A stretch of 64,000 nucleotides of DNA, taken from the NCBI GenBank assembly GCA_002749535.1, contig MZZL01000384.1, positions 7,410-71,409 of the forward strand, read 5' to 3'. Source of the stretch: Apophysomyces variabilis. Taxonomy: Eukaryota > Mucoromycota > Mucoromycetes > Mucorales > Mucoraceae. Shown piece after piece: positions 1 through 64,000 of this stretch. Made by a program: the position numbers and the translations under genes. Each line of letters starts with the position of its first letter. Within the stretch, counting starts at the first letter, position 1. The notes below the pieces were generated by a model. That model did no database searches. It worked only from the letters and a program-made list of their open reading frames with translations, and was not told where the DNA came from.

Positions 1-480
1 AAAAAGTCAAGATTAGTTACATTTAGGTCAATCAATCAAAATACCTTAGTTAAAAGTAAGAAGCAAGCTTTCCTATAACATTGCAATTATATCGGCTATC
101 AAAAGAAAAAAAAGAATGAGGTGCTGTCAAATGAAGATAAAAGCTTACCAGTAAAGAACACGCTTTCAGGTCAAGGATGTATGTCGTTAAGATGATATAT
201 CATCAACATTGTGAAAGTGAGTTTGCCGATGAAGAAGTACTGAAAACGCCATAGAGTGAAAAAGAGCAGAGGAAAAAGTTTGTGAAAAAAAACCGATAAT
301 AAAAAGAAAATGCGAATAACCCCATAAAAAAGAAAAAAAACCATGTTAAAAGCGCGTGATATAAATATTGACGCAGTTCCTGGGAATCACACATACACTG
401 TCATACTGCTTATATTTTTACATTTGCTAGTTTTTCTCTTTTGGGAAAGGAGAGACTGAACAATACTGAAGATTGCTCCC
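1..480. other. Non-coding stretch, left edge
   Basis: A/T-rich sequence with purine runs. The only open frame, 203-394 on the minus strand, is Phe/Ser-rich low-complexity sequence and is not believable as a gene. The missing C-terminal half of the Fanzor-like nuclease is not found here. Confidence 0.6.
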
Positions 481-485
481 CCCAT

Positions 486-537
486 GGGAAAGTGGGTAAA
501 ACATCATGTATTACCCAGGGGTAAAATGTGGGTAAAA
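486..537. repeat. GGGTAAAA-type short repeats and hairpin at the broken end of the nuclease relic
   Basis: Just beyond the last codons of the Fanzor-like relic there are three related GGGTAAAA units in one orientation and an inverted TTACCC between the first two (GGGTAAAACATCATGTATTACCC). The stretch lies exactly where the coding similarity ends, so it may be the edge of another insertion or a deletion junction. No identity can be given. Confidence 0.45.
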
Positions 538-540
538 CGC

Positions 541-3500
541 CTACTCTACCGCAGTGGCCTTGTCAAGACACGATCTCTGAGATATCGCATTATCCCAGAT
601 TCTGCGACGGACAGATCGGCTGGAGTAAAACTTCCATAACCGAAGATCATTCTCGTTTGTCTTGAGTTGTCGCAGGTACTCCCGATATCTGTCATAAGTG
701 CTTCGTGGTGATCCTTCACTTAAAGCAGCCTCGATGTCGTCAATGTTGTTGGCAGCCTTGCGAGCTTCTAGCCAGTCGCGGTTTGGAATAGTTCTGCCAT
801 ACAGATAGCCTCGCTTGATAGTGAGCTAGGAACCGTATAGTCCAGGCTCCCTCGGTCAGAACACACTAGCAGCAGCACATAATTCTCCAAAGTCCAGACC
901 AACTACACCATCGTAATGCTGGAGATAATCGTACTGATCCCCAGATGAGCCAGCTTGCCATGTGTCCTTCAACGTCTCTCTTGTTGTTCGTCTGATCTCC
1001 GTCAAATACTTGCATGTAGTATTTCCACGACGTGACCTGAGCCAATCATTATATACAGTATAGGCGAACACTGTCAGTGTGAAAGACACGACGTCGAGAG
1101 AAACGAAGTTTGTTTTCATTGCCCGGTATTCGCTGGTTCAACCATCGCATGTAACCCCGGTCTCGGACGTCAACGCCTCCATCTCTTGTAATGGTAGCTT
1201 GCCAACGGATGTCGAAGAGTGCGCTGAATGGATCTCTGCTCTCGATGCCTTGGAGTCTTACACATGCATTTTGTAGATTGTCTCTCTCTGTAATTAAAAT
1301 ATAAGTGAATTTGCTCAACTACATACAATTAATAACTTCTACTTACCTCTTGTCAATTCAGCAATGCGTCGATCATTGGGACCAGCTGTTAATTCTTGCT
1401 TCAATTGCTGAATGATAGAACGAGAGAAATGCTCAATGCGAGTGAGCAAAGTTGTCATAAAGGAAAGATTGGAAGCGATAGCGATACGATGATGTGCTTG
1501 GAGAGGACATAAAACGAAAGATTGGGAATTACCTTCTCGTCTTTCCAGGAAATAGACCATAAATGGGATCAATCTTGCAGCCTTTGCCCTGGAAAGTTTG
1601 CCTCCATAAGTTCGGTGGAGCACATCATCCTCGTCATCTTCATCACCGTTCTCTTCATCATTGTTACCACCGTTTGTTCGTTGTGTCCCATTCTCACCAA
1701 GACATTCGGACAGATTGACCTCGGAAACTCGAATGCCTTTTACTTGAAGATTGCGCTCAGCGGTGATGAAATCTTCAATCTGGGTATGAACGTCGTTTGC
1801 TAAACCAGCAAGGATGTCGCCAGTTACTTGACGTTCTTCCTCTTGATTTTGCTCATATTCTTCAAAATCTTCTTGATCAGCACCAGCTTCGCTAATATCA
1901 ACTGACATGCCCCAGATTCGTTGAAATAAAGCAGTGATAAGCTTGTTCCTGTTTCTTGGCCATCCAGGGGGCACCGTTGCATGATTCTCAACTTCAAGTC
2001 GGCACGTGTCTCCATCAAATGCTTCAATGGAGTTCTTGCATCGATTCACCATGTTGGTTACAAACTTGTTGACTTGTTCACGGATATTAGCTTCAGCGAT
2101 GTATTGGAACCTCGGCTGTCATTCCTGTGCAGCTACATGTTGAATTCCGTCATGAACAGAATGTATAATGTCTTGAGTGAATTCATAATATCTTCCTTGA
2201 TCTGGAGCAGGCCAACCAACTGGTACTTGAGCCACTTGTTTCAGTCGCGATCGAGGATAATCGCAGTAACGATCCTTGAAGTTGTAAACGATGTTCTTGC
2301 GAAAATCAACACTGGCGCCATTGGCGATCTCAGTCACCATCTCTCCCTTGTACATCGGAGTTGGTGCTGTGCACATCACGGCCGAACAATCTTGATACCA
2401 TAACTTCCGTGCCTTCAAGAGAACGTTTCACTCCAGCGGTGTCGTAAGCATTCTTGACAGATAAAAGAAGGCTGTATCTGCCGTGAAGGCCTTGAAGAGG
2501 TTCGTTCCGTCGTCATTATACCCACGGAGCTGGCCGTCAGAGTGCAAAATATCTGATTGTGGTATATATTGAGCTTCGCTAGCTGCCTGGCGCGTGGCAA
2601 GACTTGGTTCACTTCTTCTCATCGTCTGATAGTTTGTTGCGCAATAAAAGATGTGTCGCCATAGGTTCTGAGCCGTGCGCTTACCATTCCGGAAGAGGAG
2701 TTCATAAAAGCTCAGCATTGCATCGTTGTCCAAGTTGTATGCTTCGCGTATGGCAATGTTGGCAATATGATAACCAACGTAACGGACATAAGACATATCA
2801 TCGATGATCTTGTCCATAACCTTTTGAATGAGTGAAGCTTCGTCTATGCCTTCCCGATCTGGCCTATTTCTTCTTCGTGCTCGATGAACAGCAGCTGCGA
2901 GTACAAACGAATAAAGACCAGCATCCGCAGTAGCAACATATCTGGAACTTTGATAAAGCGTAATATGATGACCGGTGTCCTCCTCGGTGTAAGTGATCTT
3001 TTCCAGGAAGGAGTCCCTGATTTCACCACTTGCGGCGTCCCTGATAAATTGTGCCTGCTGTCTCGACGGTCCCACGCGACCCTTTTTGGCGGGTCTGGTC
3101 TGCTTCTTACTACTTTTTGGAGCATGCGGTCCGGTGTCTTCCTCTTCAATCACACCTTCGTTAAGTTCGGGTGTCGGTTCGAGCAACCTGTATCGGCTTC
3201 CATAATCGGGACGCTGGTTGTGTCGCGCCGGAGTTGTCCCTGCCACAACCGAACAAGCGAGACTTTCAATAATGTTGGTATCGGCGTTTCGTAAACGGAT
3301 ATCGCCGTAATGAATAGGTTGCTCATCAGAATAAACTCCAGAAACTCGTGGCCTGCAAAACTGGTGGAGTGCAACGCTGAACCCATGCATTTCAGAATCT
3401 GGTACAAAGACACCGATGTTGTTCATCAAGGTCTGCAGCAAATTGTCCGCTTCATCGGCTTGTGGGACTTGTTCTAGTGCTGTCTAGACCGTTTTGAATG

Positions 3501-4516
3501 ATTTGCCTCGTAGATTTTTTGCATAATCATTTCCACATGTGGCTACCAAGACGACAAAACGGATTTGAGCCTACAGTGCAATATATTAATAACTGTGATC
3601 TTAAGTAGCAGCATATGAATACTTACATTGATAGCTTGTCCGTCTGTGATTGCAGTTTGCAGCCCCATGAAAGCTGTTAAAAGATCCCGCTTGGTTGATA
3701 CTGTCCCATTGTATCATTGGGGCCCGTGTCGCCAGTTCATCTTGGTTATGCGCTAGAAAGCATAGATAACATGAATTAGCGTATGCGTATTGGAGAAAGA
3801 GGGTAGGCTTATTAACTTACTGGAACATCCAGAGCACCTTGATAAGCGAATAGGTCGCCATATCGAGACATAATGGCTGACTGGACGCGCTCTCCGAGTG
3901 AGTCGCATAAATAGACGACTTCCGGGTCAGCCTCGAATGGAGCCTCGTGAATGAATATTCTCACTGGCTCGTTAGTGAAATTGCAATCATAAGGACGGGT
4001 GTGTTGTCTTGTGTTCAGCTCGTGAATGATTGCGCCTTTGATCGCTGGAGTAAAGCTGACCCACTGCTTGGCGTATTTTCTACGGAGATGCTCCCTCGCC
4101 GCAAAGTATAGTCTGCGGGGGTCTCCGGTCTGTCTTCGAGCCTTCCTCCAAGCCAAGTTCTTCTTGGCTTGTCTTGCGGCGTGGGTGGCTCTCTTGGCGG
4201 ATAGTCGGTCGCCATCGAAGATCAGACAGATTTTTGGGACATCACTGTTGTCGGCGAATGCATTAAGTTCGTTCATCGTACGGTACACGAAACGCCTGGC
4301 GACCTCAGCATGTTGATCTTGCTGCTGTTCTCGTCGTTGTCGATCACCAGTGGCGGTCAGAAAGTCCACTGCGAAGTCTTGAAGGAGCCAGAAAAAGTCA
4401 CAGCAGAAATCGACGTGAATGATCCCGACATGTTGTTGCCGCAGATGGTCGGGTATGTTTGTCGTGGTTGTCGCTCCTGCTTAGCGCAGATACGCATGGA
4501 ATCCTTTTAGACCCAT
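541..4516 (-). pseudogene. Decayed composite gene: FEN1/XPG-like nuclease joined to a Fanzor/TnpB-like RuvC nuclease
   Basis: Seen: the minus strand starts at 4516 with MGLKGFHAYLR, an XPG N-terminal signature. Exons 4516-3821, 3752-3627, 3570-1347 and 1287-541 are joined by GTAAGT donors and keep phase at each junction. The N-terminal part has IFDGDRLSAKRATHAAR (XPG N), EAPFEADPEVVYL and SRYGDLFAY (XPG-I acidic residues) and GNDYAKNLRG (helix-turn-helix region). The same large exon runs on without a frame change into Fanzor-like sequence: AARLIPFMVYFLERRE, then in exon 4 FSALFDIRW, FHTDSV (TDG-like), DGVVGLDFGE (RuvC-I Asp) and LRLWKFYSSRSVRRRIWD. Stops break it at 4481-4483, 3714-3716, 3484-3486, 2428-2430, 2119-2121, 856-858 and 826-828, and there is a frameshift near 1060-1080. 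RuvC-II, the zinc ribbon and RuvC-III are absent. From family knowledge, FEN1 proteins cut flaps and Fanzors are RNA-guided nucleases carried by transposons. The fusion is inferred from continuous phase. Confidence 0.75.
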
Positions 4517-6178
4517 GGTGCTACAAAGAATTGAACTGTAATATTTATAATGTAAAAATTAGTTGTGGGATACTCACAACTTTGCTTTGTTCTGAATGAG
4601 ATGTTTCCGCGCTTTTTCTAGCCAGTCTATCAGTATCCATACGAAAAATACAAGTGTTTGACTATGGTACTTACTGTTGTAAAAGATAAAGAAAAAGAAA
4701 AAGAAAAATGATAAATCTTGTGAATGCTTGTACTATGAACAAAACAACTGTTAGTGACGAGTTAATCCATGCGATCAGGATAAACTTACAGTGAAAAAAT
4801 GTAGAGTGAAATAGATAAGTAAATTTTGTTTAGAGTGAATACTTCGATAAAAGTAAACATGAAGTGAAAAAGAAGTATATACGTTTGTTTGACACGGCTG
4901 CTCCCTTTTATTCTTTGTCGTTAGCATTAATCAGAAAAAAAGGAGACGCTAGTCACATGTTGTCAGCCATATGCTGCTTTCTTTGTTTCCACTTCAGAAG
5001 GTGTGTAAAAAAGCTTTTATTATATTAATGTCATATCCAACATTCTATAACAAAACTTGGGTCGCAGAGGTTGTTAGCTTTAACTCCTTTTCCAGGTCAT
5101 CTATATAAAATATATCTTGTAGGCTTTTGGAGTAGAAAGAAAGCGTGGTTAGATTCGATCAAACATGAGAAAAACAGGATTCCAATAAGGTAATTACCTC
5201 GGGCACTACTCGCCAACATAATTCAGCGCAGTTATGATAAAATAAAACGTTGTTGACGTGTTATTCAGTGAGAATAGTAGGAGAGAAGTGCAAGAATAAA
5301 ACGCAAGTAGCGTCACAACAACTGGTCGCAGAGGGAGTGCCCCTGAAGGTACCTTCGTTATCATTTCTACCTGTACTTTCCATGTGTACCATTGTCATTT
5401 CTTTGATGCAATGTTATTAATTCAATAAGACTATTTATTTGTTTTTCCATCATGATCCTTAGCATTTGCATTTTGTATAACCAAATGAGCTTTCGGGCGC
5501 TCCATCAGTTGCTGAGATGCTACATATAGTTTGTTCCTCCGCTCTTTTCTTGATATTGTTACTGGCCAATATGATAAACGGCGTCTAGTTTATGGTAACA
5601 GCGCTCAAATAATTTGAGGGAGGAGTGTCAGAGGGGAGCTCCCGAGGTAAATCCCTTCCAACAAAGACATTAAAATAAGGTTTAAGGTGCCAACCTGTCA
5701 GATTTATGAAGATCCTGTCTAATCCGAGTAGAAAAAGGCTGGAGCCTAAATAAAAATAAAGTTCTAAAAGGAGTCTCTTCTTTGTTTGCTATGTATATAA
5801 TGATCATTATCAACAACATCTACCGCGACTGATTGTTCTTTGTTAAGAAGGAAAAGTTGACTTTAATAACTGACGGATGTCTAGTTATGGAGATATCCGG
5901 TCAAAACCTATAGATTTCTAGTCATACAATTTCCCGTCATGATATCTTTGCAACAATATTGTAAAAGAAAAGAGAACACAAAGAAGGTCAGATAGAGAAT
6001 ATAATTTCTGCCTACAACTGATTCAGACAATCTATTATTAGTGTAATTTATATGCAGTGAGAAAAAACAAGAGTGTAGGGTCATAACTGAGAATGGAAAG
6101 AGACAAGCAATAGATGCGAGACACTATAGAAAATACGGGTTCCTTCTAGTCTCTATCAGTGCCTATTGAGCTATTTCT
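4517..6178. other. Intergenic stretch upstream of the nuclease relic
   Basis: No convincing coding sequence. On the minus strand a short frame beginning at about 4640 (MDTDRLARKSAETSHSEQSK) ends at a GTGAGT donor just before the relic, but it does not join the relic's start in phase. It is therefore at most part of a 5' untranslated exon. The remainder is A/T-rich. Confidence 0.5.
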
Positions 6179-6229
6179 GGTTCCTGATATACTATTTTCT
6201 ATAAAGTAAAAAATAGTCCATTGAGAACC
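6179..6229. repeat. Hairpin repeat unit 1 (GGTTCC...GGAACC type)
   Basis: An imperfect 51-bp inverted repeat: GGTTCCTGATATACTATTTT pairs with the downstream arm AAAATAGTCCATTGAGAACC. The loop holds TATAAAG. It is almost the same as the unit at 6263-6313, which makes it a small non-autonomous repeat or a regulatory hairpin. Confidence 0.7.
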
Positions 6230-6262
6230 AATGTTACTTTCTGCAGCAGACTCTTAAACTTT

Positions 6263-6313
6263 GGTTCCTATTGTACTATTTTTCATTAAGTAAAAAATAG
6301 TACATCAGGAACC
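6263..6313. repeat. Hairpin repeat unit 2
   Basis: The second 51-bp unit, GGTTCCTATTGTACTATTTT ... AAAATAGTACATCAGGAACC, lies 33 bp after the first in the same orientation. Differences between the two units mostly fall in the left arm of one and the right arm of the other. Confidence 0.7.
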
Positions 6314-6503
6314 ACTTCTCATAGTGAAACTCAATGTAGGACTATGTTTATTTGAATAAAAACATTACTCTTTTACACTAAAATGTCCGTTGGTCTAGAT
6401 TGACAGGAGTGTAATCGAGGACTGTGCTCTGTAATAAGTGATTTGTAATTGCTTTCTAAAATGGAGAATTTTTTCCATAGCAAATCATAGAAGGTTGGCA
6501 TTA

Positions 6504-6691
6504 CAGTGCTTCCCCGCTAATGTCAATGACTTGGTTAGAGCCTATCGATTGAAAGCAGGCGGGGAGTCACAATAACGGGGAGATGCAATGGCTTGAATTA
6601 GCATAGAAACCTCTTTTTCGGGAATCTCAAAATGATTGAAAATAGGCGAGGATTGACATTAACGAAGATGGACATTAGCGGGGAGGCACTG
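6504..6691. mobile_element. 188-bp MITE with TA target duplication (Tc1/mariner-pogo type)
   Basis: Terminal inverted repeats start CAGTGCTTCCCCGCTAATGT on the left and, read on the other strand, CAGTGCCTCCCCGCTAATGT on the right. Each side is flanked by TA (6502-6503 and 6692-6693), the target duplication of the Tc1/mariner/pogo superfamily. An internal GACATTAACGAAGATGGACATTAGC-like duplication suggests that sub-terminal repeats are also present. There is no coding capacity, so transposition would need a transposase supplied elsewhere. Confidence 0.75.
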
Positions 6692-6934
6692 TATTCATTA
6701 TACGGAGGGAGTCAGTTAGCATGGCTTGATCCTGTGTTATGCAAGTCTATAGTTAAAGCCCATCTTCCCCTATTTAGACATAAGCAGGGTAGAGACTATC
6801 CATAGCAGCTGTGGATACGGCAAAGAACACACTCATCTACAACGAAAGTAGTGAGGAGTTAAAAATCGATTATTCTATATAAATATATAAAAATAGGATA
6901 AAATAACCATAGAAATCTCCAAAATATCAATGTC

Positions 6935-7215
6935 ATGAGTCGCGCAATCCACATCAATTCCGTTGCAAATTTCTATTGCACTGAAGCTAACAGTGGCTGT
7001 GCTCTTACTTCCCAAAATAGTCGTGCTGGTCGTGCCGTAAGTTATTATACTTGGCATGTATGTTAACAAAGAAACAGATACTAAACCTGATTTTTACATA
7101 GAGACGCCGTCCCCCTCAATGGGTGTGGCGCCATAAGCGCCAACAGCAACAGCAACAACAGGAGCAAGGGCAGCCAATGTCTGTGGACGAGGCTACTCTA
7201 GAAGAGCTACGTTGA
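6935..7215 (+). CDS. 72-codon two-exon remnant with Gln-rich basic tail, unrecognised
   Basis: Exon 1 (6935-7036, 34 codons) starts MSRAIHINSVANFYC and ends at a GTAAGT donor. Exon 2 (7102-7215, 38 codons) follows a TTTTACATAG acceptor in the same phase and reads RRRPPQWVWRHKR, a run of Gln, then MSVDEATLEELR and a stop. Both boundaries are good splice sites. The family is not recognised. It lies between a MITE and copy 1 of the 1.1-kb repeat, so it may be the last exons of a decayed transposon gene and not a free-standing gene. Confidence 0.3.
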
Positions 7216-7276
7216 ACAGCTGGGCGAATAAACTTTTTTACTTTTTTACTTTGTTTCTTTTTTCTTGTTTTTGTTT

Positions 7277-8402
7277 TATGTTCTCTTGATCTTTATAGCA
7301 TACCTATTGTCTGCTAAAATCTTCTGCAGCCTTCTTATCTCATATGGTTTGAAAGTTCGTCTGCATCACACCCGGTAAAAGCTATATTGGTATGTCTTCG
7401 AATAGAGTACGTAAAAGTTGCATCATCTTCGGGTGCATCCGAACAAAGTTTACATAGTTTATATCATTTCCATTTCATTGTACGATGGATTTGCACGGAA
7501 TGTTACATAAATATTACACGAGTGGATATAGTTTATAACTCGGTGTACTGTTCCCATCAATAATCCTCAATGTCTATCTTTAATTCATGCTCACAGAAAA
7601 TGGCGGGAAAAGAACGAAAACGACATATGAAGAAAAATAAACAAGTGGGCGACATGCTTTTTATTGGCGTTTTTTCTGCTATATAAACGGAGTAATGGTT
7701 GAAACGCCCACCCAGATCATATTCACTGCAGTAAAAGTGTAAGAATACGTAAAGTACCCTTTATTGATCTTTTTGCAAGTAGGACATCTTGACAACTCGC
7801 AATGCATCCCAAGTTCTGATATTAAGAAGTCGATTTGCTTATGGGATAGATTGTGAAGGTATTAGGTATGTCATTATTCTAGCTTACAGACTCTGGATGC
7901 GTCTTATAGAGGTTTGTGGATTACTTTCTTTTTCGAGCTAAGTGAATGACATCGAGTTTCAACCTAGCACTATCTAGTTTCTTGGGTTTATTCAGTGGTT
8001 CAAATGAGCGCAAAAATAATAATTGTGTCCGCCCAGGCTAGATCAATGTGATAAAAATTGAGGGGGGATGGAAAAATATCTGGGAAGGGCGTGAGTATCA
8101 AAAAATCCTTTTTGCAAGGAAGAAACGGGCGGCAGCAGGCTGGACAAGGACCCTGATGCGAAGGATAGGTTTTGAGGAGATATCGATATGTATTAGGCAT
8201 GTGGATTGAATGGACGGGTTGTATTAGAGGAAATAGATTCAACAGACTTGGCATTTATGGAAACTTGAGCCAATCATCTCAAGAAGTGAAGTGTTGTGTT
8301 GTTTGAACCTACTAATTTCAGCCTTGGCAGCAGCGAGTTCTGCTTTTTGACTGTTTAACAGTGGGCATAGGGAGAGCTCAAGGATGTGGATGTACTTTAA
8401 AA
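7277..8402 (+). repeat. Dispersed repeat, copy 1 (segments A-B-C)
   Basis: This region is matched by 23268-24415. Segment A (about 7278-8060) and segment C (about 8291-8400) match copy 2 on the opposite strand. Segment B (8068-8252), beginning ATGGAAAAATAT and ending ACAGACTTGGC, matches copy 2 on the same strand. A G-run (8062-8067) sits at the A/B boundary. The small minus-strand open frame at 8000-8254 is not conserved as an intact frame in copy 2 and is not called. Confidence 0.8.
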
Positions 8403-8455
8403 TGAGGTAAAGCGGTAGCTAAGCAGAAAAAGGACGGCATTGAATTTTTTTTTTT

Positions 8456-8475
8456 GGGGGGGGGGAGATACTGTA
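8456..8475. repeat. Probable element end GGGAGATACTG-TA
   Basis: A run of G followed by GGAGATACTG and TA. Copy 2 of the repeat is preceded by the reverse complement, TA-CAGTATCTCC, at 23211-23223. A CAGT end with adjacent TA fits the terminus of a pogo/Tc1-type element. The opposite terminus was not found for either copy. Confidence 0.4.
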
Positions 8476-9648
8476 CTAAAAGGCAAATGGGATGGTCTTT
8501 GTTTCTTTGTGAAAATACTTCCCAGTTAAAGAGAGTAAAGACGATGGCAAACGAAAGGGTGACTTATATGCAAATCATGATTAATAAAGAATGCTTTATT
8601 TCCACGCCTTAAACAATAATCGATAACTGATATCCTGATGATCCCTGTCTTCGATAGATCACGGAATAATTGCCTTGATCAATTCTTGTCAGTTTTATAT
8701 GGATATGTTGATAAGATGTCAAAGTATGAAAGCCTAGGAAGTAAACGTCGACTTTTTCAGTCTCGCTTATGTTCGCGTTCCTTACTTCCATCTTCATGTA
8801 TCAATTCTAACTTAAAGAACGGTAATTTTACTTGCATCAACAGATAATGTTATATTCGGTCTTCCCATCTTGTATGAAATGGGTAATTCCATAAGGGATA
8901 TGTTGTTGGTTGCATGAAGTCTTGCTGCTAAGACAGTCCTCCATAATCAGGTCCGTCAATCGCTGACATGACCCTTGCAATGTTGCGCAGAAATATCAGG
9001 AGTACTGTTGACAGCTGCTGGTATCTGAAACAAAACGTCGTGCGCGCGCTTAGAGGAAATTGCACCAAGGACACTCAAATAACGAGTGTAGAAAAGTACA
9101 AGAGCCCATTGCAACGACAAATGCCTCCTCGCTACACTGTCTGCGCCATAAAGCAAGGATAAAGCGATCAGACTACACGGCATTTTCTTATATTCAAAGA
9201 CAGTTGCATCCAGTCAATTCTGTACTACAGGTTGCTAGCAATCAAAGCCGTATGTGCCCAGAAATCCTTGTTCCCGATTAACCAGTTCGGATACTATGTT
9301 TAAAGAAAATTTGTTGCACAGAGAACTCCAATACGGGATCCATAACTGAAGGCCGTGCCGTTGCGCAAGTAAGCGATACGGACTAGTGGGTTTTAGCTTT
9401 TTGGAAGAGGTATTGCCTCTTTGATGATTGGATATGGATGGATCGATTCTCAAGAGAAAGACACGCTTGCTTGTTTTTACACAATTTAACCTAACAATCC
9501 TTGTATCTTCCGATCGATAGTGTTTGTTTCAATAATATTTTTGTTGTTTATTCGTCTGCGAGGGTGACACAATGGCTTATAGCGATCTTTTTCGTGCCAG
9601 ATAAATGCAAGAAATGAGATATGAGTGTTTTTTTTAATACAGCTGTAA
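8476..9648. other. Intergenic stretch, no gene seen
   Basis: Only short overlapping frames on both strands without splice-supported continuation or recognisable motifs. The last part is the 3' flank of the RNA polymerase III gene. Confidence 0.5.
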
Positions 9649-14979
<5,331 letters not shown>

Positions 14980-15996
14980 GTTTCCTGCAATAGAGGCTCC
15001 ACGAGTGTCTATCATTGCATGGTAAAGAAGAAGTTCTCGATTGAATTGTATGAACTTACTGCAATTGCTTTATTAGGAGTGCCGCCCAACTAACAGCGAG
15101 TCAAATGCAGTATTGTTAGTTTCGACAAGCCAAAAAATCACTGACAGCTTTGCACCATTATCTTTTTTTTCTTGCCTGTGACGCCCGTAATACTGAGTCA
15201 CGACTCACTGATCTGCTTGCAAGGCGCCGCACAAATGTTTACCTGATAGGGAAATTTTACCGCATTTTGGAATATACTTTGCGGGACGGATGTCTTGGCC
15301 TTTTCTCAGACGCAAGATATATTCCAGAGTGACACCTAATTTTATTCAATAAAAGTACAACATGTTGATACTGGCAGTCGATATCCTGTCTGACGGATTT
15401 TCAGAACAATGTTAATCATTCTAGAACTCTGTTTGGAATATAAATCAGTTAAGGGCAAAATGTTTCCCGCTCGGTTATGCAAAAACGTATTGGAATAGCT
15501 ATTGACACTTTGCATGTGAGTTGGGCTATACTAGGCTCTCAGTGACCGTAAATTAAAAAATTTCTCTATCCAATTGATCTGGATTTGTAGAACAAGCGCG
15601 GTTATACATATTCTGTGCTCTTCATCTGTTACTATTCACGAGTTATGGCATTGTGCCGCTGCGAATACACCTGATGCGGGTGCCATGGCCAGGTATGCTC
15701 ATGGTCATTCTTATTAGCAGCATTAAGCAAACAAATATAGGTGCTGGATAGTATTTTATGTATGGATTTTTATATGGGCAATAATTGAAATCAGAATAAA
15801 GCGCGACAAAACGTGAACTTAGTACAGGGACATGCAAACCTGTTTATGGTAACTACCTTCATTTCAATAAGCGCCCAAAACAGGATCCCGGTACCGTCAA
15901 GGCGAATCGAGCCGGGTTTGTGACTATTGTATATCCGATCCGAATTGGGTTTCTGTGGCATTCTATTCCGCATTACTGCATGCCTTTGTCGACACA
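14980..15996. promoter_or_regulatory. Divergent intergenic region between RPC1 and NudC
   Basis: About 1 kb separates the two divergently read start codons, so both promoters must lie here. No clear TATA box was found. Short frames in this interval (such as 15150-15332 and 15791-16282) lack support. The CTTTATTGCAG directly before the RPC1 start could be a 5' untranslated intron acceptor. Confidence 0.4.
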
Positions 15997-16877
15997 ATGA
16001 GCACAGAAAAAAAGTACGATGACATGACGCCCGAAGAACGCGAAGCGTTCGACAAGAAAGAAAGGGAACGTGAAGAAGCAGAACAAGCGCAATTACCCTA
16101 TAAGTCAGTTGAAGAAGAAAATATCCTTTTGACAGCTGGAGAAAGCTTACGTTATTACCAATAGATGGAAACAAACCCTCCAGGACGTAGACGTGACGAT
16201 TCCTGTGCCTAAAGGTACTCGTGGACGTGATTTGGAGGTTGTCATCAAAAAGAAGAACATAAAAGTGGCACTGAAAGGCCAACCCGCTCTTATCGAGGTA
16301 TATAAAACGAGATAGGCAAACCAGAGCTAAGACTCAACTATTCTTTTTCATAGGGAGAATTATGCAAAGAAATTCGTGTGGATGATTCAACGTGGACATT
16401 AGGTAAAAAAATTTAAGTGATGCTTTTTTTTTGAATGCTAAAGTTATACTGTATGGGTAAAAAGATAACCAGGAAGAAGTCAATGTCCATTTGGAGAAAA
16501 GCAACCAAATGACTTGGTGGGAGAATGTGGTGACCACAGCACCCAAAATCAACACCAAGAAGATTCAGCCAGAGAATTCTAAATTGGATGACTTGGATGG
16601 TGAAACCCGCGCTATGGTCGAAAAAATGATGGTATGGATTGCTCATAGGATGACTATAACGTCAAAGCACTCAATGCATTCGGCTACCTAGTTTGATCAG
16701 CGGCAAAGAGCCATGGGAAAACCGGATAGTGATACTCTGAGGAAAGAGGAGATGTTTGAGAAGTTCAAAGCGCAGCACCCAGAAATGGACGTAAGTAACC
16801 ATGGATTCCAGTATAGCCGCTGTCTCTGACATTGTTACCCGAATGATTTGCAGTTTAGCAAAGCAAAATTTACATAG
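15997..16877 (+). CDS. nudC: NudC nuclear-movement protein (CS/p23 domain)
   Basis: A dynein/LIS1-pathway co-chaperone needed for nuclear migration in hyphae. Six exons: 15997-16103, 16165-16297, 16354-16402, 16465-16631, 16692-16790 and 16854-16877, with phase kept throughout. The product begins [18 protein letters not shown], an acidic coiled-coil segment. The CS domain follows: [18 protein letters not shown], then [16 protein letters not shown], then [11 protein letters not shown] and QMTWWENVV. The C-terminus has the conserved [19 protein letters not shown] and ends with MDFSKAKFT. A length of about 190 residues is normal for fungal NudC. The start at 15997 is preferred to the in-frame ATG at 15955 because the family starts near this point. 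Confidence 0.93.
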
Positions 16878-17384
16878 ATACACCATTTTCAATACTATCC
16901 TATTATTGTTCTTGTAGACCTACAGTCACTTCTCTGTTTTTGCAGAAAAGAAACCGGCTTCAGTGGGATATCTTGTTGTATTGTCCGTCTTTTGCAATGC
17001 TTGTCGCTTTTCTTTAAAAGTCACCAACTTGTTCAATAAAGATTATTGGAGGTATTGAAGAAAATGGAATATGTTCTATGGGTCTATGCCAGGTACTATT
17101 GAATGCTTTGTCTCTACTAATAAAGCAAAGAGACCATAATGGCTTGTAAGATTCCCCTTATTTGATCCCTAGTATAAGATCCATGCTTTCGGTGAGTATC
17201 ATTAAGTAATTGACGTATTAAGTTTTTCTTCTTCACTGACAGGGGATGGTTATTCAATGGCGTCAGATTTTAGATTGCTTTCAATGAGTGAGTTGGTTTA
17301 TCGCTGACAGGAACATCCCAGAAATATGCCTGATGAAATCTCCTCTTCATTAGTACCCATTAGTTAAGAGGAGTATCCGAGGAG
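16878..17384. other. Convergent 3' intergenic region, NudC / kelch-kinase
   Basis: 3' flanks of two converging genes. No further gene is seen. Several TTCAATAAAG-like A/T-rich motifs could serve in polyadenylation. Confidence 0.4.
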
Positions 17385-20300
17385 TTATAGCGCTTGAAAA
17401 TAAGGATGATCCTACGAAAAAAACAGTGAGCTTGACAAGCTGATACCTTGCCTTATATACCAGTAAATCGGATGCATTCCCACGGTTTGCAGGTTCGCGG
17501 CTCAAAAGTTTAAGGATTAAGTCTCGTGTGTCTGAATCGGGTATCCGTCGCTGAAATTGAGGAATATCGATTTCTTTTTGATCGTTCCATCGTAGGCCGT
17601 TATTGAGAATAGGTGTTGAGGGAGATGGATGCGATACAAAATGAAGTATCGTTTCATCTTTGATATTATGAGCAAATAGCGGTTGCTTTGTTTCAAGTTC
17701 CTGTTGTCATCGTAAGTCTGCTATTAATGGTTATTTCTAGCCCAAGCTTACATAAATCACACATCCAAGCGACCATAAATCCACGCTTGCCGTTGCCACT
17801 ACACCATTGGCACCTTCAAGCCCGTAAGTCGTAGCTCTTGCTACTTCAGGTGGACAATATCGAGGAGTAATTACACCAACACATTCCTCGCCAATAGTAC
17901 GACTCGCTTCAAAATCAATGAGCTTCCATGACTTGTTGGCGCTTTGCATGATGTTGCTAGGTTTCAGATCGCAAAACGCAATGCCTGTCAAAGTTTTGTC
18001 AATGTGTGATGCCCATAACAAATGGGATATGGTACCTTTATGGTGACACCAGGTTAGGCATTCAAGGATTCCTCGTGCAATCGATCGTTTAACGTCGTCT
18101 GTCCAGGGAACACCGATGTCTTTCCTCGCTCGTGAGATTCTGGTTGCAAGAGTTTGTTCCAATCGCTCCGTTACGGTAATATACTTGATATCGTCTTCGT
18201 CTTCCTTATTAAGCCGCCTTCTTGGTTCATTAGCTGATTCATGTCCATGACTTTCGTCCTGAATGGTCAGAACTTCAAGAAGAGGAACTATATGCGGCGA
18301 TCGAAGTTTTGTCAACGTACGACACTCTCTTTCCCATGCTTCACGCCGTTTAAACAGCTTGATCACTACAGCCCGCTTTTCGTCGACTTTGTGCGCATAC
18401 ATAATGGTGTTTGAGAGACCGACAATAGGAGTGCGAGTCGTATCTACTTCGTACCGCCTTGGTAGTGTGCTGATGAGAGGACTTAAGGATAGTAAGCGCG
18501 CACTTCGTGTCTCTTCAACATTCTCGCTGTTAAAAGATGATGAATCCTGAGGTCGATGTGAAGGTGATTCCTCTGTAGTATTGCTATATTCTCTTGGTTG
18601 TGTCAGATTATCAGACTCCTTGCTTTGAGAAGCGCTACTAGCTTTTCCTAGTGTTGCGAGTCTAGTTAATGGGCTTTCCATTTCGCATATATCGACATCT
18701 TCTAACTGTTGGGGTAATCGATTGAATGAATAGTTACTGTGGTCATTGTTTTGCGCTGTCTGCTCCACCGTTCTAGCTAACGGAACAGTCATTGAAGACG
18801 ATGGGTATTGATGATGAGTTAGCGGTACGGAATCGTTACCGTCTGCCTTGTTTTTCCATGTTGCACCGCTAGGCAAGTCCGTATTTGCCGTGGTGATGCT
18901 TAAATGTCTGCTTGAAGGAGGAATATATCTGATCGGCGTGTCACCTTTTATAGAAAAAGAATCCCCACATGTCCATACTTCATCATTATCGCCATGTCTC
19001 TCATTTCCACTGCTCTCTTTTCCCACAGCAGGAATTGACACATGTGCTACAGCCACAGGATGTCTTGTAGTCATTGGAGCACTATCACCATATGTTTGCA
19101 TGCTACGAAGAACCTCCATGCTGCTACTAAGTGGAGCTCCAGTGGTCTCTGACATGTTAACCGACGTCGGATCGGTTGACGTGTAATGCTCGATAGAAAC
19201 GCTTTCATTTCCTTTATGTGGAGAAAGTCGCGAAGTGGGCTGTGAAAATTCGTTTGGCTTTTGGCTTAATATCTCGTTGGGTACTTGTCCTTGTCCATGA
19301 ACGTCTTGTAGCAACTCTGCTGTAAGAAGAACTTTGCTGTTGCGAGCTGAATTTCGATTGCTACCTAAGCTATGTGACATCCCTAGTTCGTCAACTTGGG
19401 CTGAAGTGGACGTAGGCGAAAGTATGCCTGTCATCACTCTGTCTGTATCTCCTAGTTCGGACCGGCGATTGAACGAATTCTGCATACTGCTGGTGCCAGT
19501 CCAGGCTTTGGAGACACGCTTGGGCGCATAAGACATCATCAGATTGGCATCTGAGTGGGATGGGCCGTTTGAGCCGTTGTAGGATGCATGATCTTCTTCA
19601 TATCCTCCATTTCGCCAATAAAACGGATTGTCCTTGAGGTCGTCCATCTTTTCTCCATCGTCTTTTTCAGAGTACTGGCGTTGCTTTCTGCGTCTTAAAA
19701 AGTAGAATAATGCACCTGCAATTATAACAGCTGCAGCAACAACACCAACGGCAATTCCGGCAATCGCACCAGCACCGATTCCTGAACCAGGGCTTCCCTG
19801 TTGCTGACCAGTGTTTGGAGGCATATCTGACGGAGAATATCCCGTGGTCGGGACTTTGGTCCAAGTCCAAGCAGTGGTATCAAGAATATACATGTTTGAG
19901 TCCTTGTTCGTGCTGATTCCCCATCCTCCATATATATATATACGTTTGGTTTTCGGATCTAAAACAGCTGTATGGCCTACACATCCAAATGGTTACTAAA
20001 TGATATACAGCTTAGTTTCTTAACTCACCCATTCGTTGATTAGGGCTATCTCCTAGATTGGCCATAATCATTTTCTGCCAGGTAAGTGTGGGATAATTTG
20101 CTGCATTCAGGACCCAGACATCTGAGTCATATGGTTGAGTCGTTCCTCCTCCGTACACGACCATCTTGTCTTGCAAACATGTTGCCGTGTGTAATCTTCT
20201 AGCGCCAGGCGCAGCGCCATTGATTGTACCGACTGACACTTGAAGATTCCAACCTTTGCGTCCTAGTTCATAGATATAAACGTTCTATGAAAAGGGGGGT

Positions 20301-21185
20301 TGAGAAATAAGCAAGCAAGCCGTGTCAGCTTACTTGTGTTGCATCTCCGGGATTTCCGGTTGACGTGCCGCCAAAAGTGACGAGACAATTGCATGACGGG
20401 ATGTAACATGTCGTGTGATCGGCAACAGCAGCTCCGTTTGAACCGGTTGACCATGAAAATGAATTTGCATCCAAAAGATATAGACTATTCAGGACAGAGT
20501 TCGTTTGTGGATAACCGTTGGCATCAACACCTAGGCCACCGTAGGTGTAAACGGTATTATTGATTAATACGGTGGTGAATCCTGCAGCGCGACTGGGTGA
20601 TTCGGCCACTATATGGCGTGTTTAATATTGCGGTTTATAGGAACGATAATGACTTACTGGGAGTGGGGAAGCTCCAGCTCCAACTGGTTGTATCTAATTT
20701 TTGCAGCATACCAGCAGCACCTCCACTCGTCGTATTCCCGACGATAGCCAACATTTGCCCTGAGCTCGGTAGATCTGTACCTCCAAAAAAAATTTGCGGT
20801 CTCATGTCTGTCCCAGCTTGTGTCTGCACCTGTGGTTGATACCAGGATCCGTTGCGAGAATCCCACACCCACATATCATTGGATCCACTTATGGCTCCAT
20901 TATAATTAGCCGTCGGGTCTTTTGCGCCACCATAAACAACTACATAGGGGTCGATGTAAGCTAAGCAAGAAAATGAGGTCAGCTAGGTGGGGATGAGGTG
21001 GCATTTATGGCAAATGTCAAACCTGCAACATGACCTGCTCGCCAGGGGACATTTGTCTGAACGGAACCTAGTTGAGCATTATATGGTAGATTGTCGGAAC
21101 TTGTTTGTGCGTATCCGTTACTGATAAGGGTGAATAAAAGGATGCCATTTCGTAATGCAGCGAAATCGGACGGACGGTGAGGCAT
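17385..21185 (-). CDS. Receptor-like protein: kelch ectodomain, transmembrane helix, protein kinase domain
   Basis: The start at 21185 gives MPHRPSDFAALRNG followed by a hydrophobic signal-peptide core ending near GYA|QTSS. Next come kelch/galactose-oxidase-like blades: PYVVVYGGAKDP, IFFGGTDLPSS, NNTVYTYGGLG, CLVTFGGTSTG, KMVVYGGGT and KRIYIYGGWG. A Gly/Ala-rich membrane helix (AIAGIAVGVVAAAVIIAGAL) is followed by LRRRKQR. The cytoplasmic part has a long Ser/Thr-rich linker and a kinase domain with VVIKLFKRR (Lys), FCDLKPSNIM (catalytic loop, FCD in place of HRD), LIDFEAS (DFE in place of DFG), PPEVAR and VDLWSLGCVIY. The last exons read ELETKQPLFAH, then LLDHPYFQAL and a stop at 17385. No glycine-rich loop is seen. 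It probably senses cell-wall carbohydrate or protein ligands; that role is inferred. Introns are short and in phase. Confidence 0.85.
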
Positions 21186-23210
21186 CAAAACTAAACGAAA
21201 GGGGAAAAGAAGGAAACCTAGGAAAAACATACATAAACGAGGGGTCTCTAGGATGTGTGTGGTGGAAGGGAACAATGGGTTAGCGGGATTTGCTGTCGTT
21301 TGACGCAAATCAGTTATGATTTCTGTGTCACAACAGTAAGATGGCATTCTCTATACTCAGTTGGATCATTCACTGTGCTTCCTGCTATACTTTTCAATCT
21401 TGTTGCTGCTTTACTATTAAGTGAGGTTAATTGTCAAAATCATCGGTTTGTTTCTACCAAGCTGATAATGTGTAGAGCTACTGTTTTACTCAAGTTTTAA
21501 TTTAATAATTCATTATATTGAAAATTCTCAATTACATAAGCACCATCGCTTTATCGTAGTCGTCCAACACCTTTTTTTTTTTCGTTTATATCGCTTCCAA
21601 AGAAGAGTTAAACTTCTTCATACAAAAATGCTAAGTGGCCTTTTATGGCCACTATCAAAATTACTTAAGTATGTTGAAACAACACCGTCTGGTTCCTGTT
21701 ATTCATTGTACAGCATTCTATCTATTTTCGGTTGAGATTACTCAACAATGTGCCATCAGTAATTAGTAAGTATCCAAATTTATAATCAAGGAACCGGTGA
21801 TATCTAGGTACTGTCAACCGTAGGAATTGATCGCTCAACGGCTATAAGAGCGAAAATTATATGCAACAAGATCATGCAAGGAAAAAGAGAAACGGTACTA
21901 CAAATAATTCGTAGCATGGGTCGTATTCAGCGTTTATCAACTATGATTTACTTTAATTAGCCCAGGACCATATAAATTTTTCGTTGCTCTTGTAAGCAAA
22001 CGGGGTCACGTTGTTACAGCAGCAGTCCATACTCTAAAAGGTATCACCTTAAAAGCTTGGCATCTAACAAGAATCAGCATGGTTACACTGAGCTTGACTA
22101 GCCATTTCCTAGTCTCTCAATAATTTCATGGCCAGTAAGAATGTGGCATGCCTTGGATAAAATAGCGCATTGAAAGTTCTCAAGTCCACAACCAACTTTT
22201 GAAGAAATCTAATATCCTTAATGTAGATCATCTATTAACATTTTAGGTTTCGCTCAAAGTAATAGAACATGATATTGTTTGTTGTTCGTAACAAGCAGCT
22301 ATGACATGCTAAGAGATTGCAGCATATCAAACAGCATATAATACAGTGGCTACCTGTATGTATATTGCTAAAACTATGCTGGGAAAAAGTATAGGGTAAA
22401 AAGCAGGAAAGCTGTCTAGCAGCGTCCCAAACCTCTCCTACTGTAATGCTGCAAAGTCTACAAAATTTATTGGAACCAGACACATGGGTGGAAAATATCC
22501 ATTATATATCAGATACGAAGTTACAACAGTTTCAAAATACTTTCTTCGTTCACAAAGGATGTGGAAGGAAAGATAGCGATCCAGAAGACTTATCTCCATG
22601 ACAGCTATCTGTTGAATGTAAGTGGAATATCCGTAGATCGCACTTCTGCTTGAATATAAGTGCCAAGGTTATTACAGTGCATGGTCCTCATATACGTAGC
22701 AATAGTCATGGATACACATTGCAGAAAATAAGACTTGTCAGAGCAAAGGCTAAATAAAGCGCGCGAGGGTATGGGGTTCGTACAACGAACTAAGGATTTC
22801 GATGGTACGTGTAATGTCTTGACTGCATCATCCTACGTATTCGAGATATCCTTTTGAAACACTGCTGTTTGTCCCTTCCATTACCACACAAGTACGTTCA
22901 CTCATGCCGCAGCCTAGTTCGCCTGGCAATTGATTGATGCAGTACATATCCGTGTGCTTAGATTAATAGTGACAGGATATGCTTTCCATAGGAAATTTCA
23001 CGCTTTTGAAACTCAGATAAATTGTAGTAGAACGACGTGTGGCCAATGTCGCTATTTACTTAAGAAGAGCGAATGCAGAAGTATAAAGGGTTGCGTCAAT
23101 GAAGCGCCACGGTGGAGTGGGTGTGTCAGGAACGGTTAAGAGAGTTTCGTGGCTATCAGAAGCATGGGGATCCGTCTTTATATATAAAGCGTCTGTGCGC
23201 GGAGGACAGA
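21186..23210. other. Intergenic stretch without recognised gene
   Basis: Only short frames, none with splice-supported continuation. The first few hundred bases hold the kelch-kinase promoter. The remainder resembles decayed non-coding sequence leading into repeat copy 2. Confidence 0.45.
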
Positions 23211-23267
23211 TACAGTATCTCCCAAAAATAGTTTCGCAAACTACGAAAATCGAAGTCGCAGTCCAAT

Positions 23268-24415
23268 GGAATTAAAAAGTGCATCCACATCCTTGAGCTC
23301 TCCCCATGCCCACTGTCAAACAGTCAAAAGCAGAACTCGCTGCTGCCAAGGCTGAAATTAGTAGCTCAAACAACACAACGCTTCCCTTCTCCAGATGGTA
23401 GGTTCTAGTTTCCCTATGGAAAAATATCGGGGAAGGGCGTGAGTATCAAAAAGCCTTTTTGCAAGGAAGAAGCGGGCGACATCAGGCCGGACAAGGGCCG
23501 TGATGCGACGGATAGCTTTTGCGGAGATATCGATATGTATTAGGCATGTGAATTGAATGGACGGTTTGTATTAGAGGAAATAGGTTCAACAGACTTGGCG
23601 TCTATTCCCCCCCCCCCGAAATTTTTATCACATTGATCTAGCCCGGGCGGACACAATTATTATTTTTGCGCTCATTTGAACCCACTGAATAAACCCAAGA
23701 AACTAGATAGTGCTAGGTTGAAACTCGATGTCATTCACTTAGCTCGAAAAAGAAAGTAATCCACAAACCTCTATAAGACGCATCCAGAGTCTGTAAGCTG
23801 GAATAATGACATACCTAATACCTTAACAATCTATCCCATAAGCAAATTGACTTCTTAATATCAGAACTTGAGATGCATTGCGAGTTGTCAAGATGTCCTA
23901 TTTGCAAAAAAGATCAATAAAGGGTACTTTGTGTATTCTTGAATCTTTAGTGCAGTGAATACGTTCCAGTTAGGAATTTGAATTATTATTCCGGTTATCT
24001 AGCAGAAAAACCGGTAATGGGAAGCATGTCACCCACTTGTTTATTTTCATTCACCTGCCATTTTCGTTCTTTTCCCGTCATTTTCTGTAAGCATGACATA
24101 AATTTGAATCAAGATAGACATTGAGGTATTATTGATGGGAACAGTAGACCGAGTTATAAACTGTATCTACACGCGTAATATTTATGTAACATTCCATGCA
24201 AATCCGTTGTACAATGAAAAGGAAATGACATAAACTATGTAAACTTTGTTCGGATGCATCCCAAGATGATGCAACTTTTACGTACTCTATTCGAAGACAT
24301 ACCAAGATAGTTTTTTACCGGGTGTGATGCAGACGAACTTTCAAACCATATGAGATAAGAAAGCTGCAGAAGACTTTAGCAGACAATAGGTATTCTATAA
24401 AAATTAAGAGAACAT
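23268..24415 (-). repeat. Dispersed repeat, copy 2 (inverted, with flipped middle segment)
   Basis: Matches copy 1 at 7277-8402. On the plus strand the order is reverse-complemented C (about 23274-23380), direct B (23416-23599), a run of C (23607-23616), then reverse-complemented A (about 23618-24415). Overall the copy is inverted, but B keeps the copy-1 orientation, so B is inverted inside one of the two copies. A TA-CAGTATCTCC motif at 23211-23222 precedes the copy and may be its end. Confidence 0.8.
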
Positions 24416-24602
24416 GATAACCCCAACTGCACGACGTCGAACAAGAGCCAGCCAAACCGAGACAATGGTTGAACCACCCAGGTCTCACAGACGAATCATC
24501 CGACGAGAAGAAGAAAGACCAGTATCTTCCCGAGCTCCTTTAAGGCGATCTGAGATGCAGCAAGCAAAAAGGCAGAAAAGGATCCACGAGTCAAGTGGAT
24601 AG
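24414..24602 (+). CDS. Small basic open frame beside repeat copy 2, doubtful
   Basis: A 62-codon frame beginning MITPTARRRTRASQ and ending RQKRIHESSG. It is strongly basic (many Arg) and begins exactly where homology to repeat copy 1 stops. No domain is recognised. It could be the tail exon of a decayed transposon gene or chance. No upstream exon was established. Confidence 0.2.
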   Translation: MITPTARRRTRASQTETMVEPPRSHRRIIRREEERPVSSRAPLRRSEMQQAKRQKRIHESSG

Positions 24603-26871
24603 GGCTTTTACGCCCGGTATTTAGTAAGTGTCATTGAATACTATTGTTATTTTTCTTCTATTACTCACCAACTGGAATTTATATATGCATCTTGCATTCA
24701 CTTGGCGGGGAGATGGGTATGGCGTCGTCAGTTTTATGACAGGTATGTAAAAGTGGTCAACTCGAACTCTTATAACACGGCAATTAATGTAATTTGTTAG
24801 CGTCAAGCCCAATTTCCAAAATGCGCCAAGCGAATTTGCTAGATGCCGACTTTAATTTTTTGAAATAAAGTACACAAACTAAATCAAGCCTAAATCGTGG
24901 TGTATACAAACTGACCCAAACACAAGGCCATAAAGTCTTCTCTATAGCATGCACTGCTACAAAGGTTGTCATGAAACCGTTACTGGTGAATTCTGATTGA
25001 TCGGCTAGAGCAATGTTCAGCAACACTTTGTGATTAGTAGTTCAGGCAATTTTTCCAGCAGATGTTCGCCGAGCATATGGATCTGCGGTTCGCTGTGTTA
25101 TATCGGTGCCAAAAAAGAGGATAGCAAACTAGTCCATTACTTATTGTATGTTTGGTTTGAATGAAAGAGTTAGCGAGTGTTTTGGCGCTTATCGATGATT
25201 AAAGCTTTTTGAAGTGGACGAGAAGGATTGTATTATATACATCAAGGTGTTGGCCACTTAAGCTACTACCGTAAACAATGCAGCCAAAGCCAAGCCAGAA
25301 AGGCTCAATTTTTAGGGGAGCCGTTACGATGAAAAGTACGCGTTTTCTCGCAAATGGGATATTTTTTATGAATTGCGGCGAGTCTTGAAATCCGAGGTAA
25401 GGATTTAGATTTATTTGTAAAGAGATTTGGAAGCTACTTTATATTTTATGTGCTATAGATTCTGACAGTTTAGCGGAAGAGAAGTAAGATTGATTTTTAT
25501 GCGTCGCTATATATTTTTAGGGACAAAAAAGAATTTGGGAATGCAGGGTCCGATGGTACCTTGACTGCTCTGCTTAGTGTAATACTCTGAAGCAAGCTTT
25601 ACAGGCTGAATTTCATAACTGGGTTCCTGTCTTAATCTGTTTCATTCCAATTCTACTTCTTAGAGTCTGTGTCGGAGGTCAAAATTCAGATCATCGCCAG
25701 CTGGTCGGACACTGCGACTAGATTAAGTGAAACAAAGGAATTTTTTATATGTATAAATTTCTGTTCAGGTTACAGTTTGCATCCTGCGAGGAATAAAGAA
25801 AGCTCAAATCAACACCTGGCTATTTGCTGACTTTTGCTTAACGAAGAACCTGCTTAAGAACATATCCTGTATATCTTCCGAACATTCAAGATCTAGAACC
25901 CGAAATACATCGTTACCGTTGGTCGCTGCAGAGTTCCTATAATTCCTTGATAATTTTGAGAAATCTTTTAAAGCCGGATGAAAAAGCTGTTTTGGAAAAC
26001 CTTGAGAAGCTTTAGCCGCATGAACGTTTCCAAGCGTTATTATTTTGGCTTCCAACATTAACGTTGATTGAATAAAAAGGCTCTAAGCGCAGTGACTTGT
26101 GGTTTTACGTGCTTTCAGTGAAAAGATCACCTTAATAAAGTTTGTTCCGCGTAACAGTGAACTTAAAACAAAGGAAAGAGGGCATTGTCATTATACTCCA
26201 CGGAATGCTGTCAGAATATCAGAATTTTAGTATAGCATACTCCGATTTCATTGATCTTTTACAGCCGTTTCTACTGGGTTACGCACAAAAGGTCCGATGT
26301 GTTTTATTTGTCGGAGAAGTTTGTTTCCATTTGCTGTTTGATTGGCAGATGACTTCCTTTCGGAGAAGTTCCAGTTACTGGGTAACTAACGAGGGCAATA
26401 CCATACCAACTTCATCAGTGCATGGAAACAGTGGATGACAAGTCATTACGAATGATGTTTAATGGAAGAATGAGAACAAATGATATGTAAATAGACATTG
26501 CGGCCCAACGCTACAAAAAAGGACAGACATGAAATCTGTACCAAAAATAACTTTTCCATGATCGGATTGAAAGTTCCGTTTGTAGATCTTTCTTGGCTCA
26601 ACTCCGAGAGATCAAAAACGAGATACGTCACCTAGGTTATCGAGAGTGAAAAAAAAATAGTTGCCAGACATACACCTCTTTGTTCTTGCTCTTGTTCGTC
26701 CTCTCTTTTCATTTCTGTTGCCCCTTTCCTTTCCCTTTTCTCGATTTATACAGATCCTTTTTTCTTCTTTACCCCAAAAAGAGCGTATACAAAAAGGATC
26801 ATATCTCTTTTTTGGTTTGATAGAGCATAAACTCCTTCCCATACTTTAACATCATCATCACAACCTATTGA
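24603..26871. other. Intergenic stretch, no supported gene
   Basis: Holds two medium frames (25804-26058 minus and 26142-26438 plus) that show no recognisable motif and no consistent splice continuation. The last 200 bases are pyrimidine-rich (long CTTTT tracts), typical of a promoter/5' leader before the transporter start. Confidence 0.4.
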
Positions 26872-28209
26872 ATGGCGTCGGATTCAAATCTCTTCAATCG
26901 TGCATCAAAAGGAAAAAGCAGCAATGCCATGGATTCATCCATGGTCTGGCTTGCGCTGTACTTTTTTTTCAATCTGGCATTGACCCTATACAACAAGATC
27001 ATCCTTTCCTTGTTCGAATTCCCTTTCCCTTGGACCTTAACTGCCATTCACACATTCTGCGGTGCTATCGGAGCCTATGCATTCTGGAGATTCGATATAT
27101 TCTCCCCTTCGAACCTTGGCGAAAGGGAAAACATGGTCATGTTACTGTTTTCTGTGCTGTACACGATCAATATTGCTATTAGCAACGTATCCTTGTAAGT
27201 AATTCTTCGGCAATATCTAATGAAATGGCTCACTTTAATGCAGGAACCTTGTTACCGTACCTGTAAGCAATATCGGATATCGTAATTGTAAACTATACGG
27301 ACACCTTACTGAAACGTGATTTTCGCCCTCTAGTTTCACCAAGTCGTACGCGCCATGACTCCAGTGTTCACGATTATGCTGTCCGTCATGTTTTTGAAGA
27401 AGTCCTACCCAGGAATGATTTATATTTCGTTACTTCCGGTAAGTTAAATACTTTTGTGAGTAAGCGCGGAAAAGGGGTAACCACAGACACGCATAGGTTG
27501 TTCTCGGTGTGGCGTTTGCCACCTTTGGCGACTACAACTACACAGCAATGGGTTTCTTCTTGACCGTGTTGGGAACAGTATTGGCGGCCTTGAAAACAGT
27601 TGTGACAAACCGTGTGCAGGTCGGACGACTGAAGTTGCATCCCCTCGACCTATTGTTGCGCATGTCACCGCTCGCTTTTGTCCAGACAATGATTTACTCA
27701 TACATTTCCGGCGAGATGGCTCAAGTTCAAGAGTTCTACCGAACTAGTTTTACGTGGTCCTTATTCTTTGCATTGCTGGTAAATGGTGTCCTAGCATTTT
27801 TCCTCAATGTTGTCAGTTTTACAGCAAACAAGAAAACAAGTGCCCTCACCATGACAGTAGCTGGTAAGAACCGAAAAAGTTAAAAAAAGGATGACAACCC
27901 TTGATTTAATGGAATGTTACCATAGGCAACGTTAAGCAGGTGCTTTCCATTGTCCTGGCTGTTATTATCTTCAATTTGCATATCACATGGACAAATGCAG
28001 CTGGTATTATGCTGACGCTTGCTGGGGGAGCCTGGTATACGTAAGTGATAGCCTCTATAGGAAGGTATAGGTTTGTAGGTATTAACTGTCAACATAGCCA
28101 TGTGGAGATGCAGCAGAAGAATAAGAACAAATCGCTTTCCAACGAAGGGTTATTGGGAACGTCAGTTTCCAGCGAGAGTGATCTCAAGGATATCAAAACC
28201 CAGCGATAA
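26872..28209 (+). CDS. Drug/metabolite-transporter superfamily protein, TPT/SLC35 type
   Basis: Multi-pass membrane transporter of the triose-phosphate/nucleotide-sugar family, expected in the Golgi or ER membrane. The start at 26872 is MASDSNLFNRASKGKSS. Hydrophobic helices follow: MVWLALYFFFNLALTLYNK (the conserved NLALTLYNK block), AIHTFCGAIGAYAFW and MLLFSVLYTINIAISNVSL. Then comes the family hallmark FHQVVRAMTPVFTIML, followed by GVAFATFGDYNYTAMGF, LKTVVTNRVQVG, the KKTSALTMTVAGNVKQVLSI block and a hydrophilic tail ending SESDLKDIKTQR. Five introns, in phase. The substrate cannot be read from sequence. The KTSALTMTVAGN motif places it with SLC35E/SLY41-like proteins. It faces the mitochondrial carrier tail to tail. 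Confidence 0.88.
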
Positions 28210-28533
28210 TCATGGACAGCACTCTTTAATTACCGATTCCCATGCATTGTTGACATTTTTAATCTTAAGACACCATCAACATCCTTTATCTTTTTTCATT
28301 CATCACCAACTCATAGATGACCTCTTGCCTTAAATACTTGGAGACCAGTTTTACAGGATAAATATGTCAATTTTCCAATAAAGAAAATGGTTGCATATTA
28401 CCTAGATCCATGCAAGAGTGCAATTGTAATATGTAGATGTGGATATATTAATATGGAAAAGCGTACCCAAACAATTACCCAAAAGTATCTATAGAATTCT
28501 AAAACAACGTACTCCTATATGCGCTATCTAGTT
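28210..28533. other. Convergent 3' intergenic region
   Basis: Short A/T-rich spacer between the converging transporter and carrier genes, including TTCCAATAAAGAAAA near 28372 as a candidate polyadenylation context for the transporter. No gene seen. Confidence 0.5.
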
Positions 28534-29803
28534 TTAGGAAGACAGTGCACGCATAGCCAACTCGAAGCTAAACATTCGTCCCGATAAGCACTTTTTTGTG
28601 TCTTTGCTTTCTTTTTTTTTTTTTTTTTCGGTTGGACTTACCCCATAAAAGTGGCAGCATTGGAAGGAGCTGCTCTCAGCAAACAAGGACCGATACCTCT
28701 AAAGAATCCGGCCACGCCTTCGGCAGCCATTGTCTTACGGACACAGTCTAACACAGACGCGTATTTCCGAGTGGCCTTATCAAAGCCATCCGTCTGTAAC
28801 TTGGATTTGATCGCGTCAATGGGATAGGCCGTTCCCCACATGGCATAACCCGCTGTGGCACCATATAAACAGACTTCCCAAGCTGGCAATTCGGCTCTCT
28901 TTCGCCCCGTCTTGTCCATAGACTGCTTTACCAACCATTCGTATGCGAAGAAATACGCACCGTAACCATGGAATTCTCTTAGGATGGTAATGCCTTGCCC
29001 CTTGTAGATACCAGCGATACCATGGGCACTATAGATCTGGCGAATACAGTCGATCGGACCTCGGTACCCGCTGGGACCTGTTTGCACCTGCAGACGTGTA
29101 CGGATATGTTCCACCGGGCCTGAAACAATGGAATTGGCTACACCCGAGGTTGCACCAGCAATATAGAACTGACTGTTGGTCAGTGCTTCACCTGACTGAC
29201 CAAATCGACGTTTCATGTATTCCAGCACAACGAATTGTATGGATACACATGCCCCAATACCCACCAGTGGGGTCATCGTGCCCTAGAAGAAAATTCACTT
29301 TTAGCGTGAGAACTTTTTGCAACTTCGCCTTTTCATTGGATGTCGGATGGGAAAGGGTTTCCTTTTTCCTATGTGCTATTCTCTCTCCCCACCCATCCTC
29401 ATGGTCTCTTTGTCTTTAGTCTTCTTCTTTTTTTTGTTAGTTCTATATACCTTGTAAAATCCGGCCAAGCCTTCTCTTTGGCGTGTTTGACGTACGCAGT
29501 CCATCATACCTTTGTAGATGGGATTGGTGCTGGACTGAGTTTGTAAACGCTATGAAGAACCAATGAATCAAGCTTCTGATCTTCGTTTTCTTTTTTGGCA
29601 CTTTTTCCTATTTCCAATTGACAGCTCTGGACTTACCACTTTAACCGTATCAAAAGGCTGTCATAGATAAAAACAAGTTAAATCATTGAGTTGCTGATGA
29701 TCGGATAATGTACCTGTCCGACCAGGACTTGTAAGATACCACCGACAGTACCGCTTGCACAGTCAATGACGGCCTGGGAGACTCTATATTGATTTGCGGA
29801 CAT
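28534..29803 (-). CDS. Mitochondrial inner-membrane carrier, YMC1/CRC1-like
   Basis: Start at 29803 ([18 protein letters not shown]). The three carrier repeats show signature motifs [19 protein letters not shown] and [11 protein letters not shown] (P-x-[DE]-x-x-[KR]). Matrix-helix sequences include [21 protein letters not shown], read across an intron, and [19 protein letters not shown]. The last exon, spliced over a long poly-A (minus-strand) intron, reads [12 protein letters not shown] and stops at 28534. [15 protein letters not shown] and the [15 protein letters not shown] block resemble yeast Ymc1/Ymc2 and related amino-acid or carnitine carriers. The substrate is uncertain. An assembly gap begins 88 bp upstream of the start codon. 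Confidence 0.88.
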
Positions 29804-29891
29804 ATCAGATATATCCTGGAAAAGGAACCAAGTAACTGTACCCGGCAGTAGTTTTGGTTTCGGTATGAACAGAAGCAGTTGCCTGTGTCGT

Positions 29892-30309
29892 NNNNNNNNN
29901 NNNNNNNNNNNNNNNNNNNNNNNNNNNNNNNNNNNNNNNNNNNNNNNNNNNNNNNNNNNNNNNNNNNNNNNNNNNNNNNNNNNNNNNNNNNNNNNNNNNN
30001 NNNNNNNNNNNNNNNNNNNNNNNNNNNNNNNNNNNNNNNNNNNNNNNNNNNNNNNNNNNNNNNNNNNNNNNNNNNNNNNNNNNNNNNNNNNNNNNNNNNN
30101 NNNNNNNNNNNNNNNNNNNNNNNNNNNNNNNNNNNNNNNNNNNNNNNNNNNNNNNNNNNNNNNNNNNNNNNNNNNNNNNNNNNNNNNNNNNNNNNNNNNN
30201 NNNNNNNNNNNNNNNNNNNNNNNNNNNNNNNNNNNNNNNNNNNNNNNNNNNNNNNNNNNNNNNNNNNNNNNNNNNNNNNNNNNNNNNNNNNNNNNNNNNN
30301 NNNNNNNNN
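29892..30309. other. Assembly gap (418 N)
   Basis: Unsequenced bases, bordered on the right by a run of T. The open frames that run through it are artefacts of translating N. It falls in the upstream region of the mitochondrial carrier. Confidence 0.99.
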
Positions 30310-30682
30310 TTTTTTTTTTTTTGATCATCCAGGATCGGAATGTGTCGCATCTTTCCTGCGGAATATATGCCATTCAAATTTCTACTCTATCCCTCAAGTA
30401 GCTCAAGAAGCAGATCATTGACAATCAAACAAATGGATTCAACATATTAAATTCTCGCCTAAGTGGCGAAAAAGACAGGCTTTTAGTGTAGAACTCCGTC
30501 ATTCATGCCGATGTTCTTGTTGTCCATTGACACGTAAACCTGTATTTTCCGTTGCAAGTTGGTATCAAACATTTCATCCATTTATAAATCAATCCCTATC
30601 CTGGACTTTGAATGGGATGAAAATTATAACAGAAATTAAACAAAGAGAAAGGGCGATTCCAATGTAGACAGAGAGATATATG

Positions 30683-30705
30683 GAGAGAGAGAGAGAGAGA
30701 GAGAG
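30683..30705. repeat. GA dinucleotide microsatellite
   Basis: About eleven uninterrupted GA units in the 3' flank of the 3-hydroxyanthranilate dioxygenase gene. Confidence 0.9.
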
Positions 30706-30800
30706 TGGGGAGGAGTGGGTTGGAAAAAGGAAAAATTTAAGCAGGCTATGGCATTTAGACGGAAGAATTCTAAGGTTCCCTTCTTTCTTTCTTTTTTTCT

Positions 30801-31519
30801 TCACTTGGTGGAATTTAGCGTGCCGCAATGTTTGCACGTACGCAATTCTTCACTGCCAGCAAACTTCTCGATAATGGGTTTCAGTTGTGTGCCAAGGTCA
30901 TAACAAAAAAATGACTCCTCATAGACAATCTGTCGACACGAAGTGTTTTCACAGTACCACCGGAGAGAATCTTAAAATTTAGCCGAGATTGTCGATTAGT
31001 CATTTTTGCGCCTTATTCATCATTGTGGTGGCTTGTTCACAGATGCATACTTACCGGTATGGTGCGGTTGCCGGACGTGTTCAACAACAAGGCCAATCGT
31101 ATTTTCAAATCGGACAGGATTATGAGGCACCTTGGCTATACCATGGAAAAAGCCAACTATTAGCCTTTCCTATCTTTTTCTTTTTCGTCATATGAAAAAA
31201 AAATTACCGGGTAATAAGAACATATCACCTTCATTTACATGGATATCTTTAAATTCACCATTTTCAACCACTTTGACCAACAGATTTCCTTTGATTTGGT
31301 AGAACCATTCCTTTTAACTCGTGAGGTCACACAAAGAGTGGCCATCTTTATTTGTTTTACCTCAGTCTCGTTAACGTGATAGTCCGTTCTTTTATTCGGA
31401 CCCCCTACGACCATAATCGTGGTATCCTTTCCTTTGTACAAGAGATAATTGTTAACCGGAGGCTGAAGCTTGTCTCCATTTTCAGCAAGCCATTTGTTAA
31501 AATTAAGCGGCGGCAGCAT
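30801..31519 (-). CDS. BNA1: 3-hydroxyanthranilate 3,4-dioxygenase (kynurenine pathway)
   Basis: Cytosolic Fe(II) cupin enzyme that opens the ring of 3-hydroxyanthranilate on the way to quinolinate and NAD. The start at 31519 reads [20 protein letters not shown]. The cupin core has [30 protein letters not shown] (His and Glu iron ligands), [25 protein letters not shown] and [17 protein letters not shown] (second His). The C-terminus has rubredoxin-like cysteine pairs: [19 protein letters not shown] and [13 protein letters not shown] before the stop at 30801. Four exons, with GTAAAA, GTAATT and GTAAGT donors, all in phase. The C-terminal CxxC pair is present in fungal and bacterial members. 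Confidence 0.93.
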
Positions 31520-34500
31520 CGCTGTTTAGAAAAAAAAAGTTGTGATGGAAAGAGGGAAGAGAAGTAATCTTTATAAGCTGTCGATCAAACATAAAATAGC
31601 ACCGTGACTTCGAAATTAATCCATGCCTGTTTCCTTAATCAGATCTTGACGTTTCAACGCCATAGCACAAGGCTTACAACTGTATGTCGGAACCTGTTAT
31701 ACTCGCTTTGCCCAATCTAGCTTCTGATATAAAGCGATAGGCATCATATACGAATATCGTAACCCTTACTAACTATGAAACATTCCTGCAGAATACTGCA
31801 AGATTCGTGGATAAAACAAATTTATGCATTAATTAACGATTAACTGGTCACTCATTTCTGAAACTTAAAGGCAACGACGGTATCACGGCAGCTTAAAATA
31901 CCATCAGTCAATCAAAAAGTAAGACAAAGTTTACAAGATGACAATGCATATAAAACACGGTTACTCCACCGCGTCAGGTGCTCACTGAGAAGTATTTCAC
32001 TGTACTAGCATACCCAACAAACGATGATTGAGAATTGAAATATTACCCGATGGGATAATTTTGATATAATAGTTCGAAAGTGGTTAGCGGTATACAATTA
32101 TTCTTCATTCGACTATGCAACAAAATATCGAGTTCAATAATTTGACCCTTCGTCTGATTAAGTTAGCAATACTCGACAGTGAAGTTTCTCATTACATTGT
32201 ATAATGGTTAGACCAATGATGTTTTCATGGGAGAAACTATCTGAATGTCTTAATGATATGTTGAACACTCTTGGCATTCATCGCTCATTGTCCTCCCCCC
32301 TTTTTTTTTTCGTGGGAAACTGGTAAAAAAAAAGCAGACACTATATGTTTTTGTCAAATGATTTTGTGGTTGAACAAGTTAGATGCTATGGGAAAAGAAA
32401 AGTTTTAAGTTTTTTTTTCGCCAAGTGAATAGCTATAACGATGAAGGTTAGTGTGTTAGTCTTACAAGAAAGGGGTTGGAGAGACTTAACCGGAACGTAT
32501 AGTTCTTGACTTCGAAGAACGTCATAGACAATGTCAGCTACCAAACAAGTTAGTACGTTCTCATTCAGGTCGAAAAGGAGGTAAAACTTTGTTATTCTTC
32601 TTGACAACAGGATCGAATTGTTTTTATTCTTCTCAACATAACAGAAACACCTCCGAGCATCACGCCAAAAACGGAATGGCTATAAGCTTAATTTCTTATC
32701 CCTTGGACGATACACTGCACCTATATAATATCCATTGCTCAATGGTCTAGAATGGATGATATCAGGACTGTCGACAGTTCTATCAGATCAGAAATGTATG
32801 GAATAAGATGACGTTCATCCTCTTTTCCCAAAATCGAAGCGATGAATACACGAAAAGGGCGTTGGGGGTTTTTTCATACTGAGGTACCCAATAAACTAAA
32901 ACTACATTTACGGTGCCAACGACTACTACATTTGGCAAACGTAATGTGCTACAGTTCGTTTAACAAAGCCACTTGGATTAGAGCACGATTTGACGGTGAC
33001 TTATATCTCATACAAAGTAACAGATGAACTAATAACAAATATACAGTTGTGCCTTGGAAAAATATATAACCAAATCTAGGTACGCCCACGTTCCTACAAC
33101 ATCAGTCGGCGATGTTTGCATGCTAATGATTGCTCCCATCAAATGAACCTAGGGTAATGCATTCACCATGAGAAATCTAGAAACAATGAAGACTTGTGTT
33201 TTTTTTTCATGGGCAAGGCATGAAACTTTCCTAGCCGTTTCTATTGCTTATACCTACCTGCAAGCAAATAAGATTGTCTGTGCCATTCAACCCCCCTCCT
33301 CCAAAGTCTTCTTTTTTTTTTTTTTTTAACCCATAACAGACTAAGCTGTTTGTCCCTTTCTGGTCGCATTCGGTAACTTTTACTGTTTGCTTACACTGAG
33401 AAAAAGAAATGGGAAAATGTACATCTGTATCCTCTTCTCAGAAGCCACGCTGTTTGTCACTCTGCCGTTGAGAGAGAAAATCCAGACGCACTTAAATCAT
33501 GATAACAAACGTTTGAAAACTATTGTTTAGACTAGGCTACGTTCGTGTTTCTTTATCTTATGCACGTACGAAAAGTTCCTTTTTCAACAAATCCACTTTG
33601 ACGGATAGGATTTTCGTCAACGTCTGCTATGCGGTCGTCAATGAGAGGTGTTTCTTGTAAATACGAATAGAAAAAAGGAGCATGCAGGAATATTACTATA
33701 AATGGCGGCGTAAACAAGGAGATCAAAAGACGAAGGTCTGCTTTTTCTGTCTGTTTCCTTATCAATCCATAGACAGTCTTAACAAAAGAATTTGTGTATG
33801 CATTTCTGCCGGTATTCAACTCTGTTTTTATACATATATTGCAATTGACTGGCGTCTTTCTCTGTAAAAAGTCGTGCAAAATCCATCCGTTCTGGAGAGT
33901 TACTTAGAGAGAAAGGTCCAGATCTTTTACTGCTATTTCGCAAACCATGTTGTGGAATGAACTAAAGGGAACCGTATCCGGGCAGCCTTTCGAACTGGCC
34001 ACTGCTCGATTCGATGTTTGTGTTATGTTTTGATTCACTGCAAGGTAAAGGTTATCATGTTGGTCGGTCTTTGTGCCGTTCCCATTTAGGCAAGTAGTAC
34101 AGAACATCGGCGCATTGATCAAATCCTGCGAATATAGGTGATAAGAGACAGCTATATTTTAGCCTCAGGATGGGCCCGAAGAATCCGGTCTAGCTTCTTT
34201 TAACCGAGGGATAAAAGTTAAATCTATGGTATCTAAACGTTATAACAGGCAATTCATGCATTGCCAAGTAAGCAGTTCGAATGCTCCTCTATTTATTTTC
34301 ATTCGCTCGCTGCAGTCAATTAGGCATATAAGAAAAGAATGCCCTAACGTCTATAACAATAGAGAACTGCCGTTTCCATGAGAGTGGTTAGTAAGCTGAG
34401 ACATTCCTTTTCCCTGCTTCGATATTTGCAATGCTGAAGAAGAAAGGTAGAAGCGAGGTTTGTGATGCACCGCGGTCATTCCACTATCAGATATCCCCTG

Positions 34501-35069
34501 ATGGCATACAAGGGCATGTCCGGTTTCCATTGCTACCCTGTTTAATTATTGTTAGTTTGCTGCCACGAAACTCTTTTAAAAAAATAAGGGAGCTTTCCCA
34601 TTCAGCCAAATTAACGCTTTCGAACAATTGTACAATCCTACCATTTCGCATCAGCATACAGATAATTGTATATTTCCCTCCTCATCGGTTTGTTCCGTCC
34701 GTAACATCTATTTGCTTATTCTCAGCAAAAGAGAACATTTATTCTTTCCTTTCTTAGTTACTGAAGTCGGGAGTTTCATGACCGGATTGTATGTGTAAGC
34801 ATTTTATCTTTGCCTTAATCGGAATGGAGTAGTGGAAGTGCTTTTTGGAGTAGCTTATCAATAGAACACCGATAGCCGGGTTCCATGTCTTTATCAGTCC
34901 AAGTGAGTGGAAGTATGCGGCTGTTAGACGAAAAGAAAAGCAATAAGCTCCATGCTACTGTGACTTTCGTTCCGTTGCTTTTCTGGGTTACCACGGATGG
35001 GTACAAAAAAAAGTCCCGTGAAAATTTTGTAGGTATCTTCTGTTAAAGTTTCTGCTTTTGCTATCCACT
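31520..35069. other. Long intergenic stretch without a supported gene
   Basis: 3.5 kb of mainly A/T-rich DNA with poly-T tracts (around 32300 and 33310). The frames at 33553-33879 and 33904-34122 (minus) lack motifs and credible exons linking them. It holds the promoters of the dioxygenase gene (left) and HPRT (right). Confidence 0.4.
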
Positions 35070-36079
35070 ATGCCCATGGAATCTAAAGATTGGATTGATG
35101 TCACCGTCGAAAAGAACCGTTATTCTTTGGACCATTTCGTGATTCCCAACCACTATGAAGAGGATGTTTCCAGCATCTTGATTCCTCATGGCGTGATTAT
35201 GGTAAGCATGTGCGCCCTGGGGCGCTTCTTTTTCTTCTATTTCATTCCGATGCAATTTTTTTTCTTGGTTTATTGTGAGTTGTTCTGTAAACATTGCATG
35301 TAATAGGATCGTATCAATAAACTGGCCAGAATCATCGTGGATCAAGCCGACGGTCCCTTGGGTAACGTGTTTTAAGACGCGATGGTAACAGACTCTCAAT
35401 GGGTTTTATTCCCATCTTTCTCTCTTCTGCATGGATCGTTAGTTGTTTGCTGTATCTTGAAGGGTGGCCATCAGTATTTTGCTGACCTTGTCAACGCTAT
35501 CAAGAAATTGACAAGAGCCAACGGTACCAGCGTCCCACTATCGTTAGAATTCATCCGTGTGAAGTCGTACAAGAATGATAAGTCGGAAGGCGTGACGATC
35601 TCCCTGAGCGAAGATGAATGTCAGGACTTCAAGGGCAAGGTAAGAAATGTGCCGTGGAAAAAAATAAGGGTGGAGTGGGTGTCATGGCAAAAAAAAAGTG
35701 TGGGCTTAGGAAGAAGTTTGTTTGTTTACCGTTTGATTTAGAACCTACTGATTGTTGAAGACATCATTGATACGGGTGCCACCATGGTCAAACTCTTGGA
35801 TAAATTGCAAGACTATCAACCTCGGTCTATCAAGGTTACTAGCTTGTTGATCAAGAAGACCCCTCGAAGCAATGGATACATTCCTGATTATGTTGGGTTT
35901 GCTATCCCTGATGCCTTTGTCGTTGGCTACGCTCTGGATTATAACGAATATTTCCGTGACCTTGATCATATTTGCGTTATTAGTGTAAGTGGTTGCTTTA
36001 CGATATATAATATGATGATTTACAAAATGCCTTTTTTTTTTTATCACAGGATATAGGTGCTAAGAAATATGCAGTGTAA
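35070..36079 (+). CDS. Hypoxanthine-guanine phosphoribosyltransferase, animal-like type
   Basis: Purine-salvage enzyme that makes IMP and GMP from hypoxanthine, guanine and PRPP. Five exons (35070-35201, 35307-35361, 35443-35639, 35742-35984, 36050-36079) encode 218 residues, the same length as the human enzyme. Landmarks are [35 protein letters not shown] (PPi loop LKGG), [11 protein letters not shown], the PRPP-binding loop [11 protein letters not shown], the [19 protein letters not shown] segment (purine-site Lys) and [19 protein letters not shown]. The last exon is DIGAKKYAV. Start: MPMESKDW is the first ATG. The similarity to animal HPRT1 is much closer than I would expect for the yeast Hpt1 type. 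Confidence 0.95.
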
Positions 36080-36453
36080 AGATACATCGCGTTTCTCATC
36101 AAATTTCTTCTATCTTCTTACTCTTTCTATTCTCTTCCATCTTTTTTGTTCATTACAACTATTAAAAAACCGCTATGATCAGTCTTTATGTTGTCCAGCG
36201 AGCTCGGCACGTTTTGCAGCTAATTTGGCTAACTTTAATTTGTCTAATTCATCCCTTGAAGTTCTTTTTTTTAAAAAAAAAAAGAAAAAGAAAAAGAAAA
36301 TCCCAAGGATAAACCGGAGAGTGAGCATACTGTAGACAAGCTGTAAAAAAAGGAATGATATATAATCTTACCGTTCATTTAAACACTTGTTCATGATCTT
36401 TAATTTGTCGCGACATGTCCATACAACTGTAACATTATGCTCTTTACTGCAGG
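36080..36453. other. Convergent intergenic region with poly-A tract
   Basis: 3' flank of HPRT. Contains an AAAAAGAAAAAG tract at about 36270-36300. No gene seen. Confidence 0.4.
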
Positions 36454-36678
36454 TCACAAAGTCTGACGTCGTAGTTTTTTTTTATTTGGTGGGTTAGCAG
36501 GAGTCAAAGCCAAGGTGGAAAAGTATGTTGTACCTTTTACTGGTAACTGACAGTATTCCATTGCGTTATCTTTCAATGTTTTTAAACATGCTTCTTCCTC
36601 AGCACGAGTTAACGCATGGAGATCGCCTGTCCTTTCAAAAAAAGGATTGGCCATAGAGGCTTCTACATTCTTTCCCAT
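36454..36678 (-). CDS. Small hypothetical protein, unrecognised
   Basis: A 74-codon frame from ATG at 36678: MGKNVEASMANPFFERTGDL, then ALTRAEEEACLKTLKDNAM, ending NPPNKKKLRRQTL. The amino-acid mix is hydrophilic and plausible for a real protein, and the start context (GCGAACAATGG) is good. An intron within the last third (donor-like AGTAAAAGG near 36540) cannot be ruled out. No family is recognised. Confidence 0.35.
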   Translation of the reverse strand: MGKNVEASMANPFFERTGDLHALTRAEEEACLKTLKDNAMEYCQLPVKGTTYFSTLALTPANPPNKKKLRRQTL

Positions 36679-37105
36679 TGTTCGCAAAAATAAAAAAGTG
36701 ACAGCAAGGGGTCGGCAAGGCCTGGGTCTTTTCCGTTCGGCAACAATGCTCGTGCCTGTGACTTTGTATCCATGGCACCATTCAGTCGCTGATTCATTTT
36801 TTTTTTCATTTCGATCCCAACCTTCACGCTGCTTTCATGGAAGCAGCATCTATAGTGTGTATGGTTCTAAGGAAAATTCATGTTTTGGGTACGTTTAAAG
36901 GAGTAGAGGGACCAGAAGGGTAAGGGTGACGTTTATCAAACTATGAACTGGCGTTTTCCAATTACAATGTGTGGAAAAGGATAGGTTCCTATTCGCTTTC
37001 AAGCAAATGACAGGTAAAAGATAACGTATCCTGGAATCGGCATTTGCAATCTTTTTTTGTGTGATTCCAAAAATGTAACCCTTCTTGTTCCAATACTTCA
37101 GGCTC

Positions 37106-37113
37106 TATAAAAA
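37106..37113 (+). promoter_or_regulatory. TATA-like box upstream of phosphoglycerate mutase
   Basis: TATAAAAA about 115 bp before the ATG at 37223, a usual distance for a fungal core promoter. Not tested against transcript data. Confidence 0.4.
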
Positions 37114-37222
37114 CCACCCAAGTTCGGTCAAAGGCGGGAATAAGCTGAACTTTCAAGCCGCAGTCACCTATTGTAAGTGTCTTTTTTTCCCTCTCTTTAC
37201 GAGCGAACCTCTGTGATCACGC

Positions 37223-39368
37223 ATGCGTAAAAGTAAGCTGCTCATTGTTCTCATTGATGGCATTGGAGACGTTGCTGTACCTCAGCTGGACGGCAAAACA
37301 CCTCTGCAAGCAGCCTACACACCCTGGATGGATAAATTAGCTGGTAAGATAATGCTCTCTTGACGAACGTTTCGTGCAGTATCACTGATACTTTTACTTT
37401 CATTTATGTATATAGCCGAAGGATTGAATGGTTTGATGGATTCGGTTGAACCAGGACTGGCATGTGGGTCAGATACAGCGCACATGTCGATTTTGGGTTA
37501 TAATCCTCGTCAGTAAGTTCGTTTTTCTTTTCTGTACCAAAAAAAATGGGAATTTTATGTTCTATCAATCCCATGTGAATTCTGGTGCACAAACGGTAAT
37601 GATAATCATAATAACAATTATAATAATAAATAAAGGTATTATCGTGGCCGAGGTGCTTTTGAAACGATGGGAGCTGGACTTGAGATGATACCAGGCGACA
37701 TTGCCTTTAAAGTATAAATGAACATGAGAGAGTTATGACGATGTTATCTTGCACGTTCTAAATCTTTTTAGTCCAATTTTGCCTATATGGAAAAAGAAAC
37801 GGGAATTGTGATCTCAAGAAGAGCCGACCGCCAATTTGAAGGCCTGGGTCCAGCTTTATGCGAGGCTTTGGATGGCGTGTGAGTAGTAACTATTTTATCA
37901 ATGGGAAACATTCCTGAAGAGATAGAAATGTCATTATTGTACTTGTAGCAAATTACCTTCTTTTCCGGATCACACTGTGGCAGTGAAATATGCAACTGAA
38001 CACCGATGTGGTGTTCGTGTACGTGGGCCTGGCTTAACTGATACCATTACGGGAACTGATCCACTAAAAGACAAGTAAGATGCGCTAGTCGTACGATGGA
38101 CGAAAAAGGAAGAGTGCCAAATAGGAGCTTGATTAACACTGTTCGCTTTTTCTTTTTACGCAGTAAACCGTTGGTGCAATGTCAGCCCACTGAGGACACA
38201 GAAGCAGCCAAAATGACCAGCAGGGTAAAATAAAAATAGGAAGCAAAAAGAAAGAGAGAGAACTGTCGATCTTACTGGCTTATGGTTCTGCTATCCCTTT
38301 TTTTCTTAAAATTTTTTGGGGTAATTTTTGCAGCTGATCAATGAGCTGTCTGATGTCTTCTATTCCATTCTGGACAAGCATCCTATTAACGATGATCGAC
38401 GCAAACAAGGAAAAAACCCGGCCAACTGCGTTTTACTGCGAGGCTGTGGTAGTTGTATTGATGTAAGGAAAATGATTGTTATATGCTAGAAACGGTATAT
38501 GCCAATGGAAGTTAACTCAAGAATACGGTCATAGATTCCTAGTATTGAAGCACTCCACGGATTGCAAAGTTTTTTAATCGCGCCGACTTGTATCATTGCT
38601 GGTCTAGGGATGACGGCAGGGATGCATATATTGACTGTAGAAGGTGCAACAGGCGATTACCATACCAACTTTAAGGCCAAGGCGGATGCGGCAGTTCGAA
38701 GCTTGAGAGACCACGATTTTGGATTTCTTCATATCAAAGCCGTTGATGATGCAGGGCATGACCGTAGTGTTCCATTAAAGGTAAAAAACTTTCTTTTTAC
38801 CATTTGGGGGGATGCCGGCGTTTTACCTTTTTGGAAGTACATAAAAACAAAGGAGATAAATACGGATGCAAGGAGAATGAAAGAAGAAGAAAAGGTTCTA
38901 GTGGGGAGAAAGGAGGTTGGGTGGGGGAAAAGTTTCTTGTAAAAAGACAAACATGACTAGTAATATTGACAGTAAACTGGCTGCCATTTGTTTTAGGTTC
39001 AGTTTCTTGAAAAGGTGGATGAGATGTTGGGAGATATACTTGACCGTCTAGCTCAGGAGGAAAACAAGGGTGAAGATGAGGTAAAGTTGACGACCAACGT
39101 TAACAATGGCACCTTATCATTGTATCTCCATGGGCAGTTTACGATAATTGTCACAAGCGATCATTCGACACCTGTTCTCCATGGAGACCATAGCTGTGAA
39201 CCTGTTCCTTTCTGTATCTGTCGAGCAAGATTTGCTTTTGATTCTGCCTCCCGTGGTGATCAAGTGGAAAAGTTCGAAGAAGTCGCAGCCGCAGGTGGCG
39301 CATTAGGAAGATTTTGTGGAGATCAGTTGATGAAACTTGCAAAGTCATATATGGATTTTAAGTTATAG
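37223..39368 (+). CDS. Cofactor-independent phosphoglycerate mutase, archaeal (ApgM) type
   Basis: Alkaline-phosphatase-superfamily enzyme that would interconvert 3- and 2-phosphoglycerate in glycolysis. The start at 37223 reads MRKSKLLIVLIDGIGDVAVP (metal-binding Asp), then GKTPLQAAYTPWMDKLA. Next are VEPGLACGSDTAHMSILGYN (catalytic Ser region), RGRGAFETMGAGLEM, NFAYMEKETGIVISRRADR, NCVLLRGCGSCID, LTVEGATGDYHTNF, FLHIKAVDDAGHDR (metal-binding Asp/His) and IIVTSDHSTPVLHGDHS (metal-binding Asp-His). It ends KLAKSYMDFKL. About ten short introns, in phase where checked. The motif order matches COG3635 and not the two-domain bacterial/plant iPGM or the dPGM of yeasts. Confidence 0.88.
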
Positions 39369-39747
39369 AGGATATGGCAATTAATTTAATTGCGAGCGCA
39401 AAAATAGATTACTTCAATATTGAGACAAAACCATTTGTTCTTTGTTGCAATGCGTTTCTTCGTTTATTGTACCAGCAATGGCGAAAGAACATGATATATG
39501 TGGAAGAGGAGAAGAGAGATATAGAGAGAGGAGAAAGGGAAAAGAAAATATTTCGTGTGGTATATGTGAGAGAAAAGGAAGTTGCTTAATGAGAAAGGGG
39601 ACTAAAATAGAAGGGATTTTGTTTGCTAAGAAAGAAAAAGAGAGTAAAAAAAAAGAAGTCTATAAATACAAGAAACGACAAAGAAAACGGGGAATCTTAC
39701 AAATGAACAAGGGAAAGTAGAAGGAAAAGTAGAAGAAAATGGATTAA
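39369..39747. other. Purine-rich 3' region
   Basis: Strongly purine-biased (GA, AAAG) spacer between the converging mutase and HMG genes. The two plus-strand frames here are Lys/Glu/Arg low-complexity products of that bias. Confidence 0.6.
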
Positions 39748-40716
39748 TCAGAAATAGTTCATAAAATTGTAGTCATTTAGAGGTGCCAGGAATTGGTTGC
39801 TGCTGATGATGGTGTTGGTAGTGGGAGCAACGTAGTCTAATGGCATAGTCATATGCATGGAAGGGACCGTATCAAAGGAAAAATTAAGGTTGTTGTTGTC
39901 CAGGCAATTTCCGAAAAGCAATGCTTGAGAGAATTGTGAAGCGTCGTCCATGGTCAATTGAGAAACGGGTTGGAAGAGAGGTTGGCTGAATGGATGAATC
40001 AGTTGATCTTGAGCAAACATAGTTGAATAGGGGACAGTGGGATAAACTTGATTCAAAGACATGGCGTAATTGTATTCAGGAGAATGGTGTGCAATACTGG
40101 AAGCACAGGATGACTCAGTGGAAGGAGAGAGAGAAGAGGACCGTTTGATCGATGTAGGTGTGGGTGGAGACTGCCAGTCAATGGAAGAAGGTGAATTGGG
40201 TGCCAAGGAAGGAGATTCGTTTGCAATGATGGAATCTGTCTTTGCAAGGATATGACGGTCTTGGTAGAGGATCTCCATCATGCGGTTGTTATCTTCATTG
40301 CGGGAAGTAAATCTGTCTTTTGGTCTGTTGGTGTATTTTCTTGTCTTCTGTTCACGCTGCTTTTCCGGTGCATACTTGTAATCAGGATAACTAGAAAAGA
40401 AAAAGCAAAGTGTTGTAAGCATAAGGAATAAGAAGAGATGCGATTCGTTGGCTACTTACAGCAATGCGTGGTGTGCCTTTTCACGGCGGGCAAGTTCCTT
40501 ATAAGGAGCTTTTTCTTCTTCTGTGGCTTCGTTCCACCATTTGGCAATGATTTTGGATAGGTCGCGATGGTTTGAGCCGGGACAATGTGCTACAATCTCA
40601 CTTTGTTTGATACGACGATAGATCATGAAGCAGTTCATGGGACGAGGAATCTTCTCTTTTTTCGAGGCAGAGTTCAAGTTCAAGTTCTTGTTGGTGTTGG
40701 CGTTGGTTACTTTCAT
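39748..40716 (-). CDS. HMG-box transcription factor, MATA_HMG/Ste11-like
   Basis: Sequence-specific DNA-bending regulator. Two exons (40716-40460 and 40390-39748) encode 299 residues. The start is the first ATG, MKVTNANTNKNLN, after an upstream non-ATG frame. The HMG box lies at about residues 22-95: IPRPMNCFMIYRRIKQSEIV, HRDLSKIIAKWWNEATEEEK and APYKELARREKAHHALLYPD, followed by the basic YKYAPEKQREQKTRKYTNRP typical of the MATA group. The rest is Ser/Pro-rich with hydrophobic patches, a likely activation region. It could act in mating, development or stress. The sequence does not say which. Confidence 0.88.
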
Positions 40717-41195
40717 CTTTTCGTGTTTAGATTTTGTGTTTTTTACAATGAGTGGGGAAACGCGCAAGTACGGGTGTATTTATATGACCCCGTATCGTTG
40801 AATCCCCGGAAAAAAACCATATTTGGATATTTCACTGATTGCCAAATGAGGGAATCAAAAGCTTGATCATGTCTGTGCAAACTAAATATTATTGGCTGGG
40901 AAATCCTCCTGGGATCCTGGAAACATGTCTTTATTATCTAACTCATCACTTTCCTGCTTTTTTGCGATTGCCTCATCCTTTTTTTAAACACAGGTGCTAG
41001 TTTTACTCTTTGCTTGCTCCAGTTTTCCCTTGATTTGAACTCGTGTCAGTTACTAACTCCTTTATAAACTACGTTATTTTACCTATCATCTTGCTGCTGG
41101 AATACTCCACTAGGATCATAACTGAAACAGCTTCTATTATTTTCGGTAGAAAACAAACAATGAGAATTTTTTCTAGTTTATAATATTCATCACTT
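40717..41195. promoter_or_regulatory. Upstream region of the HMG gene
   Basis: About 480 bp between the HMG start and the end of the NOL8-like gene, read the same way. No clear core motif found; TATTTATATGA at about 40778 (plus strand) gives a possible TATA element for the HMG gene on the opposite strand. Confidence 0.3.
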
Positions 41196-43469
41196 TTACC
41201 TCTTCAGTAAGCCAGGATCATCCACGTGGAAAAAGAAAAATACGCCAAGCGCCTATAGTAAATTGTTTTCAGTTCAACATCCTGCATACCTCCTTTGCCT
41301 TCCTACCTCTTTGTTCTGAGAACCAAAGCCAACTGGCTCTACCTTCTTATCTTCCCTATTTTCAGATTCTATATTACCAACATCGTTGTCACTGTCATCT
41401 CCTCCAAATAGCTTAAATGGTTGTCCCGCTGTTAAATGAGTGAAGGTTGCCATATCCATCAGTTTATGCATGCAAGTTACCACGTGCACGTACCTTCTCC
41501 ACCAAACAAAGGTTTCATATTAACATTGACTTCGTAATGCTTTTCTATAGAAACCTCAGGCATGGCGCTCTCTGGTCGAGCCGGCTTTGACACTAACAAT
41601 CAACCCGAGTCAATTCCTTTGCCTTGATATACACTCCATTGCCCCTAAAAAAATGAACTTACGCCAAGACTCATCTTCTTCATCTTCTTCAACTTCATTA
41701 CTTTTACTTTCATTATCGGAGGATGCCGTCTTGTGAGATGTGAGAACGAAATCGGAAGCGTTTTCTGCATCCGGATCAAATCTGGCTCCGCTTGCCCATT
41801 GTACTTCTGGTTTCCTACCAATATGCATAAGTTTACATTCTTTTGTTCCGCATACGCACTTTTTTACTACGCCTTGATCGCCAAACATCGTTTTCAGAAT
41901 ATCCATAGATTGATCCTTTTCGGCTCCAAGTGCTTTCCCAATATCATCCATATCAACTTTGCGATCATCATCCTCGTATTCATCTTCATCCATGAAATCC
42001 TCGCCCAGCTTAAAACGATTATCGCCCTTATACCCAGTCTGCAATGCAAGGCGTGCCCGTCCTTTTTCGCCTTCTAGTACGGGATTTATCTTGATTTCTG
42101 CAAGATAGTGAGTAGGAATGCATGTTTATGTATGACTGTCTCACTCTACCTAAATCTGCATCATCTTCTGACTCAGAATCGAACAACCATTTGCTGACTC
42201 CTGTTGGCTTTGCCGCATTATCTGCAATGCTATTATCTGCATCTGTCGCAGCTGTCTCATCATCATGATCGCTATCCTCGAACGTTACATGATTCTGACG
42301 CTCCTGGGAGAAACACACATACACAAAAGTCACAATCAGTTTAAGATATCTTGCAACAAACGCTACCTACTTCCTTCTCCATAGCTGCAAAAGATTGTTG
42401 TATTATTTCCCTTTTCGCTTTCTGTTCCTGATTCCGTCTTTCCAAAGCTGCTAATCGTTTCTCATCACCTTTTTCCTAAAATGGAAACATTTAATAATGC
42501 ATGGTAAAGGATACTTTACTACCTTGGCGGATTGATATATATCTTCTGTCTTCTCAAGAGCTTCTACGGATGACATACTGTGTTCGTCAGTCACTTTCTG
42601 ATTGGAATCCTTGTATTTGTCCGGCTGGGTAATGAAATCATCATCGCTGTCACTAAATTCATCGTATATCATGGGTAACATTCGCACTGGTTTCATTTTT
42701 GCATCGATGTTGTAAAGTTTAGTTAGATTATTTTTGTAATGCGTCGGATCAAAGACAAACTGGGAATAACAGTAAGTACTTTTTTGCTCCATTTTTTCTG
42801 CTGCAAACTTGCTTCCTACTCACACGAGTTCCATCTTCCTTTTGTAATCGCATGACAGAGATAGCACGACCATAGCGGCCACGTTTCCAGCCCTTTCTTG
42901 TTTTCATATTAGCATCGGTTACAGGAGTCATATCTTTGGCTAAGAAACCATCGCTGTCGTTCCATCGCAATCGTCGCTTGCGTTGCTTTTCTGCTTTTTT
43001 TTCATATTCCTCTTGTTCCATGCGTCTTCGTTCCATATGATCTGGTCGCGCTTCTTCAAGTCGCATTATTTTTCCTTTCCACTTAGCGCCGTTATAGGTC
43101 GACAGACCTACCGATACAAGTCAGATCCGGATCGGGTGACATCAAAAAGAGAAACCTACACGTCTGCCATTGCTTCGACGTGGTACTTATAGTCATGTGT
43201 CCAAAGCCGCGGCATTGTCCTATTCTCGTTGAATATTGAGAACCGATTCTCGTATAATCACAGTACCTTCACTCCCTTTCCCGATGCTAGCTTCAATCAC
43301 TGTGCCGAATTTACTGAATCGATCGACGAGAAGATCCTCGGTCACACTTTCATGTAAACCACCAATATATATACGCTTTTCCACTCGATCTGTTACAACG
43401 ATGAGAAGGAATGCTACTAGTAACAGGAGTTATGTTACCAGCCGAGGAGGTATCGTTTAAATTAGCCAT
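41196..43469 (-). CDS. NOL8/Nop8-like nucleolar RRM protein
   Basis: Likely 60S ribosome-assembly factor in the nucleolus. The first exon is short: ATG at 43469, MANLNDTSSA. It splices to DRVEKRIYIGGLHESVTEDL (RNP2 IYIGGL), then KFGTVIEASIGKG, then CRGFGHMTIST (RNP1), LSTYNGAKWKGKIMRLEEAR and an Arg/Glu coiled-coil (DHMERRRMEQEEYEKKAEK). Then come NDSDGFLAKDM, WKRGRYGRAISVMRL, FVFDPTHYKNNLTKLYN and several acidic Asp/Glu/Ser stretches. The C-terminal KPLFGG and PFKLFGGDD motifs precede the last exon, ALGVFFFFHVDDPGLLKR and a stop. The RRM-then-NGAKWKG order and the FFFF-x-DDP end match NOL8. Many short introns. Confidence 0.8.
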
Positions 43470-43782
43470 AACGCCTAATGGGCCCGGAACAATAAAAGAA
43501 GAAAAAAAGAGCTCCTGGGCGGAGATCGTGACGCCCAAATCGGGAAACCGGTGAGCCACTTGTTCTCTCTCAATGTTGGCGCATAAGAGTTGGAGATATC
43601 CAACGTTGTAACATATTGTGCTTGCAAAAGGGCCTCCATAAGATAATTCAAAACGCTTGTTATGGCCATCATAAGCTTTTCTTGTATTGAAAACCAAAAA
43701 AGAAAAAAAAAATCGGCTAAATGTTCTACCTCTACAAGTTTTGTCGGCGCCTGGTTGCACTGTGAAGATGTATAGCTTTACG

Positions 43783-46694
43783 ATGTTTGGACGCTCGAAT
43801 TCCAATCGCGGTGGAACACCAGTACAGAGCAAAGATATTCATATAGGAGATCTCGATAGTTTTATTACGTCCAGCTTGAACGACATCGACCATCTCGACG
43901 ACAGTGACCTGAATGACCCAGACCTACTGGTAACACGATACAAGAAAAGCTTGTCTTTTGTCATTGGAACCTATCACATTCTAAATTATTCAACAAACAG
44001 AGACAGCTTCAGGAGTTATCTTCATCCAGTGGAGCCCCCCAAGCTGTGAAACAGCCGAAATCAAGGAAGAGTGAGGTGGATGCTCATATCGATTTTGAAA
44101 GTTATGCAGCTTTGGTCCAAGAAGAAGATATAGATATCCAGTTAACTGAAGAAGACTACAACGACCCCGTTCTTCTGGTAATAGACGGTAAAAGTTAGGT
44201 TATTTTCTTTCTAAAATGTGGTGTGTTTCTAGAAAGAACTAGCTGCTCTTTGCGGGCAAGGAAGTGACACTAGCACAGTGCAAGAAACAATGCATATCAC
44301 CAAAGATAAAACTGAAGTGTCTGTGGTCTCAGACCCATCCAGTTCGGACGAATCGCTTTCACATTTGGTAGATATTGGCTTTTCCCAACAACAATCGCTA
44401 GACGCTCTTGCTTTACACGATGGTGATGTAGAGAAAGCCACTGCGTATTTACTGAAGACGACCATGACTGTTCCGGCACATCAAGATACATTGGATGATA
44501 TGGTTATTACAAGTGAAAATGCAGATGAAACTCAGCCGAAGATGCCCACTACTGGTCCTAGTCTAGCAGGCAATATATCATTAATGGATATCACCTCGGA
44601 TACCACCGAAGAAAAGACAGGAATCAATTCGAATACTCCAGAAGAACTTAAGGCGCAGGCCATGGCTTATCAGAAAGAGGCATTAGCTGTTAAAAAGCAG
44701 GGTGATAAAAAGAAAGCAGTTGCCCTCCTTCGACAATCTAAAGTTCTTATGCAACAATACAACGACATGATACAATCATCTACAGAAACTGATGTGGATA
44801 CTCCTGTAGATGATGATGAAAGCGCCAAAGTTAATTTGCCAGAAAACGAGTCCACAATCGCTGTGAAATCGCCGTCTAATTCATTTGTGGATAACTCAGG
44901 CGAAACTGCTAGCAGTAAAGCCGAAACATCAGCTGCCCCTGATGTGGAAAAGACACGCCACCTATTGGATATTATTATCCAGCGACAAAAGGAGTACAAA
45001 CAAGCTGCAATTCATTATAAGAAGATCGGCAACTTGGCTGTCGCCAAGGATATGATTCAAAAATCGAAAGAGCTATTGCGAGTAGGGATACAAATTAAAC
45101 AAGGCGAGATTTCTTTGGATGCGGTGAACATTCTACCTGAACCGGATATGACGCTTGGAGACGGAAAACTACGCCATATTCCATCGGTGATTGCACCAAC
45201 CAACCACACTTATGATCAATTGGAGGCCCAATTGAAATACCAAATCGATGTATGTCATAATCTCTATATCCAGACAAACGGAAAACCATTCAAGAGCCAG
45301 TCAAAAACGATGCCTAGCAGTGATAGCCGAGATCAGATGTTAAGGTTGGAACAAGCTTACGCCGCCGACTTGCTATCCTTGAAAGCACATCATGATCAAG
45401 TTACAAATGCCCCCATTCCCGCATTACACTATGAACATGTGGACTATACCTATAAAAACCTATTGGATCAGATTCCAGCAAATCAAATGCAACTAAAAAT
45501 CGTTCGAGCTAGTGGGTTACAGAACCTACATTTAACCTCAGTGGACCCGTATATTACCTTTGACTTTTGCGGATGGCCGCCTGAAAATACAGCTCAAGCT
45601 GCACAGGGCAAAGGCGAAACTCCGGTTCGAAAAGGAAGCGAACCAGGTATATAAAATGTGTTGTCGTTGTCCTTTCTCTTTTATTGACGGCAGAAGCAGT
45701 ATTTGATTTCTCCACGCTGATTCCCATTGCACGTACGAATCGTACTTTCATACGACACGTGGAAAGAAAGAAGCTCGTCCTAGAAGTCTTTCACAATAAG
45801 TATAGCTATGGATTCTTCAAGCGGCCTGTTTCTTTAGGGAAAGTGTCCATTCCATTGGATCCATTACTGAGAAAAACGTCGATTGCTGGTTCATTTGACG
45901 TAAGAAATTTGATACTTATATTTCACTTATTGATGATCTCGCTTGTTCTTAGCTTGTTGACGCCGGCCGTAAAAAGACAGGGGGAAAAGTGGAGATCGAG
46001 ATCAATTTGAGAGAACCTTTAAAAGCAGAGGATCTCGTCAAACGATCAGAGAGATGGCTAGTGATTGATGCGTTCAATAGCAATGTATCGCAGCTACTAA
46101 GCCTTGCGGGTCTGACAAGTGCCCCTTACCAACCCATCCCGTTAGTAAACCCCTCCTCATCCTCCACCCCTCTTACTCCAGCTCAACCGCAATCTGCACC
46201 CATCCCAGCAACGCCAACGAAGGCAATTACCCCAGCTCCTGTCACTGAAGCGAGCGAGGCTCCTACGGAATTGGAACAAGCAGAGGAAGAACTGAACAAG
46301 TAAGCAAATGAAGTTGAAGATGGTTATGGTTGTCTTTGTATTGAACTCAAATTTGATTAGTGTGGATAATATTGTGTCCAATATGGTCTTGGAGCATGAA
46401 ATCAGTTTGGTGACAGCTGCATTGCAAAAGAGCAGTGCAAACGATGATCTGTTGGATCGCAAACAAGCCTTAGAAATCAAGATAAATATGTTGGTTATCC
46501 AAGTTCAGACAGGAATGCTGGATATGGATACCTATTTGAACATGGTGCAGAAACGGATGGAAAGGGACCGCCATTTAGCTCTATTATTCAAGAAGCATGG
46601 TCGGATGGATCTCGCCAAACTGGCTCTTATACGAAAAAAAATTATGCAGGACGAGATAGATGAGGCGAGAGCAGCTATGGCTGGACAAGAATAA
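43783..46694 (+). CDS. CC2D1/Lgd-like ESCRT-III regulator with UBA domain
   Basis: Endosomal protein of the Lgd/CC2D1 family, whose members bind Snf7/CHMP4. Start at 43783 (MFGRSNSNRGG); ATG at 43768 is an in-frame alternative. Early exons read DIDHLDDSDLNDPDLLRQLQ and LTEEDYNDPVLLKELAAL. A UBA-like segment follows: LSHLVDIGFSQQQSLDALAL then GDVEKATAYLL. DM14 repeats are seen at LKAQAMAYQKEALAVKKQGD and RQKEYKQAAIHYKKIGNLAV. The C2 domain starts MQLKIVRASGLQNL with DPYITFDFCG and is interrupted by introns before FDFSTLIPIAR, LEVFHNKYSYGFFKRPVSLG and KVEIEINLREPL. The helical C-terminus includes SNMVLEHEISLVTAAL and ends EARAAMAGQE. It diverges from the NOL8-like gene with about 310 bp between starts. 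Confidence 0.88.
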
Positions 46695-47659
46695 GTACAG
46701 GTCAATGCCATTGTAGCATATGCCAATTGGATGATTAAAGCAAGGTAATCCAATAGTAGTTTCGAAATGCAAATAAAAAGAAGGATGATACAAAGGAAAG
46801 CTGGTCATTGGCCAAGTACCATATACCAATTACGTTTAGAGTTTGCCATAGTTTCTATTGTAACCATATCTTCAGAATTACGGTGCTTAATACCATTTCC
46901 CTTTGGGAAAGTGTTCTGGTATTATCTTTCCTTCAAGCGAATGTACTGAATTTTATTTATTGGTGCAAAAAATATCAGATCTTCCTGAAGTTGTCCTACA
47001 TCAGTTGGCCAATCGTGCAGGCTATCTCGCCTTGAAAATGGAAATGTGAGTACGAGGGAGCACCTTTCGGATCCAGCAGAGTAAACTTTAGGCGGCGCCG
47101 AAAAATCAGCGAGGAACATCAACACATCAGGAACGGAGATTAGAGTGCACAGTCATTTTTGCAAATGTCGGCTTTGTTGATCCCCTTTTTTTTTTAGCTT
47201 AGCTCTCCATAGAATTAGATGCAGCGATTTTAAAGACGAACAAAAAGGCAAAAAAGGTAAGGGATTGAACTGTCAGAGCTTAATGTAAAATATGACATCA
47301 AACAACGTCTATATAAAATGCATGTTGAGCGGAGAAAACCTTTCACTCTTTTGATAGTGGTGCAGAATGGAGGAAATGAATTTTTTGGGTTACTATGGTG
47401 TGACAAAAAGGATTTTGGTATCTATAGAAGTAACAAAGTGATTCTCCATCATCTCCTCTTTTTTATCACCTGTATGGCTTACAAGCTATAACCTCTTTTT
47501 GTTCTGTCTACGCTCCTTAGAAACACTCCTTTACTCTATTTCCTGTCCCTTCCTTTTTTTTCTCTGTTTGTTTGTATTCTTCTTTCCTTCAACTGTTGTC
47601 ACCATTTATTCCACCCTCTTATTTCCATTCGTCTTCGCATTCAATTCCATTCCTTAACC
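46695..47659. other. Intergenic region upstream of the RhoGEF-like gene
   Basis: A/T-rich spacer. The last 200 bases are pyrimidine-rich (CTTTT, TTTCCTTTT), resembling a fungal promoter/5' leader. No gene seen. Confidence 0.5.
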
Positions 47660-50600
47660 ATGCTTTCCGCTTCAACCGTCTCCTCTGTTTCATCCAGTGC
47701 ATTCTCTGTGAGCCCGGCTGGTTCCACTCCCTCATCTCAATATACAGCAGATTCCGCTAGAAAACCCCCCAGTAACCCACTCACCGAATTGATCGAAACA
47801 GAAAAAGCTTATCAGGAGACCCTAAAAATCATCGATTCGGTAACAACCAGTTCTCGCACATAAAATGATTCATTTTCTTAAAACATCTCATGCACAGCAA
47901 ATTGGTCCTATATGGATGAAACAATCCTCGACAATAGCACCTGATTTCTCGGAGCTCCTACAATACGTTCACGACATCTTTAAGGCAAACAGACGTTTTT
48001 GTACGGTACGAGCGAACAGGAATGCTGCATTGTCAAAACGATCATTACACTTGACTAAATAACAAAACAGAGACTCGTCAAAATTGCTGCTAATCCTCAA
48101 GCGATCCGAGAATTGGGAGATGTCTTGATGCAATGGGTAAAAAGGATATAAGCTCTTCCTCTAATTATGATTTAACGTGGAGTACCTTCTGCTCTTATTA
48201 GGTGAATGATATGGAAGTTCCTTACGCTAATTTCTGCAGAAGCTTCATTGTCGATTTAAATCAACGCAAGGACATTACTTCCAATCCATCCTTGAAACAT
48301 TTACTCGATGTAAACAAGCCTATATATGCTTCTGATCAATTCTCATTATCGATTTACCTGGTTTTCTTTTCATGTTACTAGAATCTGTCTGCAAACCAAT
48401 CCTATCAACTCACTCTGGAATCCTTGTTTAATGCACCGATTCAACAACTCAAATACTACAAAATACTTTATAACGTAGGTTTATATATGACTTTCCGATA
48501 ATGAAATGTAGTTTAACTTCTGTTTTCTTTCACAGAGGCTACTAGATAGCACTGATCCTGGTCGAGCGGACCATAGACTACTTTACCAAGCTAACAAAAG
48601 AATTGACACTATCATGCTCATGGCCCAAAAAGCAGGTTCTCGGCCAGTTCATGCGCATACAAACGAATCACGAATGCACAATAAAGTGCCGGCCGGTTTA
48701 CCATCGATCAAGACAAACTTGCCTACTGGAACGACTTCAGAATTATCTGAAGTTGGTTTATTTCAAAGTCAAATGGATTGTTCGCACGTGGTCGATATCT
48801 TTTCCGGCACCCGCATGGTAAGTACACAAATTGGGCTGGATTAGGTTTGACAGGCCATTCATAACCCTATTCTTGTTTCTAGCATTACGAAATGCGTCTC
48901 AATCCCAATTCAAAAATAGCCTTGCGTGATAACTTTATTCTGTTGCCAGAGAATCCTGTCGATAGACCGCTCCGTGTACATCTGATCTTGACAACAGACG
49001 CTTTGATTTTCTGTCGAGAACAGGCTGGTCCAAAAAAATTCGCACTGTTGTACCCACCGCTTGTTCCCGCCGACATCACTGTAAAATCAACCTCGCTGGA
49101 CCGAGAACTTGTAGGCGAATACATCATTCAGCTTAGCGTAGGCCGAAAAAATATTCTTTTGCGTGCTGATTCGAGAGAAGCTCGAAATACTTGGATTGGC
49201 GTTGAAAGCAATGCACCTAGTTCAATGACCCTGATGCCCCGCCCGCTCAAAGTTGTCATCGAAAAACAGCTCCCATTCCTTGATCTGGATGAGAAGACAG
49301 CCGTAGCATCCAAGCCTGCACGGCTGTCCATTCGCAGCAAAGATATCGTTTCCTTCTACACAGATAAATCGGAGGAAGTATCGCCTCTGGAAAGCTCTGA
49401 CGATGAAGCGATTTTGAGTGACAAACGATCTGGCCCATCGCGGGATACCATCATGGATATTTACGAAGGTCATATGTATGAATACAGCAATTCACAGAAT
49501 CCAGCCATGACAAAAGAACTGGATATTATTGCAATCCAACCACGTTCTGTTAAGATTCTGCCACAGGTGCCTAATGTCTCAGAATCAAACAACACGTTAC
49601 CCACTCCTCCTAAGGACGGTAAGAAGCTACCTGCCACTCAATCATCTGCTCCTGTACAGATGACGTTCATTCAGCCGGTAGTTCCACAAAAGATAACTAC
49701 CGTCATTACGGAAGCGTCGGCAAAAGAACCTGCGGATAACGTTCAAAAATCGCTAGGACCAATGAAATCAACTACTACTACACCAACTTCCTGCGAGGCA
49801 GAGAGTAACGTAAATCTCTTGAATACATCGCCAACAAGTCGAAAGAACCCTAGTTCACCCAAAGGTCTGGAGGCGGGTACCTCGCGACCGGTTTCTCCGC
49901 GACCTATCGAAGTTCGCCAGGCTGCGCCAGTAGCTGCCATGCAGGCTGTAACGCAGGCTAATGAATATTTGATGGGGGGAAGCACAACAGCTGCAGGTCG
50001 GCCTGTAGATACAGTACAGGAACAGCAACAAGCTATTCATCGTAGCGTTTCACCTTCGCCTGGCGCGGTCTCCACAGGCTCAATGCCTATGCAGATCCCT
50101 TCTAGTCGAACTGTAGGTCAACCAAGCCAGCAAGGTATGGCACAGCACCCATTACCTTCTCCCCGAGGCCCTTCTTCTCAGCAGCAGGGACCTGGAATGC
50201 ATTCTCAAGTCCATGCGCGTCCCCTTCCTTCTCCAGGTCATCCTCATATGATGTCTCCTCCTCCTCAGCAAGGTGTCCACAGATCTCCATCGCCACAGCC
50301 TCCCTACAGTGCCATGCCAACTTTCGGTGCCAGCAGATATCCTAATCCTAGCAACGGAGGCGCAGTAGCCATGCAAAGTCGTCCGTCCAATGGTGCTACA
50401 TCGCCAGGCTACCATTCGCAAGCCTCTTCAACACGTGGTCAGCAGGGAGGGTATTTCAACATGCTGCCAGTACAAACCTCGCCGACAGAAGGCCTTAGCT
50501 CTCCACCTCACAGTGTAAGTATTCAAAAGGGAAATTGTAGACAAACAACGAGAAACAATAGCTGCCGAAAAGAAGATTTATATTGATGCATATATTTTTA

Positions 50601-51399
50601 GCCTGGTTATACCGGTGACCCGACAAATGAGGTTCGACAGGTGCTCTATAGTACTCGTGAATGCGAGGCATTCCATTGGAAAGATCAATCTTGGTATGCA
50701 GCCGAAGGTCGATGTCAGCTGCAGGTTCGCCAGACGTACAGTAATCGTTCATGCTTGGCGATACAGTTGCAGAACACAGGCCAACTTTATCTCAATGCTT
50801 GGATTTTGCCGACCACTGTCATTCGTCAACCTTCTGAGACGGATATCAGTATTTCTGTATACATGGGTACGAAGAAAGAAAACTATTTGGTCCATTTGAA
50901 TCATCCTGGCGAAGCCACTAAGCTTGCTGGCATATTGTACCGGATGCATCAGGAAGCTGTTCAGCTACAACAACAACAGCAGCTGGAGCAACAGCAACGG
51001 TTTCCTCCTTCTCCTGCTCCTCTTGCTACCCGAGACGAGGAGCGTTCCGTTGAGAATGTGCCTCAGACATTGAAGCCAGTATTACAGTGCAAGGGTAAAC
51101 TGTTTTCTAACAATGAGACTTCAAACTGGACCCCGTTCGGCAACGTCTCCATTCGAATTTCCCAACAACTTCCCAGCAAGAAGATGCACATCGCCATCGA
51201 AAACGAGAAATCCAAGCTGGTTGCGGCCATCGTTCGCAGTAGCAACGTGGAGAAACTTGGTCCCAAGCGGATAACCTTTTTGCTGAAGGATGAGAAGGAA
51301 AGAACGAGTGTCGTTTACATGGTCCAGATGCGAGAAGAACAAATGGTGAACAAGATCTATGAGTACCTTCGTACCATCAATGCAGAAAATGGATGGTAG
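47660..51399 (+). CDS. RhoGEF-like DH-PH protein with Pro/Ser/Gln-rich linker and C-terminal PH-like repeats
   Basis: Probably activates a Rho/Cdc42 GTPase during polar growth. Start at 47660 (MLSASTVSSVSSSAFS). A DH domain begins NPLTELIETEKAYQETLKII, continues IFKANRRFCT, NPQAIRELGDVLMQWV, VPYANFCRSFIVDL and APIQQLKYYKILYN, and ends near RADHRLLYQANKRIDTIM. A PH domain follows (MRLNPNSKIALRDNFILLPE, VHLILTTDALIFC, FALLYPPLVPADI, ILLRADSREARNTWIGV). A long disordered Pro/Ser/Gln linker (PLPSPRGPSSQQQGPGM) leads to two similar C-terminal domains (VLYSTRECEAFHWKDQSWYA... and LQCKGKLFSNNETSNWTPFG...RISQQL), which look like PH/RanBD-type folds. Eight or more introns, in phase. The Rho partner is unknown. 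Confidence 0.75.
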
Positions 51400-51826
51400 A
51401 GAACAAAAGATAATCACAATTATTTAATTGCTATGCTATCTTTAGAGTATGCTAGAAGTATCTCTTTACTATTTTATTTTTCTTTGCATATGTTAAAGAT
51501 AGACAAAGAAAAGAAATAACTGTCACTTATCAATATCTTTTAGACACGCTGTCCGTTGTTTTGCATGATGCTCGTTTCTGTTAACGACGCATATTACTTA
51601 GTGTAACTGTGTGGCCTATGACTTGCATAAAGACCATCTTAGGGACGTGCTCGTATAGGTTTATAACAGAATAGTCATTATTCATTATTAGTATATTTTT
51701 ACTAGGTGAAAAGTTCCTCGCTAATCTGTACAAACGCTACTCAGCGCCTTAAAGGATTAACTGCAGCAAGTATAAGAAAGTAATAACTCGTATCAGCAAA
51801 AAAAAAAAAGTGAATGAAGGAGAGAA
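51400..51826. other. Convergent 3' intergenic region
   Basis: A/T-rich spacer between the converging RhoGEF and expansin-like genes. No gene seen. Confidence 0.5.
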
Positions 51827-52846
51827 TCAGCACGGTTTCCAAGAGACTGGGATACGACCGTCATTGAAGTTGCCAACCATAGCAAAAACAGCGGGCGAAA
51901 GATCTAGGGAACCTACATCATCAAAGATGACAAGAAATAAGATACAACGAAGACACAAGCTTTTTATCCTATTTGCTTTTTCGTTGCTTACCTTGACCGC
52001 AGCCTGGACACTAAACGTCCGGTAAAAAAAATATATATATATAGCATAGAGAAACATAGATATATGATTTCTTTCCTGTAGAAACATCCGTATTGTCTTA
52101 CCTCGTCTTGGATATAGGCTTTGGCTGACCCTAATGGACCGGTGACAATAATGCATGCACCACAAACGGGACTCTCATTTGGATTGGCATATTGTCCATA
52201 ATCGACATGATTCTAACATGCCAGTAATAAAATTCAGTTTCTTCCTTTTTCCCTTTTCGTCCTCTCTTTTCTATTATAATTTTACCAGTGCCACGATCAT
52301 GTCTTGAGCTGTGAAAGAACCGCCGCAGGCAGTTAAACCCACACCAGGATCTGAGAAAAGAAAGTAGTGAATAAAATAAGAGAGAAATGGATAGCGAAAG
52401 TTTACAACATCGGTCGTTCTTTTTTTTTGTTTTATACCGTAGTAAGTTCCATCGCCTTTGCCACTCATATCAAAATGGCCTGGTGTTGCTGTACCTGAGC
52501 TTTCGCCAGGATACTTGGTTTTCCCTACCGAAGGCAAGCCCAGCTTGTCTCGGTAAACTTGGTTTTTAAAAACACCAAGAGTCCCTAGCACTACCAGCGT
52601 CACGATTAAGATGCCGGTCCAGCCAGCACCAACGAGCATGAGTTTGCCATGGCGGTATTTGTCGGCAATGCGGGTCCAAATGGTCTGAGGGTATAATGGC
52701 GGCAGTTCTTTCTCCTGCAGGGAATAGTAAGGTTGTGCTGCTGGGATAGGCGTGCTTGTACGGATGCCAGCTGCACTATGACGACTGCTATAACGACGAA
52801 GGTCATCCAAATTGTTTCTATTAGCAACAACTTCTTCTTGTTCCAT
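51827..52846 (-). CDS. Membrane-anchored expansin-like (double-psi beta-barrel) protein
   Basis: Start at 52846 (MEQEEVVANRNNLDDLRRYS). A cytoplasmic tail of about 70 residues precedes one transmembrane helix (LMLVGAGWTGILIVTLVVLG). The outside part has GHFDMSGKGDGTYYG, DPGVGLTACGGSFTAQDMIV, NHVDYGQYANPNESPVCGAC and IIVTGPLGSAKAYIQDE. Small exons CPGCGQ and GSLDLSPAVFAMVGNFNDGR then end VSWKPC. The GDGTYYG, TACG, Cys-x-x-Cys and LDLSP motifs fit the barwin/expansin (RlpA-like) fold. No separate C-terminal cellulose-binding domain is present. It would act at the wall, possibly loosening polysaccharide; that is inferred. It is a type II membrane protein and not a secreted one, because the helix follows a long hydrophilic N-terminus. 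Confidence 0.85.
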
Positions 52847-54110
52847 GGTCGGTGGCTTTAAGGAGAATAAATAAAAAGGAAGAAAAGAGGAGAGGATCAA
52901 ATGGGATCATCTATATTTTTTTTTGTACTTCCCCTTTTTTCACTTTTGGTTCATTTGTGCGTTCAAGTTGGCGTGAAACATAGCCAATGTTACACTCATT
53001 TAACGGTAAGATAGGGAAATTCCATACACAAGTACTGACGTCGGGTCCGAAAAAAAAAAGAGAACTGATCGTCGTATTCTTCTCAAAATTCGAATAATAC
53101 GAGCTTTGGCGAGAAAGCTCTACATTGAGTACCAATCGTGAAACAATCAACCTTTTCTGCAAAGGGTCAAGGTTACTATCACTCGCTTGCACAGCTCGTT
53201 TTCAACGTTGCTGTTTTGCTACGAATCTCATACTCTCTGATTGATCGATTTTTTGTTTATTCAAATACTAGAAAAGCTCTATATATTATTCTAGTTTGTT
53301 GAATGGACGTATCACAACAGATCTGGGCAAACTGTTTCCTCATGTGCAGGGAAGATTGTTAGGACAGCGTCATTGATTCGCCAAAAGGTTAAAGAAAACG
53401 GGCACCTCACCGTTGCAAACGGCAACTTGACGTGGTATTTTTGCTTTATACTTGTATCTTTAATTGCCTATTTCCCCTTGACAACGTTGACCGAGCTTGC
53501 CGGAACATCCAGAATTTGTAGATCGAGATATTTCTCGCCTTTCTGTCAGAACAGCTCTCCTTAAATAACCACATATGTCTGTCCATAAATATTTATATCG
53601 CGTGTGGTGGCGATTATTAGAACGAATTGCATGCAATTTCAAGTTGCTGAAAATATGCAGACCACTTTAACTGCAATAGGGTCCTCTGTGTACGGAAGTG
53701 CCAAAGATATACATTTTTAATATTGCGCTTTTCACGGCGTATCCGTTTTACATATTTGCATTTAGTGCCTAGATTTACGCGCACTGATAAGCATGCACAT
53801 ACATACACAATTAGATTCATCTGCTTATTAAAACTGGAGGGATATAGCAGGAAAGAGACTGCTGATGTTACATCTAGTGGTAGCTTTTCGTGATCACAAG
53901 AAGCTTAGGCCTTGAACGCTTGGTTAAGCCTTAAACTTTATTCTTTGCTGGTTCTGCTTTTTTATCGCACAATAACAAATTGTTCCGCTCAAAACATTGA
54001 TTTTACGGATAGATATGCCAGTAATGATTTTGAAATTTTATTACATATTTTTGGTATAAGAAATACAGAGAAAAAAGAAAGATAAAAGATAAACAGGGAA
54101 AAGGGGCGCC
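52847..54110. other. Intergenic stretch, no gene seen
   Basis: Contains the promoter of the expansin-like gene and the 3' flank of sulfite reductase. The short frames at 52911-53192 and 53373-53564 lack motifs. Confidence 0.5.
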
Positions 54111-57100
54111 TTATAAGTCGTGGAAATCCAATCCAGTGATGGTTTTCTTGACATAGCCTGCACGAATGACCCAGTCACCGAAAGATTCGCCTTCATTTCG
54201 TTCCAGAGCATAGCGTTTGATAATGGGGCGAACTTCAGCCAGAATTTCCTCCTCTCGAAGACTTTCCTTGTATAATTTGTTCAGGCGTTCGCCCTTATGA
54301 CTGCCACCAAGATAGACATTGTAGGCACCAGGTGCCTTACCGACAAAAGCCAGTTCCGCCAAATAAGGGCGTGCACAACCGTTGGGACAACCAGTCATAC
54401 GGATGGTAATAGCGTCGTCGTGCAAACCTGCTTCTTCGATTGTGCTTTCCAGATGACTGACCAAGGTAGGGAGATAGCGTTCAGATTCGGCCATGGCCAG
54501 ACCACAGGTTGGCAGTGCCACACATGCCATGGCGTTCAAACGCAAACCACTGAACTTGAGATTATCCATCTTATATTTTGCCAGATGAGCCTTGGTCTTC
54601 TCCAGATCGGCCTCAGGAACGTCGGCGATCACAAGATGCTGGTTTGGTGAAAGGATGAATTTACCCTTGTGCCACTTAGCCAATTCGCGCAAACCGGTTC
54701 GTACAGGGAAATCAGGCCAGTCCTTGACTTTACCGTTCTCGACAAACATGCAGAAGTGCCATTTGTCACCGACGCCCTTGGTCCAACCGTAGCGGTCCGC
54801 ATTGTCCTTGAACTCAAACGGCTTGGCTTCTTCCAACTTGAAACCCGCCCGGTTCTCAACTTCGCCCTTGAACCAGTCCAAACCACGGTCATCAATGGTG
54901 TACTTCAGACGAGCGTGCTTGCGGTTGACACGGTCACCATAATCACGTTGGGTAGTCACCACTGCTTCGGCCAACTTGGCTGCCTTATCCGCAGAGACAT
55001 AACCGATCAATGAGGCAGGACGAGGATAGGTCTTCTTGTTGCCGTGGGTCATACCCATACCGCCTCCGACAGTGATGTTGTAACCCACAACGGTCTTGCT
55101 CGGCTTGTCGACAATAGCAATGAAACCAAGATCATGAGCATAGATATCAACATCATTGTTTGGCGGCACAGCGATGACGATCTTGAACTTTCGGGGAAGG
55201 TAGCTAGGACCATAAATCGGCTCAAAGTCTTGGACAGCGTGACCAGCAACCAATTCATCCGCCAGCCAGATTTCGTGATAGGCGTTTGTCTTGGGAGCCA
55301 AAAGATGCATCAACTCCAAACTGAAAGCATGAATCTGGCCATGGATCTCAGGAATCTCGGTAATAGCCGTGGCCATGATGTTACGGTTCACATCACCACA
55401 AGCAGCGAGCGTACTCAGCAAGGTCTGGTTGATACCACGAATGGCCGATCTCAGGTTCTTCTTCAGTACACCATGAAGCTGGAATGCCTGGCGTGTTGTC
55501 ATCTTGATAGCCCCGTTGGCGTATTTGCCAGCTAGTTCATCCATGGCCAGCCATTGCTGAGGCGTAGAGACACCACCAGGCGTACGAACACGGATCATGA
55601 AACCGTATGCCTTTTCCAGACCCAATCGCTTGCGCTCCTCTCGCAAATCGCGGTCATCCTGACCATAGGAACCGTGGAACTTGAGCAGCTTCATGTTGGT
55701 TTCAGAAATGGTGCCAGTCGATTCATCCGCCAAATCTTCCTTAATGGTACCGCGCAAATAGTTCGAATTGATCTTCATCTGGTTATCTGTGATCTTGGGA
55801 ACATCATCTTCAGCACCAATGTCTTTCACACCGAGAGATTTCCAGAAATCGGGTTGCCATGCTTGGAAGCCGGTTTCGAATCCATCAGCGTCTTGATCAT
55901 CGCCCAAACCAAGATCTACCAAACGGGTAGCTCCCAAGGTTTCCAGCTTAGCATCGATGAGTTTGCCCGGCTTGTTGTAAAAGCCAGCATCTTCAGGACG
56001 AGGCCAGTAGTGGCTATCACCAAGACCAAAGACGGCATACTTCAGATCGGCAAATACGTCGCCCGACAATCCGTTCAAGGCCTTCCAGAAATCACGAGCG
56101 TTCGAAGGGAACTCACCCTGCCCAGCAGTAGAAACCACAATAGCCACATTGGTCTCGTTGGCCAACTCCTGGATGTCGCTGTAATCGTCCAAAGCCATCC
56201 ATTTCACTTGAAGACCTCTGGACTTCGCCCGTGTAGCAATCTTCTTCGCGACACCTTCAGCATTTCCATTATCAGAACCAAAAAGAACAGTGAGAGGTGG
56301 ACCATTGGCGCCGCCCAAACCAGAAAGAAGTTTTGCATAATCCTGACGTGCTTTGCTCTTGAGCTCTTCGTGACGTTTTTGCACATCCTAGAAACATAAA
56401 GTGGATTATCAGTCAGGAACGTAACATAATTGATATTTATCCGGTTACCTACCGATTCAAGCGAGCTGACAAGTGCTTCAGAGATATCAGGCAGACGAGA
56501 CACCAACTGTGAGAAATGGTTTTCTCGTTCCAAGAATTTCTCAAGATCCTTCTTGATTCGCTGAGAATCCAAAGTGAATGGTTCTTTGCCCTCGGCTTCC
56601 AGTGTAGGGTTCCAGCGGTAAAGTGGCCAAGATCCATTATCGACCGCAACCTTGGTCTCCTTGAGCGTGTCGATGGGACTACCCAGTTGAGGCAGGTAAG
56701 CCAATACGATAGATGGTCCCTTGTAGGCGTCAGCTTCCATCAACGCATGCAATACACCAGTGTAGGACGAGTAGAGAGCCACAGAAGCCACATAGACATT
56801 GCCAAAATTCATTGCATAGAGACCCACATCTTTCTTGCGTTGTTCACGCTCGATGATCGTTGAATAGGGTGCAGTATCCACCAACAGGAGATTGATGTTT
56901 TCACCCGAAGTGATGACATGATGGACACCTGACTGGCCAATGTCGTAAGACCATGAATCGGAACCGATGAGCCAGTTGGACTTGACAAACAGGAACTCCT
57001 TCTGAACCAAGATTTCTTGAGCCACCTTTGACTTGACCCCTTGCAAACTCTTGACCACTGTCTCGGCCGCTTCATTGGTCTGTGTCTTGAATGCCTTGGC

Positions 57101-58954
57101 ATGGAGCAACCACTGAGAAAGGGCCTTGAACGCCTCCGTTGGCAAAGCTTCATCCTTGAGAGATTTCTCGACCAAATCCAAGAGACGAGCGCGCTGCTGG
57201 ATAGTGTGCAACAGCTTACCATAGCCAAACTCGGGAGACGACGACTCAGGGTTTTGCGCATTGGGAGCCCAGATAGAGGCGCTGTTCACCGCATTGGCAA
57301 TCTCGAGACGACCTTGGAACACTTGATCAAGCATCTTGATGTATGGCGTCTCGACAGGCTGAGAGATCGGATGCGAAGATTCCTCTGTTGATGGCTCTTG
57401 AACAGGTTCATCCGTCAACGAGGCCCAAGTGCTCGGAACTTGAACCTTAGCTGCCTTCGAAAACGCCGACAGATCACCAGCGAGGGCCAGCTCACGAGAG
57501 ACCACCACGATGGAGGCACCCTTGGTTGCAATTGCCTTCTTGACAGACGGTAAAAGAGAGTCCACCTCTTGGCCAACAACTGCTACCAAGGCCTGCTCGC
57601 CAAGCACCTTACTGAAGTCAACGGCAGCGTCGAGCACAATGACGAGAGAAGCGGCTTCGATCAATGAAGGTAGCAAAGGACCCTTGTTGCCAAAACGCAA
57701 ATGTGAAACCGTTGCCTTGCCCACCTGAACCGTGTAGAGTTGTACCGCCTTGTGGGTATCCGCCTTGGCCTTTGCATATCTTTGAACCGCCTGTTCATCA
57801 CCAACGAATATGACTTGTTCGACACCTTCCAAAGACTCCTTGACCGCAGTCAGAGGCAAGGCGTTCACATTAAATCGGCGTGCAACGACAGGTTGAGCCA
57901 GGCTGTCAAGAACCGCACGTACCATGGCCGGAGTAAAATCAAGAGCATCGATACCATAGGTTCCGCTGACGATTTCCACTTCGTCATTTTGAGCAGTCTG
58001 ATAGGTGGCCACGACATCCAAGAAGAGCGGATTCCACGTTGCTGTATGATCCTTGGTTGGTTCCAGTACAGCCACGCGCTTGACCGTACGAGGGATGGTT
58101 GCTAGGAAATCCGCATCCGACCATGGACGGTAGAGCTTGACCTTGACAAGACCCTTCTTGGCTTCTTTGTCCTTGAGAGTGTGCTCGACCACAGCTGCCC
58201 CAGCACCGAGACCCACAACAACATCTTCAGCTTCCGGATGACCGACATATTCCAATGGTGAATAATGACGGCCAGTCAGTTTTCCAAACTCAAGCATTGC
58301 TTCACGGACGGCGCCGTAAATATCGACCGATTCCCGTGATTTATTCTTGTACTTGAGATAGGCAGTGGTGTTAGGAGATCCATCCTCCGGGTTAGGACGA
58401 GTCTTGTACGCCTCCAGAACGTCGGTTGGGATCAGCGTCTGTAACACCTTATCCTCAACCAATTCGATCCGGCTCCATTCGTGTGATACTCGCTTGCTAT
58501 CGAAGAAATGAAGGAAAGGGGTGTTTGTCCGGAGAGCAACAACGTGAGCAAGGATGGCCAAATCATAAGCTTCTTGGACCGTAGAGGAGCTCAAGAGGGC
58601 CAAACCACTCTGACGAACTGCCATCACCTGGGAGAAATCCGAGAAAGCCGCTGAGTGTTCATCAGCAGATACGTGGAGCACCAGGCCCGATTGACCAAAC
58701 TTGTAGAGATGTGGGATAGCTGGGATAAGTGACTTCGCCGAGAGAAGAGCAGAGGTCAGCGTGCGATCGGCCAGCGACGCATGCACATGCGAAGTGGGGT
58801 TTTGAGAAGCATGGACCTTTTGATGGACAGTATTTCCCCAGATATTTGTTGTCTGCTCTAACGAAAGAGGTTTGTATGCGTGGATGGTTTCGCTCAATCG
58901 TTGTGCGACGGTGGAAGAGGCTGTTTCACCGTTGAAAAAGGCAAATGTAGGCAT
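54111..58954 (-). CDS. MET5: Assimilatory sulfite reductase beta subunit (siroheme), Met5/Ecm17-like
   Basis: Reduces sulfite to sulfide with electrons from NADPH through its flavoprotein partner, for cysteine and methionine synthesis. Two exons, 58954-56453 and 56387-54111, joined in phase, encode about 1,592 residues. The N-terminal half is a pyruvate-ferredoxin-oxidoreductase-like region (start MPTFAFFNGETASSTVAQRL; VVVGLGAGAAVVEHTL; YDIGQSGVHHVITSGENIN). A flavodoxin domain follows (LTVLFGSDNGNAEGVAKKIA, VVSTAGQGEFPSNARDFW). The hemoprotein part has KMTTRQAFQLHGVLKKNLR, the first Cys pair of the 4Fe-4S cluster near NAMACVALPTCGLAMAESER and the second TGCPNGCARPYLAELAF. It ends KTITGLDFHDL. 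It is longer than yeast Met5 but has the same domain order. A single intron separates the PFOR-like half from the flavodoxin-reductase half. Confidence 0.95.
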
Positions 58955-61900
58955 TAGAGCAGGGGGGAAAAGATATTAATTACAAAGAGGAGAACCGTTT
59001 GAAAGGTAATAAAGAACAAAGGAACTAACATCACCTGAAAAAGTGATAACTTTTTATTCGATGTGAAACTGACGCCTCAAGCGCAAAGTTGCGAACATTG
59101 CGTCTTCAAGCACACAATTTCCCCCTCTTCCTATTGGTCAATTCCGCTCCGCCCGATCATCGCATCATACCCTATGAAATCAAGCATCTTTGGATGGGCA
59201 TTGTATACAACAATCTTCTTTTGGTGGTTCTTCGTTCAAAGTGGCATGATCCATCGCGAAAGGCGTAATCATTAAATAGTTTACCCACGAAAAAAGAAAC
59301 AAAGATTCCTTTCCGTACGTTCGAATTCTTATGAAAAAGTTTCCCCGTGGAGATAAGGGATCCTATCTATCAATCTCTCTCTCGTTCGCTCGCTTTCTCT
59401 CTGCCTTCTATTTCCCATAGTTATGTTTGACAAGCTGATATAACTTCAGATCAGAGGATTGTACATGTTTGCTTCTATGCATTATATAATAATAATAAAG
59501 AAGAGCAAGAAACAGCTCTGTTTTCTCACAAATTTGACTGAAGGACGCCTTCCGAAGCATCCTATGTTTGGAGGTTTGAGACGTGTGCCACTGTTTGTAA
59601 AAAAGCAACCGCCATTTAACAACGTGGCGCGCTTAGTAATGGTTTGCGCCATTGGATAAGAAAGACGATCTAGATAGATCCATCTTGTTTTTACCCAAAA
59701 AAAGATGGCTGACCCTTACTTCTTCCCGTCGGACCAAAAATTTTTATATCGCATTTGAAGGTACGATGATACTTACTATCATGGCCAACTCTCCCTGTCT
59801 GATCTATGGGTATTTATTCTGTCATTACAAAGCAAATAACGACATTTAAAATGCTTCAATGTTCATGACAAGGATCCGATTACTTTGAATTCCTGGGAAA
59901 TGCATTAGCAATGCGTTAACTAAAAAAAACTTAAACAGAGTTTTTCCCCAGCCATATCCGTATCCAATGGCACTTTCGGTATGGCAATGGTGCCATCGCT
60001 TCGGACGGAGGATTATTTTGCAAATTAAAGTTTTCGATTGACATATCGGTGAAGAAGAAGGGATATTTACTTGCCTATTCATATGCACTTGTGCCCGTAC
60101 CACAAACACAATCTACGTCCAGATTCTCATTGCACCAAGCGGCATTTCTATTGATCCAAGTCAGTTATTCTCAGCCTGCTTTTCTCTCGTAATGCGAAGC
60201 AATAAGTTTAAGGTTTTCATTACGTCTCGTGTCATAAGTGCAGTTTCGGGAATGTAACTAGCCCAATACCGACATCGATCCGGGAGAAGTGAACGCAAAC
60301 ACGAACTGAAAGATAGCAACACCCAAATGGTCACTTGAACGAAAAATAACAGAACATCCTCTTGCCCTGCTTTTTTAAAAGTTGACTGTAACCATAAAAC
60401 AGAAACAAATTTCTTCCCGTTTATAAAAAAGTTGGCATTTAACCGGGTTATCCCAACCGAAGCAAACACTCAAACTATGGATCTCTTCACTTTGAGTGTA
60501 AGACATAGCAGGACATATACATAAGAAATGGTATATTTAATGATTCTTCATTAAATTCTGCCAATCATATAGCATAGAATCTTCACCCTTTGCTAAAAAA
60601 AATTCCATTTGCCTTGAATGGCTATTCGCACATGCATCCTTAGCAATCATTTACCATCCATATGTCACTCCAATCTGCCATTTCTTTTTATACTTTTTCA
60701 TACGTTTCGTTGCTAAGTATGTTTCCCATCAATAAAGACAAGCTCTACTTTTACACGGTAACAAAGCTCTGTTTGGCGCATGCAAGCTGATGTCTTCAAA
60801 CGCTCAGACGACATTAATAACTAGACGTATACCGCGCACTTTTTTCAACTCGCAAACGAGACATATTCCTTTGTTTTACCAATAGATATTTATCGGATTG
60901 GATGCACACGAATTAAAAGACATTTTTCGCCTATGTGCGTCATGAAAAAATAAGATATGGACATGTAGTAAGGTTCTCACTAAATCATTCTTTTTACATG
61001 TACTTTTTGAAGAAAAATTTATCAAGCTGTATCATCCCACTTTAGTTTACCGTTTGTCCCAAATGTTCTGTCAGTGCGCAATGAAGCACCGCTTTGCCTC
61101 TACTTCGCAGCTTTCGCAAATCAGCATTCCGTTACGCAAATCCATTGGCAGAATATACGCACATTTCTTTATGACTCTCTCCAAGATTGAATCAACGAAT
61201 CATGACCCAACAACCATTGTGCGCTTTTGCTTACTACATCTACTCCCAGGCTTTAAGGTAAGATAACTGACGAATACAATTATCTCATGATGAACATGCT
61301 TTTACTGTCCGTTATAACTAACTTGCTCTTATTTTCCACAGGGCCTTCCCTTTTTTACATTGAGTACATACTTTCAAAAGTTTTGCGAGAAACAATTGAA
61401 AATAGCTAGCAAAAAGGGGAAAAAAGATTGCATCCCCTTGAATTTGTTTCCTAATTGGCCCCTAGGCCATCCGCTTTTCTGGTCTATCTTTCTTTAGCTT
61501 TTTGTCATCCCCCTCTTTTTTTCTACGCCTCTTCCACAGAGTATGGGGTTCATTACAGAAAATGATTCATGGATCATCACCTAGCGAGGTGTATACGATA
61601 CAAAAAGTGGAGAGGGGATGGGTTGTGAAAGTGCAATATCATTTTGTCCCACATTAGCAATACCATTTAGTTTGTCTTACATTTAGATTCACTTCCTTTT
61701 GTGCACATAGACATTCATTGCCTCTTTTTTTTTTTTGATTTTTCTCTTTCTTCAACGGAGTTATAAGACCAACGTAACACGCATAACATCATGTCGCGCG
61801 GGCCACGTGTGATTAGGCCTCCGTCAACAATCATACGAGTCTAATTTTCTTGGTTTCTCCCTAGAAACATCCTTTTGTCGGAAGCTTTGTAGATCTTTTT

Positions 61901-62858
61901 CTTGATAGGCTGCATGACACTGACTAAAATAAGGGATTGCACGTTTTCTTCCAATGCTATTAACGCTTGCCTTTTTAATGTAAAATGGTTCGTAGGCTAA
62001 ATCGTCTGATTTTTTTATCTTTTATCCTTTTTTTTTGGCACAAAAGCTCCTTGTTATGATACAATGTCGCGGTATATGCAGGTAGGCAATGAGACATTAC
62101 GTTCATCGATAGAAAGCAAAAGCTTCAACTAATGCACATAACAAACAAATAATTAAGAGCTTATCTATTTAGGAAAAAATAATTAGTGAATACATGAACG
62201 AAATTGAGAAACAGAGATTACAATTCATTGAGAAAACATAATCTATAACTTTGGCAAATATCTATATGAAGATCCAAACGATAATATATAGAGCAAGGAA
62301 AAATAAAAAGTAAAAAAAATCTGCATGTGCTACGAATAAAAGGTTTCTACATATTTGGTATAAAAGTGGTATAACATGTCATTAGCCGCATTTCCAGGAA
62401 ACAAGAAGAAAAGGGTACATGAACGACCAGAATTTTCTTTCTTTTTCTTTGGATGTCGGTTTCTGATATGATGAAAGGGGGTAAACTACAAATTAGAAAA
62501 AGATGAAAGGAGGTGTGAATGACTAATTTAAATGTATGTGCGTGCGTGCGTGTGTAGTTGTGTTCGTGTTCGTGTGTGCCCGTGTGTGTATAAGTGTACG
62601 TATGACAGGGTAACAGGGTAAATAATCCTCTTCGCGTGACCATGGCCGGCATGACGGGAAAATCACCTATTCCTGAAATGGAAATAGAGCGAGAGAAAAG
62701 TGTAGGAGGAAGACAGGAGGTTGAATGAAGAGAAAGAGCGTGTCATTGCTCGAGGGTCATGGTTCGGGGTCCGTAAAAAGGAAGGGTGACTTTGTCATTG
62801 GATAACAGTAGAGTTATCATTGTACTTAGATCAAGAGCTTCCACAAGGGAAGGGGTCG
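58955..62858. other. Long intergenic stretch without a supported gene
   Basis: 3.9 kb, A/T-rich, with pyrimidine tracts. The best frame, 61054-61266 (plus), is followed by a GTAAGATAA donor-like site and a TTTCCACAG acceptor at about 61341, which would allow a two-exon peptide of about 110 residues, but no motif supports it. GT/CGT-rich simple sequence lies at 62535-62590. The right part is the 3' flank of the coiled-coil gene. Confidence 0.4.
62535..62590. repeat. GTGC/GTGT simple repeat
   Basis: Alternating GTGCGTGCGTGTGT-like sequence followed by GTTCGTGTTCGTGTGTG units, in the 3' flank of the coiled-coil gene. Confidence 0.8.
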
Positions 62859-64000
62859 TCAGTTGGCCTTGGTCATGGGTTGCCATGGAGCGGCAAGAGG
62901 ATTAAGCATTTTTTTGGTATTCTTCTTGTGAGAAGCAAGCTTGACCGTGTATTGTGTCAGTTGACCATCGATTTGCGTTGTAAAAATGAGATGGCCGTCT
63001 TCTGTAACAATACCCTCATACGCAGGACTAGGAGGCGTCTGTGGAGCAGCTGTCTGGGAAGAAGGAGACCGGGTACTACTGGCAATAGAACCTCGATAAG
63101 AAGAAGACGAAGTAGATCGCTTCTTCAGACGTCGATGCAATTCATCCAATGTCTTCCGCAACTTGGTCAGCTCTTCATCTTTTTGCTTCATCTGGGCTTC
63201 TAAGGTTTTGGGCTTTTCAAGTTCACGCTGCATGTACTCCATTTGGATCTTATTCACGCTTTCAGATAACTTGATCCGCTTGTTTTCTTCTTCCAAGACC
63301 GCCAACCTGGTCTTGAGATCCTCTTCGTCTTCTTTGGGCAGTTGGCTCTTTTGCATTCCAGCACGCAGTTGCAGGTAGCGCAAAGCCATGTCCTGATATT
63401 TTGTGTACCAGATGGACTTGTCTTTTTCTTCTTTTTCTTCTTCTTCTTCTTCTTCCTCAACAGGGACGGATGGAAGTTGTTCGGCAACAGGAACGGTCGT
63501 GTCGGCAACATCGTCTGCCTTCGCCTCTAGCGCGTCCATCCAACTCATGGACTTTTTTCTGCCGAATTCTTCACCACAGTCCATAATTCCCTCATCGACA
63601 TCCTCTTGCTGCTTGGCAGGTTTGCTTTCGCATCGGCTCTGGAGTCGTTCAAGTTCTAGCTGATGATACTCTAATTCTGTCTCCAGTAACTGATTGCGTG
63701 AACAGAGGCGACCGATCTCGTCTTGATTTCGCACCGCTTCGTTTTCCAAATGAGCAATCTGTTGTTGCAATCGTTGATTTTCTATTGACTGACGTTCTAC
63801 TTCTTTGTCGAGTTTTCGTTTGCATTCGACCAGTTCATCGACATCCTTGATATTCACCATGTCTTTCAGATGAGCATTGGTTTCTTGCAACTCCTGAACA
63901 AGCAAACGTGCTCGTTGTAACTCGGTTCGTAGCTGCTCCATTTCTGCACCCTGGCGCTGAATGGATTCATAGTCTTTTTCCAGTTCGGCGTGTCGAGTCT
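62859..64000 (-). CDS. Coiled-coil protein, 3' part (5' end outside the window)
   Basis: The frame is open to the window edge and ends at 62859. The visible 380 residues are long heptad-rich coiled coil (LRTELQRARLLVQELQETNA, NRLQQQIAHLENEA-like segments, LETELEYHQLELERLQSRC), an acidic Glu-run spacer (63427-63455), SMSWMDALEAKADDVAD, more coiled coil (TRLAVLEEENKRIKLSESVN) and a Ser-rich linker. A short C-terminal block (GIVTEDGHLIFTTQIDGQLT) precedes ...PWQPMTKAN. It suggests a cytoskeletal, motor-tail or tethering protein. The family is not recognised without the N-terminus. Confidence 0.8.
   Translation of the reverse strand, partial: TRHAELEKDYESIQRQGAEMEQLRTELQRARLLVQELQETNAHLKDMVNIKDVDELVECKRKLDKEVERQSIENQRLQQQIAHLENEAVRNQDEIGRLCSRNQLLETELEYHQLELERLQSRCESKPAKQQEDVDEGIMDCGEEFGRKKSMSWMDALEAKADDVADTTVPVAEQLPSVPVEEEEEEEEKEEKDKSIWYTKYQDMALRYLQLRAGMQKSQLPKEDEEDLKTRLAVLEEENKRIKLSESVNKIQMEYMQRELEKPKTLEAQMKQKDEELTKLRKTLDELHRRLKKRSTSSSSYRGSIASSTRSPSSQTAAPQTPPSPAYEGIVTEDGHLIFTTQIDGQLTQYTVKLASHKKNTKKMLNPLAAPWQPMTKAN

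Follow-up and report, generated by a model that had tools for sequence, protein, structure and literature searches.

A probable fusion of an EXO1/FEN1-type 5' nuclease with a Fanzor-like RuvC nuclease in a dead mariner-like transposon of Mucorales

Two nuclease-like segments lie in one reading frame in the window (the whole 64,000-nucleotide stretch of Apophysomyces variabilis DNA that was analysed). This raises the question of whether they are the remains of one protein or of two and, if of one, what such a protein might do for the transposon that encodes it. From comparison with relatives, we are highly confident that a single protein combined an N-terminal EXO1/FEN1-type XPG 5' nuclease with a C-terminal TnpB/Fanzor-type RuvC nuclease. 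For the overall explanation, that of a dead Mucorales mariner-like transposon whose XPG-RuvC fusion would have coupled a guided cut to end resection, we estimate a probability of about 0.6. No earlier account of an XPG and Fanzor-like fusion was found in the literature searched.

The fused-nuclease gene and its relatives

We confirmed that the minus strand of the window from 4516 to 557 holds a four-exon fused-nuclease gene, in a copy that is dead and truncated at its 3' end. Exon 1 (4516-3821) encodes the XPG N and I regions, with an MGLKGF start and the motifs DFCC, DGDRL, APFEADP and SRYGDLFAYQG, and gives a profile match to Exonuclease 1. Exon 2 (3752-3627) follows in phase. Exon 3 (3570-1347) contains the last XPG motif GNDYAKNLRG, a linker and the N-terminal part of the Fanzor-like region in one ancestral frame; this Fanzor-like part has eleven matching loci in the genome. 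After an intron (1346-1288; GTAAGT...TTACAG) that again keeps phase, the truncated exon 4 (1287-557) carries a TDS motif, the RuvC-I motif DGVVGLDFGE and an FYSS...RRRIWD block. The preliminary description had claimed that the splice junctions keep phase through to exon 4 and that this copy is dead, and both claims were borne out: the introns are of the GT..AG type, stops interrupt exon 1 (4483-4481), exon 2 (3716-3714) and, three times, exon 3 (3486-3484, 2430-2428 and 2121-2119), and exon 4 falls out of frame near 1050. It had also drawn the span down to 541. The gene itself runs from 4516 to 557; since homology to other copies stops at 557, positions 541-556 are foreign and the zinc finger and the RuvC-III part are missing in the window. 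The element that carries the gene begins at 8473.

Further copies and homologues were examined for the presence of both domains. The C64 copy spans 1543 codons in four exons across both nuclease parts; it is interrupted by six stops but by no frameshift. The search for homologues with both domains returned P0002, a gene prediction from Lichtheimia hyalospora (1416 amino acids, 36% identity, 93% query coverage), which contains both and no stop. P0001 from A. ossiformis (1036 amino acids) is 80% identical over 72% of the query and crosses the XPG/RuvC junction, and the linker between the two parts is conserved between P0001 and P0002. The old, differently shortened copies L015 and L017/L050 also retain both nuclease parts, the RuvC part of L015 consisting of two short matches only. 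The frame is open throughout in none of the eight copies with frames listed. The C64 frame, the predicted P0002 and the old copies support the ancestral single protein that had been suggested, and the homologues are not always two separate genes. At the level of sequence, the fusion is present in two genera, in part in Apophysomyces and, as a predicted protein, complete in Lichtheimia.

We explored the possibility that two adjacent genes had been wrongly joined by the gene models and by the preliminary description. Eight of the ten proteins found would agree with this, as they carry one part: P0003 and P0004 have RuvC only and P0005-P0010 have XPG only. However, the length rule of the search behind P0005-P0010 allowed short proteins only, and P0007-P0009 seem to read through the exon-1 splice site. 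Moreover, a single exon contains both the last XPG motif and the N-terminal part of the Fanzor-like region, with an open stretch of 667 codons in the C64 copy, and both P0001 and P0002 cross the junction with their linker in common. We give an erroneous joining almost no credence. P0003 from L. corymbifera (769 amino acids), which contains the RuvC part only, begins at a methionine that lies inside P0002; the RuvC part may thus also be made as a shorter protein of its own. At the XPG loci L013, L014, L016, L019, L020 and L023, no RuvC match was found within flanks of at most 1.5 kb, which are too short to exclude one.

Identity of the two nuclease domains

The closest solved relative of the XPG part, as judged by profile searches, is Exonuclease 1. 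A three-sequence family profile matched it with a whole-chain E of 3.9e-6 (8.5e-4 for the best single stretch), and an eight-row profile matched it again, more weakly (4.3e-4). In the profile alignments, D78, E150, D152, D171 and D173 of Exonuclease 1 fall on acidic residues of the family. P0002 has D37, D103, E191, D193, D213, D215 and D282 at XPG motif positions, which, from the FEN1/EXO1 literature, we take to be catalytic or metal-binding. A lysine and an arginine of the family align with Exonuclease 1 K85 and R92, two residues that presumably have a gateway role. The fused protein shares the MGIKGL start and the DG, APFEAD, DGDL and GNDY motifs with EXO1 and FEN1, but it differs from them in its long insertions and in the joined RuvC nuclease. 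Of the two Pfam models by which this half was to be checked, XPG_N had its cut-off passed by relatives (P0007 and P0008 only, among ten proteins), whereas XPG_I stayed below cut-off in every protein scanned; exon 1 of the window alone gave an E of 0.21 with XPG_N, which is not decisive. Codon comparisons of XPG exon 1 in C64 with each of the eight copies whose dS exceeds 0.3 gave dN/dS ratios of 0.25-0.45, which indicates purifying selection on the XPG part.

The C-terminal part was examined in the same manner. Its profile matched Fanzor1 of Spizellomyces punctatus best (SpuFz1, 8GKH; E=4.6e-4, the best single stretch being weak at 0.041), and the second and only other PDB match up to E=10 was one TnpB (9NZP, E=0.026). 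With Pfam PF07282, P0004 scored 31.7 bits against a cut-off of 26.3, and P0002, P0003 and the C64 piece fell below it (21.9-22.9 bits); all four members of alignment A6 matched at E<=1. The window pieces alone gave no TnpB match in Pfam. They score poorly there, and the proof of both domains comes from the relatives. Through these, the exon-4 segment does match TnpB/Fanzor models, as had been proposed, although the window piece itself is unmatched. Single-sequence PDB searches with the C-terminal part, exon 1, P0002 and P0004 found no nuclease relative and no Fanzor. A long gapped profile likewise found no nuclease relative in the PDB, whereas profiles limited to each domain succeeded. An NCBIfam scan returned nothing relevant, and neither of two viral-contig scans, each run with a pair of short peptide patterns, found a relative of either domain.

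The RuvC metal-binding positions of P0002 (D1126, E1322 and D1381) lie at the motif places, and this D-E-D set is kept in P0002, P0003 and P0004. The glutamate sits six residues before the zinc finger (E1322 in P0002, E674 in P0003, E511 in P0004), as the alternative glutamate does in SpuFz1, and aligns with the SpuFz1 position corresponding to E541; the bare pattern ExxxxxxCxxC was present in 19-36 of 2000 shuffles. In the profile alignment, SpuFz1 chain positions 935 and 1000, 65 apart, fall on the E and D of the family, and the reported metal ligands of SpuFz1 include E541 and D606, likewise 65 apart (PMC10432273). The motif described for the TnpB/Fanzor superfamily, D-X(125,275)-[TS][TS]-X-X-C4 finger-X(5,50)-RD (PMC3627910), occurs in P0002, P0003 and P0004, which alone among the relatives extend to the C-terminus, when finger spacings are relaxed and the last finger residue may be C or H; this relaxed form arose in 0, 0 and 1 of 2000 shuffles. 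A strict C4 finger, with CxxC at the second pair, is found only in P0004 and the C64 piece, so that P0002 and P0003 differ from SpuFz1 at this pair. An RD follows the finger as in SpuFz1. The TDG motif of the Fanzor1 WED domain, matched here by motif alone, is present in P0003, P0004 and the C64 copy (three of four rows), with TNG in P0002.

DPG at RuvC-I is a fingerprint of Fanzors (PMC10711439). It is absent here, with DFG in P0001, P0002, P0003, P0004 and the window, and because of this replacement we name the C-terminal part Fanzor-like. The Fanzor label given earlier is retained in so far as the rearranged glutamate, the TDG motif and the profile matches agree with it, but not for the DPG signature. 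DFG fits the D-hydrophobic-G of TnpB (IS200/IS605), from which the fused protein differs in the Fanzor position of its glutamate, its far greater length and its eukaryotic gene with introns. Compared to SpuFz1, it also has the extra N-terminal XPG nuclease and a linker of about 460 residues.

The host transposon

The fused gene is the only sizeable gene of an 8.9-kb Mucorales DNA transposon with mariner-like ends (TA|CAGT). In the window, the element occupies 8473-557 of the minus strand; its 5' end, CAGTATC, follows a TA at 8475-8474, homology to C64 extends from 8443 to 557, and the 3' part after 557 is lost. The two element ends, CAGTATCTCCCAAAAAT and CTTTATTTCCAAAAAT, form an imperfect inverted repeat, and the genome contains 87 exact matches to the 3' end. 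A TA, which was not included in the end strings searched, precedes the 5' end in 10 of 10 cases and follows the 3' end in 9 of 9, with eight copies having both. This TA is a candidate target duplication; no exact empty site was found. Neither strand has an ORF of more than 84 amino acids wholly within 4517-8473. Ten ORFs of this region were scanned with Pfam for a DDE transposase and none reached a cut-off; among transposase-like names, Transpos_assoc on 7116-7292 came nearest (E=0.038, 14.6 against 27.7 bits).

SpuFz1 also has a eukaryotic transposon carrier, of which ORF-less derivatives exist. Fanzor1 is carried by PGv-1 and mariner elements related to it, and some relatives are described as encoding Fanzor1 only (Bao and Jurka 2013, PMC3627910). 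As the present element does with its Fanzor-like part, PGv-1 is reported to combine mariner-type ends and TA with two nucleases, Fanzor1 and, as the second, GIY-YIG; unlike in the present element, GIY-YIG is encoded as a protein of its own with a different fold, and PGv-1 also encodes a transposase (PMC3627910). PpFz1 is a Mucorales Fanzor that likewise has an added domain, FRI, but FRI binds cyclophilins, and the passages of that report used here mention no second nuclease (PMC11423790).

Possible functions of the fusion

On the question of how Fanzors benefit their carrier transposons, a naturally occurring fusion with a 5' nuclease in which the two active sites are conserved hints at a required step after the cut. 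With a seemingly whole version predicted in L. hyalospora, a single protein may have been able both to cut DNA and to make the cut ready for repair. We tentatively propose, short of even confidence, that the fused protein coupled guided cutting to 5'-end resection. The C-terminal domain would be guided by RNA made from the 3' end of the element and would cut where the element is absent, such as at a donor site emptied by excision. The tethered 5' nuclease would then resect or trim the 5' ends of the break, so that repair would proceed not by simple rejoining but by recopying of the element from a homologous template. To move, the element would need a mariner-type transposase from elsewhere. 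Cleavage by SpuFz1 is reported to yield 5' overhangs (PMC11423790), and such ends would suit a 5' nuclease as substrate. A little more guardedly, the protein may be viewed as a transposon RNA-guided nuclease with its own EXO1-like resection nuclease, a self-contained homing machine in one polypeptide with a bias to homologous copying.

The 3' end of the element was folded in search of the RNA that this proposal calls for. Its weakly stable stem was only slightly better folded than shuffled sequences (z of -1.75 and -1.34), no compensatory change was seen among the 34 outermost pairs in 10 similar copies, and no convincing RNA emerged. The lack of a demonstrable guide RNA favors a protein that works without one, in which the TnpB-like half merely binds element ends and the XPG half trims flaps in excision or gap repair; mariner-like ends would also require some host or transposase step. 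However, the RuvC D-E-D positions kept in three relatives would be unexpected for a mere DNA binder, and we consider this alternative rather unlikely. Alternatively, the XPG half might process RNA instead of DNA ends, for example by trimming the guide RNA from the transposon transcript. 5' nucleases of the XPG fold can act on RNA, and a nuclease joined to an RNA-guided enzyme could process that enzyme's guide in cis. The best sequence match, though, is to Exonuclease 1, a DNA exonuclease, with whose K85 and R92 the family lysine and arginine align, and we consider RNA processing more improbable still. Under guided cutting with resection, a single protein would offer guided cleavage and end processing, each separately switchable off, and, if active, it would also provide a naturally occurring model of nucleases with a repair bias to homology-directed outcomes.

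Shortened copies of the element

Short copies with the Fanzor-like part only (L042, L043, L044, L046, L047 and L049) were considered as separate Fanzor elements and rejected as such. They most probably represent an amplified internal deletion, since they have the 5' leader, and the 3' end where fully sequenced, in common with the long copies. A MITE-like deletion derivative at 23213-24870 of the plus strand consists of the leader joined to the 3' end, with TA at both ends. When its flanks were joined, three other sites matched at 81-83%, crossing the junction by only 5-16 bases. Comparison of copies placed the leader common to long, short and MITE-like forms at 8473-7426 of the minus strand, and a leader segment of about 190 bp (8068-8258) has the opposite orientation in some copies.

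Copies of the gene and its ancestral frame

A single ancestral protein with both an XPG-family nuclease and a TnpB/Fanzor-type RuvC nuclease had been proposed in the preliminary description. This proposal is borne out by the reading of the C64 copy (on another contig of the genome) in one frame, by the presence of both parts in old copies and by a predicted protein of Lichtheimia hyalospora that has both. The genome search covered 38.7 Mb in 126 contigs, with the window at C68:7410-71409. The exon-3 segment (2118-1339) matched 11 loci (21 rows, 11 contigs) and XPG exon 1 matched 13 (20 rows). The XPG exon, the linker and the Fanzor-like part occur in this order in four long copies (C64, C75, C59 and the window's own C68), with the last part of the C75 copy set off by a run of N. 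Read exon by exon, the C64 copy runs for 1543 codons without a frameshift and is interrupted by six stops; it includes an open stretch of 667 codons that spans the linker and the Fanzor-like part. The older, shortened L017/L050 retains both parts, with 67% identity in XPG and long RuvC matches. L015, also older and differently shortened, is 55% identical in XPG and has just two pieces of the RuvC part, of 17 and 23 residues. The remaining XPG loci with available flanks gave no RuvC match within flanks that are too short to decide.

In the window, the four exons named earlier are indeed present on the minus strand (4516-557), with GT..AG introns and the phase kept. The copy is dead as described, with five stops over exons 1-3 and exon 4 out of frame. 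The gene segment had been drawn down to 541; this end was misplaced, as homology with other copies ends at 557 and 541-556 is outside the gene. The window gene therefore lacks the zinc finger and RuvC-III. In place of the gene's 3' end, 430-556 contains repeated TTTTACCCA motifs and may be part of another mobile element.

The C64 reading was searched against 5.8 billion proteins and returned two matches. P0001 from Apophysomyces ossiformis (Mucorales; 1036 aa) is the closest protein relative at 80% identity; it bridges the XPG-RuvC junction without the first XPG part or the RuvC end. P0002 from L. hyalospora (1416 aa) carries both nucleases, as had been anticipated, and covers 93% of the query at 36% identity. 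It has an MGIKGL start, XPG motifs through to GNDY and a finger and RD motif at its end, and its linker is alignable with that of the window family. Among 5.39 million open papers, a collection with few articles from subscription journals and no bioRxiv preprints as such, we found no description of a fusion between a Fanzor/TnpB-type and an XPG/flap nuclease. For large animal viruses, one preprint refers ambiguously to "candidate Fanzor flap endonuclease homologs", in a passage that describes no fusion (PMC11071296).

Searches with the RuvC half added the RuvC-only P0003 and P0004, and those with the XPG half added the XPG-only P0005-P0010; the latter search scored the best 8000 candidates by shared words under a length rule that shut out full-length fusions. 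The first residue of P0003 is a methionine internal to P0002, and P0003 may be either a genuinely short form or the product of a truncated gene model. P0007-P0009 apparently read through the exon-1 splice site, as in unspliced gene calls. Both domains are complete in one of the ten proteins and partial in another, with a single domain in the other eight.

Nuclease domains and selection

The three-sequence XPG profile A2 matched Exonuclease 1, presumably the human protein, among solved-structure chains at E=3.9e-6 (best stretch 8.5e-4). In HMM scans, the XPG_N cut-off was passed by P0007 and P0008, and XPG_I was below cut-off in 6/6 proteins scanned. The RuvC profile A6 was compared with 177,635 distinct chains and matched two of them up to E=10: SpuFz1 at 4.6e-4 (0.041 for its best stretch) and a TnpB at 0.026. 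It placed the family's E and D on SpuFz1 chain positions 935 and 1000, 65 apart. This is the spacing of E541 and D606, which are listed among the SpuFz1 metal ligands in PMC10432273. The expected TnpB-type RuvC domain was recovered with PF07282, the cut-off of which P0004 passed. The Bao-Jurka motif, with finger spacing relaxed, was found in all three relatives reaching the C-terminus (P0002, P0003 and P0004). The family resembles Fanzors in its glutamate at the Fanzor position and in TDG, present in 3/4 rows. In contrast, its RuvC-I is DFG and the Fanzor fingerprint is DPG (PMC10711439); because of this difference, we class the RuvC half as Fanzor-like within the TnpB/Fanzor superfamily and not as Fanzor1.

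The dN/dS ratios were calculated by Nei-Gojobori with the C64 copy as the reference. XPG exon 1 gave 0.25-0.45 against eight copies with dS >0.3 (L013, L014, L015, L016, L019, L020, L041 and L050) and 0.47 and 0.52 against two young copies. Exon 4 gave 0.19 against L015 (54 codons), 0.55 against L035, 0.49 against L050 and 0.42-0.81 against young copies, the last being the range expected for pseudogenes. The values were 0.45-0.68 for the linker, 0.52-0.79 for the remainder of exon 3 and a scattered 0.15-0.96 for exon 2, which is short (31-42 codons). Saturation affected L037, and the value of 0.57 for L040 exon 4 comes from rearranged sequence. These ratios indicate that purifying selection was acting on the XPG part and, less clearly, on the RuvC part in the lineages that spread.

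We show from sequence comparison that one predicted protein of this transposon family has two conserved nuclease sites. An RNA from the element's end may guide RuvC cutting, after which the EXO1-like part would resect or trim 5' ends, which could favor homologous recopying. SpuFz1 cleavage leaves 5' overhangs (PMC11423790). The stability of the element's 3' stem was only modest (z values of -1.75 and -1.34), and in ten similar copies the outer base pairs examined carried no compensatory change.

Element ends and derivatives

Long, short and MITE-like copies have in common a 5' end of TA followed by CAGTATCTCCCAAAAAT and a 3' end of ATTTTTGGAAATAAAG followed by TA, imperfect inverted repeats with TA that resemble Tc1/mariner ends. 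With a search string that excluded TA, TA was present at 10/10 5' ends and 9/9 3' ends, eight copies having both ends; this count left out matches that fell within the interior, or in unrelated stretches, of the window MITE, L040, L041 and L050. In L050, homology ends short of the 3' tip, placing it outside the 3' count with its match TGTACAGTGTCCT uncounted. The C64 copy is about 8.9 kb long. No ORF >84 aa lies wholly inside 4517-8473, and in ten ORFs scanned for domains the sole transposase-like name was Transpos_assoc, far under cut-off. DDE_3 transposase matches are plentiful in the genome (at least 171, with scoring confined to the best 150 of 411 candidates). Bao and Jurka described elements that have mariner ends and encode Fanzor1 alone (PMC3627910).

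The exact 3' end with GTA occurs 87 times in the genome, long and short copies included, and the flanking 3' TA is followed by C in 79/87, T in 8/87 and A or G in none. The base before the 5' TA was A at 11 and G at 6 of 17 exact 5' ends, C being outside the search. Together, these biases represent either a preference for RTAY in one orientation or terminal bases that are part of the element, and they are reminiscent of a target-adjacent motif.

The window contains a MITE-like derivative at 23213-24870. Its joined flanks matched three other sites at 81-83%, over stretches that extend 5-16 bases past the junction; a search for an empty site of a second insertion found none. A leader segment of about 190 bp (8068-8258) is oriented alike in the window MITE and in the copies on C64 and C115 (L043), and is reversed in the window long copy, L042, L044, L045, L046, L047 and L049, as if it flips. 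Two short minus-strand reading frames in the leader (7679-7861 and 8239-8418), one coiled-coil-like (KAELAAAKAEISRLKQHN) and the other with a CPTC motif (CELSRCPTCKKINKG), perhaps encode a small second protein. They are recognizable in 8/8 leaders compared, but some versions are interrupted, by a stop in L047 and by breaks of the frame in the window MITE.

With L039:6524-7432 as the query, about 55 rows match just the last ~30 residues (273-302), and most of them have an open frame of ~64 codons over the protein's basic C-terminal tail. These are probably MITE-like copies akin to the window's. At 8295-8550 of L047 (gene orientation), a minimal derivative of 255 bp lies inverted ~470 bp after a short copy and consists of ~70 bp from the 5' end together with ~190 bp from the 3' end, the final 3' bases being absent.
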